Assembly (NCBI RefSeq): GCF_020387415.1
Contig: NZ_JAGWCB010000018.1
Location: 248,001 to 312,000 of the forward strand
Source of the DNA: Ideonella benzenivorans
Lineage (GTDB): Bacteria; Pseudomonadota; Gammaproteobacteria; Burkholderiales; Burkholderiaceae_C
Length of the DNA stretch: 64,000 bases
Direction of reading: 5' to 3'
The position numbers and the translations under genes were made by a program. Below, in pieces: positions 1 through 64,000 of this stretch. A model generated the notes under the pieces. That model saw only the letters and a program-made list of their open reading frames with translations, made no database searches and was not told the DNA's origin. Position 1 is the first letter of the stretch; each line of letters opens with the position of its first letter.

Positions 1-248
1 TGCTGCTGGACCGCACGGTGCACGACGTGATGGATGCCTTCCGGGCGGCCGTGCAAGTGCGGCCGGAGATCCTGGAGTGCCACCTGGTGGCCGGCGGCTT
101 CGACTACCTGCTCAAGACCCGGGTGTCGGACATGGCGGCCTACCGCACCTTCGTCGGCGAGGTGATCTGGACCCTGCCCGGGGTGCGCGAGACCCGCACC
201 TACGCGGTGATGGAGGAGGTCAAGAACACCACCGCGCTGGATTTCTGA
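1..248 (+). CDS. Lrp/AsnC family regulator, C-terminal part (partial)
   Basis: The frame is open from base 3 and runs to a TGA at 246-248, so only about the last 81 residues are in the window; the start and the DNA-binding domain lie upstream. What is visible is the effector-binding (RAM) domain of the leucine-responsive regulator family: a strand with CHLVAGGFDYLL followed by a helix and the closing stretch KNTTALDF, which resembles the C-terminal end of true Lrp proteins. The family senses amino acids and binds DNA as octamers or hexadecamers; the target genes cannot be told from here. Confidence 0.85.
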   Translation, partial: LLDRTVHDVMDAFRAAVQVRPEILECHLVAGGFDYLLKTRVSDMAAYRTFVGEVIWTLPGVRETRTYAVMEEVKNTTALDF

Positions 249-444
249 GCCCTCTAGGGATGTCGCGCACGTCACACCCGCCGGGGTGATGACGCCCCGG
301 GCGGTGATCGGGAGCATGGGGTCCGCGTTCTTCCCTCATCGCCTGCAGTCGAGGCCCGTCATGCGCTCCTGGTTGACCCCGAACCCCGCTTCCCGCGCGC
401 CACAGGGTGAGCGCGCAGTCCACGAAGCAAACGAAGGTGGCTGG

Positions 445-579
445 ATGGATTCCAGCCTGGATCTGCAAAGCGGCCTGTCGGTCGAGGAAGTGCCGCTGGA
501 CCCGGACGACCCGGCCTGGACAGGCTGGTTCTGCGACGGGCCCGAGCTGCCCGCCGCCCCGCCCGGTCCGCAGCCCTGA
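445..579 (+). CDS. Small acidic hypothetical protein (44 aa)
   Basis: A 44-codon frame starting MDSSLDLQSG with a purine-rich stretch (aaggtgg, 434-440) a few bases before the ATG. It is acidic and proline-rich with a central WTGWFCDGPELP and no recognisable domain. It stops 6 bases before the end of the convergent yggS gene. A longer in-frame extension to 286 exists but has no better ribosome site. It could be a non-functional frame; the main support is the plausible ribosome site and its placement filling the gap exactly. Confidence 0.35.
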   Translation: MDSSLDLQSGLSVEEVPLDPDDPAWTGWFCDGPELPAAPPGPQP

Positions 580-585
580 ACGGGT

Positions 586-1287
586 TCAGGCCGCCGGCCG
601 GGGGCGCGCGCCGAAGATGGCGGTGCCGATGCGCACCAGCGTCGCGCCTTCGAGCACCGCGGCTTCCAGGTCGGCGCTCATGCCCATCGACAGCGTGTCC
701 AGCGCCAGGCCCTCGGCCCGCAAGGCCTCGAAGGCCTCGCGCAGCCGGCGGTGCGGCGCGCGCTGGGCCGCCAGCCCGTCCACGGGCTCCGGGATCGCCA
801 TCAGGCCACGCAGCGCCAGCCGCGGCAGGGCCGCCACGGCCCGGGCCAGCGCCGGCAGTTCATCCAGCGTGACGCCGCTCTTGCTGGCCTCGCCGCTGAT
901 GTTGACCTGCAGGCAGACCTGCAGCGGCGGCAGCCCCGCCGGCCGCTGCTCGGACAGCCGCTCGGCGATCTTGAGCCGGTCCACCGAATGGACCCAGTCG
1001 AACTGCTCGGCCACCACCCGGGTCTTGTTGGACTGCAGCGGGCCGATCAGATGCCATTGCAGCTGCGGCCGCAGATCGATCAGGGCCTCAATCTTGGCCA
1101 GGGCCTCCTGCACATAGTTTTCGCCAAAGGCGGCCTGCCCCGTCGCATGGGCCTCGCGCACGGCCTCGGCCGGGCAGGTCTTGCTGACCGCCAACAGCAT
1201 CACGCTGTCGGCCGGACGGTGCGCGGCGGCACAGGCGTCGGCCAGGCGGCGACGCACTTGTTGTAGGTTCTGCGCGATACTGACCAT
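586..1287 (-). CDS. yggS: YggS family pyridoxal-5'-phosphate homeostasis protein
   Basis: This is a 233-residue member of the PLPBP/YggS family, a single-domain TIM-barrel protein with the fold of alanine racemase that binds PLP and buffers cellular vitamin B6 without a known catalytic reaction. The PLP lysine is K36 in AVSKT; HLIGPLQSNK (79-88) and SMGMSADLEAAV near the C-terminus are family signatures. I chose the ATG at 1287 because the family begins just there; the longer frame upstream runs into the divergent pilT. The yggS/pilT head-to-head arrangement is common in beta- and gammaproteobacteria. Confidence 0.95.
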   Translation of the reverse strand: MVSIAQNLQQVRRRLADACAAAHRPADSVMLLAVSKTCPAEAVREAHATGQAAFGENYVQEALAKIEALIDLRPQLQWHLIGPLQSNKTRVVAEQFDWVHSVDRLKIAERLSEQRPAGLPPLQVCLQVNISGEASKSGVTLDELPALARAVAALPRLALRGLMAIPEPVDGLAAQRAPHRRLREAFEALRAEGLALDTLSMGMSADLEAAVLEGATLVRIGTAIFGARPRPAA

Positions 1288-1348
1288 GATTGTGCGAGCA
1301 TAAACGACGCCCCGCCCCGGGCGCCCAGGGAACCCACACCACCACGCC

Positions 1349-2392
1349 ATGGACATCACCCAGCTGCTGGCCTTCTCGGTCAAGAACAAGGCCTCGGACC
1401 TCCACCTCTCCGCCGGCCTGCCGCCGATGATCCGCGTCAACGGGGATGTGCGTCGCATCAATGTCGAGCCGCTGAACCACAAGCAGGTTCACGCGATGGT
1501 CTACGACATCATGAACGACGTGCAGCGCAAGCACTACGAGGACACGCTGGAGTGCAACTTCAGCTTCGAGGTGCAGGGGCTGGCCCGTTTCCGGGTCAAC
1601 GCCTTCCACCAGAACCGCGGCGCCGGCGCGGTGTTCCGGACCATTCCGTCCAAGATCCTGACGCTGCAGCAGCTCAACTGCCCGCCGGTGTTCGGCGATC
1701 TGGCGCTCAAGCCGCGCGGTCTGGTGCTGGTGACCGGCCCGACCGGCTCCGGCAAGTCGACCACGCTGGCGGCCATGGTGGACCACCTCAACGAATCCGA
1801 GTACGGCCACATCCTGACGCTGGAAGACCCGATCGAATTCGTGCACGAATCCAAAAAGTGCCTGGTCAACCAGCGCGAGGTGGGCCCGCACACGCACAGC
1901 TTCTCGAACGCGCTGCGCGCCGCGCTGCGCGAGGACCCGGACGCCATCCTGGTGGGCGAATTGCGTGACCTGGAAACCATCCGACTGGCCCTGACCGCCG
2001 CCGAAACCGGCCACCTGGTGTTCGGCACCCTGCACACCAGCAGCGCCGCCAAGACCATCGACCGGATCGTCGACGTGTTCCCGGCCGCCGAGAAGGACAT
2101 GGTGCGCGCCATGCTGTCCGAGTCCCTGGTGGCGGTCATCTCGCAGACGCTGTGCAAGACCAAGGACGGCACCGGCCGGGTGGCCGCGCACGAGATCATG
2201 ATCGGCACCTCGGCCATCCGCAACCTGATCCGCGAGAACAAGGTGGCCCAGATGTACTCGTCGATCCAGACCGGCCAGAGCCAAGGCATGCAGACCCTGG
2301 ACCAGTGCTTGGCCGATCTGGTGCGGCGCAATGTCGTGGCCGCCTCCGAAGCCCGCTTCAAGGCCAAGTTCCCCGAGAACTTCCCGGGCTGA
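1349..2392 (+). CDS. pilT: Type IV pilus retraction ATPase PilT
   Basis: This 347-residue secretion ATPase powers pilus retraction in twitching motility, DNA uptake and surface sensing; it works as a hexamer at the cytoplasmic base of the pilus machine. The Walker A motif is GPTGSGKST (130-138), a Walker B-like AILVGELRD follows near 200, the His box contains GTLHTSSA, and the PilT-specific AIRNLIRE motif lies near residue 290. The length matches the family. The gene is first in a run with a cyclic-nucleotide-binding protein and pilU, and is divergent from yggS with a 61-base shared promoter region. Confidence 0.97.
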   Translation: MDITQLLAFSVKNKASDLHLSAGLPPMIRVNGDVRRINVEPLNHKQVHAMVYDIMNDVQRKHYEDTLECNFSFEVQGLARFRVNAFHQNRGAGAVFRTIPSKILTLQQLNCPPVFGDLALKPRGLVLVTGPTGSGKSTTLAAMVDHLNESEYGHILTLEDPIEFVHESKKCLVNQREVGPHTHSFSNALRAALREDPDAILVGELRDLETIRLALTAAETGHLVFGTLHTSSAAKTIDRIVDVFPAAEKDMVRAMLSESLVAVISQTLCKTKDGTGRVAAHEIMIGTSAIRNLIRENKVAQMYSSIQTGQSQGMQTLDQCLADLVRRNVVAASEARFKAKFPENFPG

Positions 2393-2423
2393 TCGGCCCA
2401 CCCGCCGTTGTCCACCCACTGCC

Positions 2424-3077
2424 GTGAAACACCTGCTCAGCCGCTTCCTGCGCTCGCCCGAGACCGCTGACACGCCGTCGCCCCGCCCCGACGACAGCAG
2501 CTTCTTCGCCACCCAGGTGATGGAGCGCGAGGAGGACACGCGGCTGATGGCCCCCTGGCACGAGCGCGCCTCGGCGCTGGGTGCCCGGCCCTACGACACG
2601 GCCCAGGGCCTGGCCCAGCTGCTGCAGTGGCTGCGCCAGGACCCGGTGTTCGCCGGGCTGGAAGGCCTGGACTTGGCGGTGCTGGGCGGCTACTTCGAGT
2701 TCGTACAGGTCGACAGCGGCCGGCAGATCATCGGCCAGGACGAACAGGGCGACTACCTGGTCGTGCTGCTGCAGGGCGTGGTCGGCGACGACCGGCTGCA
2801 GCCCTCCGGCGCCAAGGTGCGCATCAACGAATCCCGCGCGGGTGACGTGCTGGGCGAGATGTCGGTGCTCGACGGCGGCACCCGCTTCTGCTCCTGCACC
2901 GCGCTGACGCCGCTGATCGCGGCCGTCCTGCCCAGCCAGGCCCTGGCGGCGATGATGGACGACGACCCCCGCCTGGCGGCCGCGCTGCTGGCCTGGATCG
3001 CCAAGCGGCTGTCCCTGCGGCTGCGCCAGGTCAGTGCCCGCCTGTCGGTGCAGCTGGCCCGCGGCGGCACGGAATGA
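2424..3077 (+). CDS. Stand-alone cyclic nucleotide-binding domain protein
   Basis: A 217-residue protein with one Crp-like cNMP-binding domain (about residues 75-185; RIQ-type strand QIIGQDEQGDYLVVLLQG, phosphate-cassette region AGDVLGEMSVLDGGTR). No helix-turn-helix follows: the C-terminus is a charged amphipathic helix, so it is probably not a DNA-binding regulator. I place the start at the GTG at 2424; the in-frame ATG upstream would overlap pilT by about 60 bases. Its stop overlaps an ATG of the next frame and it lies between pilT and pilU, which suggests it links a cyclic nucleotide (cAMP or c-di-GMP level) to pilus retraction. This role is inference. Confidence 0.8.
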   Translation: MKHLLSRFLRSPETADTPSPRPDDSSFFATQVMEREEDTRLMAPWHERASALGARPYDTAQGLAQLLQWLRQDPVFAGLEGLDLAVLGGYFEFVQVDSGRQIIGQDEQGDYLVVLLQGVVGDDRLQPSGAKVRINESRAGDVLGEMSVLDGGTRFCSCTALTPLIAAVLPSQALAAMMDDDPRLAAALLAWIAKRLSLRLRQVSARLSVQLARGGTE

Positions 3078-3109
3078 ATCCCCCGACGACCCGTTCACGG
3101 AGAACTGCG

Positions 3110-4246
3110 ATGGAACGCGACCAGGCCTCGAAATTCGTCAACGACCTGCTGAAACTGCTGGTGGCGCGCAAGGGGTCGGACCTGTTCCTGACGGCCGACT
3201 TCCCGCCCGCGATCAAGGTCGACGGCAAGGTCACCAAGGTGTCCCCGCAGCCGCTGACCGGCTCGCACACCGTGGCGCTGGCCCGGGCCGTCATGAACGA
3301 CAAGCAGGCGGCCGATTTCGAACGCACCAAGGAGTGCAACTTCGCGATCTCGCCGCAGGGCATTGGCCGCTTCCGCGTCAGCGCCTTCATGCAGCAGGGC
3401 CACGTGGGCATGGTGCTGCGGACCATCCCGGCGGAGCTGCCCACCATCGACGAGATGGGCCTGCCGCAGATCCTCAAGGACATCGCGATGAGCAAGCGCG
3501 GCCTGGTGATCCTGGTGGGCGCCACGGGCTCGGGCAAGTCCACGTCGCTGGCCGCGATGGTGGACTGGCGCAACGAACACGCCTGCGACCACATCATCAC
3601 GGTGGAAGACCCGGTGGAGTTCGTGCACCCGCACAAGAACTGCATCGTGACCCAGCGTGAGGTCGGCATCGACACCGAGGACTGGGACATCGCGCTGAAG
3701 AACAGCCTGCGCCAAGCCCCCGACGTGATCCTGATGGGCGAAATCCGCGACCGCAAGACCATGGAGCTGGCGATCGCCTTTGCCGAGACCGGCCACCTGT
3801 GCATGGCCACGCTGCACGCCAACAGCGCCAACCAGGCGCTGGACCGGATCATCAACTTCTTCCCCGAAGAGAAGCGCGACCAGTTGCTGATGGACGTGTC
3901 GCTCAACCTCAAGGCCATGATCTCGCAGCGCCTGCTGCCGCGCCAGGAGGGCCGTGGCCGCATCGCGGCGGTCGAGATCATGCTCAACACGCCGCTGATG
4001 GCCGACCTGATCTTCAAGGGCGAGGTCGGCGAGTTGAAGGAGCTGATGAAGCGCTCGCGCGAGCTGGGCATGCAGACCTTCGACCAGGCGCTGTTCGACC
4101 TCTACGAGGCCAACGCCATCACCTACGAGGACGCGCTGCGCAACGCCGACTCGGTCAACGACCTGCGGCTGCAGATCAAGCTCAACAGCAAGCGCGCCCA
4201 CGTCGGCGACCTGTCGGCTGGCACCGAGCACCTCACCATCGTCTGA
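3110..4246 (+). CDS. pilU: PilT-dependent accessory ATPase PilU
   Basis: 378 residues, PilT/PilU subfamily of type IV pilus ATPases. PilU works with PilT to give high-force retraction. Walker A is GATGSGKST near residue 136, with the Walker B region VILMGEIRD and the sequence LMADLIFKGEV in place of the PilT AIRNLIRE motif. I chose the ATG at 3110 (MERDQASKF, the usual start of PilU) because it is preceded by acggag; an earlier ATG at 3074 overlaps the previous stop but would add 12 unlike residues. It is third in the pilT operon. Confidence 0.95.
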   Translation: MERDQASKFVNDLLKLLVARKGSDLFLTADFPPAIKVDGKVTKVSPQPLTGSHTVALARAVMNDKQAADFERTKECNFAISPQGIGRFRVSAFMQQGHVGMVLRTIPAELPTIDEMGLPQILKDIAMSKRGLVILVGATGSGKSTSLAAMVDWRNEHACDHIITVEDPVEFVHPHKNCIVTQREVGIDTEDWDIALKNSLRQAPDVILMGEIRDRKTMELAIAFAETGHLCMATLHANSANQALDRIINFFPEEKRDQLLMDVSLNLKAMISQRLLPRQEGRGRIAAVEIMLNTPLMADLIFKGEVGELKELMKRSRELGMQTFDQALFDLYEANAITYEDALRNADSVNDLRLQIKLNSKRAHVGDLSAGTEHLTIV

Positions 4247-4259
4247 CCTGTTTCACCCC

Positions 4260-5153
4260 ATGACGACCAAGACCTACGACTCCATCCCCTCCCAACGCGT
4301 GGCCTTTCTGGGCCTGGGCGTGATGGGCTATCCCATGGCCGGCCACCTGCAGCGGGCCGGCCACGAGGTCACCGTCTACAACCGCACCGCCGCCAAGGCC
4401 CAGGCCTGGGTGGCCGAGTACGGCGGTCGGGCCGCGGCCACGCCGCGCGAGGCCGCCGAGGGCGCCAGCCTGGTGTTCGCCTGCGTCGGCAACGACGACG
4501 ACCTGCGCTCGGTCGTGCTGGGCCCCGACGGGGCCTTCGCCGGCATGAAGGAAGGCGCCATCTTCGTGGACCACACGACGGCCTCGGCCGAGGTGGCCCG
4601 GGAGCTGAACCAACTGGCCCGCCAGGCCGGCCGCTATTTCGTCGATGCGCCGGTCTCCGGCGGTCAGGCCGGTGCGGTCAATGGCGTGCTGACGGTGATG
4701 TGCGGTGGCGAGCTGGCCCCGTTCGAGGCCATGAAGCCGGTGGCGATGGCCTTCAGCCGGGCGGTCACCCGCATCGGCGAATCCGGTGCCGGCCAGCTGG
4801 CCAAGATGGTCAACCAGATCTGCATCGCCGGCCTCGTGCAAGGCCTGTCTGAGGCCGTGGCCTTCGGTCAGCAGGCCCAGCTGGACATGAAGCTGGTTCT
4901 GGACGTGATCGGCAAGGGCGCAGCCCAGAGCTGGCAGCTGGACAACCGCGGCAAGACCATGGTGGACGACCAGTTTGAGTTCGGCTTTGCCGTCGACTGG
5001 ATGCGCAAGGACCTGGGCCTGGTGCTGGACGAAGCCCGCCACAACGGCGCCCGGTTGCCCGTCACCGCGCTGGTCGACCAGTTCTACGCCGATGTGCAGG
5101 AGATGGGCGGCGGCCGCTGGGACACCTCCAGCCTGATCCGCCGCCTGCGCTGA
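4260..5153 (+). CDS. NAD(P)-dependent beta-hydroxyacid dehydrogenase
   Basis: A 297-residue enzyme of the 3-hydroxyisobutyrate dehydrogenase/tartronate semialdehyde reductase family. The Rossmann motif GLGVMG is at 18-23, the substrate loop is FVDAPVSGGQAGA, and the catalytic lysine is K182 in GAGQLAKMVNQ. Such enzymes reduce or oxidise short beta-hydroxyacids with NAD(P)H; which substrate is used cannot be told. It starts 13 bases after pilU and could be read from the same transcript, but it has no clear ribosome site and no obvious functional tie to pili. Confidence 0.9.
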   Translation: MTTKTYDSIPSQRVAFLGLGVMGYPMAGHLQRAGHEVTVYNRTAAKAQAWVAEYGGRAAATPREAAEGASLVFACVGNDDDLRSVVLGPDGAFAGMKEGAIFVDHTTASAEVARELNQLARQAGRYFVDAPVSGGQAGAVNGVLTVMCGGELAPFEAMKPVAMAFSRAVTRIGESGAGQLAKMVNQICIAGLVQGLSEAVAFGQQAQLDMKLVLDVIGKGAAQSWQLDNRGKTMVDDQFEFGFAVDWMRKDLGLVLDEARHNGARLPVTALVDQFYADVQEMGGGRWDTSSLIRRLR

Positions 5154-5157
5154 ACGA

Positions 5158-5796
5158 TCAGGGTTGCGCCGCGCCGGAGGCGGCCGGCGCCGGCTGCAGC
5201 GCCTTGAGCGTGTCTTCGCTGACCACCTCGGTCACGCGCACGACCTTCTCGACGCCGTTGATCGAACGGGCCAGCTCGGTGGCGCGGTTGATCTCGCGCT
5301 CGGTGACGATGCCCATCAGGTAGACCACGCCGCGCTCGGTCACGACCTTGAAGGCGTGGCCCTGCACGTCCTTGGCGTCGAACAGGGTGGCCTTCACCTT
5401 GCTGGTCACCAGCAGGTCGCTGGACCGCGAGCCCAGCGAGCTGTTGGGCATCACCGCGGTCTCATTGACCACCGAACGCAGGTTCTCCACGCCAGAGACG
5501 GCACGGGCCACGGCCTCCCGGTCGGCGCTGGTGGGCAGCTCACCGGTCAGCAGCACCACCCGGTTGTAGCTGGTGACGTTGACATGGCCGCGGTCGCCCA
5601 CCACCTCACGGATGCGGTTGTAGGACTTGGTTTCGATGGCCTCGTCTTCCACCTGGGCACCGGAGGTGCGGCGGTCGGTGTACATCAGCGCACCGCCCAC
5701 CGCGGCACCGCCGATCAGCAGCGGAGCGCAGGCGGACAGGAGCTGGGTGGCGGCCAGCAGGCTGGCCAGGGTCAGGATTCGGCTTGCTTTGATCAT
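5158..5796 (-). CDS. dolP: BON-domain outer-membrane lipoprotein (DolP/YraP)
   Basis: 212 residues. The start at 5796 gives a signal peptide with the lipobox LLSAC, so C23 would be the acylated cysteine. Two BON domains follow (about 55-115 and 130-200), the second containing VVYLMGIVTEREINRATELARSINGV. DolP supports outer-membrane integrity and division-site cell envelope processes in E. coli. It ends the cluster yraN-diaA-dolP, the order also seen around rsmI in E. coli, which supports the assignment. The C-terminus is an Ala/Pro-rich tail. Confidence 0.9.
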   Translation of the reverse strand: MIKASRILTLASLLAATQLLSACAPLLIGGAAVGGALMYTDRRTSGAQVEDEAIETKSYNRIREVVGDRGHVNVTSYNRVVLLTGELPTSADREAVARAVSGVENLRSVVNETAVMPNSSLGSRSSDLLVTSKVKATLFDAKDVQGHAFKVVTERGVVYLMGIVTEREINRATELARSINGVEKVVRVTEVVSEDTLKALQPAPAASGAAQP

Positions 5797-5841
5797 GGAT
5801 GCGTTCTCGGGAAAGAGGAGCACGGTACGGCCCCTCGGGTG

Positions 5842-6447
5842 TCAGGCCGGCGATGCGTCGTCGCCCAGCAACTGGATGTCGATGGCATCGCACAGCGCAT
5901 GCACGGCCAGCAGATGCAGCTCGCGCACCCGGGCCGGCCGGGCCGTGGCCACCGGCACCCAGACATCGGTTTCGGCCAGCAGATCCGGCCAGGCGCCCGG
6001 GTCTCCGCCGGTGAACAGCACCACGCTCATCTCCTGCTGGTGGGCGGCCTGCACCACCGCGCGCAGGGCGGGGTCTTCGTTCTGCAGGCCGGCGAACACG
6101 ACCAGCAGATCCCCGGGCTGCCCCAAGGCACGCAACTGCGCGGACAAGGCGTCTTCACCATGCCCTGGCGCCGGCGGCGGCGCCAGCGGACGGCCCAGGC
6201 CGGGGCCCAGCGCCAGCGCGGCCAGCGGCGGGCGCTCGCGCTCGAAACGGAAGGTCATCGCACCGCACAGCACCGCGGCCAGATCCGCATCCCCGCCCTG
6301 GCCACAGGCCAGCAGCTTGCCGCCGGCGGTCAGGCAACCCACCGCGGCCTGCGCGGCTTCGGCGATGGGGCGGGACAGGGATTCGGCCACCTGGTAGAGC
6401 AGGTCCGCCGTTTCGAAGAAGTGGTGCTGGATACGGGCTTCAAGCAT
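5842..6447 (-). CDS. diaA: SIS-domain protein, DiaA-like
   Basis: 201 residues with a sugar-isomerase (SIS) fold related to phosphoheptose isomerase GmhA. Position between yraN and dolP matches E. coli diaA, whose product binds DnaA and promotes timely replication initiation. The visible SIS features are GGKLLACGQGGDAD near 42-55 and the strand GDLLVVFAGLQNEDPALRAVVQAA. The usual GNGGSA of GmhA/DiaA reads GQGGDA here, so an isomerase activity is doubtful and the assignment rests largely on synteny. It starts 69 bases after yraN ends. Confidence 0.8.
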   Translation of the reverse strand: MLEARIQHHFFETADLLYQVAESLSRPIAEAAQAAVGCLTAGGKLLACGQGGDADLAAVLCGAMTFRFERERPPLAALALGPGLGRPLAPPPAPGHGEDALSAQLRALGQPGDLLVVFAGLQNEDPALRAVVQAAHQQEMSVVLFTGGDPGAWPDLLAETDVWVPVATARPARVRELHLLAVHALCDAIDIQLLGDDASPA

Positions 6448-6516
6448 GGGCGCCGATCATAAGCGCGGGCGGTGCACTGCCTTGGGACGGCCGGCAGGCC
6501 CACAAGTTCCCCGGAT

Positions 6517-6912
6517 TCAAGCGGCCTCGAAGGCCGCCGGCAGCCAGGTGAGCTGCTCGCCGTCCACCGCCACCACGTCGAAACGGCAGGGCGGCAGTCG
6601 GGACAGCCGCAGCAGGTAATGCTGGGCCGCGTAGACTAGGCTGCGCTGCTTGGCCGGGGTGACGCTGGCCGCCGCGCCCCCATGGGCCCCGTCCTGCCGG
6701 GCCCGGACCTCGACGAAGACCAAGGTGCCGTCGGGCGCGCGCAGAATGAGGTCGATCTCGCCCCCGCGCCGGGATGGCCCGCGGGCCACCCGATAATTGC
6801 GCTGTACCAAGCGCAGGCCCTGGGCCTGCAGATAGGCCAGCGCCCGGTCTTCGGCCTGCGCGCCGACCAGCGCCCGCGCCGGGCGCGAAGTCGCCGGGCT
6901 GTTCCCTGGCAT
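6517..6912 (-). CDS. yraN: UPF0102/YraN family nuclease-fold protein
   Basis: About 131 residues of the YraN family, which has a restriction-endonuclease-like core: RRGGEIDLILR followed by VFVEVRAR carries the expected acidic and E-x-R pattern, and the N-terminal AEDRALAYLQAQGLRLVQRNYR is typical. Its biochemical role is not settled in any organism. Two starts are possible, 6912 (MPGNSP) and 6924 (MGRAMP); the first leaves 10 bases before the divergent rsmI, while the second would overlap it by two bases. It heads the minus-strand run yraN-diaA-dolP. Confidence 0.9.
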   Translation of the reverse strand: MPGNSPATSRPARALVGAQAEDRALAYLQAQGLRLVQRNYRVARGPSRRGGEIDLILRAPDGTLVFVEVRARQDGAHGGAAASVTPAKQRSLVYAAQHYLLRLSRLPPCRFDVVAVDGEQLTWLPAAFEAA

Positions 6913-6922
6913 TGCACGACCC

Positions 6923-7855
6923 ATGAGCGCCACCTCCGCCTCCTTGTCCCTGTTGCAGGCCGCCGCCCTCGCGGCCGGCGGCCAGCAGTATCCGGCCGCC
7001 ACGCTGTATGTGGTGGCCAGCCCCATCGGCAATCTGGCGGATTTCAGCCTGCGGGCCGTGCAGGCCCTGGCCCTGGCCGATGCGGTGGCCTGCGAGGACA
7101 CCCGGGTCACCGCCGGCCTGCTGCGCCACCTGGGCTTGGACAAGCCGCTGGTGGCGGTGCATGAGCACAACGAGCAGTCCGCGGCCGCCAAGGTGCTGGA
7201 CCGCCTGGCCCGCGGCGAGCGGGTGGCCTATCTGAGCGATGCGGGCACACCGGCGGTGTCCGATCCGGGGGCGGTGCTGGTGCGGGAGGTGCGCGCCGCC
7301 GGCCACCGGGTGCTGCCGCTGCCCGGCCCGAGCGCGGTGGTCACCGCCCTGAGCGCCGCCGGCTGCACCGGCGACAACGGTCCCGGCTTTCATTTCGCCG
7401 GTTTTCTGCCCGCCAAGGGGCAGGAGCGCGAGGCCGCCTTGCAGGCCGCGCTGGCCCAGACGGTGCCGACGGTGCTGTTTGAAGCGCCGCACCGCATCGA
7501 GGCCTTGGCGGACCGGCTGGCGGCCTGCGCGCCGGACCGGCCGGTCACGGTCTGCCGCGAGCTGACCAAGCAGTTCGAACAAATCGAGACCCTGCCCGCC
7601 CAGGCGCTGCCAGCCTGGTTCGCGGCCGACGCGCAGCGGCGCCGCGGCGAGTTCGCGCTGGTGCTGCATGCGCCGGCACCGGCCGCCCCCAGCGAGGACG
7701 GACTGCCCGCCGAAGCCGAGCGCATGTTGCAGGTGCTGCTGCGCGAGCTGCCGCTCAAGCAGGCCGTGGCCCTGGCCGCGGAGCTGAGCGGCGCGCCGCG
7801 CAACGCGCTCTACCAGCGTGCGCTGCAGCAGCGCCAAGCCAGCGACGCCGACTGA
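6923..7855 (+). CDS. rsmI: 16S rRNA (cytidine-1402-2'-O)-methyltransferase RsmI
   Basis: 310 residues of the tetrapyrrole-methylase fold. RsmI uses S-adenosylmethionine to 2'-O-methylate C1402 in the decoding centre of 16S rRNA. Recognised stretches are LYVVASPIGNLADF, CEDTRVTAGLLRHLG, YLSDAGTPAVSDPGAVLV and GFLPAKG. Length fits the family. It is divergent from yraN with almost no space between the start codons, so its promoter has to lie inside yraN or its message has almost no leader. Confidence 0.95.
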   Translation: MSATSASLSLLQAAALAAGGQQYPAATLYVVASPIGNLADFSLRAVQALALADAVACEDTRVTAGLLRHLGLDKPLVAVHEHNEQSAAAKVLDRLARGERVAYLSDAGTPAVSDPGAVLVREVRAAGHRVLPLPGPSAVVTALSAAGCTGDNGPGFHFAGFLPAKGQEREAALQAALAQTVPTVLFEAPHRIEALADRLAACAPDRPVTVCRELTKQFEQIETLPAQALPAWFAADAQRRRGEFALVLHAPAPAAPSEDGLPAEAERMLQVLLRELPLKQAVALAAELSGAPRNALYQRALQQRQASDAD

Positions 7856-7892
7856 ACCCACGGGACGCAAGGGTTCAACCGAGCATCAGCGC

Positions 7893-8258
7893 TCACTGCG
7901 CCGCGGAGGGTGCCCGCTGGTTGTGGGCCTTGCGCGCGATGTCACGGTTGGCGCGGCGCTCGGCGGCACGCACGCGTGCCCGTTCCTGGGTCGTCACGCT
8001 GCCATCGGCGGCGGCCTTGGTTTCCAGGTTGTCGATGTGCTGCTGCTGGTTGTCCAGGCGGTTGGTCTCGCGCTGGGTCAGTTCACCAGTCGAAGCGGCC
8101 TGGTTGATGCGTGCGGCTTCGCGCTGCTGACGCAGCTTGATGTGCGGAGTGCTGGCGCCGCGCTCCGGCGGGGTGGCGGTCTGGGCACTGGCGGCAAAGC
8201 TGGCGCCGGCGATCAGCGCGGCCAACGTCCAGGTCAGGGGCGAGGTGATGCGGTTCAT
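7893..8258 (-). CDS. Small secreted basic protein of unknown function
   Basis: 121 residues with a clear signal peptide (MNRITSPLTWTLAALIAG, cleavage probably after ASAQ). The mature part is hydrophilic and helical, with a repeat-like pattern of ELTQRETNRLDNQQ and VTTQERARVRAAERR that looks like two related helices. The ATG at 8258 is preceded by gaaggagaacc, a strong ribosome site. Similar short periplasmic proteins occur in Burkholderiales but I know no function for them. It is convergent with rsmI, and a GAACCC/GGGTTC hairpin (7853-7877) sits between the two stop codons. Confidence 0.75.
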   Translation of the reverse strand: MNRITSPLTWTLAALIAGASFAASAQTATPPERGASTPHIKLRQQREAARINQAASTGELTQRETNRLDNQQQHIDNLETKAAADGSVTTQERARVRAAERRANRDIARKAHNQRAPSAAQ

Positions 8259-8357
8259 GGGAGGTTCTCCTTCGACGTGCGGGTGGGGCACCATGCCATG
8301 CCCCGGGTGCAGGTTCAACGCCGGAGATAGGGATCCCGTGGACTCGGGATTGGTGTG

Positions 8358-8386
8358 CACCTGTAAACGGGCCGACTCCCTACAAT
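8358..8386 (+). promoter_or_regulatory. Possible tldD promoter with minimal leader
   Basis: A good -10 hexamer TACAAT lies at 8381-8386, only 8 bases before the tldD ATG at 8394. Transcription would begin at or within a base or two of the start codon, giving a leaderless or nearly leaderless message. No convincing -35 hexamer is seen at the right spacing, and no ribosome site precedes the ATG, which fits a leaderless start. Confidence 0.35.
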
Positions 8387-8393
8387 CGATCGC

Positions 8394-9857
8394 ATGATCT
8401 CCCGCGAACCCACCCTCGAACGGCTGGCAGTGGCGCAAAGCCTGCTGCTGGACCCCTATCAACTGACGGAGTCCACGCTGTCCCGGGCCTTGGCCACCAT
8501 TGGTGAGCACAAGGTGGACGACGCGGATCTGTACTTCCAGTACACCCGGCATGAAGGCTGGAGCCTGGAGGAAGGCATCGTCAAGAGCGGCAGCTTCTCG
8601 ATCGACCAGGGCGTGGGCGTGCGCGCCATCGCTGGCGAGAAGACGGCCTTCGCCTATTCGGACGACCTCTCCGAAGCCGCGCTGCTGGACGCCGCCCGCA
8701 CGGTGCGCACCATTGCCGCGTCGGGTCAGAGCCGTCGCGTGAAGGTGAGCAACAAGACCCAGGTGGCCAAGAGCCGGCTGCTCTACGCCCCGCTGGACCC
8801 GATCGCCACGCTGGACAGCACACAGAAGGTGGAGCTGCTCGAGCGCATCGAGCGCATGGCCCGCGCGCGCGACCCACGAGTCGTGCAGGTGATGGCCGGC
8901 CTGGCGGCCGAGTACGACGTGGTGCTGGTGGCACGGGCCGACGGCACCCGCGCGGCCGATGTGCGGCCGCTGGTGCGGCTGTCCATCACCGTGATCGCCG
9001 AGCAGAACGGTCGGCGCGAGGTGGGCTCGGGCGGCGGCGGTGGCCGCTTCGGCCTGGGCTACTTCCAGGACGCCCAGCTCGAAAGCTATGTAGACCAGGC
9101 CGTCAATGCGGCGCTGACCAACCTGGAATCCCGCCCCGCGCCGGCCGGTCTGATGACCGTGGTGCTGGGCCCGGGCTGGCCCGGCGTGATGTTGCACGAG
9201 GCGGTGGGCCACGGGCTGGAAGGCGACTTCAACCGCAAGGGCTCGTCCACCTTCTCCGGCCGCATCGGCCAACGGGTGGCCTCCAAGGGCGTCACCGTGC
9301 TGGACGACGGCACGATGGCCGACCGCCGCGGCTCACTCAACATCGACGACGAAGGCAACCCCAGCCAGCGCAACGTGCTGATCGAGGACGGCATCCTGCG
9401 CGGCTACATGCAGGACAGCCTGAACGCCCGCCTGATGGGCGTGAAGCCCACCGGCAACGGCCGGCGCGAAAGCTATGCCCATGTGCCGATGCCGCGCATG
9501 ACCAACACCTACATGCTGGCCGGCGACAAGTCGCCCGAGGAGATCATCGCCTCCGTCAAGCGCGGCCTGTACGCCACCAACTTCGGCGGCGGTCAGGTCG
9601 ACATCACCAGCGGCAAGTTCGTGTTCTCGGCCTCCGAGGCCTACTGGGTCGAGAACGGCAAGATCCAGTACCCGGTCAAGGGCGCCACGCTGATCGGCAA
9701 CGGCCCGGACGCGATGAACCGCGTCAGCATGATCGGCAACGACCTGGCGCTGGACACCGGCGTGGGCACCTGCGGCAAGGAAGGCCAGAGCGTGCCGGTC
9801 GGGGTGGGCCAGCCCACGCTGCGCATGGACGGCCTGACGGTGGGCGGCACAGCCTGA
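8394..9857 (+). CDS. tldD: Metalloprotease TldD
   Basis: 487 residues, the length of TldD. TldD forms a heterodimeric zinc protease with TldE/PmbA that degrades unfolded peptides and matures some ribosomally made peptides. The HExxxH zinc motif is H268-E269...H273 in LHEAVGHGLEGDF; a downstream Cys (GTCGKEGQ, near 460) is the expected further ligand. The N-terminal domain has DDADLYFQYTRHEGWSLEEG, typical for the family. Its partner is not next to it, as is usual. A hairpin follows the stop codon. Confidence 0.95.
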   Translation: MISREPTLERLAVAQSLLLDPYQLTESTLSRALATIGEHKVDDADLYFQYTRHEGWSLEEGIVKSGSFSIDQGVGVRAIAGEKTAFAYSDDLSEAALLDAARTVRTIAASGQSRRVKVSNKTQVAKSRLLYAPLDPIATLDSTQKVELLERIERMARARDPRVVQVMAGLAAEYDVVLVARADGTRAADVRPLVRLSITVIAEQNGRREVGSGGGGGRFGLGYFQDAQLESYVDQAVNAALTNLESRPAPAGLMTVVLGPGWPGVMLHEAVGHGLEGDFNRKGSSTFSGRIGQRVASKGVTVLDDGTMADRRGSLNIDDEGNPSQRNVLIEDGILRGYMQDSLNARLMGVKPTGNGRRESYAHVPMPRMTNTYMLAGDKSPEEIIASVKRGLYATNFGGGQVDITSGKFVFSASEAYWVENGKIQYPVKGATLIGNGPDAMNRVSMIGNDLALDTGVGTCGKEGQSVPVGVGQPTLRMDGLTVGGTA

Positions 9858-9864
9858 AACGAAA

Positions 9865-9888
9865 CAGCGCCCGTTGCCGGGCGCTGTC
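9865..9888. terminator. Bidirectional hairpin between tldD and a convergent gene
   Basis: A perfect 9-bp stem (ACAGCGCCC, 9865-9873, with GGGCGCTGT, 9880-9888) with a 6-base loop lies between two convergent stop codons. The T-tract is short on both sides (TCTT on plus, TTTCGTTT on minus), so it is a moderate intrinsic terminator for both genes. Confidence 0.6.
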
Positions 9889-9905
9889 TTCAAGGCTCAA
9901 GTGGT

Positions 9906-11321
9906 TCAGTTCGCGGCGGGGCCGACGTAGAGCTGGCGCACATAACCAGCGATGTCCACCGACCGGGTCCGGTCGGCACTGGAGATCTCCTGCGCGGCCG
10001 TCACCGATTCCGCCACCCAGGCCGAGGGGTTGTTCCAGTCGGCGCTCCACATCGCCGCCAGCTGGGCCTCCGTCACCGCCGTGGGGGCAATGCCCAGGGC
10101 CTTGCCGGTCAGGATGCGCAGGGCATTGGCCAGTTGGCTCATCGTGATCCGGACGTCGAAGCTCATCGGGCTGAAGGTGCCGTGCTGGGTGGCATTGCCC
10201 TGCGAGGTGTACATCGACAGCCCGTTTTCGGAATCGGTACTGGCCGTGCCCTTCGCCTGGAGTTGCCCCTCGATGATGGGCACCCCTCCCTGGGCCGCGT
10301 CAAACCACACCCGCACCGTCTGGGCCCAGGACACCGTGCTCCAGTCGGTCACGTTGTTGCGAGCGATCGCCGTGTTGAACAGGTAGTTCATCTGGCAGGG
10401 ACGACCGGCGGTAATGCCTTCGACCCGGCAGGTGTTGTTGATCAAGTGCAGGTTGACCAGTTGCTGTACCTGGGCCAGCGCACCGCTGGAAGCCCCCAAC
10501 GTGGTCGCGGTAACGGCCTGGTTGACCAGCACGCGCGCGGTCTGACTGGTGCCGACAAAAGGCTGCACCGTGGGGTTGCTGCGCCAGGTCTGGCGGAAGG
10601 CAAGGTAGGTGCCCACGATGTTGGCATTGGTGCCGTTGCCATCCTGGCCAGTGCTCTGAAACTGTTGAAAGAATTCGGGCTTGCTGTCGCCGCGCGGGCC
10701 CGCCGAGGTGTACAGGGCCAGACCGCCGGCCGAGGCATCGGCATTCAAATAGACCGCCGACGGCCCGCTTCGGTCGCTCACGCCAGAACAGCCCGTGGTG
10801 CTGCCCGAAGGAACCCAGCTGAGCTCGGAGGTCGGCAGGCTCACGCCGACCTTGCCGGTGACGTAGCTGAGATCGCCGGCGGAACCGTTCACCACCGTGC
10901 CGGTCTTGGTCAGCGCATCACAACCTTGCGGATCCCCGAAGAAGGACACCTTCAAACCCGGCGCATAGAAAGCGCTGCTCCCCACCGGATTCCATTGCCC
11001 CAGTGTGCTGCCGCCGGTGGCGGCCTCCAGAGCACTGGCGCTGGTCTGGCTGCCATCCACATTGAAGAAGAAGGCATGTGCCTGGGCGCTGACTGCGTCG
11101 GTGGTCACCACGGCAGGCGTGGACGAGCCGCTCCCCGGGTTGGACGTGTTGCCCTGGCTGGATTCCGATTGACCGCCACCGCTGGCGCTGGTGGCACCGC
11201 CGCCACCGCCACAAGCACTCAGCATGCCGGCCAGGGCCAATGCCAACACCAGCGGGCGTTGGCCAAAGTGCGCGCTGGTACGGCCAGACGTGCGCGCTGC
11301 GTCGATGAGGGTTGAAAACAT
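9906..11321 (-). CDS. Large secreted lipoprotein of unknown function
   Basis: 471 residues. A long basic N-terminus leads to the lipobox-like LSACGGGGG, followed by a Gly/Ser linker, so it is probably a lipoprotein; acylation at the Cys near residue 37 is predicted. The exported part has no domain I recognise; it contains AFFFNVDGSQTSA, YAPGLKVSFFGDPQGCD and three further cysteines (SGCSGV, NNTCRVEG, RPCQMNYL) that may form disulfides, plus many Trp and aromatic residues typical of a beta-rich surface protein. It stands alone, convergent with tldD. The start could also be a little downstream of 11321. Confidence 0.7.
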   Translation of the reverse strand: MFSTLIDAARTSGRTSAHFGQRPLVLALALAGMLSACGGGGGATSASGGGQSESSQGNTSNPGSGSSTPAVVTTDAVSAQAHAFFFNVDGSQTSASALEAATGGSTLGQWNPVGSSAFYAPGLKVSFFGDPQGCDALTKTGTVVNGSAGDLSYVTGKVGVSLPTSELSWVPSGSTTGCSGVSDRSGPSAVYLNADASAGGLALYTSAGPRGDSKPEFFQQFQSTGQDGNGTNANIVGTYLAFRQTWRSNPTVQPFVGTSQTARVLVNQAVTATTLGASSGALAQVQQLVNLHLINNTCRVEGITAGRPCQMNYLFNTAIARNNVTDWSTVSWAQTVRVWFDAAQGGVPIIEGQLQAKGTASTDSENGLSMYTSQGNATQHGTFSPMSFDVRITMSQLANALRILTGKALGIAPTAVTEAQLAAMWSADWNNPSAWVAESVTAAQEISSADRTRSVDIAGYVRQLYVGPAAN

Positions 11322-11492
11322 GGGAGCCTCGCGGAACAGGAGCGGCGCGGATTGCGCACGCTTGTCTGCTCTTTCGGACTCCGGTGGCGGTGACTTGAGC
11401 GGGAAGTGGCCAGGGTTGCGGTGGCAATTCAGGCTTCAGTGAGCCGCCAAGATGCCGATAAGCGCCCATTGGCCGCATGTATCCTAGGCATC

Positions 11493-12317
11493 ATGAAGCC
11501 GTCATGCCTCATTTCAAACTTCGGCGAGCACTATCCGGATGTCCACGCCAAGGCCTTGCTCAGCCATTTCGGCTCCGCCAAGGTTTCCCGACAGGACAAC
11601 GCCGCTCTGGCCAAGGCGCTGGAATTGGTAGAGGTCTTCTATGTGATCTGCTTCACCAATCGGTGCGGTTCACATTTCCTGGCCCAGGCACTGGCCTCCG
11701 ATGGACAGATCAAATGCGCTGGTGAGGTGCTGAACGCCGACGTCGTGATCCACCATGCCAAGGAACGCGGCCTCGCCAGTCATGCTGGCTATCTGGCCTG
11801 GATGGTCAACCAGATGCGCAGCAAGGAAGGCTATGCCGGCGTGAAGGCCAGCGTCGGGCAACTGATCTCCCTCTACAACGTCGGCCTGCTGTCCGCGTTA
11901 GGCCCGCGCCTGCGCCTGATCCACCTGTTGCGGGACGATCTCCTGGGCCAAGCCATCTCCCTGCACATCGCCGCCCAGACCGCCCAGTGGACCAGTCTGC
12001 AAACCAGCAACGGCGCCAGGGTCCGCTACGACGCCGAAACCTTGCTCGGTCTGGTGGCCAGTCTTAGCAGCCAAAACAGTGCATTCCAGGCCTTGTTCCA
12101 GCTTTGGGGCGTCGAGCCCCTGACCGTGCATTACGAAGGCTTTGCCGCAGATCCCGCCCGCAAGATCAAGCGCATCGGGCGCTACCTGGGGCTGCCGGAT
12201 CTTCAGTTCATACCCGAGCAGATCACCTACGCCAGACAGGCTACGGCGAAGAACGACACCCTGAAGAACCAATTGCTGACCGATCTGGCCCTGCCAATCC
12301 ACCCTCGCAAACGGTGA
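11493..12317 (+). CDS. Sulfotransferase-like protein (Stf0 type)
   Basis: 274 residues with the two PAPS-binding signatures of sulfotransferases: a 5'-phosphosulfate loop TNRCGSHFLAQAL near residue 55 and a 3'-phosphate region LIHLLRDDLLGQAISLH near 145, the second resembling Stf0 trehalose 2-sulfotransferases. Such enzymes move sulfate from PAPS to a sugar or lipid; the acceptor is unknown. The ATG at 11493 has AGG before it and gives the usual N-terminal distance to the first motif; a longer frame to 11406 has no such support. It is convergent with a methyltransferase gene and otherwise isolated. Confidence 0.75.
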   Translation: MKPSCLISNFGEHYPDVHAKALLSHFGSAKVSRQDNAALAKALELVEVFYVICFTNRCGSHFLAQALASDGQIKCAGEVLNADVVIHHAKERGLASHAGYLAWMVNQMRSKEGYAGVKASVGQLISLYNVGLLSALGPRLRLIHLLRDDLLGQAISLHIAAQTAQWTSLQTSNGARVRYDAETLLGLVASLSSQNSAFQALFQLWGVEPLTVHYEGFAADPARKIKRIGRYLGLPDLQFIPEQITYARQATAKNDTLKNQLLTDLALPIHPRKR

Positions 12318-12342
12318 GCCCCGCCCGAGCGCACCGCTCCCC

Positions 12343-13308
12343 TCAGGGCTTGCGCAACCAGAGCCGGATTTCGTGGGTGCACAGGTCCTGCAGCGAGAAC
12401 CGGGGCCGCAGTTCCTCGGGCACCATGTCGGCCGGAAGTTGCCCCAACTCGCACCGCTCTATCTGCCAACCCACCTGCTGAACTGTCTGCACCAGTTCCG
12501 TCGCGGTGATGCGGTTGAGCGAGTGGTACTCCCCGATCAGGTAGCGCTTGACATTCTCGAACGCGTTGAGGCGATAGAGCACGTCCTGCTCCTCGGGCGG
12601 CACGTGGTCCACGGCCGCTGCTGCCGCCGCCAGATAGGCCTCAGGCGCCATGCGCAGGTGGGCCCAGGGCTCCGGCACCAGACGCTTCAGATGGGAACCG
12701 AAGGCCGAGTAGTACAGCGGTTCGATCTGCAGGAAGAACGGCGTCCCCGGCTTGAGTACCCGCAGGACCTCGCGCAGCAGCGGCGCCACGCCGTCAACAT
12801 GCTCGAAAACAGACCAGGAATAACCGCCATCGAAGGAATCATCCGGGAAAGGTAAGCCCTGCCCGGCCTGACCGCGCACGAATTGCAGCCGTTCTGGCAG
12901 GGGGCGCCCGGCGCCGAAGACCTGCGCCACGCGGCCGGGCAGGGTCTTGAAGGCCTCGGTGAGATCGGTGCCCACCACCGCCCGGCCGCTGGCTTCGCAG
13001 ACGCCCAGTGCCATGATCCCATCGCCACAGCCCATATCGAGCAGACGGGCTTGCGACGACAGCGAGGCTGCTTGCAGGGCATGAACGATCAGGCTGGGGG
13101 CCACCACATGGTGGCTGTAAAACCAGGCATCCCGCTTGGCTTGGTCACGCTCTGGTGAGGCTGGTGTGGGTGGATACGGCGTCAGCGGCGCCACCGGAAC
13201 CCCCGCCAGCGAGAACGGGGCCGGCGCCAGATCGGCACACGCCGAGGGGCGCCACCGCTGCATTTTCTTCCCGAGATCTCGCCACCAACCGGCCAAGGTC
13301 TTGTTCAT
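12343..13308 (-). CDS. Class I SAM-dependent methyltransferase
   Basis: 321 residues. The Rossmann-type SAM motif I is LLDMGCGDGIMALGV, followed by the acidic VVGTDL, motif IV-like FDGGYSWSVFEHV and the LREVLRVLKPGTPFFLQ stretch of motif V, all typical of small-molecule methyltransferases of the Methyltransf_11/25 type. The substrate is unknown. The ATG at 13308 was chosen because it gives a normal N-terminus and leaves room for the aroG regulatory region. It may work with the neighbouring sulfotransferase in modifying a surface glycan, but that is a guess. Confidence 0.85.
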   Translation of the reverse strand: MNKTLAGWWRDLGKKMQRWRPSACADLAPAPFSLAGVPVAPLTPYPPTPASPERDQAKRDAWFYSHHVVAPSLIVHALQAASLSSQARLLDMGCGDGIMALGVCEASGRAVVGTDLTEAFKTLPGRVAQVFGAGRPLPERLQFVRGQAGQGLPFPDDSFDGGYSWSVFEHVDGVAPLLREVLRVLKPGTPFFLQIEPLYYSAFGSHLKRLVPEPWAHLRMAPEAYLAAAAAAVDHVPPEEQDVLYRLNAFENVKRYLIGEYHSLNRITATELVQTVQQVGWQIERCELGQLPADMVPEELRPRFSLQDLCTHEIRLWLRKP

Positions 13309-13342
13309 GGGCTGACTGTAATGCAGCCGCGCGACAGGCCCA

Positions 13343-13371
13343 TCGACGCCATCCGCACGCGGTGCTACACT
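13343..13371 (+). promoter_or_regulatory. Candidate aroG promoter
   Basis: TCGACG (13343-13348) and TACACT (13366-13371) are separated by 17 bases and match four of six positions each. The predicted start would lie only a few bases before the leader-peptide ATG at 13381, so the real promoter could be further upstream. Confidence 0.3.
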
Positions 13372-13380
13372 GAAAAGACG

Positions 13381-13461
13381 ATGTGTGCCCAACGATTTTT
13401 CTTTGCCTTTTACTGGTTCTCGCCCCGTCTGGCGGCTGGAGAGGCAAACGCGCGCACCTGA
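13381..13461 (+). CDS. Aromatic leader peptide of the aroG attenuator (26 aa)
   Basis: A 26-codon frame beginning ATG at 13381 and ending TGA at 13459-13461. Residues 6-13 read FFFAFYWF: five phenylalanines, one tyrosine and one tryptophan within eight codons. Nothing else about the peptide looks functional. Such a run just before a terminator is the hallmark of transcription attenuation by ribosome stalling, as in pheA, trp and related operons. Low charged tRNA-Phe (or Tyr/Trp) would stall the ribosome over 13396-13419 and free the antiterminator segment just downstream. The translation-start region is weak (aaaagacg). Confidence 0.8.
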   Translation: MCAQRFFFAFYWFSPRLAAGEANART

Positions 13462-13480
13462 ACCCACGCGAATCCCCCAG

Positions 13481-13511
13481 AAAACCGCCGGAACCCCCGG
13501 CGGTTTTTTTT
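13481..13511 (+). terminator. Attenuator terminator upstream of aroG
   Basis: An 11-bp stem pairs AAAACCGCCGG (13481-13491) with CCGGCGGTTTT (13497-13507), loop AACCC, and the message continues in an 8-base T-run (13504-13511). An alternative pairing of TCTGGCGG (13428-13435) with CCGCCGGA (13485-13492) would break the terminator stem and act as antiterminator. Confidence 0.9.
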
Positions 13512-13541
13512 CGCCGGTCCGGCCCACCGCAAGCAACCCCG

Positions 13542-14669
13542 ATGAACGCCAAAGCCACCACCCCCACCGAAGTCCGCCAGCCCCTGGTGCCCAGCAACCG
13601 CACCAGCGAAGCCGACGACGAGCGCATCCAGGAGGTCATTCCCTTGCCGCCGCCCGAGCATCTGATCCGCTTCTTCCCCATCGCCGGCACGCCGGTCGAG
13701 AAGCTGGTCAAGCACACCCGTCACGCCGTGCGTGACATCATGACCGGCCGTGACGACCGGCTGCTGGTCATCATCGGGCCCTGCTCGATCCACGACCCGG
13801 CCGCGGCCGTGGACTACGCCCGGCGCCTCAAGGACCTGCGCGACGAGTACCAAGACACGCTGGAAATCGTGATGCGCGTGTACTTCGAAAAGCCGCGCAC
13901 CACGGTGGGCTGGAAGGGCCTGATCAACGACCCCTACCTGGACCAGAGCTTCCGCATCGACGAGGGCCTGCGCATCGCCCGCCAGCTGCTGCTGGAGATC
14001 AACCGCCTGGGCGTGCCAGCGGCCAGTGAGTTCCTGGACACCATCAGCCCGCAGTACATCGGCGACCTGATCGCCTGGGGCGCCATCGGCGCGCGCACCA
14101 CCGAAAGCCAGGTGCACCGCGAGCTGGCCTCGGGCCTGTCGGCCCCGATCGGCTTCAAGAACGGCACCGACGGCAACCTGAAAATCGCGGTCGACGCGAT
14201 CCAGGCCGCCAGCCGGCCGCACCACTTCCTGTCGGTGCACAAGAACGGCCAGGTTGCCATCGTGCGCACCAGCGGCAACAAGGACTGCCACGTCATCCTG
14301 CGTGGCGGCAAGGCGCCCAACTACAGCGCCGAGCATGTCAAGGCCGCCTGCGCCGAACTGGAAGCCGCCAAGCTGCACCCCAGCCTGATGGTGGACTGCA
14401 GCCACGCCAACTCCAGCAAGCAGCACCAGCGCCAGCTGGACGTCGCGCGCGACATCGCCGCCCAGCTGGCCGGCGGCAGCCAGCAGATCTTCGGCGTGAT
14501 GGTGGAAAGCAACTTGGTGGCCGGCGCGCAGAAGTTCAGCCCCGGCAAGGACGACCCGCGCGCGCTCTGCTACGGCCAGAGCATCACCGACGCCTGCATC
14601 GGCTGGGACGACTCGGTGGGCATGCTCAAGGTGCTCAGCGACGCGGTGAAGGCCCGCCGCGCCCGCTGA
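13542..14669 (+). CDS. aroG: 3-deoxy-7-phosphoheptulonate synthase, class I
   Basis: 375 residues of the AroF/G/H family. It condenses phosphoenolpyruvate and erythrose 4-phosphate to DAHP, the first step of the shikimate pathway, in the cytoplasm. Recognised stretches are LLVIIGPCSIHDP, EKPRTTVGWKGLINDPYLD, GARTTESQVHRELASGL, GFKNGTDG and the metal/PEP region LMVDCSHANSSK. I chose ATG 13542; the frame extends upstream through the terminator but that part is leader RNA. Transcription is predicted to be controlled by the leader peptide and terminator just upstream. Which amino acid inhibits the enzyme cannot be seen. Confidence 0.97.
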   Translation: MNAKATTPTEVRQPLVPSNRTSEADDERIQEVIPLPPPEHLIRFFPIAGTPVEKLVKHTRHAVRDIMTGRDDRLLVIIGPCSIHDPAAAVDYARRLKDLRDEYQDTLEIVMRVYFEKPRTTVGWKGLINDPYLDQSFRIDEGLRIARQLLLEINRLGVPAASEFLDTISPQYIGDLIAWGAIGARTTESQVHRELASGLSAPIGFKNGTDGNLKIAVDAIQAASRPHHFLSVHKNGQVAIVRTSGNKDCHVILRGGKAPNYSAEHVKAACAELEAAKLHPSLMVDCSHANSSKQHQRQLDVARDIAAQLAGGSQQIFGVMVESNLVAGAQKFSPGKDDPRALCYGQSITDACIGWDDSVGMLKVLSDAVKARRAR

Positions 14670-14681
14670 GCCGCTGGCCGC

Positions 14682-15191
14682 TCACTTCGTCCCGTTGGTG
14701 AGGAGGGTCGTGCCATCCACCGGCGAGGAACCCCAGGCCTGCCCCAGGCCGACCTGGGGCGCGGTGGCAATCTCCAGGTGCCCCTGGCCGGCGAACAGGT
14801 AGAGCAACTGGCCATAGGGGCCGGCCGCCGCGTCCAGGCAGGCCGAGCTGGGAGGGTAGGCCTTGCCGTTGTAGCTCACCGCCCCGTTGGCGGCGATCAC
14901 CAGGGTGCCACTGCCACTGGCGACGAAGTTGTAGGCTGCGTCGTAGTGGCCCTCGGTCACCTGGAAGGTGCCCGCGTAGACGGCCAGTTGGTCGGCCGTG
15001 GGCAGCACCACTGAGCCGGGCTGGTAGGCAGCGGTGTTGCAGCTCAGCGCCAGCGGCGCGGTGTCAGTGCCGCCCGTGCCGTCGGAGGTGTCTGGGGAAC
15101 CGTCGCCACCCCCCCCACAGGCGGTCAGCGCGACGGTGGCACAGCAGGCCAGGGCAAGGACATTCAAGCGGCGGATGTTCAGAACGGACAT
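14682..15191 (-). CDS. Small lipoprotein of unknown function
   Basis: 169 residues starting at an ATG (15191) with aggag before it. The signal peptide ends in the lipobox VALTACGGGGDG, so C25 or so is likely acylated. The rest is Gly/Ala-rich with two later cysteines (LALSCNTAAY and PSSACLDAAAG) that could pair, and repeated beta-strand-like segments (GTLVIAANGAVSYNGKAY). I recognise no domain. The gene is convergent with aroG, only 12 bases from its stop, and stands alone. Confidence 0.7.
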   Translation of the reverse strand: MSVLNIRRLNVLALACCATVALTACGGGGDGSPDTSDGTGGTDTAPLALSCNTAAYQPGSVVLPTADQLAVYAGTFQVTEGHYDAAYNFVASGSGTLVIAANGAVSYNGKAYPPSSACLDAAAGPYGQLLYLFAGQGHLEIATAPQVGLGQAWGSSPVDGTTLLTNGTK

Positions 15192-15309
15192 GGGATGACT
15201 CCTGTGCAGCGGATGAGCGGAGGCTCCGGCCCCTGTGGCCAAAGGACCTCTCTCCTGCTTACGCCGGAAGTTCTGCCGCCACGGCTCACGGCCACGGCGT
15301 GTCGCGCCG

Positions 15310-18048
15310 TCACCCGGCCAGCAGTTGTTGGCGCAGAGCCTGGTGGTCGGCCGCCAGCGGGCGCAGAGTCTGGGCCTGCGTCAAGGCCGCCAGGCCCTGG
15401 CGCCGCCATTCGCCCGCCTGGGCCGGCCGCAGCTGGGCCAGCAGGGCCGCGCCCTCGGCACGGGCCAATAGCGCATCTCGCCCCTGCTCCGGGTGGTCCT
15501 GCAGCGGCGTGAGCGCCTGCACGGCCCGCTGGGCCAGCGCCGCCGCTGCCTCGCGCTGGCCCAGCGCAGCCAGCGAGCGGGCCTTGAGAACCTCCACCCA
15601 GGCCAGGCGGCGCTGGGCGTTGGGGTTCGCGCCCTGGGCCAGCCGTGCCGACCACAGCGCGATGGCCTGGTCGTAGACCGGCAGGGCCTCGGCGTGGCGG
15701 CCGTTGAGCGCCAGCGCCCTGCCCCATTGCGGCGCCAGGAAAGGCGGCGCGCCGGCCCATTTGCTGGCCGCTCCCTGCTCGCGCGCCAGGACCGCGGCGG
15801 TGTCCCAGGCCAGGCGTGCGGCGTCCAGCGACGGGCCGGCTTCGCCCAGGCGGATCAGGGCGATGGACAGGGTATTGGCCTCCACCATCAGGCCGTCGCG
15901 CCAGCCCAGGTTGCGCGGCTCGCGGGTCACGTTGGATTGCCGCAGTGCCAGCGCGGCCTCGGCCTCGCGGCGCATCGCGGGCAGATCCTCCAGCCGCAGG
16001 TGCACCAGGGCCCGGCCGCCCAGCACCGTGCCGAGTTGATGGCTCAGGTAGGCCTCGGTGGCCGGGTCGCCCGGCACGGCCTGGCGGTCCAGCTCGGCCA
16101 GCATCGCGTGGTCGGCCAGCATGGCGCGCAGGTCCTGCTCGGCCAGCGCGTAATCGCGCAAGGCCGCTTGCGGTTGGTTGAGACTGGCCAGCGTCACCTG
16201 GTCATGCAGCTGGGCCCGCAGCAGCAGCGCGCCGCTGCGCACCGCCAGCAGGTGGGCCCGGCCCGGCACGCTGGTCTCACCGGCCAGGGTCTGGCCCAGG
16301 CGCGCGATGGCGGTCTGCAAGGCGGCCACGCCCTGGGCGGGTTCGCCGCGCAGGCGGTCGAGCTGGGCCCGGATGGCGAGGGTGCGGCCATGCCAGACGG
16401 CAAAGCGCCAGTCTCGGCCGTGGCTCTCCCACAGCGCCTCGCCCAGCGCCAACGCGCGGGCCACGGTGGCGCGCGCCTCGTCGGCCCGCTCGGGGGCGGC
16501 CAGGGTCTGGTTGCCCTGCAGCTCGGCCAGACGGCCCAGCGTGGAGGCGATCAAGGCCTGCAGGTCGCGGTCGCCGGGCAGCTGGCGCGACAGACTCTCC
16601 AGCTGAGCCAGGGTCTCGCGCAGCATGGCCTCCTGGGCCTGCGGCCCCCCGGGCAGGGTGGTGGTGGTGTCACCGTAGCGGAAGACCAGCTCGGTGGTGA
16701 TGCCCTTGAGCGCGACCAACTGGGCGCGGGCCTCGTCACGGGCCTGGCGAGCCTGCTGGCCCTGCCACAGCGCAACGCCCAGCCCGCTGCACAGCGACAC
16801 CAGCGCCAGCGCCGCCAGCGCTACCGGCAGACGGTGGCGACCGACGAACTTGCCCGCCCGGTAGCGCCAGCCGGGCGCGCGGGCCGAGACGGGGTAGCCG
16901 TCCCGGTAGGCGCGCACATCCGCCACCAGCGCCTCCACACTGGGGTAGCGCCGCTCGGGCGCCTTCTCCAGCGTCTTGAGCAGGATGTTGTCCAGGTCGC
17001 CACGCAGGTGGCGGCGCGTCTGCAGCCACTGCGGGTCGCCCACCTCCTGCGGGCTGAGCGCACTGGGCCGGGTGGGCGTTTCCTCCAGCACGCCGCGGGC
17101 CGCCTGCTGCGGCGTGGTGGCACCGCGGCCCGTGGGGCGAAGCCCGGTCAACAGCACATAGAGCAGCACACCCAGGCTGTAGATGTCGGTGGCGGTGCCG
17201 ATGGGCTCGCCCCGCACCTGCTCCGGGCTGGCGTAGTGCGGCGTGAAGGGGCGCGGCCCGGTCTGGGTCAGGCCGGCGTCGGCCGGGCCGGGCTCCAGCG
17301 CCTTGGCGATGCCGAAGTCCAGCAGCTTGACCTGGCCCTCGGGCGTGACCAGCACATTGCTGGGTTTGAGGTCGCGGTGCACCAGCAGCTGGCGGTGGGC
17401 GAAGGCCACCGCATCGGCCAACTGCAGGAACAGGTCCAGCCGCTGCGCCAGGCTGCGGCCGGCGCAGGCCCGGTCGATGGGCAGGCCCTCCACCCGCTCC
17501 ATCACGAAGTAGGGCTGGCCTTGTGCGGTGCGGCCGGCATCGAGCAGGCGGGCGATGTGCGGGTGGCTGAGCCGACCCAGGGTCCGCTGCTCCAGCGCGA
17601 AGCGGGCCAGGATGGCGGCCGAATCCATGCCCCGGCGCAGCACCTTGATGGCCGCCTCACCCTCCCAGGCGCCATCGGCCCGGCGGGCGAGCATGACCTC
17701 GGACATGCCACCTCGGCCCAGCAGGCCCAGCACTTCCCAGGGGCCCAGGCGTTCGCCCGGCCGCAGCAGGGTGTCGTCGGACGCAGGCGGGCGGTGCTCG
17801 TCCAACGCCTGCACGTCCAGCCCGGCCCACAGCGGCGTGCCCCAGCGGTCCGCGCCGGTGCCGGTCTCGTCGTCGGCGGGCAGATGGGCCAGCAGGCTGG
17901 CCACCTCATCCAGCACCGCGACCGGCACCTCGCCGCTGGCCCGCAGCGCCGCCAGCCACGCGGCGCGCTGCGCCGCCGGCTGGGCCAGCGCCTGGGCCAG
18001 CCATCCCTTGACGGTCGCCCAGCGGGCGGCCTCTTCGCTGCGGCTCAT
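15310..18048 (-). CDS. Transmembrane Ser/Thr protein kinase with TPR-like C-terminal region
   Basis: 912 residues. A short N-terminal region (1-95) precedes a complete Hanks-type kinase domain: glycine loop LGLLGRGGMSEVML (107-120), K135 in AAIKVL, HRDLKPSN (224-231), DFG (244-246) and APE-like YASPEQ (272-277). One membrane helix follows near 395-420, then about 490 helical, Ala/Leu-rich residues outside the cytoplasm that look like TPR repeats. The start at 18048 has aggggag before it. It is divergent from an ECF sigma factor with 88 bases between; this kinase/sigma pairing recurs in Burkholderiales and Xanthomonads, and phosphorylation of the sigma factor or a partner is plausible. Confidence 0.9.
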   Translation of the reverse strand: MSRSEEAARWATVKGWLAQALAQPAAQRAAWLAALRASGEVPVAVLDEVASLLAHLPADDETGTGADRWGTPLWAGLDVQALDEHRPPASDDTLLRPGERLGPWEVLGLLGRGGMSEVMLARRADGAWEGEAAIKVLRRGMDSAAILARFALEQRTLGRLSHPHIARLLDAGRTAQGQPYFVMERVEGLPIDRACAGRSLAQRLDLFLQLADAVAFAHRQLLVHRDLKPSNVLVTPEGQVKLLDFGIAKALEPGPADAGLTQTGPRPFTPHYASPEQVRGEPIGTATDIYSLGVLLYVLLTGLRPTGRGATTPQQAARGVLEETPTRPSALSPQEVGDPQWLQTRRHLRGDLDNILLKTLEKAPERRYPSVEALVADVRAYRDGYPVSARAPGWRYRAGKFVGRHRLPVALAALALVSLCSGLGVALWQGQQARQARDEARAQLVALKGITTELVFRYGDTTTTLPGGPQAQEAMLRETLAQLESLSRQLPGDRDLQALIASTLGRLAELQGNQTLAAPERADEARATVARALALGEALWESHGRDWRFAVWHGRTLAIRAQLDRLRGEPAQGVAALQTAIARLGQTLAGETSVPGRAHLLAVRSGALLLRAQLHDQVTLASLNQPQAALRDYALAEQDLRAMLADHAMLAELDRQAVPGDPATEAYLSHQLGTVLGGRALVHLRLEDLPAMRREAEAALALRQSNVTREPRNLGWRDGLMVEANTLSIALIRLGEAGPSLDAARLAWDTAAVLAREQGAASKWAGAPPFLAPQWGRALALNGRHAEALPVYDQAIALWSARLAQGANPNAQRRLAWVEVLKARSLAALGQREAAAALAQRAVQALTPLQDHPEQGRDALLARAEGAALLAQLRPAQAGEWRRQGLAALTQAQTLRPLAADHQALRQQLLAG

Positions 18049-18136
18049 CGGGCTCCCCTCCCCTGTCTGCCGGTGTCGCGCATCATCGCACCGGGCCACA
18101 ATCCCGGCCCATCCCACTTCTACCGGTCCTGGCCCG

Positions 18137-18709
18137 ATGTCTGCCGCCGACGACACCTCCCTGACCCAGTGGCTGCAGCAGCTGGACCAGCCCGATCCCG
18201 CCGCCAGCCAGCGCCTGTTCGTCCTGCTCTACGACGAGCTCAAGCGCATGGCGCGCGGCCACATGCGGCAGGAGCGGGCCGGCCACACGCTGAGCGCCAC
18301 CGCGCTGACCCATGAGGCCTGGTTCCGCATGGCCGAGCAGAACCGCACCGCCTGGCGCAGCCGCGGCCACTTCCTGGCCGTGGCCTCCACGATGATGCGG
18401 CGCATCCTGGTCAACCACGAGGAAGCCCGCCGGGCGGACAAGCGGGCGGCCGAGCTGGAACCGCTGACGCTTTCGGGTCTGGAACAGCTCAGCGACCGGC
18501 CCGACCGTGATGTGCTGGCGGTGCATGAGAGCCTGCTGGCCTTCGAGGCCCTGGACCCGCGCGCGGCCCAGGTGGTGGAGCTGCGCTTCTTCGGCGGCCT
18601 GGAGATCGAGGAGATCGCCGAGGCGATGGGCCTGTCGCCCGCCACCGTCAAGCGCGACTGGACGCTGGCGCGGGCTTGGCTGCAGCGTGACCTGGCCGGT
18701 GGCGGCTGA
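18137..18709 (+). CDS. ECF-family RNA polymerase sigma factor
   Basis: 190 residues with sigma region 2 (LFVLLYDELKRMARGHMRQE, then TALTHEAWFRMAEQ and a -10 recognition stretch) and region 4 with a helix-turn-helix near 145-175 (LRFFGGLEIEEIAEAMGLSPATVKRDWTLARAWL). The FGGLEIEEIA and RDWTLARAWL wording is that of the ECF subgroup found beside Ser/Thr kinases with TPR tails. No anti-sigma factor gene is adjacent, in keeping with control by the kinase. Start at ATG 18137, just after the divergent kinase promoter region. Confidence 0.92.
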   Translation: MSAADDTSLTQWLQQLDQPDPAASQRLFVLLYDELKRMARGHMRQERAGHTLSATALTHEAWFRMAEQNRTAWRSRGHFLAVASTMMRRILVNHEEARRADKRAAELEPLTLSGLEQLSDRPDRDVLAVHESLLAFEALDPRAAQVVELRFFGGLEIEEIAEAMGLSPATVKRDWTLARAWLQRDLAGGG

Positions 18710-18726
18710 AGGCCCGGCACGGACAT

Positions 18727-19863
18727 TCAAGGCGCCAGCGCCTGAGCCAGGCTGAGCAACGTGGCCTCGACCTGCGGGGTGGCCACGGCGTCGAAGACCT
18801 CGGGGCTGCTGCGCAGCTCGTAGGACGTGCTGCTGACGTTCACCGCCCGCCCCGCCCCGGCAAAGGCCGCAGCGATGGTGAACGCGGTGGTCAGCACCGA
18901 GGCGGCCTTCTGCCCGGTGCTGGTCACGTCCACCAGCTCGCCCAGGCCAGCCTCGGAGGCCCAACCCTGCTTGAGCGAGACGCGGGCGTAGTCGCCCCCG
19001 GAGCGGCGCACCAGGATGCGGTTGGTCCAGGCCGGCATCAGCAGGGTGTTGCGGGTTTCGGTGTCGGCGCTGAAACCCCAGCGGCTGCCGCTGGCCTGGA
19101 CCCGGGCCGCCGTCAGCACCAGACGCACCAGCACCAGGGGCATGCCGGCCTGCTGGCCCAGGTGTTCCAGCGCCGGCTCCATGCGCCCGATCTTGAAGCC
19201 GCCGGACATCTTGTCGCCCAGCGAGACGTAGGCGTCCTCAACCCTGCTGCTCAGCGCGCCCAGCAGGCCGGTGCCGGTGGTGCGCGACAGCCAGGCCATC
19301 TCGTCGCGGTGCAGCAGCGGTAGGCCGCTGGCGCTGTAGGCCTGGCCTTTGCCACCCTTGGCGTCGAAGGCCAGCGGCGCCGCATCGCCCACCTGCTGCA
19401 GCTCGGCAAAGGCCGGCAGGGCCGCCAGCTGCGCCTGGGGCATCACGGCAATGCCCCGGGCCGCCAGCGCTGCCTCGGTGCGGGCCCGCGCCAGATCGAC
19501 CAGGGCCTGCAGCCGCGCCGGGTCCAGGCCCGTCACCTTGAGCGAGGTGTTCGCCGTGGCCATGCCGCCGTGCAAGGCCGCCCCGGCACTGGCGTTGCCT
19601 TCGGCTTCGGTCACCACATAGAGCGCCACGCCGGCAATGGCGACCTGCTTCAGTCCCTGAAGCCGACCGCCCTCCTCGATGTCCAGCCCGTCCAGTGGCA
19701 GGAGCGGCAGCGCCGCCACCTGGGGCATGGGCAGAACGACGGCTTCGGGTTGGGATGCCGCGGCAGCAGGCTCGGCAGTCAGTTGGGCTGCCACACAGGA
19801 CGGCAGCAGGGACAGGCCCAGCGCCCAGGCAGACCAGGAAAGAGACAACAGGGACGGCGACAT
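18727..19863 (-). CDS. Exported protein of unknown function
   Basis: 378 residues. The N-terminus has a signal sequence (LSWSAWALGLSLLPSCVAAQ). The mature part carries VAIAGVALYVVTEAEGNASAG, a region DLARARTEAALAARGIAVMPQAQL like the family of periplasmic proteins that build paralogous motif series, and a late hydrophobic helix ASVLTTAFTIAAAFAGAGRAV. I recognise no named domain. It sits just downstream of, and convergent with, the ECF sigma factor, so it may belong to the kinase/sigma system, but nothing in the sequence proves this. Confidence 0.6.
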   Translation of the reverse strand: MSPSLLSLSWSAWALGLSLLPSCVAAQLTAEPAAAASQPEAVVLPMPQVAALPLLPLDGLDIEEGGRLQGLKQVAIAGVALYVVTEAEGNASAGAALHGGMATANTSLKVTGLDPARLQALVDLARARTEAALAARGIAVMPQAQLAALPAFAELQQVGDAAPLAFDAKGGKGQAYSASGLPLLHRDEMAWLSRTTGTGLLGALSSRVEDAYVSLGDKMSGGFKIGRMEPALEHLGQQAGMPLVLVRLVLTAARVQASGSRWGFSADTETRNTLLMPAWTNRILVRRSGGDYARVSLKQGWASEAGLGELVDVTSTGQKAASVLTTAFTIAAAFAGAGRAVNVSSTSYELRSSPEVFDAVATPQVEATLLSLAQALAP

Positions 19864-19935
19864 GGCACGAGACTCCGGTCACGGGCCCCGACGGGACCCT
19901 TCACCGGCTTACGCCGCCTGCGGCCGCCAAACGGC

Positions 19936-20538
19936 TCAGGTGCCGTCGGGAAGATCGTCGTCCGCGGTGCCCTGCTGAGCCAGGCGCTCGCTGCGCCAGT
20001 AGACGTCATCGCCCCCCAGACCGTCGAGGTTGGCCCGGTTGAGCACCCGGGCCAGCACGAACAGCAGGTCCGACAAGCGGTTGAGGAACAGACGTGGCGC
20101 GGCGTTCACCGCCTCCTGCGCGGCCAGGGCCACCACGGCGCGCTCGGCACGGCGGGCCACGGCCCGGGCCACGTGCGCCAGCGATGCGCTGCGCGTGCCC
20201 GCGGGCAGGATGAACTCGGCCAGGCGGGGCAGTTGGGCGTTGTAGTGCGCCAGCGCCGCATCCAGTCGGGCCACGGCCTTGTCCTTGAGCACGGTGTAGC
20301 CGGGGATGGACAGTTCGCCACCCAGGTTGAACAGCTCGTGCTGGATCACCACCAGCAGCTCCCGCACATCGGCCGGCAGCGGCTCGGCCAGCAGCACGCC
20401 GATGTGCGAATTGAGCTCGTCCACGTCGCCCATCGCGGCGATGCGCAGGTGGTTCTTGGGCACGCGCTGGCCGTCGCCCAGCCCGGTGGTGCCATCGTCG
20501 CCGGTGCGGGTGGCGATCTGCGAGAGTCGGTTTGCCAT
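19936..20538 (-). CDS. PduO-type ATP:cob(I)alamin adenosyltransferase
   Basis: 200 residues matching the PduO/MMAB family, which transfers adenosyl from ATP to cob(I)alamin to make coenzyme B12. The ATP-binding N-terminus is IATRTGDDGTTGLGDGQRVPK; the VDELNSHIG and LFNLGGELS motifs and the helical bundle segment LNRLSDLLFVLARVLNR are diagnostic. The start ATG at 20538 gives the standard N-terminus; a longer frame upstream is an artefact. It is divergent from the FAD oxidase gene. Confidence 0.95.
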   Translation of the reverse strand: MANRLSQIATRTGDDGTTGLGDGQRVPKNHLRIAAMGDVDELNSHIGVLLAEPLPADVRELLVVIQHELFNLGGELSIPGYTVLKDKAVARLDAALAHYNAQLPRLAEFILPAGTRSASLAHVARAVARRAERAVVALAAQEAVNAAPRLFLNRLSDLLFVLARVLNRANLDGLGGDDVYWRSERLAQQGTADDDLPDGT

Positions 20539-20630
20539 GCGCGGCAGTGTAGTGGGCGGGTTTCCCCGTCCAGGCCCGGAGGGCCTGCTTCCTACAATGG
20601 TTTTCCCTGCACCGCTCTGCTCCGCGCCCC

Positions 20631-22046
20631 ATGAACGCTCCGGCCGATCTCCCCACCCCTGCCTGCCCCCGCCCCCTGCCCGCCGCGATGCTGGAATTGC
20701 TGCGCGCGCGTTTTGGCGACCAGCTCTCCACCGCACGGGCAGTGCGTGAACAGCATGGCCGCGACGAATCCCCGTTCGACGTGCCGCCGCCTGATGCCGT
20801 GCTGTTCTGTCAGTCCACCCAGGATGTGGCCGACGCGGTGCGCCTGGCCGCCCGGTACAAGGTGCCGGTGATTCCGTACGGCGCCGGTTCCTCGCTGGAG
20901 GGCCACCTGCTGGCGGTGCAGGGCGGCCTGTCGCTGGACCTGTCGCGCATGACCGAGGTGCTGGAGCTGCAACCCGAGGACCTGACGGTGACGGTGCAGG
21001 CCGGCGTGCTGCGCACCCAGCTCAACCAGGCGGTGCGCCACGCGGGGCTGTTCTTCCCGATCGACCCGGGCGCGGACGCCTCCATCGGCGGCATGACCGC
21101 CACCCGGGCCTCTGGCACGAACGCAGTGCGCTACGGCACCATGCGCGAGAACGTGCTGGGCCTGACCGTGGTGACGGCCCAGGGCGAGGTGGTCCGCACC
21201 GGCACCCGGGCCCGCAAGTCCAGCGCCGGCTATGACCTGACCCGGCTGCTGGTGGGCAGCGAGGGCACGCTGGGCGTCATCACCGAGATCACGCTGCGCC
21301 TGCATCCGCTGCCCGAGCATGTGGCGGCGGCCATCTGCTCCTTCCCGGATGTGGCCGCGGCGGTGCAGACCACCATCGCCATCATCCAGATGGGCGTGCC
21401 CATCGCCCGCTGCGAGCTGATGGACCGGCACGCGGTGCGCGCCGTCAACGCCCGCGACCACCTGGGGCTGAAGGAAAGCCCGTTGTTGTTGATGGAATTC
21501 CACGGCAGCCAGGCCGGCGTGGCCGAGCAGACCGCGGTAGTGCAGGAGCTGGCCCGCGAGCACGGCGGCGAGGACTTCCAGTGGGCTGCCACCCCGGAGG
21601 AGCGCACCCGCCTGTGGGCCGCGCGCCACCATGCCTACCTGTCGGGCCTGCAGATGCGCCCCGGTTGCCGCGCGGTGACCACCGATGCCTGCGTGCCGAT
21701 CTCGTGCCTGGCCGAAAACGTGGTGCAGGCCCTGGACGAGGCCGAGGCCGCCGGCCTGCCCCATTTCGCGGTGGGCCATGTGGGCGACGGCAACTTCCAT
21801 GTGGCCTACCTGATCGACCCGGCCCAGCCCGATGAACGCCACCTGGCCGAACAGCTCAACGAACAGCTGGTGATGCGTGCCATTGCCTGCGGCGGCACCT
21901 GCACCGGCGAGCATGGCATCGGCCTGCACAAGCAGGGCTTTCTGGTGGAGGAGGCTGGCGACGGCGCGGTGGCGATGATGCGCGCCCTCAAGGCGGCCCT
22001 GGATCCGGACCAGATCCTGAACCCGGGCAAGATCTTCCAGCCTTGA
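20631..22046 (+). CDS. FAD-linked oxidase, GlcD/D-lactate dehydrogenase type
   Basis: 471 residues. An FAD-binding (PCMH/VAO) domain occupies the first half, with VPVIPYGAGSSLEGHLLAVQGG and DPGADASIGGMTATRASGTNAVRYGTMRENV; the C-terminal cap has HVGDGNFH and CTGEHGIGLHKQ, as in D-2-hydroxyacid dehydrogenases. Likely oxidises D-lactate, glycolate or D-2-hydroxyglutarate and passes electrons to quinone or cytochrome; the sequence does not separate these. No iron-sulfur subunit gene lies next to it. A TACAAT at 20593-20598 may be the promoter -10. Confidence 0.9.
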   Translation: MNAPADLPTPACPRPLPAAMLELLRARFGDQLSTARAVREQHGRDESPFDVPPPDAVLFCQSTQDVADAVRLAARYKVPVIPYGAGSSLEGHLLAVQGGLSLDLSRMTEVLELQPEDLTVTVQAGVLRTQLNQAVRHAGLFFPIDPGADASIGGMTATRASGTNAVRYGTMRENVLGLTVVTAQGEVVRTGTRARKSSAGYDLTRLLVGSEGTLGVITEITLRLHPLPEHVAAAICSFPDVAAAVQTTIAIIQMGVPIARCELMDRHAVRAVNARDHLGLKESPLLLMEFHGSQAGVAEQTAVVQELAREHGGEDFQWAATPEERTRLWAARHHAYLSGLQMRPGCRAVTTDACVPISCLAENVVQALDEAEAAGLPHFAVGHVGDGNFHVAYLIDPAQPDERHLAEQLNEQLVMRAIACGGTCTGEHGIGLHKQGFLVEEAGDGAVAMMRALKAALDPDQILNPGKIFQP

Positions 22047-22082
22047 GGGGCCGGCCCCGTGCGGTGCCATGCAACCTGGGGG

Positions 22083-22113
22083 TTGACCGTTAAGTGTGCA
22101 ATTTGCACATAAT
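22083..22113 (+). promoter_or_regulatory. Promoter with embedded palindromic operator
   Basis: TTGACC (22083-22088) and CATAAT (22108-22113) could be the -35 and -10, with a long 19-base spacer. Between them and overlapping the -10 is a perfect 7-1-7 inverted repeat TGTGCAATTTGCACA (22095-22109), a typical repressor or activator site. It lies 32 bases before the next gene. Confidence 0.5.
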
Positions 22114-22144
22114 TGGCCTTCTTCCCGTCCACCGAGAGCCCACC

Positions 22145-22861
22145 ATGCCCCTCCTGCCCACCGCCGCCCTGAGCCGCCTGATGCACGGCGCCCTGCTGAC
22201 CACACTGGCCGGCACGGTTCTGCCGGCGGCCGCCGTCGCCGGCATCCAGGTCGGCCCCAGCGGCAGGACCTACGCCGACAGCGCGCTGTCCTGCGCCCTG
22301 CACCCGAGCACAGGGCTGGCACCGCAGGTGACGGCAGGCCTGTACCAACCGGCCAAGCGGACGCGGGGCACGGTCAGCCTCAATGGCACCCCGGTGGCCC
22401 AGCTGAGCGCCGCCCAGCCGGATGCCACGGTGTGGCTGGCCGCGGGCCAGAACACGGTGCAAGTGGCCCTGAGCGCCCGACTGGCCGACCGCTACAGCTT
22501 CGACGCCACGCCCACCTTTCCCGGCCAGGCCAATGTCTGCATCCCCGACACCCGCGGCAACACGGTCTCGGGCGACCTGGAGACCGCAGCCAGCGGCACC
22601 TCCTACGCCACTGTCACGCCGGGCTGCGCGCTGAATCCGCAGAGCGGTCTGGCCCAGCCGTATGTGACCCTGTTCGACAACGGTGGCTTCCTGCTCAACG
22701 TCAGCCTGAACACCGTGCCGCTGACCCAGCTCAGCAGCAGCCGGCCCAGGGCCCCCTTGTTCCTGGCGCCGGGCCTGAATGTGATCACCGCCGCCCAGGG
22801 CAGCCTGTCCACCGACGCCTACGTGCGCGACGGCGGCAGCGGTCTCTGCACCCTGCCCTGA
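22145..22861 (+). CDS. Exported protein with an internal duplication
   Basis: 238 residues with a signal peptide (LMHGALLTTLAGTVLPAAAVA). The exported part holds two related modules of about 65 residues: one with SALSCALHPSTGLAPQ ... VAQLSAAQPDATVWLAAGQN, the other with VTPGCALNPQSGLAQP ... LTQLSSSRPRAPLFLAPGLN. Each has one Cys before the 'NPQSGLA' turn, and two further cysteines (VCIPDT, LCTLP) complete likely disulfides. No domain recognised. Start at ATG 22145; ATG 22181-22184 region would shorten the signal peptide. A promoter with a palindrome precedes it. Confidence 0.7.
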   Translation: MPLLPTAALSRLMHGALLTTLAGTVLPAAAVAGIQVGPSGRTYADSALSCALHPSTGLAPQVTAGLYQPAKRTRGTVSLNGTPVAQLSAAQPDATVWLAAGQNTVQVALSARLADRYSFDATPTFPGQANVCIPDTRGNTVSGDLETAASGTSYATVTPGCALNPQSGLAQPYVTLFDNGGFLLNVSLNTVPLTQLSSSRPRAPLFLAPGLNVITAAQGSLSTDAYVRDGGSGLCTLP

Positions 22862-22866
22862 CCCCC

Positions 22867-23574
22867 TCAGGCCTTGGCGTCGACGTAGACGCCGCGCCCC
22901 GTGCGGTCCAACGCCAGGGTCATCAGCCGACCATGCAGGCTGTACTGGCCCGCCTGGGCGCGACAGGCCACCAGCGTCACCAGCGCCTCAAACTGCGGGG
23001 CACGCACGCGCAGCACGCTGCCCACCGGGATGGGCGACGGAAACAGCAGCGACAGGCCCGAGAAGGACAGGTCCTTGAGCTGGGCCGGGTGGGTGGTCCG
23101 GTCGCCTTTGACGGTCAGGTCGACCAGCGTGGCCCGGGGAAATCGCTCGCTCTGACGGCGCCCCAGCAGCTCGGGCTCGACCGTCCGGCGGGGCACCGGC
23201 GTGAGGGGGCTGCCACAGTGTGCACAGCGCACGACCGGTACCGCCGAGACCGGCAGCAGATGGTCGCAAAACGGACAGCTGAGACCCGCCCTGGCGTCGC
23301 GCGCCGGTCGGGCCGGGCCACCCGTCCCCGGGGAGGTCGCTTGCGGCGAGCGCGGAGACCGCTTCAGGGTGCGGTCGTAAGCGGCCCGCCGCTCCGGATC
23401 ACTGAGCACCGCATAGGCAGCGTTCAGCAGAGCGGCCTGCTCCGGATCCCCCCCCAGGTCCGGGTGGGCCCGTAGCGTGCTCATCAAGGCCCGCCAGGCG
23501 GCCTTGATGACCTCGGGCGGCGCCTCGGGCTGGACGTGGAGCAGACGGTAGAGGTTGCGGCGTTCGCGGCGCAT
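22867..23574 (-). CDS. J-domain protein with zinc ribbon and PilZ-like domain
   Basis: 235 residues. An N-terminal DnaJ domain (about 8-70) contains the essential HPD tripeptide in LRAHPDLGGD and ends with AYAVLSDPERRAAYD. A zinc ribbon follows (CPFC ... CAHC, about 100-120). The last third, RRQSERFPRATLVDLTVKGD ... LKDLSFSGLSLLFPSPIPVGSVLRVR, reads as a PilZ-type c-di-GMP-binding domain. The combination suggests a DnaK co-chaperone tuned by c-di-GMP, which is inference. It lies downstream of spoVR with only 34 bases between, so may be read with that operon. Confidence 0.75.
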   Translation of the reverse strand: MRRERRNLYRLLHVQPEAPPEVIKAAWRALMSTLRAHPDLGGDPEQAALLNAAYAVLSDPERRAAYDRTLKRSPRSPQATSPGTGGPARPARDARAGLSCPFCDHLLPVSAVPVVRCAHCGSPLTPVPRRTVEPELLGRRQSERFPRATLVDLTVKGDRTTHPAQLKDLSFSGLSLLFPSPIPVGSVLRVRAPQFEALVTLVACRAQAGQYSLHGRLMTLALDRTGRGVYVDAKA

Positions 23575-23608
23575 GGCGACAACAGGAGAACAGCCGCGAG
23601 GATAGCGC

Positions 23609-25222
23609 TCAAGGCGCCGGCACACTCCAGCGCCGTGTCACCTCGCCCTGGCTGTTGACGCTTTCCAGGTGCACGCCGAAACCCCACAGCCGAGCCACAT
23701 GCTTGAGCACCTCCTGCGCGCTGTCGTCCAGCGGCCGGTTGTTGTGCTGGGTGTGGCGCAGGGTCAGGCTGCGGTCGCCGCGCAGGTTCACATTCCAGAC
23801 CTGGATGTTGGGCTCGCGCGCGCCCAGGTCGTACTGGCGTGACAGCGCCTCGCGCACCCGGCGGTAGCCCATCTCGTCGTGGATGGCACTGACCTCCAGG
23901 GTCGCCTCCTGGTCGTCGTCGGTGATGGCGAAGAGGCGGAAGTCGCGCATCAGCTTGGGGCTGAGGAACTGGCCGATGAAGCTCTCGTCCTTGTAGTTGC
24001 GCATGGCCTGGTCCAGCGTGGGCAGCCAGGGCTTGCCCGCGATGTCGGGGAACCATTCGCGGTCTTCGTCGGTGGGTGCCTCGCAGATGCGCTGAATGTC
24101 GGTGTACATCGCGAAACCCAGCGCATAGGGGTTCAGGCCGCTGTAGCCGCGGTCGCCCACCCGCGGCTGGTAGATGACGTTGGTGTGGGACTTGAGCCAC
24201 TCGATCATCACGCCGTCGGTGAGGTAGCCATCGTCGTACATGGTGTTGAGCAGCCGGTGGTGCCAGAAGGTGGCCCAGCCCTCGTTCATCACCTGGCTCT
24301 GGCGCTGCGGGTAGAAGTACTGCGCCACCTTGCGCACGATGCGCACGATCTCGCGCTGCCAGGATTCCAGCAGCGGCGCGTTCTTCTCGACGAAGTACAG
24401 CAGGTTCTCTTCCGGGTCGGCCGGAAAACGCCGGGCTTCGGGCGCCTCCTCGGCGGCCTCGGCCTTGCGCGGCAGGGTGCGCCAGAGGTCGTTGATCTGC
24501 TGCTGCGCATAGGCCTCGCGGTCCTTGCGCAGCGCCAGCTCCTCGGCCAGGGTCTTCTTGCTGGGGCGGCGGTAGCGGTCCACGCCGTGGTTCTGCAGCG
24601 CGTGGCAGGAGTCGAGGAACTCCTCCACGGTGTCCACGCCATAGCGCTCCTCGCACTCGGCCACATAGTTCTTGGCGTAGACCAGGTAGTCGATGATGGA
24701 CGCGGCATCGGTCCACATCCGGAACAGGTAGTTGCCCTTGAAGAAGCTGTTGTGGCCGTAGGCCGCGTGGGCGATCACCAGCGCCTGCATCGCCATCGTG
24801 TTCTCCTCCATCAGGTAGCTGATGCAGGGGTTGGAGTTGATGACGATCTCGTAGGCCAGACCCATGTGGCCACGCTTGTAGTTCTTCTCGGTGGCGATGA
24901 ACTCCTTGCCGTAGCTCCAGTGCCGGTAGTTCACCGGCATGCCCACGCTGGCGTAGGCGTCCATCATCTGCTCGGCGGTGATGATCTCCAGTTGGTTCGG
25001 GTAGGTGTCCAGGCCGAAGCGACGCGCGGTGCGATCGATCACCTCGTGGTACTGGGTGATCAGCTCGAAGGTCCAGTCGCTGGGGTCGGGCAGCGGGTGC
25101 TCCGGGCGCGGGCCGGGCGGCAGCGGCGCCTGCAGGGCCACCCGCCCCTTGCGGCGCTCCTGTCCGTCCGGGATCTTGCCGTGGTCGTCGTGCCAGCGGC
25201 GTTCCTGGGAGAAGTCGCTCAT
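23609..25222 (-). CDS. SpoVR family protein
   Basis: 537 residues. SpoVR (YcgB) proteins are about 500 residues and are encoded with prkA and yeaH in many proteobacteria; the family is named for a role in the B. subtilis spore cortex but its biochemistry is not known. Diagnostic parts include QEVIDRTARRFGLDTYPNQLE-type N-terminus, FFKGNYLFRMWTDAASIIDYL and the C-terminal NVNLRGDRSLTLRHTQHN. The start codon overlaps the yeaH stop by four bases, so they are translationally coupled. Confidence 0.95.
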   Translation of the reverse strand: MSDFSQERRWHDDHGKIPDGQERRKGRVALQAPLPPGPRPEHPLPDPSDWTFELITQYHEVIDRTARRFGLDTYPNQLEIITAEQMMDAYASVGMPVNYRHWSYGKEFIATEKNYKRGHMGLAYEIVINSNPCISYLMEENTMAMQALVIAHAAYGHNSFFKGNYLFRMWTDAASIIDYLVYAKNYVAECEERYGVDTVEEFLDSCHALQNHGVDRYRRPSKKTLAEELALRKDREAYAQQQINDLWRTLPRKAEAAEEAPEARRFPADPEENLLYFVEKNAPLLESWQREIVRIVRKVAQYFYPQRQSQVMNEGWATFWHHRLLNTMYDDGYLTDGVMIEWLKSHTNVIYQPRVGDRGYSGLNPYALGFAMYTDIQRICEAPTDEDREWFPDIAGKPWLPTLDQAMRNYKDESFIGQFLSPKLMRDFRLFAITDDDQEATLEVSAIHDEMGYRRVREALSRQYDLGAREPNIQVWNVNLRGDRSLTLRHTQHNNRPLDDSAQEVLKHVARLWGFGVHLESVNSQGEVTRRWSVPAP

Positions 25223-26502
25223 GCGGTGGCTCCTTCCTTCTTGAACAGGTCCCGAAAGACCGGGTAGATCTCCGAGGCCTCGACCGCCTTGCGCATTGCG
25301 AAGTTCGGGTGCCCCTCGCCCAGACGGGTGTACTCCTCCCAGAGGTTCTGTTCCTCCTCGGCCACCTGCACATAGGCGTAGTAGCGGCAGGCGGGCAGCA
25401 GCTTCTCGGTCAGCAACTCGCGGCAGCGGCCGCTGTCATGGTGCCAGTTGTCACCATCGCTGGCCTGGGCGCCGTAGATGTTCCACTCGGTCGGGTTGTA
25501 GCGCTCGCGGATGATCTGGTCCATCAGCTCCAGCGCGCTGGACACCACGGTGCCTCCGGTCTCGCGGGCGTGGAAGAAGTCCTCCTCGCTCACCTCCTGA
25601 GCCTGGGTGTGGTGGCGGATGAAGACCAACTCGATCTTCTCGTAGTGGCGGGTCAGGAACAGGTAGAGCAGGATGAAGAAGCGCTTGGAGAGCTCCTTGC
25701 GCTGTTCGTCCATCGAGCCCGAGACATCCATCAAGCAGAACATCACCGCCTTGCTGGTGGGCACCGGCACCCGCACCCGGCTGCGAAAGCGCAGGTCGAT
25801 CGGGTCGAGGAAGGGGATCAGCCCCAGCCGGGCCTTGAGCGCGGCAATGCGCTCCTGGGCGTCCTTGAGCTGCTGCTTGACGGCCGGGTCGTCCGAGGGC
25901 TGGCGCATCATCTGAGCCACCAGATCCTCCAGCGCGTGCAGCTCGCGGCGCGACTCGCCGCCCAGGGCGATGCGCCGGCCCAACGCGCCTCGCATCGAGC
26001 GCACCACGTGCAGGTTGTTGGGCGTGCCATCGCTGGAGAAGCCGGCACGGTGGGTCTTGTACTCCGGCACCTCGGCCAGCTGGGTGCGGATCAGGTGCGG
26101 CAGGGCCAGGTCCTCGAAGAAGACCTGCATGAACTCCTCCTTGCTCAGCGCAAAGGCGAAATCGTCCTCGCCCTCGCCGGAGTCGCTGGCCTGTCCCTTG
26201 CCCTGCCCCTGCCCGCCACCGCCCTGCGGCCGCTGGATGCGGTCACCGGTGATGTATTCCTGGTTGCCCGGGTGCACCATGTCGCGGCGCCCGCCCGAGC
26301 CGTGGTGGAACACGGGCTCCGAGAGGTCCTTCTTGGGAATGCGCACCTCTTCGCCGCGCTCCAGGTCGCGGATGCCACGGCCATCCACCGCGCGGCGCAC
26401 CGCGTCGCGAATCTTGTCCTTGTAGCGCCGCAGGAAGCGCTCGCGGTTGCCGATCGACTTGTTCTTGCCTGCCAACCGCCGGTCGATGATCTGCTGAAGC
26501 AT
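25219..26502 (-). CDS. yeaH: YeaH/YhbH family protein (DUF444)
   Basis: 427 residues. The family has a von Willebrand A-like domain; here a MIDAS-like LMDVSGSMDEQRKEL lies near residue 255, preceded by a low-complexity Gly/Gln linker (about 95-110). YeaH works with the kinase PrkA (YeaG) in stationary-phase and nitrogen-stress survival in enterobacteria. I chose ATG 26502 (MLQQIIDRRLAGKNKS), the usual start. It is the middle gene of prkA-yeaH-spoVR, 68 bases after prkA. Confidence 0.95.
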   Translation of the reverse strand: MLQQIIDRRLAGKNKSIGNRERFLRRYKDKIRDAVRRAVDGRGIRDLERGEEVRIPKKDLSEPVFHHGSGGRRDMVHPGNQEYITGDRIQRPQGGGGQGQGKGQASDSGEGEDDFAFALSKEEFMQVFFEDLALPHLIRTQLAEVPEYKTHRAGFSSDGTPNNLHVVRSMRGALGRRIALGGESRRELHALEDLVAQMMRQPSDDPAVKQQLKDAQERIAALKARLGLIPFLDPIDLRFRSRVRVPVPTSKAVMFCLMDVSGSMDEQRKELSKRFFILLYLFLTRHYEKIELVFIRHHTQAQEVSEEDFFHARETGGTVVSSALELMDQIIRERYNPTEWNIYGAQASDGDNWHHDSGRCRELLTEKLLPACRYYAYVQVAEEEQNLWEEYTRLGEGHPNFAMRKAVEASEIYPVFRDLFKKEGATA

Positions 26503-26570
26503 GGACGACAACCTTTGTCAGAGGATCGCGGGCCAAGCGCCGGGCCGGCGCACCCGCCGGCCCCGGGGCC

Positions 26571-28493
26571 TCATGAACTCTTGCGCACGCGCAGGTACCA
26601 CTCGCACAGCAGGCGCACCTGCTTGGGCGTGTAGCCCTTGGCCACCATGCGGTCGACGAAGTCCTCGTGCTTCTTGGCCTCGTCGGCACTGGCCTTGGCA
26701 TTGAAGCTGATGACCGGCAGCAGCTCCTCGGTGTTGGAGAACATCTTCTTCTCGATCACCGAGCGCAGCTTTTCGTAGCTGGTCCAGACCGGGTTCTTGC
26801 CCTGGTTGTTGGCCCGCGCGCGCAGCACGAAGTTGACGATCTCGTTGCGGAAGTCCTTGGGGTTGGCGATGCCGGCGGGCTTCTCGATCTTCTCCAGTTC
26901 GCCGTTGAGGCTGGCGCGGTCGAACACCTCGCCGGTGTCGGTGTCGCGGTACTCCTGGTCCTGGATCCAGTAGTCGGCGTAGGTGACGTAGCGGTCGAAG
27001 ATGTTCTGCCCGTACTCGCTGTAGCTTTCCAGGTAGGCGGTCTGGATCTCCTTGCCGATGAACTCGGCATAGCGCGGCGCCAGCAGTTCCTTGATGAAGG
27101 CGGTGTACTTCTGCTCGGTCTCGGCCGGGAACTGCTCGCGCTCGATCTGCTGCTCCAGCACGTACATCAGGTGCACCGGGTTGGCCGCCACCTCCTGGCT
27201 GTCGAAGTTGAAGACCTTGGAGAGGATCTTGTAGGCGAAGCGGGTGGAGATGCCGCTCATGCCTTCGTCGACACCGGCGTAGTCGCGGTACTCCTGGTAG
27301 CTCTTGGCCCGCGGATCGGTGTCCTTGAGGTTCTCGCCATCGTAGACCTGCATCTTGCTGAACAGGCTGGAGTTCTCCGGCTCCTTCAGCCGGGTCAGGA
27401 TGGCGAACTGGCTCATCATCTTCAGCGTGCCGGGCGCGCAGGTGGCGTGTGCCAGCGAAGAGCCCTTGAGCAGCTTCTCGTAGATCTTCACTTCCTCGCT
27501 GACGCGCAGGCAGTACGGCACCTTGACGATGTAGATGCGGTCCAGGAAGGCCTCGTTGTTCTTGTTGTTGCGGAAGGCCTTCCACTCGCTCTCGTTGCTG
27601 TGCGCCAGCACCACGCCGTCGAAGGGGATCGCCCCAAAGCCTTCCGTGCCCTTGAAGTTGCCTTCCTGGGTCGCGGTCAGCAGGGGGTGCAGCACCTTGA
27701 TCGGCGCCTTGAACATCTCGACGAATTCCAGCAGGCCCTGGTTGGCCAGGCACAGCCCGCCGCTGTAGCTGTAGGCGTCCGGGTCGTCCTGCGCATAGCT
27801 CTCGAGCTTGCGGATGTCGACCTTGCCCACCAGGCTGGAGATGTCCTGGTTGTTCTCGTCGCCCGGCTCGGTCTTGGCGATGCCGACCTGCTTGAGGATG
27901 CTGGGATGGCGCTTGACGACCTTGAACTTGCGGATGTCACCGCCAAACTCCTCCAGCCGCTTGACCGCCCAGGGCGACATGATGCGGTTGAGGTAGCGAC
28001 GCGGGATGCCGTACTGCTCTTCCAGCAGCGGGCCATCCTCGATCGGGTCGAACAGCCCCAGCGGCGACTCGTTCACCGGCGAGCCCTGGATGGCGTAGAA
28101 GGGCACCTCCTGCATCAAGGCCTTCAGGCGCTCGGCAATCGAGCTCTTGCCGCCCCCCACCGGGCCCAGCAGGTAGAGGATCTGCTTCTTCTCCTCCAGG
28201 CCTTGGGCGGCATGGCGGAAGTAGGAGACGACCTGCTCGATCGCATCCTCCATGCCGTAGAACTCCGCGAAGGCCGGGTAGATCTTGATGACCTTGTTGG
28301 CGAAGATGCGCGACAGCCGCGGGTCATGCCGGGTGTCCACCATCTGCGGCTCGCCAATGGCCTGCAGCATGCGCTCGGCCGCCGTGGCATAGGCCAGTGG
28401 ATTTCGCTTGCACTCCGCCAGATAGTCCTCGAGGGACATTTCTTCCTCGCGGGTGCGCTCGTAACGGGCGGCGAAACTGCTCATGACATCCAT
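26571..28493 (-). CDS. prkA: PrkA family serine protein kinase
   Basis: 640 residues, the usual length. An AAA-type P-loop GPVGGGKSS (110-118) sits in the N-terminal PrkA AAA domain; the C-terminal kinase-like domain includes FRNEIVNFVLRARANNQGKNPVWTSYEKLR and the Lys-rich end KGYTPKQVRLLCEWYLRVRKSS. The ribosome site aggaggtcacc before ATG 28493 is close to ideal, fitting a strongly translated first gene of a stress operon. In other bacteria the operon is under stationary-phase or general-stress control. Confidence 0.96.
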   Translation of the reverse strand: MDVMSSFAARYERTREEEMSLEDYLAECKRNPLAYATAAERMLQAIGEPQMVDTRHDPRLSRIFANKVIKIYPAFAEFYGMEDAIEQVVSYFRHAAQGLEEKKQILYLLGPVGGGKSSIAERLKALMQEVPFYAIQGSPVNESPLGLFDPIEDGPLLEEQYGIPRRYLNRIMSPWAVKRLEEFGGDIRKFKVVKRHPSILKQVGIAKTEPGDENNQDISSLVGKVDIRKLESYAQDDPDAYSYSGGLCLANQGLLEFVEMFKAPIKVLHPLLTATQEGNFKGTEGFGAIPFDGVVLAHSNESEWKAFRNNKNNEAFLDRIYIVKVPYCLRVSEEVKIYEKLLKGSSLAHATCAPGTLKMMSQFAILTRLKEPENSSLFSKMQVYDGENLKDTDPRAKSYQEYRDYAGVDEGMSGISTRFAYKILSKVFNFDSQEVAANPVHLMYVLEQQIEREQFPAETEQKYTAFIKELLAPRYAEFIGKEIQTAYLESYSEYGQNIFDRYVTYADYWIQDQEYRDTDTGEVFDRASLNGELEKIEKPAGIANPKDFRNEIVNFVLRARANNQGKNPVWTSYEKLRSVIEKKMFSNTEELLPVISFNAKASADEAKKHEDFVDRMVAKGYTPKQVRLLCEWYLRVRKSS

Positions 28494-28870
28494 GGTGACC
28501 TCCTGTGCAGGGAAGGCGCGGCCGGCGTGACTCCGGGACGCGTCTGGAAAGTTTTGATGGAGTCCCGGCTTGACTCGGCCCGGGCGCCATCAGAGCTTTC
28601 CGATCAGAGATGCATGTCAGTTCATTGGAGGGCTGGTCTCAAGCTTGGTTCAAGGCCGCAGGGCGGCATCGAACCATCAGAACGTGTTTCCGTGTGCAGT
28701 TTGTCGCGCCAACGTGAGCCTCGCTCTCGAGGGAGGTTTCAGCATAAGCCATGCCACCCTTTCCTGTCTCGCGGCGCGGCAGCTCACGCTGTGTCCCATC
28801 CTCTCGCCGAACGCGCGACGAGGCAAGGGGGTTGACGGCGATCCCCCGTGGACCGGTTGCGCTGCGTGGC
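28494..28870. other. Intergenic region upstream of prkA
   Basis: About 375 bases between the prkA start and the parB stop. It must hold the prkA operon promoter on the minus strand, but I see no convincing -35/-10 pair, palindrome or terminator. Several frames cross it; none has a ribosome site or protein-like composition. Confidence 0.5.
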
Positions 28871-29779
28871 TCAGCGCTCGGTCAACCCCAGCTTGTCCAG
28901 CAGGCCGGAGAGCTCGTCCAGCGAGTCGAAGCGGATCGCGACCTCGCCCTGCTCACCACGGCGCGTCTTGCGCTGCACGCGGATCTCGACGTGGGCGGTC
29001 AGCAGATCGGCCAGCTGTTCCTCCAGCCGCACGATGTCGCGCGACTTCTCGGGGGCGGTCTTGCCGGTGGCCGCCTTTTCCGGCTGCAGCGCCTTGGTGG
29101 CCAGCTTTTCGGCATCGCGCACCGACAGCTTCTTGGCCACCACCTCGTTGGCGGTGAGGATCTGCTGGGCCGCCGGCAGCGGCAGCAGCGCCCGGGCATG
29201 ACCCATGTCCAGGTCGCCGGCCATCAGCATCTTCTGCACCGGCTCGGCCAGGTTCAAGAGGCGCAGCAGGTTGGAGGCCGCGCTGCGCGAGCGTCCCACC
29301 GATTGCGCGGCCTGCTCATGCGTCAGACCGAACTCATCCACGAGGCGCTTGAGGCCCTGTGCCTCTTCCAGCGGGTTCAGGTCCTCGCGCTGGATGTTCT
29401 CGATCAGCGCCATCACGGCGGCGGCTTCGTCCGGCACCGGCTTGACCAGCACCGGCACCTCGCTCAAGCCGGCCAGCTGGGCGGCCCGGAAGCGGCGCTC
29501 GCCGGCGATGATCTCGTAGCGGTGCTGCACCGGATCGCCGACCGGACGCACCAAAATGGGTTGCATGATGCCCTGGCTCTGGATGCTCTCGGCCAGCTCG
29601 TAGAGCGAGCCTTCGTCCATGCGGGTGCGCGGCTGGTACTTGCCCGCCTGCAGCTGACCGATCTTCAGCACGCTGGGCTGGCCCTCGTTGCCGGCCGCCC
29701 GGGCGGGCGCTTCCGTGACCTTGGGCCCCAACAGGGCCTCCAGCCCCATCCCGAGGCCCTTGGGTTTCTTGCTTGCCAT
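28871..29779 (-). CDS. parB: Chromosome-partitioning protein ParB
   Basis: 302 residues, beginning MASKKPKGLGMGLEALLG as chromosomal ParB/Spo0J proteins do. The CTPase/N-terminal domain includes IMQPILVRPVG and the signature GERRFRAAQLAGL; the helix-turn-helix (LTHEQAAQSVGRSRSAASNLLRLLNL) reads parS; the C-terminal part dimerises. Three parS sites lie 5-7 kb away in and near mnmG. Unusually, parA is about 3.2 kb distant, with four other genes between. Start at ATG 29779. Confidence 0.96.
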   Translation of the reverse strand: MASKKPKGLGMGLEALLGPKVTEAPARAAGNEGQPSVLKIGQLQAGKYQPRTRMDEGSLYELAESIQSQGIMQPILVRPVGDPVQHRYEIIAGERRFRAAQLAGLSEVPVLVKPVPDEAAAVMALIENIQREDLNPLEEAQGLKRLVDEFGLTHEQAAQSVGRSRSAASNLLRLLNLAEPVQKMLMAGDLDMGHARALLPLPAAQQILTANEVVAKKLSVRDAEKLATKALQPEKAATGKTAPEKSRDIVRLEEQLADLLTAHVEIRVQRKTRRGEQGEVAIRFDSLDELSGLLDKLGLTER

Positions 29780-29843
29780 GGGCGGCATTGTCCGCGATCA
29801 GCGGCCCGGGGCCACGCGGATCGACGCCAGGCCCTTGCGCGGC

Positions 29844-30605
29844 TCAGCTGATCATGTGCCGCGCCATGGCCTCGGCCACCGCCTGCACGCGGTTGCCCGC
29901 CCCCAGTTTGCGCATGATCTTGCGCAGGTGGTTCTTCACCGTCAGCGCGCTGATGCCCAGCTGCTCGCCGATCTGCGCATTGCTGCGCGCCAGCCGCATG
30001 GCCCGCAGCACCTGCAGCTCGCGCTCGGTCAGCACCTGAGGCCAGTCGGTCGCCTCCAGCGAGACGGGTGCGCCATCCTGCAGCGCCCGGGCCGCGCTGA
30101 AATGCAGGTGCGGCAGCCAGGCCTGCAGCCCGGCCAGCGTGGCCGCCTCGTCCAGCGCGGCCGGCGCGGGCCGCCCCAGGGCCACCAGCAACGGTGGCTG
30201 GACGCCGATGCTGCCGTCCACCCCATGCACGGCCAGCTGCGCGAAGCCCCCGGCCCGCAGGCCTTCGCTCTCGGCACCACGCAGCCGCGCCAGATCCACC
30301 AGCACCGGCCGCCGCCCCGCGGCCACCCAGGCCTCCTGCAAGGCCAGCCACCAGGGCGCCTGCGGCTGGGCCAGGGCCTCGACCAGCGGCTCGGCCAACG
30401 GCACGCAATTGAACACCTCCACCCGGTGCTCGGCCCCGGTGCCGAGGCGGCCCAGGCGGCTCAGCAGCAGCTCATGCGGCACGAAGCGGTGCAGGTGCAG
30501 CCGCAGCCAGAGGAAGAACTGGTGCCGGTTGCGCACCGTGCCCGCCACTTCGGCGGCGCGCAGCAGGGCTTCGCCGTCGGGCGGGACGAACGTGGATGGG
30601 GTCAT
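29844..30605 (-). CDS. LuxR-family regulator, EpsA-like
   Basis: 253 residues. The C-terminal GerE helix-turn-helix (about 190-245) is clear: LTERELQVLRAMRLARSNAQIGE then ISALTVKNHLRKIMRKLGAGNR. The N-terminal domain (AAEVAGTVRNRHQFFLWLRLHLHRFVPHELLL) resembles EpsA, a regulator often seen near exopolysaccharide and PEP-CTERM/exosortase genes in betaproteobacteria; no such genes are in this window. It has no phospho-receiver domain. It sits between parB and the hydrolase, 64 bases upstream of parB in the same direction. Confidence 0.85.
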   Translation of the reverse strand: MTPSTFVPPDGEALLRAAEVAGTVRNRHQFFLWLRLHLHRFVPHELLLSRLGRLGTGAEHRVEVFNCVPLAEPLVEALAQPQAPWWLALQEAWVAAGRRPVLVDLARLRGAESEGLRAGGFAQLAVHGVDGSIGVQPPLLVALGRPAPAALDEAATLAGLQAWLPHLHFSAARALQDGAPVSLEATDWPQVLTERELQVLRAMRLARSNAQIGEQLGISALTVKNHLRKIMRKLGAGNRVQAVAEAMARHMIS

Positions 30606-30660
30606 GGCGGCTCAGGCTAGGCAGCGGCGGTGAAGCGCCGATGACAGGCCGCTGCGCCGT

Positions 30661-31221
30661 TCAGACCGGCCGGCCGTCGATCAGGGCCTGCAGCCAGGCC
30701 CGGCCCTCGGGCCAGTCCCCCAGGTCGGACAGGTGGTTGATGTGGCCCCGCGGGCCGATGGACCGGCTGGGCACGCCCCACTGCGCGGCCAACCAGCGGG
30801 CCCGCTCAGGCGTGCACCAGGGGTCGTCCTCGCTGTAGACCGCCAGCGCCGGGAACGGCAGGCGGGGCAGGCGCATCGGCCGCCAGTTGAACAGCTGGGG
30901 CGGCACGTCCGCCCCGTCCAGATCGGGCGGCGCCACCAGCAGGGCGGCCAGCACCCGCCCCACCTGCTGGCTGTGCGCGGCCCAGGCCGACACCAGGTGG
31001 TTGCCCAGACTGTGGGCCACCAGCACCACCGGCCGCGGGTCGGCCAGCACAGCCTCTTCCAGCTGCGCCATCCAGTCGCCCCGGCGGGGCCAGAGCCAAT
31101 CGTGCTGGGGCACGCGCGCATCGCCATGCAAGGCCTCCCAGCGGGTCTGCCAGTGGCCTTCACCCGAGTTCTGCCAGCCAGGCAGCACCAGAACACGGGG
31201 GAGCGATGGGGATGACGACAC
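30661..31221 (-). CDS. RBBP9/YdeN family serine hydrolase
   Basis: 186 residues of a small alpha/beta hydrolase. The nucleophile elbow is VAHSLGNH, with Asp in YSEDDPWC and the last catalytic His in [15 protein letters not shown], the usual triad order. The oxyanion region is [18 protein letters not shown]. Substrate unknown. A gene of this type often lies between parA and parB in related bacteria, which fits its place here. Start at ATG 31221, divergent from argC. Confidence 0.9.
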
Positions 31222-31312
31222 GATGGAGACCTGCGCTTGGCTTATGCTTCAGGCCCCGATTCTGGCCCAGCACGCCGCTGCGCGCCGACCCGGGCAGGAA
31301 GTGAAGGACCGC

Positions 31313-32254
31313 ATGACTTACAAGATCTACGTGGACGGCCAGGAAGGCACCACCGGTTTGCGCATCCACGAAGTGCTGGCCGGCCGCCGCGACGTCGAGG
31401 TGCTGCGCATCGACGCCGACAAGCGCAAGGACAGCGCCGAGCGCGCCCGCCTGCTGAACGCCGCGGACGTGGCCTTCCTGTGCCTGCCGGACGCCGCTTC
31501 GCGCGAGGCCGTCACCCTGCTGAGCAACCCGGCCACCTGCCTGATCGACGCCAGCACCGCGCACCGCACCGCGCCCGGCTGGACCTTTGGCATGCCGGAG
31601 CTGGCGCCGGGCCAGCGCGCGGCCATCCGCGCCAGCAAGCGCATCGCCAACCCGGGCTGCCACGCCAGTGCCTTCATCCTGCTGCTGCGCCCGCTGGTGG
31701 ACGCCGGCCTGGTGCCGGCCGAGGCCGCCATCTCGGCCACCTCGCTGACCGGCTATTCCGGTGGCGGCAAGAAGATGATCGAGCAGTACGAAGCCGGCGG
31801 CGACCCCGCCTTGCAGGCGCCTCGCCCCTACGCCCTGGGCCTCGCCCACAAGCACCTGCCCGAGATGAAGGCTCACACCGGCCTGGCGCAGCCGCCAGTG
31901 TTCCTGCCCGTGGTGGGCCCGTTCTACAAGGGCTTGGCCGTGAGTGTGCCTTTGCATCGCTCGCAGCTGAAGCCTGGCACCAGCGCCGCGCAACTGCAGC
32001 AGGCCCTGGCCGAGCGCTATGCCGGCGAGCGTTTCGTGCGGGTGATGCCGCTGGCCGACCCCGACACGCTGGCGACCGGTTTCTTCGACGTGCAGGCCTG
32101 CAACGACACCAACCGGGTGGACCTGTTCGTCTTCGCCAACGACGAACAGGTGCTGCTGATGTCCCGCCTGGACAACCTGGGCAAGGGCGCCAGCGGCGCC
32201 GCGGTGCAGGCGATGAACGTGCACCTGGGCCTGGACGAAGGCGCCGGTCTCTGA
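31313..32254 (+). CDS. argC: N-acetyl-gamma-glutamyl-phosphate reductase
   Basis: 313 residues, the shorter (type 2) AGPR form. It reduces N-acetylglutamyl phosphate to the semialdehyde in arginine synthesis, using NADPH. The N-terminal nucleotide-binding part is [19 protein letters not shown], the catalytic Cys is C116 in NPGCHAS, and the C-terminal region [13 protein letters not shown] and [12 protein letters not shown] are typical. The ATG at 31313 is preceded by gaagga. It is not with other arg genes here. Confidence 0.95.
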
Positions 32255-32332
32255 GCCCCTGTGCGGGGTGAACGCCACACCCCTGCCATTGGAGGGATGT
32301 TCGCAGCGTACCGGCCGTTACATACTTCCCAC

Positions 32333-33007
32333 ATGATCCCGTTCAATGCAGCACGGCCCCTGGTGGCCACCCTGGGGCTGACCGCCGCGATCGCGTGGGC
32401 CCCCGCCGCCCGCGCCCAGACCGACACCGCCGCCCCGGCGACGGACACCGAGGCGCCCATCTGGTCGGTGGGCGTGTTCGGCGGCAAGCTCTACAAGGAC
32501 AACCTGCTGGACCTGATCCCCCATGCCGTCAGCGGTGACTTGCGGGGTCAGGACAGCGACATCGCCGGCGTGGTGGTGCGCCGTTCGCTGGACAACCCCG
32601 GCTGGGTTCGGGCCTGGGGCGAATGGGGCGGCATGCCGGTGTTCACCGGCCTGGAGTTCGGCGCCTTCCACCACAACGGCGAGCTGCACTTCAACGAGGT
32701 GGTGGCCGGTTGGCGCATCGGCGCCACGGGCATCCAGTGGCGGGGCCTGAAGGTGGACGTGGCCGGCAGCTTCGGCCTGTCCCATGCCTTTGACAAGCCG
32801 CCCTACGACAACCCGGACCGCACCGACGACCAGGACAACTACGCCACCTTGTTCTACATGGCCCCGGAAATCGCCTTCCGCCACGATGCCCTGCCCGGCT
32901 GGGCGCTGGCGCTGCGCATCCACCACCGCTCCGGCATCTATGGTCTGGTGGCCCCCAGCCATGTGGGCTCCAACCATGTGGGTCTGCTGCTGACACGCGA
33001 CTTCTGA
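32333..33007 (+). CDS. Outer-membrane beta-barrel protein, possible lipid A deacylase (PagL-like)
   Basis: 224 residues with a signal peptide cut after ARAQ. The mature chain has alternating aromatic strands and ends in phenylalanine (GLLLTRDF), as outer-membrane barrels do. The RIHHRSGIYGLVAPSHVGSNHVG region resembles the active-site strand of PagL/acyloxyacyl hydrolases, where His and Ser act together; if right it would remove the 3-acyl chain of lipid A. The family is divergent and the match is only by eye. Stands alone 78 bases after argC. Confidence 0.6.
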   Translation: MIPFNAARPLVATLGLTAAIAWAPAARAQTDTAAPATDTEAPIWSVGVFGGKLYKDNLLDLIPHAVSGDLRGQDSDIAGVVVRRSLDNPGWVRAWGEWGGMPVFTGLEFGAFHHNGELHFNEVVAGWRIGATGIQWRGLKVDVAGSFGLSHAFDKPPYDNPDRTDDQDNYATLFYMAPEIAFRHDALPGWALALRIHHRSGIYGLVAPSHVGSNHVGLLLTRDF

Positions 33008-33032
33008 GCCGCTGCCGGCACGGCCTTGGTGA

Positions 33033-33848
33033 TCAGGCGCTGGCGGCCGTGTGGTCCTGGCCCGGCGCGTTGCTCGGGACCTCCGCGCTGACCCGGATGA
33101 CCATCTCGCGGGCGAACTGCACGAAGGCCTGCGCCCCCTTGGACGCCGGGTCGAACACCACGCCCGGCAGGCCGTAGCTGGGCGCCTCGGCCAGGCGCAC
33201 GTTGCGCGGAATGACGGTGTCGAACACCTTGTCCCCGAAGTGGGCCTTGAGTTGGTCGCTGACCTGGGTCTGCAGCGTGATGCGCGGGTCGAACATGACT
33301 CGCAGCAGGCCGATCAGCTGCAGGTCGCGGTTCAGGTTGGCATGCACCTGCTTGATGGTGTTGACCAGGTCGGTCAGGCCCTCCAGCGCGAAGTACTCGC
33401 ACTGCATCGGCACGATCACGCCGTGGGCGCTGCACAGGCCGTTGAGCGTCAGCATGCTCAGGCTGGGAGGGCAATCGATCAGGACAAAGTCATAGCCTGC
33501 ATCAACCGCCTTCAGCGCGGCCCGCAGCCGCTCGTTGCGCCGCTCCAGCGCCACCAGCTCCACCTCCGCGCCCGACAACTCCCGGTTGGCCCCGAGCACG
33601 TCGTAGCCGCCCTTCTCCGACCGCACGCAGGCCTCCGGAATGTCGGCGGTTTCCAGCAGCACGTCGTAGACACTGTGCGTCAGCGTGCGCTTGTCGACGC
33701 CGGACCCCATCGTGGCGTTGCCCTGCGGGTCCAGGTCCACCAGCAGGACCCGCTGTCCCACACTGGCCAGGCCTGCGGCCAGGTTCACACAGGTCGTCGT
33801 CTTGCCGACGCCGCCTTTCTGGTTGGCTATGCAGAAGATCCGGGACAT
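33033..33848 (-). CDS. parA: Chromosome-partitioning ATPase ParA
   Basis: 271 residues, Walker-type deviant ATPase: KGGVGKTT at 11-18, VDLDPQGNATMGSG, and the Walker B LIDCPPSL. ParA and ParB move the parS-bearing origin region. It lies downstream of rsmG in the order mnmG-rsmG-parA usual in beta- and gammaproteobacteria. The 165-base gap before it holds a run of DnaA-box-like repeats. Here parB is split off by about 3.2 kb. Confidence 0.97.
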   Translation of the reverse strand: MSRIFCIANQKGGVGKTTTCVNLAAGLASVGQRVLLVDLDPQGNATMGSGVDKRTLTHSVYDVLLETADIPEACVRSEKGGYDVLGANRELSGAEVELVALERRNERLRAALKAVDAGYDFVLIDCPPSLSMLTLNGLCSAHGVIVPMQCEYFALEGLTDLVNTIKQVHANLNRDLQLIGLLRVMFDPRITLQTQVSDQLKAHFGDKVFDTVIPRNVRLAEAPSYGLPGVVFDPASKGAQAFVQFAREMVIRVSAEVPSNAPGQDHTAASA

Positions 33849-33939
33849 GGGGATGCGAAAGAGAGCGAAGCCGCCATTGTCGCCTGAGGCGGGCCCGAGC
33901 GCACACCGCCCGCGGGGCCGGAGACGGATCCAGCGGGGC

Positions 33940-33994
33940 TGTGGACAAAGCTGGGGACAAGCCCGTGGACAGGCGGTGGATGTGGCGTGGACAG
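33940..33994. repeat. Helically phased array of DnaA-box-like nonamers
   Basis: Between rsmG and parA, five related nonamers follow each other at 11- to 12-base steps: TGTGGACAA (33940), TGGGGACAA (33952), CGTGGACAG (33964), GGTGGATGT (33975) and CGTGGACAG (33986). The first is one base from the DnaA box TGTGGATAA and equals the GC-rich form TTGTCCACA on the other strand. Confidence 0.6.
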
Positions 33995-34013
33995 CCTGTG
34001 CAGAAGGAACAGC

Positions 34014-34676
34014 TCAGGCCCGTGGCCGCAGCCAGACCAGGCACCGCTGGGCGTCCAGCCCTGGCACCTGCAGCACCTCCACCGGGCCGATCTGCACTTC
34101 GGGTGGCACGGCCGCGCGTTCCTCGTCGGTCAGGTGGGCCTTCATCGCCACCCATTGCCCGCCGGGGGCCAGACGCTCGCGCGTCAAGGCGATGAAGTCG
34201 GCCAGTGAGGCGAAGGCCCGGGAGGTGATCAGGTCGAACGGCGGTGGCGCCATGTCCTCCACCCGCTGGTGCACCGCCTGCAGGTTCGGCAGCCCCAGCT
34301 CGGCCGCCACCTGGCGGATGAAGCTGGCCTTCTTGGCCACCGTGTCCACACAGGTGACCGACCAGTCGGGCCGCACGATGGCCAGCACCACGCCGGGCAG
34401 CCCGGCACCGCTGCCCACGTCCAGGATGCGCCAGGCCGCCGCCCCCTCGGGGCGGGTCTGGGCCGCCCGGTCCAGCGCCGGCACGGCCGCCAGGCAATCC
34501 AGCAAATGCTGCCGCAGCATGTCGGCCGGGTCCCGCACCGCCGTCAGGTTGTAGACCTTGTTCCAGCGGGCGATAAGGTCCAGATAGGCCAGCAGGCGCT
34601 CCTGGGTGTCGTCCGCCAGCGGCAGGTGCAGCGCGGCCAGGCCGCGGGCGAGTTCAGCGTGCAAAGGATGGGTCAT
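34014..34676 (-). CDS. rsmG: 16S rRNA (guanine-527-N7)-methyltransferase RsmG
   Basis: 220 residues (GidB family). Uses S-adenosylmethionine to methylate G527 of 16S rRNA. SAM motif I is ILDVGSGAGLPGVVLAI, then VTCVDTVAKKASFIRQV and ITSRAFASLADF. Start at ATG 34676, two codons after an alternative TTG. It follows mnmG with 19 bases between and precedes parA. Confidence 0.97.
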   Translation of the reverse strand: MTHPLHAELARGLAALHLPLADDTQERLLAYLDLIARWNKVYNLTAVRDPADMLRQHLLDCLAAVPALDRAAQTRPEGAAAWRILDVGSGAGLPGVVLAIVRPDWSVTCVDTVAKKASFIRQVAAELGLPNLQAVHQRVEDMAPPPFDLITSRAFASLADFIALTRERLAPGGQWVAMKAHLTDEERAAVPPEVQIGPVEVLQVPGLDAQRCLVWLRPRA

Positions 34677-34695
34677 GCGCAATCCGGGGCTGGCC

Positions 34696-36708
34696 TCACG
34701 CGGCCGGCGGAACGTCGGCCGTGGCCGGCTCGCTGGCGAAGCCCGCCAGCCGCTTTTTCTTCAGGTGCACCAGCAGCAACGAAATGGCCGCTGGCGTGAT
34801 GCCCGAAATGCGGGCCGCCTGACCCAGGGTTTCCGGGCGATGGCGGTTCAGCTTCTGGCGCACCTCATGGCTCAGGGCCGTGACCTGGCCGTAGTCCAGG
34901 TCGGCCGGCAGCTTCAGGCGTTCGTAGGCCTGGGCCCGTCCCACCTCTTCCTGCTGCTTGTCGATGTAGCCGGCGTACTTGGTGGCGATCTCCACCTGTT
35001 CGATCACGGTGTCGGCCAACACGGTGCCCAGCTCCGCCGCCAGTGTTTCACGTGAAACACCTGCGTCCGGCCGGGCCACCGCAGCGATCTCCGCCACGGT
35101 GTCGAAGCCGACGCCCGGCCGACGCAGCAGGTCGGCCAGGTTGTACTCGCGCTCGATGGCCTTGCCCAGCAGCCGCTCGGCGGCCTCGGTGGGCAGGATA
35201 CCCGGGTGGACCCAGGTCGATTTCAGGCGCTCTGTTTCACGTGAAACAGCCTCGCGCTTTCGGCCGTAGGCCGCCCAGCGCGCGTCGTCCACCAGGCCCA
35301 GCTGGCGGCCCAGCTCGGTCAGCCGGGCGTCGGCATTGTCCTCGCGCAGCTGCAGGCGGAACTCGGCCCGGCTGGTGAACATGCGGTAGGGTTCGCTCAC
35401 CCCCTTGGTGATCAGGTCGTCCACCAGCACGCCCAGGTAAGCCTGGTCCCTGCCCAGGATCAGCGGCTCGCGGCCCAGGGCCTGCAGGGCCGCATTGGCG
35501 CCGGCGTACAGCCCCTGCGCCGCCGCCTCCTCGTAGCCGGTGGTGCCGTTGATCTGGCCGGCGAAGAACAGGCCCTGGATCTGCCGGGTCTCGAAGGTGG
35601 ACTTCAGCTCGCGCGGGTCGAAGTAGTCGTACTCGATGGCATAACCGGGCCGCAGGATGAAAGCCTCTTCCAGACCCGGCATGGAGCGCACCGCGGCCAG
35701 CTGGATGTCGAACGGCAGGCTGGTGGAGATGCCATTCGGGTAGAACTCATTCGTGCTCAGACCCTCGGGCTCCAGGAAGATCTGGTGCGAGTCCTTGTCC
35801 GCAAAACGGTTGATCTTGTCCTCGATGCTGGGGCAGTAGCGCGGGCCCACGCCCTCGATCTTGCCGGTGAACATCGGGCTGCGGTCGAAGCCGGAGCGGA
35901 TGATGGCGTGGGTCTGCTCATTGGTGTGGGTGATCCAGCAGGGCAGCTGGCGCGGGTGCATGGCCGCCTCGCCCAGAAAGCTGAACACCGGCACCTCAGG
36001 TCCGGTCGGGGCCGATTCGCCCCAGCGCCCCACCCGCCCCACCCCGTCGCCCGGCTGCTCGGTCAACTTGGAGAAGTCGATGCTGCGGCCGTCCAGGCGC
36101 GGCGGGGTGCCGGTCTTGAGCCGGCCCTGCGGCAGTTTCAGTTCCTTCAGTCGGTCCGACAGGCTGACCGCGGGCGGATCCCCCGCCCGGCCACCCGGGT
36201 GGTTTTGCAGGCCGACGTGAATGCGGCCGTTCAGGAAGGTGCCGGCCGTCAGCACCACCGCCCGCGCCCGGAAGCGGATGCCAACCTGGGTCACCGCGCC
36301 GACCACACGATCCCCCTCGACCAGCAGATCGTCGACGGCCTGCTGGAACAGCCAGAGGTTCGGCTGGTTCTCCAGCCGCTTGCGGATGGCCGCCTTGTAG
36401 AGGATGCGGTCGGCCTGGGCCCGGGTGGCGCGCACCGCCGGCCCCTTGCTGGAATTGAGGATGCGGAACTGGATGCCGCCCTCGTCGGTGGCCAGGGCCA
36501 TCGCCCCCCCCAGCGCATCCACTTCCTTCACCAGGTGCCCCTTGCCGATGCCGCCGATCGACGGGTTGCAGCTCATCTGGCCCAGGGTTTCGATGTTGTG
36601 GGACAGCAGCAAGGTGGCGCAGCCCATGCGGGCCGCGGCCAGTGCGGCCTCGGTGCCGGCATGGCCACCGCCCACCACGATGACGTCAAATTCCTTGGGA
36701 TACAGCAC
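34696..36708 (-). CDS. mnmG: tRNA uridine-5-carboxymethylaminomethyl(34) synthesis enzyme MnmG
   Basis: 670 residues (GidA). With MnmE it makes cmnm5U34 in tRNAs using FAD. The FAD motif is [43 protein letters not shown] is the family signature. I take the GTG at 36708 as start, because it gives MLYPKEFDV, the normal N-terminus, with aggag before it; an upstream frame adds unlike residues. Two perfect parS sites lie inside its coding sequence near the C-terminus, where both are read as VSRET. Confidence 0.97.
35044..35059. other. parS centromere site 1 (inside mnmG)
   Basis: TGTTTCACGTGAAACA, a perfect 16-base parS consensus palindrome. It lies in the mnmG coding region, where it specifies VSRET. 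ParB binds such sites. Confidence 0.95.
35233..35248. other. parS centromere site 2 (inside mnmG)
   Basis: TGTTTCACGTGAAACA, identical to site 1 and 189 bases from it, again read as VSRET in mnmG. Confidence 0.95.
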
Positions 36709-36884
36709 GAGCAGGCTCCTGCGAGGTGCGGGGCAAGAATCGGCTCCTGGCCCAGGCTCTGTTCCTGGGCCACCACGCCGCCCGCCGTGCCCCACAGCGG
36801 TCAGGCGAACCCTCCATTTTAGGCGCCTGCCCCCATGCCGTCACGGGCGTGGCCAAGACCCTGCTCCCAGCCGCCCGAGGGCCT

Positions 36885-36900
36885 GGTTTCACGTGAAACA
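36885..36900. other. parS centromere site 3, one mismatch
   Basis: GGTTTCACGTGAAACA, 15 of 16 bases of the parS consensus, placed between the mnmG start and the broken ykgJ gene, three bases before the ykgJ ATG at 36904. Confidence 0.85.
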
Positions 36901-36903
36901 ATC

Positions 36904-36994
36904 ATGGCCATGGACTGCCGCCCGCATTGCGCCGCCTGCTGCATCGCCCCGTCGATCTCGACCCCCATCCCGGGCCTGCCCCAGGGCAAGCCGG
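36904..36994 (+). pseudogene. 5' half of a ykgJ-like cysteine-cluster gene cut by an integrative element
   Basis: Reads [13 protein letters not shown]... to LPQGKP and then runs into element sequence (stop TAA at 37003-37005). The Cys-x3-Cys-x2-CC cluster is that of YkgJ/UPF0153 metal-binding proteins. The missing 3' half is at 52761-52934; joining the two at the shared CCGG gives one uninterrupted frame. Nothing indicates that the 33-residue fragment has a role of its own. Confidence 0.9.
36991..36994. other. attL core of the integrative element
   Basis: Left junction: host sequence GGCAAG, core CCGG, then element sequence TTGTCAACTAAAGG. The same four bases CCGG form the right junction at 52761-52764. 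Confidence 0.75.
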
Positions 36995-37090
36995 TTGTCA
37001 ACTAAAGGGACGCAAGGTGACGGGACGTGCCGCAACCAAATCATCGCGAGCAACAAGCTGCGCTGCGCAGCGACACCCCGGTCGCCAGCC

Positions 37091-37096
37091 TAAAAT
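37091..37096 (+). promoter_or_regulatory. Possible -10 of the nuclease/PRTase operon
   Basis: TAAAAT matches five of six bases of the -10 consensus and lies 30 bases before the chosen GTG start. A GCGACA at 37070-37075 could be a -35, but the 15-base spacing is short. Confidence 0.3.
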
Positions 37097-37125
37097 CCAA
37101 GGAAAACAACGACGAGCGCATCAGG

Positions 37126-38028
37126 GTGGCAACGAACGACGACATCAAAGCGTGCTTGGGACCAGAGGTCGCGAAGTACGCGGCGAACAAGCACCGCGGC
37201 GGGAGTAGCGGCAACAAAGGAACACGCTACGAAGATTTCTTCATGGCGTATCGAGTTGCGCACGCAGTGGCCGCCATGGTCGCCGACCCCGCGAATGAAG
37301 ACCCAACGGTAAAGGGACAGTGCGGCGGTCTTGTGGACGACCTGCGTATCGCGACGCCGGATTCCACCAAGTACTTCCAGCTGAAGAATCAGGAGAAAGT
37401 AAGTTGGACCGCGGGTGACCACCCCATCGCAACTGACTTTGAGTACCAGAAGGTACTTTCTGACCATCTCAAGGAACCATCACCGAGCACCACGCTGGTG
37501 GTTGCCTGTGCGGCTCTCGCCGCAACACTGACGGCGAACATCCCTGCGAGCATCAGCGGCCATGCGGCTGTCGAACACTTCCCCTGGCATCCGACGCCGA
37601 ACAGTCTCGTACTCCAGTTCCCTGAACTTCAGGCACATCTAGCGCTGCTTTCTCACACCGAAGCTCCAACGCTCGACGTGCTGTCTGCGGTCTTTGGGAT
37701 GCTCCTGATTGCGTGCCTCAATCACCCTGACGGCGCATCAGCTCGGGAAATCGCCGAGACCGCTGCAAAGCAGCACCCTGGCCAGCTTCGACCGCTGCCA
37801 GTGACGGAAGACTGGGAGAGCTACCTAGCCGTTGACTTCAGGCAAGCTCTTGCCGCAGTACACGGTTTGGTGTACTCTGTCAAAAGAGGCTTTTTCCATT
37901 GGTCTGGCTTTGGAACCTCTGGCGTCTTCGGTTCAAGCGTTCTGAGCGAAGAGTTCAAGCAGTTCCAGAACGACATCGTTCAACGTCAACCAAAGACATT
38001 CGAAGAATTCGAAGAGGTTCTACCATGA
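37126..38028 (+). CDS. Candidate nuclease of a two-gene cargo system
   Basis: About 300 residues, no family recognised with certainty. The N-terminal part has GNKGTRYEDFFMAYRVAHAV, then GGLVDDLRIATPDSTKYFQLKNQEKVSW; a buried strand with D-D followed by strand FQLKN is the pattern of PD-(D/E)xK nucleases (acidic pair, then Q/E-x-K), as in Cap4/DUF4297-like effectors. The remainder is helical. The start is uncertain: GTG 37126 gives VATNDDIKACLG; the frame is open back to 37027 without a better start. The stop overlaps the next start (ATGA), so the two are coupled. Base use is richer in A/T than the chromosome around it. Confidence 0.55.
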   Translation: MATNDDIKACLGPEVAKYAANKHRGGSSGNKGTRYEDFFMAYRVAHAVAAMVADPANEDPTVKGQCGGLVDDLRIATPDSTKYFQLKNQEKVSWTAGDHPIATDFEYQKVLSDHLKEPSPSTTLVVACAALAATLTANIPASISGHAAVEHFPWHPTPNSLVLQFPELQAHLALLSHTEAPTLDVLSAVFGMLLIACLNHPDGASAREIAETAAKQHPGQLRPLPVTEDWESYLAVDFRQALAAVHGLVYSVKRGFFHWSGFGTSGVFGSSVLSEEFKQFQNDIVQRQPKTFEEFEEVLP

Positions 38029-38750
38029 ACAACGGCAGAACTTTCACCGCCTTCGCGGAGCAAGACCCGACGGCGATGACGCTCGTCGAAGAGCTGCCCG
38101 GCCTCAAGGGCAACCCTGATGGCTACCGCGAAGCTATGCGGAAGCTGGGTGAGCATCTTGCTGACAGCATGTTGCCGCAGCTGGAAGCTGCCCCGGCAAA
38201 GGACGTGTGCGTCGTTTGCACTGTTGAGGACGCTGACTTCCTGGCTCGTGGATTGATTGAAGAGTTGGAGTCGCGCAACGTCGGGGCTAGAACCCGCATG
38301 ATTTGCATGTGGAACGAACGTCTCAAGACTGAGGGTGTGTCCGTTTCACCAGTGCTCCGCACTTACGAAGAGGCGTTCGACAAGGACGACTCGGTGTTTA
38401 TCATCGTCAAGTCGATTATTTCTGGTGCATGTGTAGTCAAGACCAACTTGACGAAGGCAATCTCTTCAGCGAACCCCAAGAGAATATTTGTTGCAGCGCC
38501 GGTGATGCTGAAGGGTGCGGAAGACCGGCTGTCGCGCGAGTTTCCTGCGGAAGTTGCTGGGAAGTTTGAATTCTTCCACTATGCAACCGACACTCAGAAG
38601 AGTGACGATGGAGAGGAAGTAATTCCCGGAATCGGTGGTTCGGTCTACGAACTGCTTGGATTCGGCGACAGCAAGGCCAAGAACAAGTATGTTCCGAATA
38701 TCGTTCGAGAGCGTAGACGGAAGGAACATCCGTCAATTCAGCCTGCTTGA
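38025..38750 (+). CDS. Phosphoribosyltransferase-like protein of the cargo system
   Basis: 241 residues resembling the type I phosphoribosyltransferase fold, closest in layout to uracil PRTases: strand [21 protein letters not shown], then [24 protein letters not shown] where the PRPP loop should be, and [21 protein letters not shown] near the end, which recalls the PGxGD region of UPRTases. The two acidic residues normally before the loop are replaced (VKSII), so catalysis may be lost or changed. It overlaps the upstream gene by four bases and is followed by a terminator. Proposed as partner of the nuclease; this is inference. Confidence 0.55.
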
Positions 38751-38764
38751 CCACGAGTGAGAAG

Positions 38765-38789
38765 AGGCCCCGAGGAATCGGGGCCTTTT
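38765..38789 (+). terminator. Intrinsic terminator after the nuclease/PRTase operon
   Basis: An 8-bp stem AGGCCCCG (38765-38772) with CGGGGCCT (38779-38786), loop AGGAAT, followed by TTTT. It closes the two-gene operon before the ykgJ copy. Confidence 0.85.
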
Positions 38790-38806
38790 CCTTTCTATCG
38801 CCCAGT

Positions 38807-39094
38807 ATGAGCGAGCATGTGACTTGGCCATGTAGGGAAAGATGCGGCGCGTGCTGCACAGCACCATCTATCACCTCGCCAATCCCAAGTATGCCCAGCG
38901 GCAAGCCTGCAGGGGTCAGGTGCATCCAACTCGACGAAGACGAGCGATGCCGCATCTTCGGCCACCCCGACCGACCCTCGGTATGTAGTTCACTGCAACC
39001 GCACCCGGCCATGTGCGGAGACAGCAGAGTGGCCGCCATGCTCTGGCTGACCACCCTGGAACAAGCGACCCTGCCCACTCAAATCTTGGGCTAG
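38807..39094 (+). CDS. Full-length YkgJ-like cysteine-cluster protein carried by the element
   Basis: 95 residues with C-x3-C-x2-CC (CRERCGACC) and further cysteines [13 protein letters not shown] and VCSS ... MCGDS, the YkgJ/UPF0153 metal-cluster family, of unknown function. It aligns end to end with the host protein rebuilt from the two halves at the element ends, and so could replace it. At the integration point the host codons are AAG CCG GCC GGG while this copy has AAG CCT GCA GGG: same residues KPAG, altered core. It follows the terminator at 38789 by 17 bases. Confidence 0.85.
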
Positions 39095-39145
39095 GAAGTG
39101 CCACAGGCGCTCGTGAAGTCGAAGCACCTGCGGCACTAGCCAACG

Positions 39146-40975
39146 TCAAACCAGGCACTCAGCCCGCGCCGCGCTGCCCTTGCTCGACGGCTGCAGCGGC
39201 GGCGTGTTGTCGTCCTCAGCGTCGGCCGGCGGGTTGCCGATGCCGGCCGGCACCAGCACAGCCTTCGCGCTGACGCCTGCGAAGCGCTGCTGTCCGCGCG
39301 CCGCGCCGGGCAGCGTCAGCAGCGCGGCCTTCCAGGTGCCTCGTGCCCACGCCGTGCCCTGGAACAACTGCCGGGCGCCGACGTGGTGCTCGGACGACGC
39401 CACCGCCAGGGTCCAGGTCTCGCGCTGGCGGTCGAACAGGGCCCGCACGCCCAGCATGGCCAGGTGCTTTTCCAGCGCCGCCAGGGTGTTGCGGTCGGCG
39501 TCGCCGGACACCAGCGTCTGCAGCGCCTCGCGAACCCGGGTGTAGAGCTTGGCGGTCTTGCCGTCCGCTTCGACCCGAACCACCATCTTGCGGTCCAGCA
39601 TCGCGCCGAGGCAGGCTTCGCCGTGCGACTCGTGCTCGTCCTGCGGCACCACGTTCAGCCCCCACTGCGCAATCAGCGCAGCCAAGTCGCGCAGCGCCGG
39701 CACCGTGTCGTGCTTCAGGGCGATGTAGCCAGCCAGCAGCGGGCTCCACGTGTCGGCCCGCCGGTCAGGGTGCCCGATGTCCTGCAGCATGCGGTGCACC
39801 GCTGCGCGGGCGTCGCGCATCACCTGCCAGCGTGCCACCAGCAGCCGCCGCAGCCGCACGCCCAGCTCGCCGGGTTGCACACCGCTGGCCGGGTCCAACA
39901 GCGGGCTCTTCGTCATCCCCGCTCGCTGCTTCGGCACCATCGACAGCCGCACCGAGCGACTTTCCAGCGCCGGTTCGAGCTCGGGCAGGTGGATGCCGCA
40001 GAGCACCACACCGGCCGGCGCGTTGAAGTACTGCACCTTGCCGCCGATGACACGGGAGAACTTGCCCTTGCCCGGCGTCTTGGTGAAGCCGCTGTTAAAC
40101 ACCTCGGCCAGCTTCAGCATCTCGCCCTTACTGACCTTGAGCGGTTCGAACTCGTCGCAAATCATCGCCAGCGACGCGTCCTTCACCGCGTGCAGCACCT
40201 GCGCCACCGTCGGAACACCGTCACGCCGTACCGCCTGCCTGCCGAGCAACGCGGTCTGCAGGTCGACCCATGTGGTCTTGCCCGAGCCGCGTTCCGCCGT
40301 GACGATGAGCGAAGGGCTGTGCGGCAGCACCGCACCCATCGCCGCGCTGGCCAGCCAGCCCAGCGACACCGCCGCCCCGTGCTGCTGCTCGAAGCCGAAC
40401 GACTCGAACGTGCTCTCGACCAAGTGCACATCGGCTGCCGATGCCGAGGGCGTCGAAGCGTCGAAGCCGATACTGTCGCCCGCCACGTACACCCGCTGCC
40501 TGGTGGGCGTCGTGTCCACCGCCGCACCGGCTTCGTCGTACACCGACTTGCCGTAGTTGATGACCAGCTTGCCGTCGTCGACATACAGCCCTGGGCCGCG
40601 AACGGTGTCGGCCTGCGCCGGACCGAACGCATCGCAGCCCAGCCGGATTTCATCGGCAAGCGCATCAGACGAAAACACGCGCTTCCGGGTCTTCGGGTCC
40701 ATCGCGCTGTAGTTGTCGTAGCAGTACGCGGCGCCGAGCTTCGTCAGCAGCGATGCGTCGTCCAGCTTGCCCGGTAGCGTGACCAGCAGACCGGTCTTGC
40801 GGGACAGCACGCGGTAGTTGCCGTTCTGGTCGTATCCCGCGACATCGAAGCCGCCACCGGGGTGCATCAGGTCAGCGGGAGACGGCGCGGGCGGTACCGC
40901 CTTCAGTGCCGGGGCTGCTGCAGTCTTGTGGCTGCCGAACAGGGCGCTCAGGATGTTGCTGTTGCTTTTGCTCAT
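39146..40975 (-). CDS. P-loop protein of the DUF927/primase-helicase kind
   Basis: 609 residues. A helicase-like Walker A TAERGSGKTTW lies near residue 245, Walker B is MICDEFEPLK, and an arginine finger region with ALESRSVRLSM follows. Proteins of this type (DUF927 or related superfamily 3-like ATPases) occur on integrative elements and plasmids and probably help them to replicate or be maintained. No primase motif is seen in the first 200 residues. Start ATG 40975 has ggaga before it. It shares a 944-base upstream region with the restriction-modification gene. Confidence 0.7.
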   Translation of the reverse strand: MSKSNSNILSALFGSHKTAAAPALKAVPPAPSPADLMHPGGGFDVAGYDQNGNYRVLSRKTGLLVTLPGKLDDASLLTKLGAAYCYDNYSAMDPKTRKRVFSSDALADEIRLGCDAFGPAQADTVRGPGLYVDDGKLVINYGKSVYDEAGAAVDTTPTRQRVYVAGDSIGFDASTPSASAADVHLVESTFESFGFEQQHGAAVSLGWLASAAMGAVLPHSPSLIVTAERGSGKTTWVDLQTALLGRQAVRRDGVPTVAQVLHAVKDASLAMICDEFEPLKVSKGEMLKLAEVFNSGFTKTPGKGKFSRVIGGKVQYFNAPAGVVLCGIHLPELEPALESRSVRLSMVPKQRAGMTKSPLLDPASGVQPGELGVRLRRLLVARWQVMRDARAAVHRMLQDIGHPDRRADTWSPLLAGYIALKHDTVPALRDLAALIAQWGLNVVPQDEHESHGEACLGAMLDRKMVVRVEADGKTAKLYTRVREALQTLVSGDADRNTLAALEKHLAMLGVRALFDRQRETWTLAVASSEHHVGARQLFQGTAWARGTWKAALLTLPGAARGQQRFAGVSAKAVLVPAGIGNPPADAEDDNTPPLQPSSKGSAARAECLV

Positions 40976-41919
40976 GTGAAGTCTCCAATGGCAAACAGCC
41001 CTGCGAGCGGTTGCGCTGGCAGGGCTGGAAATGGGAAGGGTGGCCGCCGGAGTCAACCGACGGCGTGGGGGTGCGGCGACAAGGCCGCGAATATGGGTGT
41101 GGGGGCTGGTGTAGCCCCAGGGCCGTCCTCAGCGCTTTGGCGAGGGGCCCTCTCTGGTCAGCCGCGGTGGCGCGGCGCCAGGTCTTGTGGGCGCTGGGCG
41201 ATTCAGTCGGCGCCGCCTGCCAGGAGATGCCTCTCCACTCAATTGCGCTGCAGGATGCCGACTGGCAGGGTTTTTAAAGAACACGACCCCGATACCACCA
41301 GCTTGGGTGGGGGGAGCGTGTTCTTGCGCGGGAGGTGCGCTGATGAAGTAGGAGCCGAACTGTATCGTCGCCGCGCAGCCTGGCAAGGCAATAGTTCACG
41401 GCCGGCCATGGTGGCTGGCCGTCACCAGCGACCGTCTTGCAGACCGTCGCCAAGGCCGAGACGGTAGAAGCAGACGCTTCCACCGTGGGGGAACGGGGCA
41501 CCCCGGCTCACGGTCGCTAGGGCGACACGCCGTGTCTCGGGCTGGACGCCCTCGTCCCCTTGCCAATACCGCGCCCCATCCCGCTGACTCTGCACGGCAG
41601 AGCCAACGGGCGGGCAACCCGCGCGCTGCTTGCCTTTGGTGTCGCTGTTCGCGCCACCGGCAGGCGCCTCCTGGACGTCGGCCATCGCCCGGGTTGCCCG
41701 CCCGCCTTCAGCGGGTGGGGCGGGGCTTCGCCCCCACTGCGTCACCGGCCCGTGGGCGGGCATGATTTCGCTGGGGCGAAACCTGACTTGTGGCGCCCCC
41801 TGCCGCGCGTTGACCGTGTTGGCACGGTGCAGCGCGCGGTGCTGCGGCTGGACGCCTTGCCCCACGTCCTGTGGCGTGGCACCCCCGAGATGCGCCGAAC
41901 CAATCCCTATCATGGGCGC
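40976..41919. other. Long region between the P-loop protein and the RM gene
   Basis: Frames of 75 and 85 codons cross it on the minus strand (41274-41501 and 41129-41386), overlapping each other, and a longer one on plus continues into the RM gene. None has a ribosome site or a composition I trust, so I call no gene. The region presumably holds promoters for both divergent genes. Confidence 0.5.
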
Positions 41920-44900
41920 ATGGATACAAAAGCAACATCGGCTCAAGCGTTCATCGAGCGCTGGCAGGGAGTTACCGCGAGCGAGCTGGCCACCGCTCAG
42001 ACCTTCGTCATGGACTTGTGCGAGCTTCTGGGCGTGCCCAAGCCGCACCCGACGCCCGCGCAGGACTACATGTTCGAGCGCCCCGTCACCTTCAGCCATG
42101 GCGACGGCTCCAGCAGTGCCGGCCGCATCGACTGCTACAAGCGTGGCCACTTCGTGCTGGAGGCCAAGAAGCTCAAGGCCGGCTCGCACACCAAGGGCTT
42201 CGACGACGGCCTGCTGCGTGCCCGCAGTCAGGGCGAAAGCTACGCCCGCGCGCTCCCGGCCAATGAAGGCCGCCCGCCGTTCGTCATGGTGGTGGACGTG
42301 GGCACCGTCATTGAGGTCTACGCGGAGTTCAGCCGCAGCGGCGGCACCTACACACCTTTCCCTGACCCGCGCAGCCATCGCATCCTGCTGGCTGACTTGG
42401 CAAAGCCCGAAACGCTTGAGCGACTGCACAAGATTTGGACCCAACCGGACGACCTGAACCCGGCACTCATCGCGGCCAAGGTCACCCGTGATGTGTCCAA
42501 CAAGCTGGCTCTGCTCGCCCGTTCGCTCGAACAAGCGGGGCACGCGCCGCAGACCGTCGCCGCGTACCTCTCGCGCTGCCTGTTCAGCATGTTCGCGGAG
42601 GACGTTGAGCTGCTGCCCAAGGGCTCCTTCCAGGCGCTGCTGCTGCAGCACCGCGAGAACCCCGCCACCTTGCAACTGATGCTGCGCAGCCTGTGGGCCG
42701 ACATGGACCGGGGCGGCTTCTCGGTGGCGCTGGTGCAGTCGGTGCTTAAGTTCAACGGCAAGCTGTTCAAGGGCGACAGCGCCGATGGCTACAGTCTGCT
42801 TCTCACGCCCGAGCAAATCGACCTGCTGGTGCAGGCCGCTCGTGCCAACTGGCGCGAGGTCGAGCCCGCCATCTTCGGCACCCTGCTGGAGCGCGCGCTG
42901 GACCCCAACGAACGCCACGCGCTGGGCGCCCACTACACACCGCGTGCTTACGTTGAACGGCTGGTGCTGCCCACCGTCATCGAGCCATTACGTGCCGAAT
43001 GGGCCAACACCCAGGCCGCGGCGCTGCTGCTAGCCCACGAGGCCGCCGAGCTGGAGGCCAACCCGCCCGCGGTGAAGACCAAGAAGGACTTCGCCGCGCT
43101 CGACCGGCACAACGCTGCAGTGCGCGCCAAATGGGCCGAGGCCCGCCGGCAGGTGAAGGACTTCCTGCACCGCCTGTGCACCCTGCGCGTGCTGGACCCG
43201 GCCTGCGGCAGCGCCAACTTCCTGTACGTGACGCTGGAGCACCTGAAGCGCCTGGAGGGCGAGGTGCTGAACCAGCTTAGCGCCCTGGGCGACAAGCAGG
43301 ACGCGCTGGACCTGGCCGGCGAGACCGTCACGCTGCAGCAACTGCGCGGCGTGGAGCTGAACGAGCGCGCCGCCGCCCTGGCCGAGCTGGTGCTGTGGAT
43401 TGGCTTCCTGCAGTGGCACATCCGAACTCAAGGGCGTGCGAATGTGGCCGAGCCCGTGGTGCACGACTACGGCAACATCGAGCACCGGGACGCCGTGCTG
43501 GCCTACGACCGCCAGGAGCCGATAACCGACGCCACCGGCAAGGTGCTGACTCGTTGGGACGGCGAGACCGTCAAGCCGCACCCCGTGACGGGCCAACCCG
43601 TGCCTGACGAGGCCGCCCAGGTGGTGCAGTGGCGCTACGTGAACCCCCGGCAGGCCGAGTGGCCCAAGGCCGACTTCATCGTAGGGAACCCGCCCTTCAT
43701 CGGCAACAAGCGCATGCGGTTGGCCCTGGGCGACGGCTACGCCGACGCCCTGCGCGCCGCCTGGCCCGAGGTGCCCGAGAGCGCCGACTTCGTCATGTAC
43801 TGGTGGCACAAGGCCGCCGAGACGGTCCGCCAGGGCCAGGCCGAGCGCTTCGGCCTCATCACCACCAACAGCCTGACTATGATTTTCAACCGGCGGGTGA
43901 TTGAGGCGCACCAGACCGCCACCCCGCCGCTGAGCCTGGCCTACGCCGTGCCCGACCACCCGTGGGTGGACAGCGCCGACGGCGCGGCGGTGCGCATCTC
44001 CATGTCCGTGGGCGTGTGCGGCACTGCCGAGGGCAAGCTGCAGACCGTCACCCAGGAGCGGGAGGCCGAGGGCGGCGAGGTGGCCGTAGAGCTGCTGACC
44101 CGGCAGGGCGTCATCCATGCCGACCTCAAGGTCGGCGCCAACGTCGCCGGGGCGAAGCGGCTGCAAGCCAACGACCGGCTGTCCAACCGGGGCGTGATAC
44201 CCCATGGGGCCGGGTTCATCGTCACCCCGGACGAGGCGAGGAGCCTGGGCCTGGGCACCGTGCTGGGTTTGGACCAGCACATCCGCCCCTACCGCAATGG
44301 CCGCGACCTGACCAGCACGCCCAGGGGCGTGCTGGTCATCGACCTGTTCGGGCTCCAGGCCGATGAGGTTCGGCAGCACTTCCCAGCGGTCTATCAGTGG
44401 CTGCTGGAGCGGGTGAAGCCGGAGCGGGACGAAAACCCACGGCGCCGGGTGCGCGAAATGTGGTGGCTCTTCGCCGAGGCACGTGTTGTGATGCGCCGTT
44501 CGCTGCAGGGGTTGCCGCGCTACATCGTCACCGGGCAGGTGGCCAAGCACCGGGTGTTCCAGTGGCTGGATGCCTCCATCCTGCCGGACGACAAGCTCAT
44601 CGCCGTGGCCAGCGCCGACGCCCTGCACCTGGGCGTGCTGTCCAGCGCCGTGCATGGCGCCTGGGCCCTGACGGCTGGTGGGCGCTTGGGCGTCGGCAAC
44701 GACCCGGTCTACAGCAAGTCCACCTGCTTCGAGGCGTTCCCCTTCCCCGACCTGGACCCGGCCGGGGCGCTGGCCGAGCGCATCCGCTCGTTGGCCGAGC
44801 AAATCGACGCCCACCGCAAGGCCCAGCTCGCGGCCCATCCGGACGCCACGCTCACGGCCACGTACAACGTGCTGGAGAAGCTGCGCAGCGGCGAGGCGCT

Positions 44901-45438
44901 GACCGCCAAAGAGAAGGTGGTCCACGAACACGGCCTGGTGGGCGTGCTCAAGAGCCTGCACGACGAGCTGGACGCTGCCGTGCTGCAGGCCTACGGCTGG
45001 GCCGACCTGACCCTGCCGGCCGACACCGACACGCTGCTGCTGCGGCTGGTGGAGCTGAACGCCAAGCGCGCGGCCGAGGAAGCGGCCGGCACGGTGCGGT
45101 GGCTGCGCCCGGAGTTCCAGCAGGCGGGGCAAGGCGAGCAGGCGGCACTGGAGACCGGGGCTGAAGGCGCCGACGAGGGCGAGGATGAGAACGCCGAGGC
45201 GAAGCCGACCAAGGCCGCAGTGGTGCAGCGCCCGTGGCCCACGGGGCTGACCGAGCAAATCAAGGCGGTTGCCGAGGTGCTCGCCAGCGCCGGGCGCAGC
45301 CTAGACCTCGAAGGGCTGGCCGGGCACTTCAACGGCCGGGGTCGCTGGCGCGACCGCCTGCCTACGCTGCTGGACACGCTGGTTGCCTTGGGCCGAGCTC
45401 GCGCGGTCGACGGCCAATGGGTCGGCGTAGGCCTTTAG
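41920..45438 (+). CDS. MmeI-like type IIL restriction-modification enzyme
   Basis: 1172 residues in one chain. The N-terminal MmeI-type nuclease has [20 protein letters not shown] and a PD-ExK site D71...E81-x-K83 (GRIDCY...LEAKK). The methyltransferase domain carries motif [12 protein letters not shown] (from 426) and the adenine-N6 motif IV NPPF (590-593); a target-recognition domain follows. It would cut near its recognition site and methylate adenine in it, so it needs no separate methylase. The start ATG 41920 gives the canonical N-terminus. It defends the element or the host against foreign DNA. Confidence 0.85.
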
Positions 45439-45818
45439 CCGCAGGCCGCGAGTCGAAACACCGTCACGCTGTAACGTTACCGGGTGACCACCACCCGGTG
45501 AGCGTTACCGCGTGACCACCACCCACGAATAACCAAAGTCCTTCAGACCAGAAGCGGTTGCAGAAAACGTGTTTTGAGAACCGAAGAAGAAGCCGCCCTG
45601 CGGGCGGCTGTCGCCCGGTGAAGAGCACCCGCAAGGTCGGAGCGCCAGGTCCGCGGGCGACGTAAGGGCGGGCCAGGCCCGCCCCGTGTCATGCAGGCTG
45701 AAGCCTGCAGAAGCGCGCGAGTGTGACGAGCGTCTGGCCCGGTGCCGGGCTCAAGTTCCTGCCCGTCGGGCCGATACCTGCGTGACGGAAGGCATCGGCC
45801 CAACAGTCAGAAACTCTC
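45439..45818. other. Intergenic region with direct repeats and a GC hairpin
   Basis: No gene seen. It holds two copies of a 22-base direct repeat (see separate entry) and a perfect 8-bp hairpin AGCCGCCC/GGGCGGCT at 45591-45609. The hairpin has a pyrimidine-rich tail TCTTCTTC on the minus strand only, and no gene is seen reading toward it on that strand. Confidence 0.5.
45475..45524. repeat. Pair of 22-base direct repeats
   Basis: CGTTACCGGGTGACCACC... at 45475-45496 recurs at 45503-45524 with a single difference, at 28-base spacing. The geometry suits binding of a protein, for instance an element-encoded initiator or regulator. Confidence 0.65.
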
Positions 45819-46268
45819 ATGTCCCAGCGCTACTTCACCTGGCAGGTGCTCTCCTTCTCGGGCGGCTTGCTGTTCTTCGTCGGACTGTTCTTCTTGCCGA
45901 GTGACAAGCTGTTGGGCCTGCGCGTGGACGTGCTGGCTATCCGCTTGGGCTTCGTCCTTGTCGTGGCGGGCGTCCTTTGGGGCTTCGCGCGTGCGGTGAA
46001 GCGCCTCCGCGGGCCCGGCAGCCTGAGCGAGCGCCTCGGCTGGTCCGCCCAACCAGGCCACAGCTTCGACGACGACGATGGTCACCGCCGGCGGCACGGC
46101 AGCGATAACCGCCGGGGGCCGGCGGTCAACGTCGACGGTACGCCCATGGCCAACGCCCATGTGGACGTGAACGGGAATGCCTATGGCTTCTCCGACCACC
46201 GTCACGACGCTGGCGGCTTCTCCAGCGGCGGTTCGTTCGGCGGCGGCTTCAGCAACTCGCGTTGGTGA
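45819..46268 (+). CDS. Small membrane protein with a Gly/Ser/His-rich tail
   Basis: 149 residues. Two membrane helices (about 8-26 WQVLSFSGGLLFFVGLFF and 38-58 LAIRLGFVLVVAGVLWGFA) are followed by a hydrophilic tail rich in His, Asp, Gly and Ser, ending GGSFGGGFSNSRW. Function unknown; the His/Asp cluster DDDDGHRRRHG could bind metal. Its last 67 bases overlap the end of a gene on the other strand. Confidence 0.6.
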   Translation: MSQRYFTWQVLSFSGGLLFFVGLFFLPSDKLLGLRVDVLAIRLGFVLVVAGVLWGFARAVKRLRGPGSLSERLGWSAQPGHSFDDDDGHRRRHGSDNRRGPAVNVDGTPMANAHVDVNGNAYGFSDHRHDAGGFSSGGSFGGGFSNSRW

Positions 46269-46699
46269 CCGCCATCCGTCGCTGATGGCGCTTCCTTCTG
46301 AGCCAGCGCGCGGCGCTGCTGCCGCGCCAGCTTGCGTGACGTGATTTCGGCTGCACCGTCCTTGATGCGCTGGCGGTCGGGGCACAGGAACAGCACTTTG
46401 AAGCCCTGGCCAAGCGGCTCTCGGCGGATGAGGCCCAGCGTTTCCAGGTCAGCCAGATGGCCACGGACAGCCCGCTCGTCCTTGCCCGTGAGCTTGGCGA
46501 TGTGCGGCCCGGCGTAGGTCGTGTTGCCCTCGTAGTGGCAGGAGGCGAGAGCGAGGTACACATACATGGCCGCGTTGTCGATGCAGTCGACCACGTTGAA
46601 CAGCATCGCCCGCGGCAGGCAGAAGTACCCGCCCTTGCCGTAGCGCTCGAACCAGCGGTCGTTCTCGGTGCTGGCGATGCGGTTGCGGGGGCGCTTCAT
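46202..46699 (-). CDS. Winged-helix protein, replication-initiator-like
   Basis: 165 residues. After a short basic N-terminus comes GYFCLPRAMLFNVVDCIDNAAMYVYLALASCHYEGN and a helix-turn-helix GPHIAKLTGKDERAVRGHLADLETLGLIRRE, the layout seen in small plasmid or phage replication initiators and in element regulators. The C-terminal tail is basic. Its start overlaps the AlpA stop by four bases. Its coding end overlaps the convergent membrane-protein gene by 67 bases. Confidence 0.65.
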   Translation of the reverse strand: MKRPRNRIASTENDRWFERYGKGGYFCLPRAMLFNVVDCIDNAAMYVYLALASCHYEGNTTYAGPHIAKLTGKDERAVRGHLADLETLGLIRREPLGQGFKVLFLCPDRQRIKDGAAEITSRKLARQQRRALAQKEAPSATDGGHQRELLKPPPNEPPLEKPPAS

Positions 46700-46887
46700 G
46701 CCTGGCCCCCTTCGGTGAGCTCGCGTTCCAGCCAGGCTTCAACCTCGGCCACGTCGAAGAACGACAGCCGGCTACCGGCCAAGTGGCGCGGGGCGGGGAA
46801 CGCGCGCTGCGCAATCCAGTTTTCCAGGGTGCGGGTCGAAACGCCGAGGGCTTCGACCAGCGCGGACTTGGGGATGAACTTGTCCAT
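46696..46887 (-). CDS. AlpA-family regulator/excision factor
   Basis: 63 residues: a MerR-like helix-turn-helix (FIPKSALVEALGVSTRTLENWI) followed by the wing ALPxx-type end FFDVAEVEAWLERE. AlpA proteins switch integrase or excision genes on integrative elements. ATG 46887 has ggag before it. It is the first gene of a two-gene operon and lies opposite a divergent winged-helix gene. Confidence 0.85.
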   Translation of the reverse strand: MDKFIPKSALVEALGVSTRTLENWIAQRAFPAPRHLAGSRLSFFDVAEVEAWLERELTEGGQA

Positions 46888-46981
46888 CGAGATGCTCCAG
46901 GTGACGGGTGCGCCCGTCGGGCGAAGCGAGGCGAAACTGCCGGCTCGATGGAGTGAAGCCCCCCGTTTTAGCCTTCGCGCA

Positions 46982-47003
46982 ATGACGCGCAGGCACTCGG
47001 GAC
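46982..47003. repeat. Left copy of a 22-base direct repeat flanking a cargo gene
   Basis: ATGACGCGCAGGCACTCGGG (46982 on) recurs as ATGACCCGCAGGCAATCGGG at 47986-48007, 20 of 22 bases alike. The pair brackets the gene at 47058-47951. Confidence 0.6.
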
Positions 47004-47057
47004 GGCGTTAGCCGGCGAGACGGTGGCTAGACAGTGGACCTACCACCGAAAGCCACC

Positions 47058-47951
47058 ATGAAAGTCTCGACCTCCGACTTGCAGGGCGTGCTGGGCGCCG
47101 CGCCCGCTGCCGCGTCAGCATCACGTGCACCTCGGCAGACCAGCAGCCGCAGCGGGCGCGAGCAGGCCCGCGCCAACGAGCTGAAGTGCATGCGTGTCGT
47201 CGCCCATCACGGGCACGTCCGCGTCGCCGAGCTGGCCCGCGCCGTCTGGCCCAAGGCGCGGTACGCCGAGCAGGTCTGTCGGCGCGTTGCCAGCCGGCTG
47301 ATTGGCGAGGGCCTGCTGCTGGAACGGCGTGACGCGCTCGGCTCGCGCAGCCTGTGCCTGACCCGCGTCGGTGCCACCTGGCTGGAGGCCCGCGGCATCG
47401 AGGCGCAGCACACGCTGGACCTGTCCAGCGTGTCGGGCAGCACCTTCTTCCACCGAACGCTGGCCACGCGTTACCTCATCGAGCGCCAAGTCGAGGGCTT
47501 CCAGACCGCCGGGGAGTACCTGCTGCTGCGGCGCAAGGCGCCGTTCCCGGTGGACCGGATGGTGAAGATGCTGCGCAAAATGCCCGACGGTGCCGTCTGG
47601 CAGCGCCGGGCCGACGGGCCGGCGACGGTGGAGGTGTGCGAGGTCGAGGCCGCCCGCAAGGCGCTGCCCCAGCTCGCGGCCTGCCTGCGGTGGGCAGAAC
47701 TCGTCGGCCAGCCGCTCGACCAGGCCGGCGCCTACCGGCTCGGGGGCTTGGTCTTCGTCTACGACCGCGAGCTGAACCATGCCCGCCGCATCCTGCTGGC
47801 CGCCACTTCGCTGTGGGGGCATCGCCTCCTACAGGAACGCGTAACGCTGGAACGCCGGGTCAAGCTTGTCGCGGTCGAGTTGCGCGACCCGCTGGTGTGG
47901 GTCGGTTCCAGTGTGACGACGTTACACGACCTGAGGCAGCGCGCCGTTTAA
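47058..47951 (+). CDS. Winged-helix protein, replication-relaxation type
   Basis: 297 residues. The N-terminal 40 residues are low in order; then a winged helix (about 48-115) with LKCMRVVAHHGHVRVAELARAVW and EQVCRRVASRLIGEGLLLERR, like Replic_Relax and other plasmid mobilisation proteins. The second half (LRRKAPFPVDRMVKML, ATVEVCEVEAARK, RLGGLVFVYDRELNHARR) has the look of a nuclease-like or relaxase accessory fold but carries no motif I can name. The start ATG 47058 is internal to a longer frame. It is flanked by direct repeats and followed by a terminator. Confidence 0.55.
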   Translation: MKVSTSDLQGVLGAAPAAASASRAPRQTSSRSGREQARANELKCMRVVAHHGHVRVAELARAVWPKARYAEQVCRRVASRLIGEGLLLERRDALGSRSLCLTRVGATWLEARGIEAQHTLDLSSVSGSTFFHRTLATRYLIERQVEGFQTAGEYLLLRRKAPFPVDRMVKMLRKMPDGAVWQRRADGPATVEVCEVEAARKALPQLAACLRWAELVGQPLDQAGAYRLGGLVFVYDRELNHARRILLAATSLWGHRLLQERVTLERRVKLVAVELRDPLVWVGSSVTTLHDLRQRAV

Positions 47952-47985
47952 AACCTGGGAGCTACCCTAGGTAGACCCTCAGACG

Positions 47986-48007
47986 ATGACCCGCAGGCAA
48001 TCGGGAC
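47986..48007. repeat. Right copy of the 22-base direct repeat
   Basis: Second copy of the repeat at 46982-47003, with two substitutions, 35 bases after the end of the bracketed gene. Confidence 0.6.
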
Positions 48008-48089
48008 AAGCTGATTCGGCGCGTTCCCGCGCGCCCGTTCGTGGCCTCGGCCCCGTCCGGAAAATGCACTGTACGGCCCCGCAAGGGGA

Positions 48090-48119
48090 GAGAGGCGCCT
48101 TCGGGCGCCTCTCTTGTTT
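48090..48119 (+). terminator. Terminator with UUCG loop
   Basis: A 10-bp stem GAGAGGCGCC (48090-48099) with GGCGCCTCTC (48104-48113), loop TTCG, then TTGTTT. It faces the plus strand and would end the transcript of the gene at 47058. Confidence 0.85.
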
Positions 48120-48134
48120 CCTACTGCTGCCCAG

Positions 48135-49016
48135 TCAGGTCGCCCGCGTGACGGGTCGAAGAATCTGCGCAGCCTCTTGTTGGCGTCCGCGCAGTTGACG
48201 GCCGAGCTTTGCTCGCTCATCGCCATCGGCGGCGGCGTACGCCGAACGGGTCTCGTGCAGCTTCCGATGTCGCTCGTTCGGCAGCCGCAGTTCATCACCG
48301 ACGATGACCGCGCCGGTGACGCTCTTCGGCGCGCCTGCAGCGAAAGTGGCCGACTTCTTGCCCTTGGACTTCAAGCCATGGCGAGCAATGAGCATGCGTA
48401 CTTCACCCAGTAGGCGCTTTGTCGCGTTTGGACCTGAGAGCGCGATGTCGTCGACGTATATGGTCAGCTTGCAGTCTGAAGCAGCTGCGAGCTTGGCGAT
48501 GTCCTCGAACAGCCCCCTTGCGGCGAAGAATGCCACCCGGCCACTCAGCGGACTTCCGGTGGGCAGATGCAGTTGCCTGTAGCAGCAAATGTCGGCCAGC
48601 CGGTCCGCGACATCGGCGGCGCACTCGAAGTCGCGCACGAACATCCGGAACACCATGGCCCGGGTCACGCTCGGATAGAACTTGTTGATGTCGGTCTTGA
48701 TGACCGGGTGGTTACCGAGGTGCTGCCGCGCGTTATCCGCATACGAACGGCCCTTCTGCGAGAACACGTAGTCCGGGACCTCAATGCGCGCGAGCAGGTC
48801 GGCGATGACCTTGTGCACTGCCGCCATCCAATGGATGGGCGCCTGGATTTCCCGGTCCTTAGGCCCCTTCCAGACCCGGAAGGATTCGGCAGCCAGAAGG
48901 TCCGTCACCGACTCCCACTTGACGCCGATGACGTCCTCAAACCGCCCCTTGCCGCGCAAGCGGAAGAGCGGCGACTGATTCAGCGCGTAGGCCTTACGCG
49001 GCGCGCTCGACCGCAT
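48135..49016 (-). CDS. Retron-like reverse transcriptase
   Basis: 293 residues with the RT domains in order: TDINKFYPS (108-116, first catalytic Asp), LPTGSPLSG (151-159), YVDD (187-190) and the VTG motif (233-235). NARQH (95-99) fits the N-A-x-x-H motif that, with VTG, marks retron RTs. Retron RTs copy part of an upstream RNA into branched msDNA, and many act in phage defence with an effector. The start ATG 49016 overlaps the end of the Xre gene by 23 bases. No endonuclease or maturase domain is present. Confidence 0.85.
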   Translation of the reverse strand: MRSSAPRKAYALNQSPLFRLRGKGRFEDVIGVKWESVTDLLAAESFRVWKGPKDREIQAPIHWMAAVHKVIADLLARIEVPDYVFSQKGRSYADNARQHLGNHPVIKTDINKFYPSVTRAMVFRMFVRDFECAADVADRLADICCYRQLHLPTGSPLSGRVAFFAARGLFEDIAKLAAASDCKLTIYVDDIALSGPNATKRLLGEVRMLIARHGLKSKGKKSATFAAGAPKSVTGAVIVGDELRLPNERHRKLHETRSAYAAADGDERAKLGRQLRGRQQEAAQILRPVTRAT

Positions 49017-49302
49017 CGCGTTCCTGAAGCCACTCAAGCAGCCTCAGTATCTTGTCCGCCGCCGCCACCCGCAGCTTCGCCCCAGGCTTTCGGTCCTCAT
49101 TGATGGACTCCGAGAACAAGAGGATGGAGGACACGGGCATCTTGAAGACCTCGGAATACCGCTCCAGCAGGTCCAGCCCGGGCGTCTTGTCGCCTTTCTC
49201 CAGCTCGCTCAGGTACGAGTTGGAAATCCCAAGGCGCCTGGCCAGCTCCACTTGGGTGTACTGGTGGTAGGTCCGAAGCAGCTTCAGGGCGCGATTCAAC
49301 AT
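48994..49302 (-). CDS. Xre-family helix-turn-helix regulator of the RT operon
   Basis: 102 residues. A canonical Xre helix-turn-helix (QVELARRLGISNSYLSELEKGDKTPGLDLLERYSEVF) fills the first 60 residues; the rest is a helical tail. ATG 49302 has gagagg before it. It lies in the middle of the operon, overlaps the RT start and is likely to bind the palindromes upstream at 49782-49821. It may be a repressor, or an HTH accessory protein of the retron. Confidence 0.9.
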   Translation of the reverse strand: MLNRALKLLRTYHQYTQVELARRLGISNSYLSELEKGDKTPGLDLLERYSEVFKMPVSSILLFSESINEDRKPGAKLRVAAADKILRLLEWLQERDAVERAA

Positions 49303-49339
49303 GGCATGCCTCTCGAATTTGAAATAAAGGGGTGACGAA

Positions 49340-49492
49340 TCACCGAAGCAGGAAGTCAATCAGCTTGGCGACCATCGAGACGAGCCGGACCACCGCGGTG
49401 GCCAGGCGGAACGTCTCGGGACGCACCCACCAGGACTTCTTGCGTTGCTTCTTCGTCGCCCGCCGCTGAGGAGGCTTCAGAACGTCACTCAT
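49340..49492 (-). CDS. Small single-span membrane peptide of the RT operon (50 aa)
   Basis: 50 residues: a very basic N-terminus (RRATKKQRKKSWWVR) followed by one hydrophobic amphipathic helix (FRLATAVVRLVSMVAKLIDFLLR). It has a ribosome site aaagga before the ATG at 49492. This is the composition of small membrane-active toxins; membrane proteins serve as effectors in several retron types. No cognate antitoxin is otherwise evident. A candidate effector on sequence features alone. Confidence 0.6.
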   Translation of the reverse strand: MSDVLKPPQRRATKKQRKKSWWVRPETFRLATAVVRLVSMVAKLIDFLLR

Positions 49493-49499
49493 GACGATT

Positions 49500-49765
49500 C
49501 CTTTCGGCTGCACCAAACAACGCACACGGGATGTGTGCGCCGTGGCTGTCGCCCGCAACCGAACAGAGCAAAGCGGCGAGTTGACCCCCTTCACTTCCAG
49601 ATGCCTGCCCGGGGTCGCCCGGGCAGGCTCGCACCGGCCCCAACCGTACCGCGCACCGGAGGACCGGCACCGTGCGGCGTGGGCTTGCGAGTAGTTAGAG
49701 CCTTTCGGCCCCACAGGGTGCTGTAGCACCCCAACAGTCGACAGTTATCTCTGTCAGCCTCGGGG
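49500..49765 (-). ncRNA. Candidate structured leader (possible msr-msd) of the RT operon
   Basis: Some 270 bases between a promoter and the first small gene. On the transcript it folds into successive short hairpins: GACAG/CTGTC (49740-49755), GGGTGC/GCACCC with a 4-base loop (49716-49731) and a GAAA-capped stem (49698-49711), then a strong 10-bp hairpin GCCTGCCCGG/CCGGGCAGGC (49603-49628). Retron RNAs have such msr hairpins followed by an msd stem. A 7-base complementarity exists between ends (TTCGGCT with AGCCGAA), but overlaps the promoter, so the RNA ends are uncertain. Confidence 0.35.
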
Positions 49766-49768
49766 CGG

Positions 49769-49798
49769 ATTGTAGCCGAAGAACTTCGCTCAGCGCAA
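49769..49798 (-). promoter_or_regulatory. Promoter of the RT operon
   Basis: On the minus strand TACAAT (plus 49769-49774) is a strong -10 and TTGCGC (49793-49798) a weak -35 at 18-base spacing. The -35 is inside an inverted repeat, which would allow repression. Confidence 0.55.
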
Positions 49799-49821
49799 GT
49801 TATGTTTCGCTGTCAGCGAAA
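49782..49821. promoter_or_regulatory. Two palindromic operator-like sites
   Basis: AACTTCGCTCAGCGCAAGTT (49782-49801) is an imperfect palindrome, and TTTCGCTGTCAGCGAAA (49805-49821) is a perfect 8-1-8 one. Both share the half-site TTCGCT. They lie between the divergent RT operon and ardC and over the RT promoter; the Xre protein is the likely reader. Confidence 0.65.
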
Positions 49822-50027
49822 TGCCGATATGACCCCGCTAAGGGGTCTCCCCTCGCGCCGCGCAACCGTCCGCACGCCGCAGGGTGCCCTCCGGCCTGGC
49901 ATCCCCAGCTTCCTGCCGTGCAGCCGGGGTGTGCCCCTTCCAGTCCTGCGGCGGTTGCGCACTTCTACCCCCGGTCTCGCCGACGGGCACAGGTGCCTCA
50001 CGCACCCCAGCCCTAAAGGAACAAGAC

Positions 50028-50924
50028 ATGGAAGGCAAGAAGCAGCAGCGCGACCTCTACGCCGAGGTCACCCGTCGAATTGTCGAGGCCCTGGACCAGG
50101 GCGTCCGCCCCTGGTCGTGCCCGTGGTCCCGTAGCGCCGCGAGCGGCGGCATGCTGCCCCGCCGGCACGGCGGCGAGCCTTATCGTGGCGTGAACGTCCT
50201 GCTGCTGTGGGGCGCAGCGATGGAGCGCGGCTTCACGTCGCGCACCTGGTTGACCTATCGCCAGGCCGAGGCGCTGGGCGGGCAGGTTCGCAAGGGCGAG
50301 CGCGGTACGATGGTGGTCTATGCCGGTCAGTTCAGCCCCAGCAAGGAGGGCACCGACGCGGCCGAAGGCGAAGCCCCTGCACGGCGCTCGGTGGCCTTCC
50401 TGCGCAGCTACACGGTTTTCAATACCGAGCAGGTGGATGGGCTGGCCGCGCCCGAAGCGCCCGAGGCTGTCCAGCCCGACGCCGACGCGCTGGCCCTCGT
50501 GGCGAGGTCAGGCGCGACGGTTCGCCACGGCGGCGACCGAGCGTTCTACGCACCGGGGCCCGACCTCGTGCAGATGCCCGAGGCTTCGCGCTTCCGCGAC
50601 GCAGCCGCGTACTTCGGCACCCTGGCACATGAGCTCGTGCACTGGACCGGCCACCCGGACCGCCTTGCGCGCCAGTTCGGCCAGCGTTTCGGCGACCAGG
50701 CCTATGCGATGGAAGAGCTCGTCGCCGAGCTCGGCGCCGCGTTCGTGTGCGCCGGGAGCCAGCTCAGCCCGGAACCGCGTGAGGACCATGCTGCGTACCT
50801 GGCCGAGTGGCTGGCCGTGCTGAAGCACGACAAGCGCGCCATCTTCACCGCCGCAGCCCAGGCGCAGCGCGCGGCCGACCTACTGTGTTGCGTCGAGCCG
50901 GGGCAGGAGCAAGAGGCCACCTAA
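50028..50924 (+). CDS. ArdC-like antirestriction metalloprotein
   Basis: 298 residues: N-terminal DUF1738-type ssDNA-binding domain (RDLYAEVTRRIVEALDQGVRPW and YRGVNVLLLW), then a zinc-peptidase-like motif AHELVHWTGH (HExxH plus H). ArdC proteins carried on plasmids and mobile elements protect incoming DNA against host restriction. ATG 50028 has aaagga before it. It is convergent with the recombinase gene, with a shared terminator. Confidence 0.9.
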   Translation: MEGKKQQRDLYAEVTRRIVEALDQGVRPWSCPWSRSAASGGMLPRRHGGEPYRGVNVLLLWGAAMERGFTSRTWLTYRQAEALGGQVRKGERGTMVVYAGQFSPSKEGTDAAEGEAPARRSVAFLRSYTVFNTEQVDGLAAPEAPEAVQPDADALALVARSGATVRHGGDRAFYAPGPDLVQMPEASRFRDAAAYFGTLAHELVHWTGHPDRLARQFGQRFGDQAYAMEELVAELGAAFVCAGSQLSPEPREDHAAYLAEWLAVLKHDKRAIFTAAAQAQRAADLLCCVEPGQEQEAT

Positions 50925-50926
50925 GC

Positions 50927-50954
50927 AAAAGGGGCGCCCTTCGGGCGCCCCTTG
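50927..50954. terminator. Shared terminator of ardC and the recombinase gene
   Basis: A 10-bp stem AAGGGGCGCC (50930-50939) with GGCGCCCCTT (50945-50954) and a 5-base loop. On the minus strand it is followed by TTTTGCTT, on plus only by TT, so it works better for the recombinase. Confidence 0.75.
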
Positions 50955-50974
50955 GCAGGCTGCTCACTTGGCTC

Positions 50975-52663
50975 TCAGCCCGCAACGCACCCCTCCACGA
51001 CTCGCTCGCCCTCCACTTGGTTGGCGGGCGACTCCTCCTGCCAAAAGCGCAGACCCGGCCCCAAGAACGCAGGTTGCGGCGGCGCCTCGGCAAATGGAAT
51101 CAACACGACATGCTCGTCGTCGCCCTGAAGTCGGACGGCGGCGTGGCTGCCCGGCCAGACCCGAAGCTCCTTGACCACGCGCAGCAGTGCCTGATGGAGC
51201 CGAGCCCGCTCGTCGACCCAAGCCAAAGTCACGTCTTGCACCGCCGCAAGGGCGCGCTCGATAGCTGGAACCAGGTCACCTTCAAAGACGTGGGTAACCG
51301 GGTCGGCCAGCAACGCGGACAGCTTTGCGACCTTCGCCGTCCGCGCATCAACCGATGCCTCAAGCGCGCGAAGCCGACCGGCAATCGCGGTGGACCCGCC
51401 CATGGTTTCCAAGGTGGCCAGCAGGTGGTTAATGGCCTTCTGCTCGCGCAGCAGGGCAGCGCGTTCCTCGCCAAGCTCTTGGCGGGCTTTCTCTCGGGTA
51501 CCGCCCTCCTGGATGTCCGCGGCGATGTAGGTCATCAATGGCCGAATGAGCGAACTCTCCAGCTTGGCCGCGTTCCAGTTCGGGCAGGCCGTGACCCCGC
51601 GGTCGCGATTGGCGCACACATAGAGGGCATAGCCCTCGCTGTTCTTGGGCCCGTTCTTGGACTTGCGGGCCAGCGTCCCGCCGCAGTGGCCGCAGCGCAG
51701 CATTCCCTGGAAGATGTTGTGATACCCGATGTCCCGCCGCTTCGGCAGGTCCACACGGCGGGCCACTGCGGCGTTCGCCTGGTTGAACAGGGCTTCGCTG
51801 ACCACGGCTGGGTAGTAGTTGTGCCACACCTCGCCAGTGGGCACTCGCTGCTTGCCGGCCTTGACTTGCGGCTCGAACTCGCCCAGCACGCGGCGATTGG
51901 CGACCAACTTGCCGGGCAAGGTCTTGTGCCAGTCTGCGGCACGCGCCGGCACAGGCCACCCCTCTCGGTTTGCGATGCGAGCGATGGCCGTGCCGCCGTA
52001 GCCGTTGGCGGTGTACTCGAAGACCTTGCGCACGCTCTCGACCAGCTCGGGAACCGCCTCCCAGCCGTTGCGGGCCTCATTGGGGCGCAGCCAGCCGGGA
52101 CCCTGGCCGAAAGCGAAGGTCGACTTGCTGCGACGTTTCCGGTCGTGGGCCTTCTTGACCCGGTCAGCCTTGGTCTCCGACTCCTCGTTCGCGCGAACGA
52201 AGACCAGCACGGCATACATGACGTTCATCGGCTCCTTCACGGTGTCCTCATCGAGGACGCGGCCATCAATGACCGTCACGACCCGGATGCCCAGCTTCAC
52301 CAGCTTGCCCAGCAGGCTCATGGCGTCCAGAACATCAGACCGCGACAGCCGGTCCAGACTCTCGACGAGCAGATACGAGCCCGGCTCAATGGCACCGGAT
52401 TCGACCGTCTTGATGAACGCGGCCAGGGCGCCGCGGGTCACGTTGCTGCGGTCGAACGCCGAGACGCCCAGGTCCTCGAAAGTGGCTTCCTGCAGGTCGA
52501 GGTCATGCTCGGCGGCGTACCGGCGGCTCTTATCAAGCTGCCGCTGCAGGCTGTCGCCCTTGGCCTGACGCTTGGTCGAGAATCGAACGTAGGAGTAAGC
52601 CTTCGGTCGGACGCCGGTGGCCGAAGTCAGCTCGTTGGTCGTGACAAGGGGGAGGTTGTTCAC
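50975..52663 (-). CDS. Large serine recombinase (integrase of the element)
   Basis: 562 residues. The N-terminal resolvase domain has catalytic S29 in YVRFSTKRQAKGDS and LLVESLDRLSRSD; then the Recombinase domain, a zinc ribbon (CGHCGGTLARK ... CANRDRGVTACPN) and a C-terminal coiled-coil region. Such enzymes join attP and attB across a 2-base core without host factors. I chose GTG 52663, which has taggaa before it, over a further GTG at 52705. It sits next to the right junction, reading inward, as expected for the integrase of this element. Confidence 0.93.
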   Translation of the reverse strand: MNNLPLVTTNELTSATGVRPKAYSYVRFSTKRQAKGDSLQRQLDKSRRYAAEHDLDLQEATFEDLGVSAFDRSNVTRGALAAFIKTVESGAIEPGSYLLVESLDRLSRSDVLDAMSLLGKLVKLGIRVVTVIDGRVLDEDTVKEPMNVMYAVLVFVRANEESETKADRVKKAHDRKRRSKSTFAFGQGPGWLRPNEARNGWEAVPELVESVRKVFEYTANGYGGTAIARIANREGWPVPARAADWHKTLPGKLVANRRVLGEFEPQVKAGKQRVPTGEVWHNYYPAVVSEALFNQANAAVARRVDLPKRRDIGYHNIFQGMLRCGHCGGTLARKSKNGPKNSEGYALYVCANRDRGVTACPNWNAAKLESSLIRPLMTYIAADIQEGGTREKARQELGEERAALLREQKAINHLLATLETMGGSTAIAGRLRALEASVDARTAKVAKLSALLADPVTHVFEGDLVPAIERALAAVQDVTLAWVDERARLHQALLRVVKELRVWPGSHAAVRLQGDDEHVVLIPFAEAPPQPAFLGPGLRFWQEESPANQVEGERVVEGCVAG

Positions 52664-52760
52664 AGCTTCGGTTCCTAAAGAGATGGGGAAGCTGTGAAGC
52701 GACACTGTTTATATGAACGCCCAGCCTTCCGTGGCATCCCTTAAGGTAGCGACCGCGAAA

Positions 52761-52764
52761 CCGG
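52761..52764. other. attR core of the integrative element
   Basis: Right junction: element sequence GACCGCGAAA, core CCGG, then host sequence CCGGGGTGCGCTGC. Joining the outer flanks restores the host gene. Joining the inner flanks would give attP with the symmetric centre AACCGGTT. Confidence 0.75.
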
Positions 52765-52934
52765 CCGGGGTGCGCTGCCCCCAGCTGGACGAGGCAGACC
52801 GCTGCCGCTTGTTTGGCGATCCGCGCCGTCCAGCGGTCTGCAGCTCGCTGCCGCCCTCGCTCGAAATGTGCGGCCAGACCCGTCAGCAGGCCATGGTCTG
52901 GCTGACCGCGTTGGAGCAGGCCACCGCCCCCTGA
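52761..52934 (+). pseudogene. 3' half of the interrupted ykgJ-like gene
   Basis: Reads PAGVRCPQLDEADRC to LTALEQATAP. It lines up with the second half of the element's own copy at 38807 and joins in frame to the 5' half at 36904-36994. A frame from ATG 52713 would add 16 element-coded residues; whether that chimera is made is unknown. Confidence 0.9.
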
Positions 52935-53119
52935 GTCCGCACGGATCGACGGGCCTGGCGCCGCGCCCACCAGCCCTCGAAGAAGTGGTGCGCCACCATG
53001 TTGCACAGCGGCTCCACCACGGTCATGGCCCCCGCGGTGGCCACGCTGCCGGTGAAGCCGTAGCCCAGGCCGAAGGCGATGCCCACGTGCATCGCACCGA
53101 AGCAAAGGGTTTTGGCCAT
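52883..53119 (-). CDS. DUF2061 small membrane protein
   Basis: 78 residues with the DUF2061 pattern: AKTLCFGAMHVGIAFGLGYGFTGSV with TGS after the first helix, and EPLCNMVAHHFFEGWW. Two membrane helices are likely. The function is unknown. ATG 53119 has cagga before it. Its tail overlaps the broken ykgJ gene by 52 bases, tail to tail, so the overlap is older than the insertion. It is divergent from the Crp/Fnr gene, with a palindrome between. Confidence 0.8.
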   Translation of the reverse strand: MAKTLCFGAMHVGIAFGLGYGFTGSVATAGAMTVVEPLCNMVAHHFFEGWWARRQARRSVRTQGAVACSNAVSQTMAC

Positions 53120-53144
53120 GGCATCTCCTGAAGGTCCGATGTGT

Positions 53145-53159
53145 TGAGAACAGTTCTCA
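53145..53159. promoter_or_regulatory. Palindrome between the DUF2061 and Crp/Fnr genes
   Basis: TGAGAACAGTTCTCA, a perfect 7-1-7 inverted repeat, placed 26 bases upstream of the DUF2061 start. It is a likely operator. Confidence 0.6.
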
Positions 53160-53248
53160 TTGTGAAGCGCTTCGCCCGGCCCCGGGATCACTTCCCTGCA
53201 TCGCGGCGATAGCCTGCGCCGGGCCGGCCGCCTCGTTACACTGCCGCC

Positions 53249-53962
53249 ATGGCCGCCTCCCTGCCGTCCGTCCCGTCCCCTGCCCTGATCGACCGCCTGA
53301 GCGCCCAGTACCCGGCCGTGGCCGCCCTGCCGGTGGTCCTGCGCGACGAGGTGCTGACCGGCGAAGCCCAGTCGATCACCGTGCCGGCCCAGGCCCCGCT
53401 GTTCCAGGAAGGCACGCCCTGCCAGGGTTTTCCGATGGTGCTCCATGGCGAAGTGCGGGTGGCCCGCGGGGCCCAGAATGGCCGCTCGCTGGAGCTCTAC
53501 CGGGTCGGCCCGGGCGAGCTGTGCGTGGCCTCCACCTCGTGCCTGTTCGGGCACAGCCTGATGATGGCCCAGGGGTGCACCACCGAACCGACGGAGCTGG
53601 TGGTGCTGACGCCGCGCGGCTTCGACCGCTGGGTGGCGGACGCCGGCTTTCGCCAGTTCGTCTTCGGCGTGTTCGCCGACCGCTTGGCCGACCTGATGGG
53701 GCTGGTCGAGGCCGTGGCCTTCCAACGCCTGGACCAGCGCCTGGCCGGCGCCCTGCTGGGCCGAGGCACCGTCATCGCCACCAGCCACCAGGCCCTGGCC
53801 GACGAACTGGGCACCGTGCGCGAGATCGTCACCCGCCTGCTCAAGCGCTTCGAGCGGGCCGGCTGGCTGCGCCTGGGACGCGAGCGGATCGAGCTGCGGG
53901 ATGCCGGGGCACTGCGCGCACTGTCGGCCGGCCAGCTGCCAGAACCCAGCCGGACTGTGTGA
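53249..53962 (+). CDS. Crp/Fnr-family transcription regulator
   Basis: 237 residues: a cNMP-binding-fold domain (about 35-150) and a winged helix at the end (ATSHQALADELGTVREIVTRLLKRFERAGWLRLGR). The Cys residues ELCVASTSCLFG in the sensor part could hold a thiol or metal sensor, since the usual cAMP phosphate cassette is not present. It sits between two small membrane-protein genes and may control both. A consensus Crp-type site overlaps its stop codon. Confidence 0.9.
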   Translation: MAASLPSVPSPALIDRLSAQYPAVAALPVVLRDEVLTGEAQSITVPAQAPLFQEGTPCQGFPMVLHGEVRVARGAQNGRSLELYRVGPGELCVASTSCLFGHSLMMAQGCTTEPTELVVLTPRGFDRWVADAGFRQFVFGVFADRLADLMGLVEAVAFQRLDQRLAGALLGRGTVIATSHQALADELGTVREIVTRLLKRFERAGWLRLGRERIELRDAGALRALSAGQLPEPSRTV

Positions 53963-53973
53963 CCCTGGTCACA
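53958..53973. promoter_or_regulatory. Crp/Fnr-type binding site
   Basis: TGTGACCCTGGTCACA has the exact TGTGA-N6-TCACA form of Crp-family sites. It overlaps the stop codon of the regulator and lies 77 bases upstream of the DUF2892 gene. Confidence 0.7.
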
Positions 53974-54049
53974 GACGGCCACCGTGCCCACGCGCACCAT
54001 GGCCACATGGGGCCCGGTACAGGGCCTGTCATCACACCAGGAGAGTCAC

Positions 54050-54241
54050 ATGCAAGCCAATGTCGGCGGTTTCGACCGCATCGCCCGTATCGTCGTCGGC
54101 CTTGTGCTGATCGCCCTCACCTTGACCGGCACCATCGGGGTCTGGGGTTGGATCGGCGTCGTGCCGTTGGCCACCGGAGCGCTGGGTTTCTGCCCGCTCT
54201 ACACCATGCTGGGCTTCTCCAGCTGCCCGCTGAAGAAGTGA
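54050..54241 (+). CDS. DUF2892 small membrane protein
   Basis: 63 residues: MQANVGGFDRIARIVVG with two hydrophobic helices (LVLIALTLTGTIGVWGWIGVVPLATGAL split by a turn) and a C-terminal FCPLYTMLGFSSCPLKK with two cysteines, the DUF2892/YgaP-type inner-membrane domain. Some such proteins go with rhodanese activity. The ribosome site aggagag is strong. Confidence 0.88.
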   Translation: MQANVGGFDRIARIVVGLVLIALTLTGTIGVWGWIGVVPLATGALGFCPLYTMLGFSSCPLKK

Positions 54242-54252
54242 GGGCCTGAGCC

Positions 54253-56403
54253 TCAGCCGCTGACGGGACGGTCCTCGACCAGACGGCCGTCCCGCAGCAC
54301 CAGCACCCGCTGGGCACTGGCGATGGTCTCGGGCCGGTGGGCCACGATGATGCGGGTCAGCTGCAACTGCTGCACCGCTTGGTTGACCTTGCGCTCACGG
54401 TCCACGTCCAGCGCGCTGGTGGCTTCGTCCAGCAGCAGGATGCGCGGGCGCTTGTACAAGGCCCGGGCCAGCAGGATGCGCTGGCGCTGGCCCCCCGACA
54501 GGCTGGTGCCCATGTCGCCCACCAACGTGTCGTAGCCCATGGGCATGGCGCGGATCTCGTCGTCCACCGCCGCCTGACGGGCACAGTCCTCCACCCAGGC
54601 CCGGTCCGGGTCGGGGGCGAAGAAGGCAATGTTGTCGGCGATCGAGCCGGCGAACAGCGGCTCGTCCTGCATCACCGTGCCAATCAGGCTGCGCCAGCGG
54701 GCCCGGCCCAGCCGGCTGAGCGGCAGGCCGTCAATGCGGATCTCGCCCGCCTGCGGGCTGTAGATGCCCAGCAGCAGCTTGAGCAGCGTGGTCTTGCCGC
54801 AGCCCGACGGGCCGGTGATGGCCACGGACTCGCCCGGCGCCACCTCGAAACCAATGTCCTGCAGCACATCGGCCTCCACGTCCGCGTAACGGAAGCCCAG
54901 GCCGTGCACCGTCAGGCGGCCGGCCAGCACGGTACTGGGCGGCAGCGGCGCCCCGCCCTCTTCTTCCGGCGGGGTGCGCACGATGTCGGCTAGGCGCTCG
55001 CCCTGCAGGCGCAGCAGCTGCAACTCGCCGGCCTTGTCGATCAGGGCGCCAAAGCGGGTCGCGAACTGCTCCTGGTAGGCCAGGAAGGCGAACAGCATGC
55101 CGGTGCTGATCTGCTGGTCCATCACCGCCAAGGCGCCCAGCCAGATCACCGCCACCCGCTCCAGGCCGAAGATCAGCCGCTGCCCCACCGACAGCACCAG
55201 CTCGTGGCGGCGCACCACCAGGCTGGCGTTCATCGCCTCCACCACCAGGTTCAGAAAGCGCGACTGGCGCCGGCCCTGGGCATTGAACAGCTTGATCGCC
55301 CCCACGCCGCGCAGCGACTCCAGAAAATGGCTGGACTTGCGGGCCTCGTGCACCAGCGCCTCCTCGGAGGCCTCCCTCATCGGCCGGAACAGCGCCCAGC
55401 GCAGCAGGCCATAGAGCGCCACCGCGCCCACCGCCACGCCGGTCAGCATCGGGCTGTAGAGCACCATCAGCCCCAGCGTCAACAGCACCAGCAGGCCGTC
55501 GATCACCGCCTCGGAGAACTGCATCGACAGCGCATCCTGAATTTGCTGCACCGCAGCAAACCGGGACCACACATCGCCGGTGTGGCGGCGCTCGAACCAC
55601 TCCAGCGGCAGCCGCAGCAAATGGGCGAAGACCTGGCCCAGCCACTGCAGCTTCAGGGTGGAGGACAGGTGCAGCACCGCCCAGGAGCGCGCCGCGGCCG
55701 CCACCGCCTGCAGCAGCACCAGGCCGCCAAAGCCCACCCCCAGTGTGAGCAGCAGGTCCCGGTCGCCGGTGGGCAGCGCGCTGTCCACCACCCATTGCAG
55801 GAAGAACGGCGAGCCCAGCACCAGCAGCTCCAGCGCCAAGGCCAGCAGCAGCACCTGCCCCAGCGCCCGCTTGAGCCCCACCACCCGGCCCATCAGCTCG
55901 CGCAGCCGCACCGGCTGGCGCTCGCGCCGCGGCACGAAGGCGGCGGTGGGGCTGAACTCCAGCGCCACCCCGCTGAAGTGCGGTGACAGCTCGGCCAGCG
56001 TCAGGTGGCGCACGCCGCGCGCCGGGTCCAGCACGGTGGCCACGCCGCGCCGCAGCCCGGCCAGCACCACGAAATGGTTCAGGTCCCAGTGCAGCACCGC
56101 GGGCAGCGCCAGCTGGCCCAGCTGCTCGGGCTCGGCCCGCAGCGCCCGTGGCGCCAGCCCCAGCGCCGCGCCCATCTCGCAGACATCGGCCGCGGTGGCG
56201 CCCTTGAGCGAAATCTGGAAGCGCGTGCGCAGCGTGGGCAGGTCGGTGTCCAGCCCGTGGGCGCCGGCCACCATGGCCAGACAGGCCAGGCCGCACTCGG
56301 CCGCCTCGGTCTGCAGCACCAGCGGCACGCGCCGCCGGCCCCAGCCGGTGCGCAACAAGCCGCGGGCCACGGTCCCAGGGTCCTCAGGGGTCTCGCTCGT
56401 CAT
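54253..56403 (-). CDS. C39-peptidase ABC exporter for double-glycine peptides
   Basis: 716 residues: an N-terminal C39 peptidase with catalytic C37 in LQTEAAECGLACLAM and the His in HWDLNHFVVL, a six-helix membrane domain (about 200-450), and an ABC ATPase with GPSGCGKTT, LSGGQRQR and LLLDEATSALD. Proteins of this type cut leader peptides after GG and export the mature peptide. It starts 10 bases after the HlyD gene and no TolC-like gene is nearby. The substrate is almost certainly the GG peptide at 57912-58070. Confidence 0.95.
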   Translation of the reverse strand: MTSETPEDPGTVARGLLRTGWGRRRVPLVLQTEAAECGLACLAMVAGAHGLDTDLPTLRTRFQISLKGATAADVCEMGAALGLAPRALRAEPEQLGQLALPAVLHWDLNHFVVLAGLRRGVATVLDPARGVRHLTLAELSPHFSGVALEFSPTAAFVPRRERQPVRLRELMGRVVGLKRALGQVLLLALALELLVLGSPFFLQWVVDSALPTGDRDLLLTLGVGFGGLVLLQAVAAAARSWAVLHLSSTLKLQWLGQVFAHLLRLPLEWFERRHTGDVWSRFAAVQQIQDALSMQFSEAVIDGLLVLLTLGLMVLYSPMLTGVAVGAVALYGLLRWALFRPMREASEEALVHEARKSSHFLESLRGVGAIKLFNAQGRRQSRFLNLVVEAMNASLVVRRHELVLSVGQRLIFGLERVAVIWLGALAVMDQQISTGMLFAFLAYQEQFATRFGALIDKAGELQLLRLQGERLADIVRTPPEEEGGAPLPPSTVLAGRLTVHGLGFRYADVEADVLQDIGFEVAPGESVAITGPSGCGKTTLLKLLLGIYSPQAGEIRIDGLPLSRLGRARWRSLIGTVMQDEPLFAGSIADNIAFFAPDPDRAWVEDCARQAAVDDEIRAMPMGYDTLVGDMGTSLSGGQRQRILLARALYKRPRILLLDEATSALDVDRERKVNQAVQQLQLTRIIVAHRPETIASAQRVLVLRDGRLVEDRPVSG

Positions 56404-56413
56404 CGTGGTCCCA

Positions 56414-57676
56414 TCACCAACGCTGGCGCCAGCCCAGCAGCGGCGCAAACACCCATTCGATCAGCCGCCGCTGCTCCAGCAGCACATCCGCCTCCAACTG
56501 CATGCCCGGCTGCAGGGGCTGGGCCTGGGCGCCGGCCGACATGGTCTGCGCCGCCAGGGTGACGACGATGCGGTAGAGCGGCTGCGGCGTGCCGGTCTGC
56601 GCCGGCAACGGCAGCGTGGCCAGCTCGGTGGCCTGGGCCGGGGCGCGGGCCACCTGGCTCACCGTGCCCTGCAGCCAGCCGTACTTCTGATAGGGAAAGG
56701 CCTGCAGGCGCAGGCGCACCGTCTGGCCGGGCCGCACAAAGCCCAGCGCGCTGGACGGCGCATACAGATGCGCCTGCAGCGGCACCCCGGCCGGCCACAG
56801 GCTGGCCATCGCGAACTCGTCGCTGACGGCCTGGCCCGCACCGGCATAGACCGCGGTGATGGTGCCGGACATTGGGGCCGTCACCGGCAGGATGCGGTCG
56901 GCCGCCGCCGGATCGGCACGGGTCGACAGCTCACGGATCTCGTCGCGCTGGCGGGCCAGCGCCTCCAGCTGCTGCGCGGTCTGCAGCGGCAGCTCGCGGG
57001 CCTCGGCCTGCAGGCTGACCAGATCGCGCGCCAGGGCAGCGCGCTGGCGCTGCAGCGAGGCGGCATCGGCGCGCAGCCCCATCACCTCTTCCTGCTTGGC
57101 CTGCACCTGCGCGGTCGAGACGAACTGCTGCCCGGCCAGCGACTCCAGCCGCGCCTGGGCCTGTTCGGCCAACGCCAAGCGCTGCTGGTGGAAGCTCACC
57201 TGCCGATCGAGCTGGGCCAGCTCCCGCTGGGCCGCCTCGATGCGGGAGGCCAGCGACTGCTGCTGGGTGTCGGCCACCCGGCGCGCCTGCTGCGCGGTGG
57301 CCTCCAGGCTCAGCAGACGGGCCTCGAAAGTCTGCTGCAGCTGGCCCTGCGGCACGGTGGCCAGCCGGGGATCGCCCACTGCCAAGGTCATCAGCAGCTG
57401 ACCGGCCTGGACCGTCTGCCCCTCCTGCACGGCCAGGCGCTGCACCCGGGCCACCTGCGGTGGCACGATGCGCACCAAGCCGCCGGCCGGCACCAGCACA
57501 CCGCTGACGACCACCCGCCGGCTGGCCTGCCCCCAGACCAGGAAGGCGCCCAGCGCCAGCAAGGCCGCCACCAGCCCCAGCGTGATCCAGCGCAGCGCCA
57601 CGGGCCGCGTCAGCTGGATGCTGCCCAGCCACTCCCCCTGGCGATGCCGCAAGGCCTCCGGCCGAAACAGGCTCAC
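56414..57676 (-). CDS. HlyD-family periplasmic adaptor
   Basis: 420 residues. One membrane helix (about 26-50, ITLGLVAALLALGAFLVWGQ), a lipoyl half-domain (VPAGGLVRIVPPQVARVQRLAVQEGQTV), a long coiled-coil hairpin (about 110-255) and a beta-barrel part (AHLYAPSSALGFVRPGQTVRL). It links the ABC exporter to an outer-membrane channel. I take GTG 57676 (SLFRPEALRHRQ), the usual start of this subgroup. It precedes the exporter by 10 bases. Confidence 0.92.
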   Translation of the reverse strand: MSLFRPEALRHRQGEWLGSIQLTRPVALRWITLGLVAALLALGAFLVWGQASRRVVVSGVLVPAGGLVRIVPPQVARVQRLAVQEGQTVQAGQLLMTLAVGDPRLATVPQGQLQQTFEARLLSLEATAQQARRVADTQQQSLASRIEAAQRELAQLDRQVSFHQQRLALAEQAQARLESLAGQQFVSTAQVQAKQEEVMGLRADAASLQRQRAALARDLVSLQAEARELPLQTAQQLEALARQRDEIRELSTRADPAAADRILPVTAPMSGTITAVYAGAGQAVSDEFAMASLWPAGVPLQAHLYAPSSALGFVRPGQTVRLRLQAFPYQKYGWLQGTVSQVARAPAQATELATLPLPAQTGTPQPLYRIVVTLAAQTMSAGAQAQPLQPGMQLEADVLLEQRRLIEWVFAPLLGWRQRW

Positions 57677-57765
57677 CCGCACCTCACCCGGCACGGCAGA
57701 ACGACACACGGAGGACGGCGCAACAACAGCATGGCGGCCACATCATAGGGCGAGTCCGCGCGCCC

Positions 57766-57803
57766 AAAAAAAGACGGCGGCCCGGTTTCCCGTGGCCGCC
57801 GTC
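57766..57803 (-). terminator. Terminator between the GG-peptide gene and the exporter genes
   Basis: On the minus strand a 10-bp stem GACGGCGGCC/GGCCGCCGTC (57773-57782 with 57794-57803) is followed by seven Ts (57766-57772). It should end most transcripts of the peptide gene before the HlyD gene. Confidence 0.88.
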
Positions 57804-57911
57804 AAAGGGTCCCAACACGTCCTGTTCTGGACTTGCTTCCCTGATGGTGATTTCAGTGGGATGGCCCTCCCCAGAACCGATCCCGGATGACAGCGTCAGT
57901 GATTCAGTGGA

Positions 57912-58070
57912 TTACCAGCCGCCGCGCGGCGAGTCGGTGGTGTCGGTCAGACCGCCGACCACGGCACGCAGCTGAGCCTGCGACAAGGGCTGCAGCGCGG
58001 CAGCTTGGACGGGCTTGGCACGCAGCGCGCCCAGGGTGTGGCGGACGAGGGTCTTCAGGACTTGCTTCAT
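57912..58070 (-). CDS. Double-glycine leader peptide, predicted 12-residue mature product
   Basis: 52 residues. A basic amphipathic leader ends LSQAQLRAVVGG (29-40), which fits the C39 leader rule (hydrophobic residues at -4, -7, -12 and GG at -2/-1). Cutting after G40 leaves LTDTTDSPRGGW. The ATG at 58070 has cggag before it. The mature part lacks Cys, so no disulfide or lanthionine is expected. It lies between a LuxR solo and the C39 exporter, all on the same strand. A signal or a small bacteriocin is possible; the short size and the regulator favour a signal. Confidence 0.85.
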   Translation of the reverse strand: MKQVLKTLVRHTLGALRAKPVQAAALQPLSQAQLRAVVGGLTDTTDSPRGGW

Positions 58071-58140
58071 GGTGGACTCCGGTTGGCTGGGCGCGTTCAG
58101 CGCATGGAGTCATTGAACCAAGTCCCCCCTTCTGGCGACA

Positions 58141-58156
58141 CTGTCAACTCTTACAG
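58141..58156 (-). promoter_or_regulatory. lux-box-like site before the GG-peptide gene
   Basis: CTGTCAACTCTTACAG (minus strand CTGTAAGAGTTGACAG) has the CTGT-N8-ACAG form of lux boxes. On the minus strand a perfect -35 TTGACA overlaps its end. It lies 71 bases before the peptide start and just after the LuxR gene. Confidence 0.6.
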
Positions 58157-58186
58157 GGGGGAACCTGCCCGAGCGACGTCCTCCGA

Positions 58187-58915
58187 TCAGTGGATCAAGC
58201 CGAGCCGCAGGGCTTTCAGCACCGCCTGGTGCTTGTTGGTGGACTCGAGCTTGTGCATCGCGTTCTGCAGATGCAGTACCGCGGTCCGCTCGCTGATGCC
58301 CAGGATGGTGCCCACCTCCCAGGCGGTCTTGCCCTCCATGGTCCAGCGCAGCGCCTCCAACTCGCGGGGCGTCAGCTTGGGTCGTTCCAGGGCCATCACG
58401 TCGGGCGGCACAAAGAGGCGCAGGGCGGCGTCCTGGGCATGCACCGCGAACAGCTGCAGGTCGGCCACGATGCGGGTCAGGGCCGTCGCATCGGCCGGCA
58501 GGGCCTGATCCCGGTCCACACCCAGCATGAAGTGCCGGCCCTGCGGCAGGTGCATGGCCAGCGCCACCCCGGTGCGGTAGCCGAACGCGGCCTGTTCCTC
58601 CCAGAGCGATTCCACCCCATTGCGGACATAGGTGGCCTGGTCCCACAGGATGGGCACGGTGCCGCGCTTGCAGTGCTGCATCACGGGGTCTTGGCGCCAT
58701 ATTTGGCTGTTCTGGAAACCGTCCTTGTAGGCCCTGGGCGTGTTATCCACCGTGTAGAACTCGGAATGCGCCAGCGACTGGTCGACCACCGTCATCGCCG
58801 ACACGTAGTCAAAGCCGAGGTCGTTCGCGAAGCGAATGACCTCCTGGCGGAAGGCCGCTTCAGTGTCGGCCTGCATGACCGACAAGAAACTGCCATGCAG
58901 CAGGCCCGCGCTCAC
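58187..58915 (-). CDS. LuxR-family regulator with autoinducer-binding domain (LuxR solo)
   Basis: 242 residues. The first 160 have the autoinducer-binding fold (GFDYVSAMTVVDQ, WRQDPVMQHCKRGTVPILWDQ, YRTGVALAMHLPQGRHFML), with Trp and Asp in the usual ligand-pocket places. The GerE helix-turn-helix is at about 178-235 (LTPRELEALRWTMEGKTAWEVGTILGISERTAVLHLQNAMHKL). No luxI-type synthase is in the window. GTG 58915 is the likely start, with gggag before it. It lies directly upstream of a lux-box-like site and the peptide gene, so it probably controls them. Confidence 0.9.
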   Translation of the reverse strand: MSAGLLHGSFLSVMQADTEAAFRQEVIRFANDLGFDYVSAMTVVDQSLAHSEFYTVDNTPRAYKDGFQNSQIWRQDPVMQHCKRGTVPILWDQATYVRNGVESLWEEQAAFGYRTGVALAMHLPQGRHFMLGVDRDQALPADATALTRIVADLQLFAVHAQDAALRLFVPPDVMALERPKLTPRELEALRWTMEGKTAWEVGTILGISERTAVLHLQNAMHKLESTNKHQAVLKALRLGLIH

Positions 58916-59012
58916 GGCGACAACTCCCGCGCGGCGGTGTCACAACGCCGTAAGGCGGCCCTGACAGGTCTTACATCTAGCTCTTGCACGCTGTCCATTC
59001 CAGACTACCGCC

Positions 59013-59426
59013 ATGCCCTCGCTTCAGAATGCTCCCGCACCCCTGCGTCCGCGCAGCGCCATGCCACCCCCCTGGTCCTTGTATTTGTGGCCCACGGTAT
59101 TTTGGCAGGCAAACCAGCCGCATGCATCGCGGTTCATGCATGTGGGAACCCGTGTGATGCGAGGAAATCCACGCGAACCGCTGTGTGGGCAGACCTTGTG
59201 GTGCGAATCCACCCCCCATCCCGAAGCCGGACTGTTGTGGGACTGGGTCGAGATCCACGAGGGTGTGGTGGCCATGGCCGACCCGATGGGCGTGCTGACC
59301 AACCTGCGTCTGGTCAGTGACGAGGGCGCGGTGATGACCAGCAACGAGGCCGCGCTGCACCTCAATGGCCTGATCCGCCAGCTGCCCTGGCAGGACGAGG
59401 TCTGGCGCACTCTGCGCCAGGCCTGA
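59013..59426 (+). CDS. Conserved-looking hypothetical protein (137 aa)
   Basis: No domain recognised. The C-terminal two thirds read MHVGTRVMRGNPREPLCGQTLWCESTP and then WDWVEIHEGVVAMADPMGVLTNLRLVSDEGAVM, a compact soluble fold. The start may be ATG 59136 (MHVGTRV), which drops the Pro-rich first 41 residues; neither has a good ribosome site. It is divergent from the LuxR gene with about 97 bases between and convergent with the ABC-2 permease. Confidence 0.5.
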   Translation: MPSLQNAPAPLRPRSAMPPPWSLYLWPTVFWQANQPHASRFMHVGTRVMRGNPREPLCGQTLWCESTPHPEAGLLWDWVEIHEGVVAMADPMGVLTNLRLVSDEGAVMTSNEAALHLNGLIRQLPWQDEVWRTLRQA

Positions 59427-59444
59427 GCTGGCGCCGCCCCCCCC

Positions 59445-60608
59445 TCACCGCGCCACCACCCGGGCCAGCTGGCGCGCGACATAGACCAGGCATACCAGCG
59501 TCAAGACCACGCTGACCAGCAGCGACACCCCCAGGTCGGCCCAGCCCAGCGGCTCCCCGCGCAGCACACGGTTCATCAGCGTGCTCTGCGCCAGGGCCGG
59601 CACCCACAGGTGCCAGGGCCGCTCGCCGTCCTGGTTGACCATGCTCATCATCGGCAGCAGCGAGACCCCCAGCAGCAGCACGCTGGCACTGGCCTGGGCC
59701 TCCTTGAAGGTCTTGCAGCGGATCGCAATCGCCATCAGCAGGGCCGACAGGCTGCCCGCCAGCGGCAGCAGCACCGCCAGAAAGGCCAGCGCCTCGGGCC
59801 AGCCGTACTGGAAATTGGCCGCCAGGGTCTCGCTGCGCAGCAGCCACTGGCCCGGCAGGAAGCTGAAGCTCGACAGCAAGGCGATCAGCATCGCCACCGC
59901 CGCCACCGCGCCCCATTTGCCCAGCACCAGCGCGCCGCGGCCGGTCGGCGTCATCAGCAGCGGCTCCAGCGAGCCCCGCTCACGCTCGCCGGCCGTGGTG
60001 TCCAGCGCCGCGTTGAGCGCGCCATAGAGCACCGCCATCAGCACGAAGAAGGGCAGCATGCCGGTCAGCCGCAGGGCCCGAGCCGCGGGACTGCCCAGAT
60101 CGCGCGGCTGCACGTCCATCGCCTGCAGCACCGCCGGCGAGACGCCGCGCACCAGCAGCCGCAGCGCCCCCTGCTCGCGGTTGAAGCCCTGCAGCAGCGC
60201 CAGGATGCGTTGCTGACCGCTGTCGGCGCGCGGGTTGTTCGAGGCACTGACCACCTCGACCGTGGGCACCTCGCCCTGGCGCAGCGCGGTCTCGAAGTTC
60301 GGCGGCACCACCACCACCGGGTCCCCCAGCCGGCTCTGCACCAGCTGCTGCGCATAGTCGGCCGGCGCGGCACGCACGGTGTAGGTCTGGCGCGCCAGGT
60401 AGTTGCGCAGCGTGGGCGCCTGGTCGATGCCCTGCACCACCACCACGCGCGCCTCGGCCTGCTGCTCGATGCGGCCCACCAGGGTGGAAATCAGCAGCAG
60501 CACCAGCGGCCCCATGGCCACCGCGCTCAGCAGCACCGTCAGCAGCGTGCGCCGGTCGCGCAGCGCATCCACCCATTCCTTGCGGAACACGGTCCAGGCC
60601 GCCCTCAT
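59445..60608 (-). CDS. ABC-2 type exporter permease (NatB-like)
   Basis: 387 residues. An N-terminal helix (WVDALRDRRTLLTVLLSAVAMGPLVLLLIS) is followed by a large outside domain (about 45-200), then the cluster of five or six helices in the last half. It starts KEWVDALRDRRT, as NatB/CcmB-like permeases do. With the ATPase it would export a lipid, ion or drug; substrate unknown. Its start codon overlaps the ATPase stop by four bases. Confidence 0.9.
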   Translation of the reverse strand: MRAAWTVFRKEWVDALRDRRTLLTVLLSAVAMGPLVLLLISTLVGRIEQQAEARVVVVQGIDQAPTLRNYLARQTYTVRAAPADYAQQLVQSRLGDPVVVVPPNFETALRQGEVPTVEVVSASNNPRADSGQQRILALLQGFNREQGALRLLVRGVSPAVLQAMDVQPRDLGSPAARALRLTGMLPFFVLMAVLYGALNAALDTTAGERERGSLEPLLMTPTGRGALVLGKWGAVAAVAMLIALLSSFSFLPGQWLLRSETLAANFQYGWPEALAFLAVLLPLAGSLSALLMAIAIRCKTFKEAQASASVLLLGVSLLPMMSMVNQDGERPWHLWVPALAQSTLMNRVLRGEPLGWADLGVSLLVSVVLTLVCLVYVARQLARVVAR

Positions 60609-61396
60609 GGCCGGGCCTCCCCGTTCGCCGTATGGGCCGCGGCGCGCTCCTGCGCACTGAAGGCCAGGTCCACGAAGGCCTCCTCGAAGTCGGTCTGACC
60701 GGTGCGCAGCAGCAGCTCGGCCACCGTGCCCTGGGCCACCGTGCACCCGTGCGCGATCACCACCACCTGGTCGCACAGCCGCTCCACCTCCTGCATGATG
60801 TGGGTCGAGAACACGATGCACTTGCCCTCGTCGTCGCGCAGGCGGCGCAGGGCCTCGCGCAGGCTGCGCGTGGCCAGCACGTCCAGGCCATTGGTGGGCT
60901 CGTCCAGGATGATGTTGGGCGGGTTGTGCACCAGGGCCCGGGCCAGCGCGGTCTTCATGCGCTCGCCCTGGCTGAAGCCTTCGGTCCGGCGGTCCAGCAG
61001 CGGGCCCAGGTCCAGCACCCGCGCCAGCTGCTCGGCCCGGGCGGCGGCCTCGGCCAGGGGCAGCCCCTGCAGCCGGCCGTAGTAGACGATGTTCTCGCGC
61101 GCGGTCAGGCGCGGGTACAGGCCGCGCGCATCCGACAGCACGCCCAGCCGGGCCAGGGCGGCACGCGGCGTGCGCGCCACGTCCAGCCCGTCCACCCGCA
61201 CCTGGCCGGCCTCGGGTGGCAGCAAGGCCGCCACGATGCGCAGCGTGGTGGTCTTGCCGGCGCCATTGGGACCCAGCAGGCCGGTGATGGCGCCATCGGC
61301 GGCCTGCCAGCTCACCGACTGCAGCGCCGGCACCGTGCGGCGCTGCCGGCCGGTGCCGGTCTGGAAGGACTTGCTCAGGGCCTCGACCTGGATCAT
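60605..61396 (-). CDS. ABC transporter ATPase (NatA-like)
   Basis: 263 residues: Walker A GPNGAGKTTTLR, signature FSQGERMKTALARALVHNP, Walker B NIILDEPTNGLD, H-loop VFSTHIMQEVERL. The signature reads FSQGE in place of LSGGQ, common in NatA-type ATPases. It lies between the hydrolase and permease genes, with four-base overlaps at both ends, so the three are one operon. Confidence 0.95.
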   Translation of the reverse strand: MIQVEALSKSFQTGTGRQRRTVPALQSVSWQAADGAITGLLGPNGAGKTTTLRIVAALLPPEAGQVRVDGLDVARTPRAALARLGVLSDARGLYPRLTARENIVYYGRLQGLPLAEAAARAEQLARVLDLGPLLDRRTEGFSQGERMKTALARALVHNPPNIILDEPTNGLDVLATRSLREALRRLRDDEGKCIVFSTHIMQEVERLCDQVVVIAHGCTVAQGTVAELLLRTGQTDFEEAFVDLAFSAQERAAAHTANGEARP

Positions 61397-62907
61397 CGCG
61401 CGCCCCCTTCCAGCACCGCTGCCGAGGCGGGCGACAGCGGCCACAGGGCCGGTGGCCGCGGCAGGGCGGCGGCACAGGCCGAATCGCGGCGCGCCTGGGC
61501 CAGGGCCCGGGCGTCCTCGGCTTCGTCCAGGAAGCGGAACACCACATCGCGCAGACAGCCCAGGGCCATCACGCCGTGGCCGGTGTGCGGCACCACCACC
61601 GACAGGGCCTGCGGACCCAGGGCCCGGGCCACCCGCTCGGCCTGGGCCGGCGGCGTGGCCGGGTCCACCGCGCCGGACAGCAGCAGCGCCGGCACCGTCG
61701 AAGGGGGCACCCGGTAGAACGCCGCCGGCACCGTGCCCCGCGGCCAGCCCTGGCAGACGGCGCGGTACAGCCGCGCCTGGGCATCGCCGAAATCGGTCGG
61801 CGGCGCCGCGGCCGCCGTGGCCATGCGCGGCACGTCCTCCGCGCAGACCACCGAGAAATGCATGCCGGTGGCCAGCCCCAGGCCGCGGCCGCCGCCCAGG
61901 GCACCCGCCCCCAGGCCCACCAGGGCCTCGAAGCGGCCTTGTGTGGCCTGCTGCACCGCCAGCGGCAGCGCCGACGCGGTGATCGGCGCATACAGTGGCG
62001 CCAGCACCAAGCTGGCCACCCCGTCGCGGGTCAGGGTGAAGGTCTCCGGCCGACCGGTGAACGGATGGGCCACGGTGATCCGGCGCGGCAGGCTGGCCAG
62101 CAGCGCACGCCACTGTCCGCGCAGGTCCGGGTACATGGCCCGGCAGGCCGGGTCGCGGGCGCAGTCGTCGAACAGGCTGTCCAGCGCCGCCTGAGCCCCG
62201 CGGGCGAAGCTCAGCGGCAGCACCATGTCCGGCGGCGCCACACCATCGAGCACCACGCGCCGCACCTGGCCCGGGAACTGGCGCAGGTACTCCAGCGCCG
62301 CCCGCGTGCCATACGAGGCGCCCACCAGGTTCCAGCGGCGCACGCCCAGGGCCTGGCGCACGGCGTCCAGGTCCTGCATCGCGATGACGGTCGTGAACTG
62401 GCGCAGGTCGCCATCGGGCCGTTTTTCCAGCCTGGCGCGGCAGCGTTGCAGTGCCTGCACCTGTGCGGTGGGGTCGGCCGCCTCGGCCAGGGACCGGTCG
62501 GGCGCATCGTCGTCACAGCGCAGCGGCGCGCTGCGGCCGGTGCCGCGCTGATCGACCAGGATCACATCGCGCCGGTTCAGCGTGCGGGCCATCATCTGCG
62601 CGATCGGCCCGGCCAGCTCGATGGCGCTCTGCCCCGGCCCGCCGGCCAGGAACACCACCGGGTCGGGCTGGCGTCGGCGCGCCACGGCTGGCAGCACCGC
62701 CACCTGCAGGTCGATCTGCGCGCCCTGCGGCCGGGTCGGGTCCAGCGGGCGGCGCAGCACGCCGCACCGGGCATCCACCTCCACCCCCTTGAGCCGGCAG
62801 GTCGACAGCGTCAACACGGGCGCCGCGTCGGCCGGGGTGGCGGCACGCGCCAGGCCCCCCACCGCCATCAGCCCCCCCATGCACAGCCCAGCCCACATGC
62901 GCCGCAT
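61393..62907 (-). CDS. TAP-like secreted alpha/beta hydrolase
   Basis: 504 residues with a signal peptide (MWAGLCMGGLMAVGGLARA). The hydrolase fold shows VVFLAGGPGQSA (oxyanion), nucleophile in VGASYGTR, Asp in GAVDPATPPAQ and His in VVPHTGHGVMAL. Proteins of the TAP family cut tripeptides or beta-lactam-like substrates. Its stop overlaps the ATPase start, so it heads the transporter operon. The start could also be nine bases further in. Confidence 0.88.
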   Translation of the reverse strand: MRRMWAGLCMGGLMAVGGLARAATPADAAPVLTLSTCRLKGVEVDARCGVLRRPLDPTRPQGAQIDLQVAVLPAVARRRQPDPVVFLAGGPGQSAIELAGPIAQMMARTLNRRDVILVDQRGTGRSAPLRCDDDAPDRSLAEAADPTAQVQALQRCRARLEKRPDGDLRQFTTVIAMQDLDAVRQALGVRRWNLVGASYGTRAALEYLRQFPGQVRRVVLDGVAPPDMVLPLSFARGAQAALDSLFDDCARDPACRAMYPDLRGQWRALLASLPRRITVAHPFTGRPETFTLTRDGVASLVLAPLYAPITASALPLAVQQATQGRFEALVGLGAGALGGGRGLGLATGMHFSVVCAEDVPRMATAAAAPPTDFGDAQARLYRAVCQGWPRGTVPAAFYRVPPSTVPALLLSGAVDPATPPAQAERVARALGPQALSVVVPHTGHGVMALGCLRDVVFRFLDEAEDARALAQARRDSACAAALPRPPALWPLSPASAAVLEGGAR

Positions 62908-62939
62908 GCGGGGGGTTCTCAGCGCTCCGCCCCGCACCC

Positions 62940-64000
62940 TCAGCCCTTGAGCAGGCCGTCGCAGGTGGCCTTCTGGCCATCGGCCGCGGGCTGGCGGGCA
63001 CACACCGGTGACAGCTGGGCCCGCAAACGGCCCAGGGCCGCCGCGTGGCGCCCCTGGGCGTTCCACGTCACCAACTGCCCGCCCACCTTTTGCAAGGCAC
63101 GGGCGCTGCGTTCGTAGAAGGCGCCGTTCTGCGCGCCGGCCTCGGCGAACACCTGACCCGCCACCTTCTCGATCGTGGCCTCGTCCTGCGGGGCCAGCTC
63201 CACCAGCGCGCCCACGTAGTTGGCGCCCCACTGCAGGCGGGTGGCCGGCCCCTGGCTGCGGGCCCAGGCCTGGCCGTACCAGCGCAAGGCGCCGGCGCTG
63301 TCGCCCAGGCGGCGGGCGTTGCTCCCCAGCTGGCTCATCAGGTAGTACGGGGCATGGCTCTTGGCCAGGTTGGCCTGGAGCAGCGCATTGCTGTCCTGCC
63401 ACAAGCCGGCCTGGCCCAGCGCGTGGGCCGCGCCGGTGATCACCGCCTGGCGCTCATAGCCGTCGGTGATCTCGCGGTCCATGCGGGCGGCCAGGGCCCG
63501 GACCTCCTGCGTCAGCGCCTTGGGCAGCTGGGGGTGCACGGTGTCCTGGGGCTGGTCCAGCCGGGCCAGGTCCACCCGGGCCATCAGGGCCGAGAGCCGG
63601 TCGCTGCGCGACAGCGTGGCATCGGCCTGCAGCCGGGTCAGCGCTGCGTCGGTGGCCTGCACCAGCGCGGTCCGGGCCGGGCCGGCCTGCGGCGCCAAGG
63701 CGCGCACGATGTCGGGCGCCGCGTTCACCAGCACATCCATCTGCGCCCGGCTGGCAGCCGGGTCGGCCAGCAGCTGGCGCACCCGCGGCGCGGTGGCCGT
63801 GCCCCCGGGCACCGGCTGGCCCGGGGCCGTCTCGGCCAGGGCCTTCAGCAGCAGGCGGGTGGCCGCATCGGCCGCGGCGGGTGGACAGGCCGCCGCCAGC
63901 TGGCCCAGCAGCGCGCCCCGGCGCGGGGCCGGCACCAGCTGGGCCTCGTCGGTGTCCCAGGAATAGAAGGCGAGCATGCGCCAGTCGTTGGCGCTGAGGG
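62940..64000 (-). CDS. C-terminal part of a large protein, possibly thioredoxin-family (partial)
   Basis: At least 353 residues to the window end; the frame continues upstream (SANDWRMLAFYSWDTDEAQ). The visible part is helical, rich in Ala and Leu, with pairs such as LGQAGLWQDSNALLQANLAKSHAPYYLMSQLG and LGDSAGALRWYGQAWARSQG, which read as TPR-like repeats. Two cysteines close the chain (VCARQPAADGQKATCDGLLKG). Similar sequences in Burkholderiales are the C-terminal part of thioredoxin-like proteins, but the thioredoxin domain is out of view. Confidence 0.5.
   Translation of the reverse strand, partial: LSANDWRMLAFYSWDTDEAQLVPAPRRGALLGQLAAACPPAAADAATRLLLKALAETAPGQPVPGGTATAPRVRQLLADPAASRAQMDVLVNAAPDIVRALAPQAGPARTALVQATDAALTRLQADATLSRSDRLSALMARVDLARLDQPQDTVHPQLPKALTQEVRALAARMDREITDGYERQAVITGAAHALGQAGLWQDSNALLQANLAKSHAPYYLMSQLGSNARRLGDSAGALRWYGQAWARSQGPATRLQWGANYVGALVELAPQDEATIEKVAGQVFAEAGAQNGAFYERSARALQKVGGQLVTWNAQGRHAAALGRLRAQLSPVCARQPAADGQKATCDGLLKG

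Follow-up and report, generated by a model that had tools for sequence, protein, structure and literature searches.

What does a LuxR-type receptor sense when it is encoded beside a double-glycine peptide gene and a C39 exporter? The LuxR family has so far been known mainly for small fatty-acid-derived signals. Within the window (the whole 64,000-nt stretch of Ideonella benzenivorans DNA that was analysed), the original prediction described a luxR, a lux-box-like site, a double-glycine peptide, an HlyD adaptor and a C39 exporter as a candidate peptide-signalling system, and every part was found where it had been placed, on the minus strand. With good confidence, we explain this locus best as a pheromone system of a group of Burkholderiales bacteria, in which the signal is a gene-encoded peptide and the receptor a protein of the LuxR type; its features are the following.

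58187-58915, minus strand: luxR, cytoplasmic LuxR-type receptor/regulator (Pfam Autoind_bind, 2e-23; GerE, 5e-15), the proposed peptide receptor
57912-58070, minus strand: double-glycine precursor gene, 52 aa, GG at residues 39-40, C-terminus LTDTTDSPRGGW
57915-57950, minus strand: predicted product LTDTTDSPRGGW of a cut after GG, as expected from the C39/GG rule
57915-57932, minus strand: core hexapeptide SPRGGW (xPxxxW), the proposed pheromone unit, recognized by conservation and covariation
56414-57709, minus strand: HlyD-family periplasmic adaptor, probable start GTG 57676
54253-56403, minus strand: C39-peptidase ABC exporter (Pfam Peptidase_C39, 1e-29; ABC_membrane; ABC_tran)
58141-58156, minus strand: lux/cep-type box CTGTAAGAGTTGACAG in the peptide-exporter promoter, by pattern match
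58961-58976, minus strand: second, weaker lux-type box ATGTAAGACCTGTCAG upstream of luxR, two mismatches
59445-60635, minus strand: ABC-2 permease (NatB-like; Pfam), conserved neighbour in 31 of the 54 loci examined, several of which end early at contig ends
60605-61330, minus strand: ABC ATPase (NatA-like; Pfam), conserved neighbour in 31 of the same 54 loci
61393-62889, minus strand: TAP-like alpha/beta hydrolase, S33-type, candidate peptidase (Pfam Abhydrolase_1, TAP-like), in 29 of the same 54 loci

The GTG at 57676 is the likelier hlyD start because homologues start near SLFRPEAL-like stretches, and the TAP-like hydrolase has a possible role in signal processing or turnover. This LuxR was found in 102 of the 399 family genomes. 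Among 80 fetched relatives, 46 have luxR upstream of both hlyD and the C39 ABC gene, and the small precursor ORF sits between luxR and the hlyD/C39 genes in relatives.

The receptor combines Autoind_bind and GerE domains, as in LuxI/LuxR systems for acyl-homoserine lactones (AHLs), and is the only PF03472 match in the genome, which thus has one autoinducer-domain LuxR. Its AlphaFold2 model (pLDDT 90.4) has QscR, RhlR, SdiA, LasR, TraR, CviR and CepR2 as nearest solved folds. That no luxI accompanies it, as originally claimed, holds as far as a PF00765 search shows, which found no cognate synthase in the window genome and matched the positive genome at 2e-28. This search covered 33 of the 43 LuxR-positive genomes and was negative in 28; the five others (three strong and two weak partial LuxI hits) count against a peptide ligand. 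Conserved AHL-pocket residues are W57, Y61, D70, P71, W85 and G113 in TraR numbering (PMC3821632). At these positions the window LuxR has Y, F, D, P, W and G, and the AHL signature is not reproduced. Among the 94 receptor-peptide pairs described below, the position of LasR W60 (TraR W57) is Y or F in 83 and W in 6, and that of LasR Y56 is never aromatic. The AHL-pocket Asp (LasR D73) and Trp (LasR W88) are kept, which counts against a peptide ligand, as do the smaller size of AHLs compared to a hexapeptide and the buried nature of LuxR pockets. CepIR, the Burkholderia LuxIR quorum-sensing system, has the LuxR fold and domains in common with the window receptor, which differs by the missing LuxI hit in its genome, by the replaced lactone Trp/Tyr and by its proposed ligand, a ribosomal peptide encoded beside the receptor.

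The peptide gene is conserved in a manner that chance does not produce. In 62 of 69 relatives, luxR is followed by an ORF with its end near P...W, as compared to a mean of 1.9 (maximum 4) in 20 dinucleotide-shuffled sets, and a chance small ORF is ruled out by such shuffle controls both in clade 1 and for the distant receptors described below. These peptide statistics concern receptors at least 57% identical to the window LuxR, plus L099; the peptide-picking score favours P...W, and two precursors (L041 and L195) were chosen by hand from listed ORFs. The hexapeptide xPxxxW is present in 65 of the 70 clade-1 precursors and absent from five, the precursors being otherwise hypervariable. It often occurs in 2-5 copies, mostly identical within one precursor (21 precursors are multicopy, 17 of them with identical copies), and newly collected rows repeat this (xPxxxW in 29/33; identical copies in 8/9 multicopy precursors). 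The spacers separating the copies contain no obvious processing site, and no Pfam or NCBIfam model matches the precursor above cut-off. Beside luxR, the small gene keeps both its place and its C-terminal residues in many genera, so that the failures of conservation or linkage that the original prediction had named as fatal to it did not materialize. Of the 12-residue product that it proposed, the last six residues (SPRGGW) are conserved, while the 12-mer as a whole is not a conserved unit.

Peptide and receptor appear, from their sequences, to change together between species, like lock and key. Two lists of pocket positions served, one of 27 positions of LasR and one of 16 positions from the literature (PMC3821632). 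The covariation set, restricted to xPxxxW pairs, comprised 65 training and 29 new pairs (94 combined), 24 of the 89 new LuxR rows having been removed because earlier rows were nearly identical. With the rest of the domain taken into account, peptide distance tracks the published pocket (r=0.226, reached by 22/2000 entropy-matched random sets), and does so after dereplication (n=39; r=0.256, 0/2000), in the 29 new pairs (r=0.300, 11/2000) and in all 94 (r=0.263, 0/2000); the DNA-binding domain shows no signal (r=0.055, 363/2000). Pocket enrichment over the domain is found for core positions 3 (p=0.0003) and 4 (p=0.003), is marginal for core 1 (p=0.07), and is not general for core 5 beyond residue 73 (p=0.66).

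Residue 73 (LasR A70) supplies the clearest rule: a bulky residue accompanies Gly at peptide position 5 in 35/35 pairs and Gly73 accompanies non-Gly in 33/33, the remaining 26 of the 94 pairs (Cys, Ala, Ser, Asn or Gln) falling outside the rule, with no simple size rule for C73 (4 Arg, 1 Gly) or A73 (7 Gly, 6 other). The 22 classified new pairs, collected once the rule had been settled, obey it without exception; this final count leaves out L313, a doubtful ORF included in the first hold-out count. The near-isogenic L130 and L132, whose receptors are 85% identical, have cores APKSTW and APKSGW and differ at only residue 73 (G/R) among 11 pocket positions compared. Lys/Arg at core 3 occurs in 0/18 pairs with a basic residue 104 versus 57/76 others. 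The class of residue 73 changes at least 13 times, and the 13 independent pairs that the best tree yields are concordant throughout. Strongly supported branches retain 1 to 5 independent pairs, numbers that do not suffice for significance (3 and 4 at residue 73, 1 at residue 118, and 5 at residue 104, of which a mean of 2.3 differ as expected and none in the opposite direction). Because peptide residues covary with autoinducer-pocket residues, the LuxR pocket is very probably the binding site of the hexapeptide, and the peptide as LuxR ligand, which the original prediction could no more than suggest, is supported by this pocket-centred covariation.

The lux-box-like site noticed at the outset, CTGTAAGAGTTGACAG, is the only exact CTGT[AC]AGANNTGACAG match in the window and the only zero-mismatch site for CCTGTAAGANNTGACAGT in the whole genome, and is near-identical to the published cepI site CTGTAAGAGTTACCAG (PMC1766932). 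The pattern is present in 66 of 69 clade-1 loci, with a T..AAT hexamer 39 nt after the box start in 65 of these 66 and 40 nt in one, which by sequence places the box centre near -42.5, as for LuxI/LuxR systems. Upstream of luxR, a site with at most 3 mismatches occurs in 58/69 relatives versus 0/69 once-shuffled controls; the second box in the window suggests luxR autoregulation. Across genomes, boxes occur in 27/43 with this LuxR versus 7/107 without it (reversed pattern, 2/150), the latter seven counting against the proposed system. In three genomes of the genus a box lies near M4 protease genes, which the system perhaps controls; an OGDH-E1-like gene also counts among the box genes. ZmpA is a zinc metalloprotease. 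A cep box is also listed at zmpA (PMC1766932).

We picture the system as follows. The precursor would be cut after the double glycine and leave the cell through the C39-ABC/HlyD pump; SPRGGW would re-enter cells, possibly via general oligopeptide uptake, and occupy the autoinducer pocket, the site at which acyl-homoserine lactones are bound in other LuxR proteins. Loaded LuxR would then bind the cep/lux-type boxes and activate the peptide-exporter operon, probably luxR, and perhaps M4 proteases and other targets, the pheromone probably being autoinducing and receptor-peptide fit setting the dialect of the species.

It is also conceivable, though we think it unlikely, that the peptide binds LuxR inside the producer cell as a folding cofactor or timer, export merely shedding the excess and cells not truly signalling to one another. 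Leaderless forms of 9-20 codons could work in the cytoplasm, and the locus has no dedicated importer, which counts against a pheromone; the window genome has six SBP_bac_5 matches by profile search. Yet most clade-1 precursors combine a GG leader with an adjacent, dedicated C39 exporter, and rapid divergence with receptor matching resembles signalling specificity. Moreover, pheromones of about this size in Gram-positives leave the cell with no GG leader.

We give still less credence to the idea that the product is a bacteriocin, or some other bioactive peptide for export, and that a LuxR solo eavesdropping on AHLs turns on its operon. The likeness to the cepI box and the retained pocket Asp and second Trp would suit such a solo, and related exporters (some of L056-L082) adjoin other GG peptides without this LuxR; but no LuxI was found in 28 of the 33 genomes searched, the lactone-contacting Trp and Tyr are mostly replaced, and a bystander peptide would not covary with pocket residues. 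The predicted GG leader, C39 ABC exporter and HlyD adaptor are those of double-glycine class II microcins and bacteriocins with CvaAB-like export, from which the locus differs in its tiny hydrophilic xPxxxW repeats, dedicated LuxR and pocket covariation, and in that no immunity ORF was noted, short of a systematic search, between luxR and the exporter. The simple reading as a class II bacteriocin was rejected, as it leaves the pocket covariation unexplained.

Scarcely credible, finally, is that shared ancestry, or the way in which peptide genes were chosen, created the covariation and that some other receptor is the target of the peptide. The picking score, the occurrence of both genes in related species, and the choice of residue 73 from a scan of positions, with only 3 independent pairs on strongly supported branches, all lean that way; against it, entropy-matched non-pocket positions with the same protein and ancestry mostly lack signal, as does the DNA-binding domain, the 22 new pairs fit, and the effects are physically sensible in sign and size. 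Phylogeny alone was rejected on the random-set control, dereplication and hold-out.

Searches of an open-access library listed no comparable system. Like the proposed pheromone receptor, the plant-associated PipR and OryR are LuxR solos, with a reported response to peptide-like inducers and with peptidase genes nearby (in the window, a candidate one). PipR is described as responding to Ser-His-Ser from roughly 1 mM upwards, for which it needs a peptide ABC importer (PMC4981722), and as sensing the exogenous plant compound HEHEAA (PMC10134790). These accounts describe exogenous plant compounds and no encoded peptide, in contrast to the gene-encoded ligand proposed here. An adjacent proline iminopeptidase gene is a feature of these solos; in the window, a TAP-like hydrolase, as a candidate peptidase, lies third upstream, after the NatAB-like genes. 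A PAB-type plant-signal solo was rejected on its pocket signature, W57M/Y61W (PMC3821632), since the window LuxR has Y63/F67 and position 57 is mostly Y or F among the pairs. As in the system proposed here, the RRNPP systems of Firmicutes (Rgg-SHP, ComR-XIP, PlcR-PapR) pair a cytoplasmic regulator with an adjacent tiny pheromone gene, positive feedback and receptor-peptide co-divergence, and clade-2 precursors have about the size and layout of SHP/ComS; the RRNPP receptors, however, are TPR proteins rather than LuxR, the host here is Gram-negative, and clade 1 has a GG leader with a C39-ABC/HlyD exporter. By analogy, yeast alpha-factor-type precursors also carry several identical short-pheromone copies, in unrelated proteins of another domain of life.

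We further consider it likely, if with somewhat less assurance, that these loci represent a new kind of quorum sensing in which LuxR receptors have exchanged acyl-homoserine lactones for ribosomal hexapeptides: a Gram-negative, gene-encoded and freely diversifying signal, with dialects set by matched pocket and peptide residues and with two forms, one double-glycine, C39-exported and with tandem copies, the other leaderless and down to 9 codons. If so, the LuxR pocket is programmable by a gene-encoded peptide, and signal and receptor specificity would therefore be readable, predictable and swappable from sequence. The textbook split between small-molecule (Gram-negative) and peptide (Gram-positive) signalling would be broken, a set of LuxR solos would gain ligands, and a clean system for signal-dialect evolution would be at hand.

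The leaderless form accompanies distant receptors (39-49% identical), 22 of 34 of which are followed by a tiny ORF ending xPxxG, as compared to a mean of 0.16 (maximum 1) in 50 shuffles; in L180 two tiny ORFs both end FPRVGF. Leaderless forms further include MICLPRVGW (L288), MQVLLPRNAW (L253) and one at L142. In some genomes, receptors form tandem arrays with as many as five members, which may listen to foreign dialects. At E<=1e-35, a clade-2 receptor matched three of 300 order-level genomes, namely that of the window, G091, and G260, the last from another family and 34% identical.

The original prediction named a luxR, a lux-type box, a 52-residue precursor, an HlyD adaptor and a C39-ABC exporter, and all of these are present on the minus strand.

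Features of the locus (window coordinates)
59445-62889, TAP-like hydrolase and NatAB-like ABC-2 genes, upstream of luxR
58961-58976, weaker box upstream of luxR
58187-58915, minus strand, luxR
58141-58156, minus strand, lux-type box
57912-58070, minus strand, 52-residue precursor
between precursor and exporter, minus strand, HlyD adaptor
ending at 54253, minus strand, C39-ABC exporter

The LuxR had also been said to lack a luxI partner, and this holds throughout the 4.49 Mb genome, where the autoinducer domain has a single match and a LuxI model search returned none; the same model matches G049, a genome included as a positive. Downstream of the locus lies a large serine recombinase gene (50975-52705, minus strand; Resolvase, Recombinase, Zn_ribbon_recom).

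From an exporter search we fetched the best 80 of 577 confirmed loci (L-numbers), the two nearest exporters among those fetched being from Ideonella (90-92% identical). A LuxR 58-88% identical to that of the window lies upstream of HlyD and exporter in 46 of these 80, with ∼2 kb intervening in L015. The remaining loci include several short contigs, and related exporters that lack the LuxR make up most of L056-L082, apart from L063 and L065, which have it, and the short contigs L059 and L064. A LuxR match at E ≤ 1e-50 is found in 102 of 399 family genomes. In the exporter loci, the stretch 3′ of luxR contains a short reading frame whose leader is of the double-glycine type and whose end is hypervariable. 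Non-conservation of the small gene had been named as grounds for doubt; an ORF ending near P...W follows luxR in 62/69 loci, as compared to a mean of 1.9 (maximum 4) over 20 dinucleotide-shuffled sets. Upstream of luxR, genes for a TAP-like hydrolase and NatAB-like proteins recur in 29 to 31 of 54 loci, several of whose contigs end early; speculatively, their products could shorten the signal, break it down or transport it. Some loci (L177:5139-8918 in G066, L178:5034-9400 in G096, and L312-L314) hold, beside a precursor gene, a tandem array of as many as five LuxR paralogues, ∼50-63% identical to that of the window, and the extra receptors may recognize foreign peptides.

The precursors share a hexapeptide core, xPxxxW (SPRGGW in the window), present in 65 of 70 receptor-precursor pairs; 64 of the 70 have a Trp among their final four residues, and there are 50 distinct cores in all. 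Two to five core copies occur in 21 precursors (e.g. four of LPRGTW in L053 and five of GPNGGW in L136), all copies being identical in 17 of them. Identity of the copies within a precursor, with cores differing between species, marks out the hexapeptide as the unit under selection. Rows fetched later contain the core in 29/33 cases, and identical copies in 8 of 9 multicopy precursors.

A box pattern lies between luxR and precursor in 66/69 loci. Counted from the start of the box, a T..AAT hexamer follows at 39 nt in all but one of these 66, and at 40 nt in that one. Judged from sequence, the box centre is near -42.5, a placement typical of LuxR-activated promoters. A weaker box (at most 3 mismatches) is found 5′ of luxR in 58/69 loci, as compared to 0/69 once-shuffled controls. 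Across 150 family genomes, with the overlap counted by hand, 27 of the 43 that have a LuxR match (E ≤ 1e-20) contain an exact box, as do 7 of the 107 that lack such a match; the reversed pattern occurs in 2 of 150. The window box closely matches the cepI box, as given in part of its published account (PMC1766932). Boxes also occur without this LuxR clade, for example between a luxR-like gene (named by eye) and luxI (found by profile search) in G049, and the box is therefore not private to the system. G099, likewise without the clade, has the pattern at L167, around 2998, ahead of a gene judged by eye to encode a CqsA-like aminotransferase.

Were the peptide the ligand of LuxR, residues lining the pocket would be expected to vary with it. 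With a list of LasR pocket positions set beforehand, core distance correlates with pocket distance once the remainder of the ligand domain is accounted for (r = 0.296, 0/2000 permutations); the rest of the domain given the pocket (r = 0.006, 869/2000) and the DNA-binding domain (r = 0.055, 363/2000) show no such relation. Excerpted text of PMC3821632 gives 16 pocket positions for LuxR structures, 10 of them variable here; these yield r = 0.226, reached by 22/2000 entropy-matched random position sets, and r = 0.256 (0/2000) after dereplication to 39 rows. The top single links fall at or next to pocket positions (window LuxR numbering): core 1 with 118; core 3 with 72, 104, 79 and 63; core 4 with 67, 59 and 55; and core 5 with 73, the LasR A70 position.

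Bulky residues at 73 accompany Gly at core 5, and Gly73 accompanies Thr, Ser, Asn and similar residues, a rule that all 46 rows with bulky or Gly residue 73 fit. Residue 73 switches class 13 times or more on a tree from which the pocket columns were left out. The best tree provides 13 independent pairs; its strongly supported branches provide 3, which does not suffice for significance. The nearest pairs are near-isogenic: in L130 and L132 (receptors 85% identical), only residue 73 (G/R) differs among 11 pocket positions compared, and the cores are APKSTW and APKSGW; L190 and L063 (88% identical) differ at 63, 64, 72 and 73 (G/M at 73), with cores APKNTW and APRNGW. Among rows fetched after the rule was fixed, 9/9 bulky and 14/14 Gly receptors conform (22/22 without the doubtful L313), seven more having residue 73 of other kinds; the pocket test in 29 new pairs gives r = 0.300 (11/2000), or 0.340 (0/2000) with the LasR list set beforehand. 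Over the 94 combined pairs, 35/35 bulky-73 and 33/33 Gly73 receptors fit, 26 pairs falling outside the rule. No receptor with a basic residue 104 is paired with Lys/Arg at core 3 (0/18), as compared to 57/76 of other receptors, so the one excludes the other.

The window LuxR is modelled confidently (pLDDT 90.4), with QscR, RhlR, SdiA, LasR and other family members as nearest solved folds. Aligned to LasR, the position of the lactone-contacting Trp60 holds Tyr or Phe in 83 of the 94 pairs and Trp in 6, that of Tyr56 is aromatic in none, and Asp73 is retained in 92. A stretch around PEGRHF..GVDRD is kept across the receptor family and is absent from the LasR and QscR sequences aligned.

Among 34 receptors only 39-49% identical to that of the window, 22 are followed by a leaderless ORF of 9-24 codons (40 being the upper limit set), which opens closely 3′ of luxR at an ATG with a credible ribosome site and ends in xP-[RKTYIN]-x-G and no more than ten further residues, as compared to a mean of 0.16 and a maximum of 1 in 50 shuffled sets. 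Examples are MICLPRVGW (L288), MYLIDLIYEVLGVPRFGG (L287) and, in L180, the two ORFs MQHPTNQAPGFPRVGF and MTSFPRVGF; similar ORFs occur outside the strict pattern in L289, L291 and L294, and one is readable in the DNA of L299. Nine leaderless-form loci (L179-L187), read across 4-8.5 kb, have no HlyD match; for later ones ∼1.7 kb each was fetched. A few closer relatives also have leaderless precursors (L142, L168, L242, L253 and L283). Because these ORFs carry the motif after luxR, its linkage to luxR outlasts loss of the leader. In L302 and L307 (G460, G540), a LuxR 39-43% identical is followed by a GG-leader precursor whose end reads GPLPGW or PPPPTWPTW; these may be peptides of a third type.

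The sequences demonstrate that the genes are linked, that the core is conserved and its copies mostly identical, that box and promoter keep a set geometry, and that the covariation is specific to the pocket. The peptide very probably serves as ligand for the LuxR encoded next to it, and likely, we predict, works as a secreted pheromone. The precursor would be cleaved and exported by the C39 protein, trimmed further to the hexapeptide, taken up by cells, and bound by LuxR, which would then activate. Uptake is plausible, since SBP_bac_5 (oligopeptide-binding type) is matched six times in the window genome. RRNPP systems of Gram-positives follow a positive-feedback logic, and the outcome here would be a similar circuit on a LuxR scaffold. 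Precedent for a LuxR solo sensing peptide-like compounds comes from PipR, which, in excerpted text of PMC4981722, responds to such compounds and weakly to Ser-His-Ser. Excerpted text of a LuxR solo review (PMC10134790) describes no subgroup with adjacent peptide and exporter. We found no such peptide-LuxR system in the open-access library searched; prior work may exist in subscription papers or preprints.

The window genome has two further exact boxes, each 5′ of a candidate target gene.

Candidate box targets (window genome)
L093:6361-8070, box and thermolysin-type M4 protease gene
L092:6535-9291, box and OGDH-E1-like gene next to a chemoreceptor-like gene

The protease is presumably secreted; the exact match at its gene is on the opposite strand, the site being nearly palindromic. 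Among 16 genomes of the genus scanned, the protease box recurs in G445 and in G449, ahead of proteases 90% and 84% identical, respectively, and the OGDH-E1-like gene box in G449 and G450. A box also precedes an M4 protease gene in G013, of another genus; this genome also has LuxI genes, so its box may serve another LuxR.
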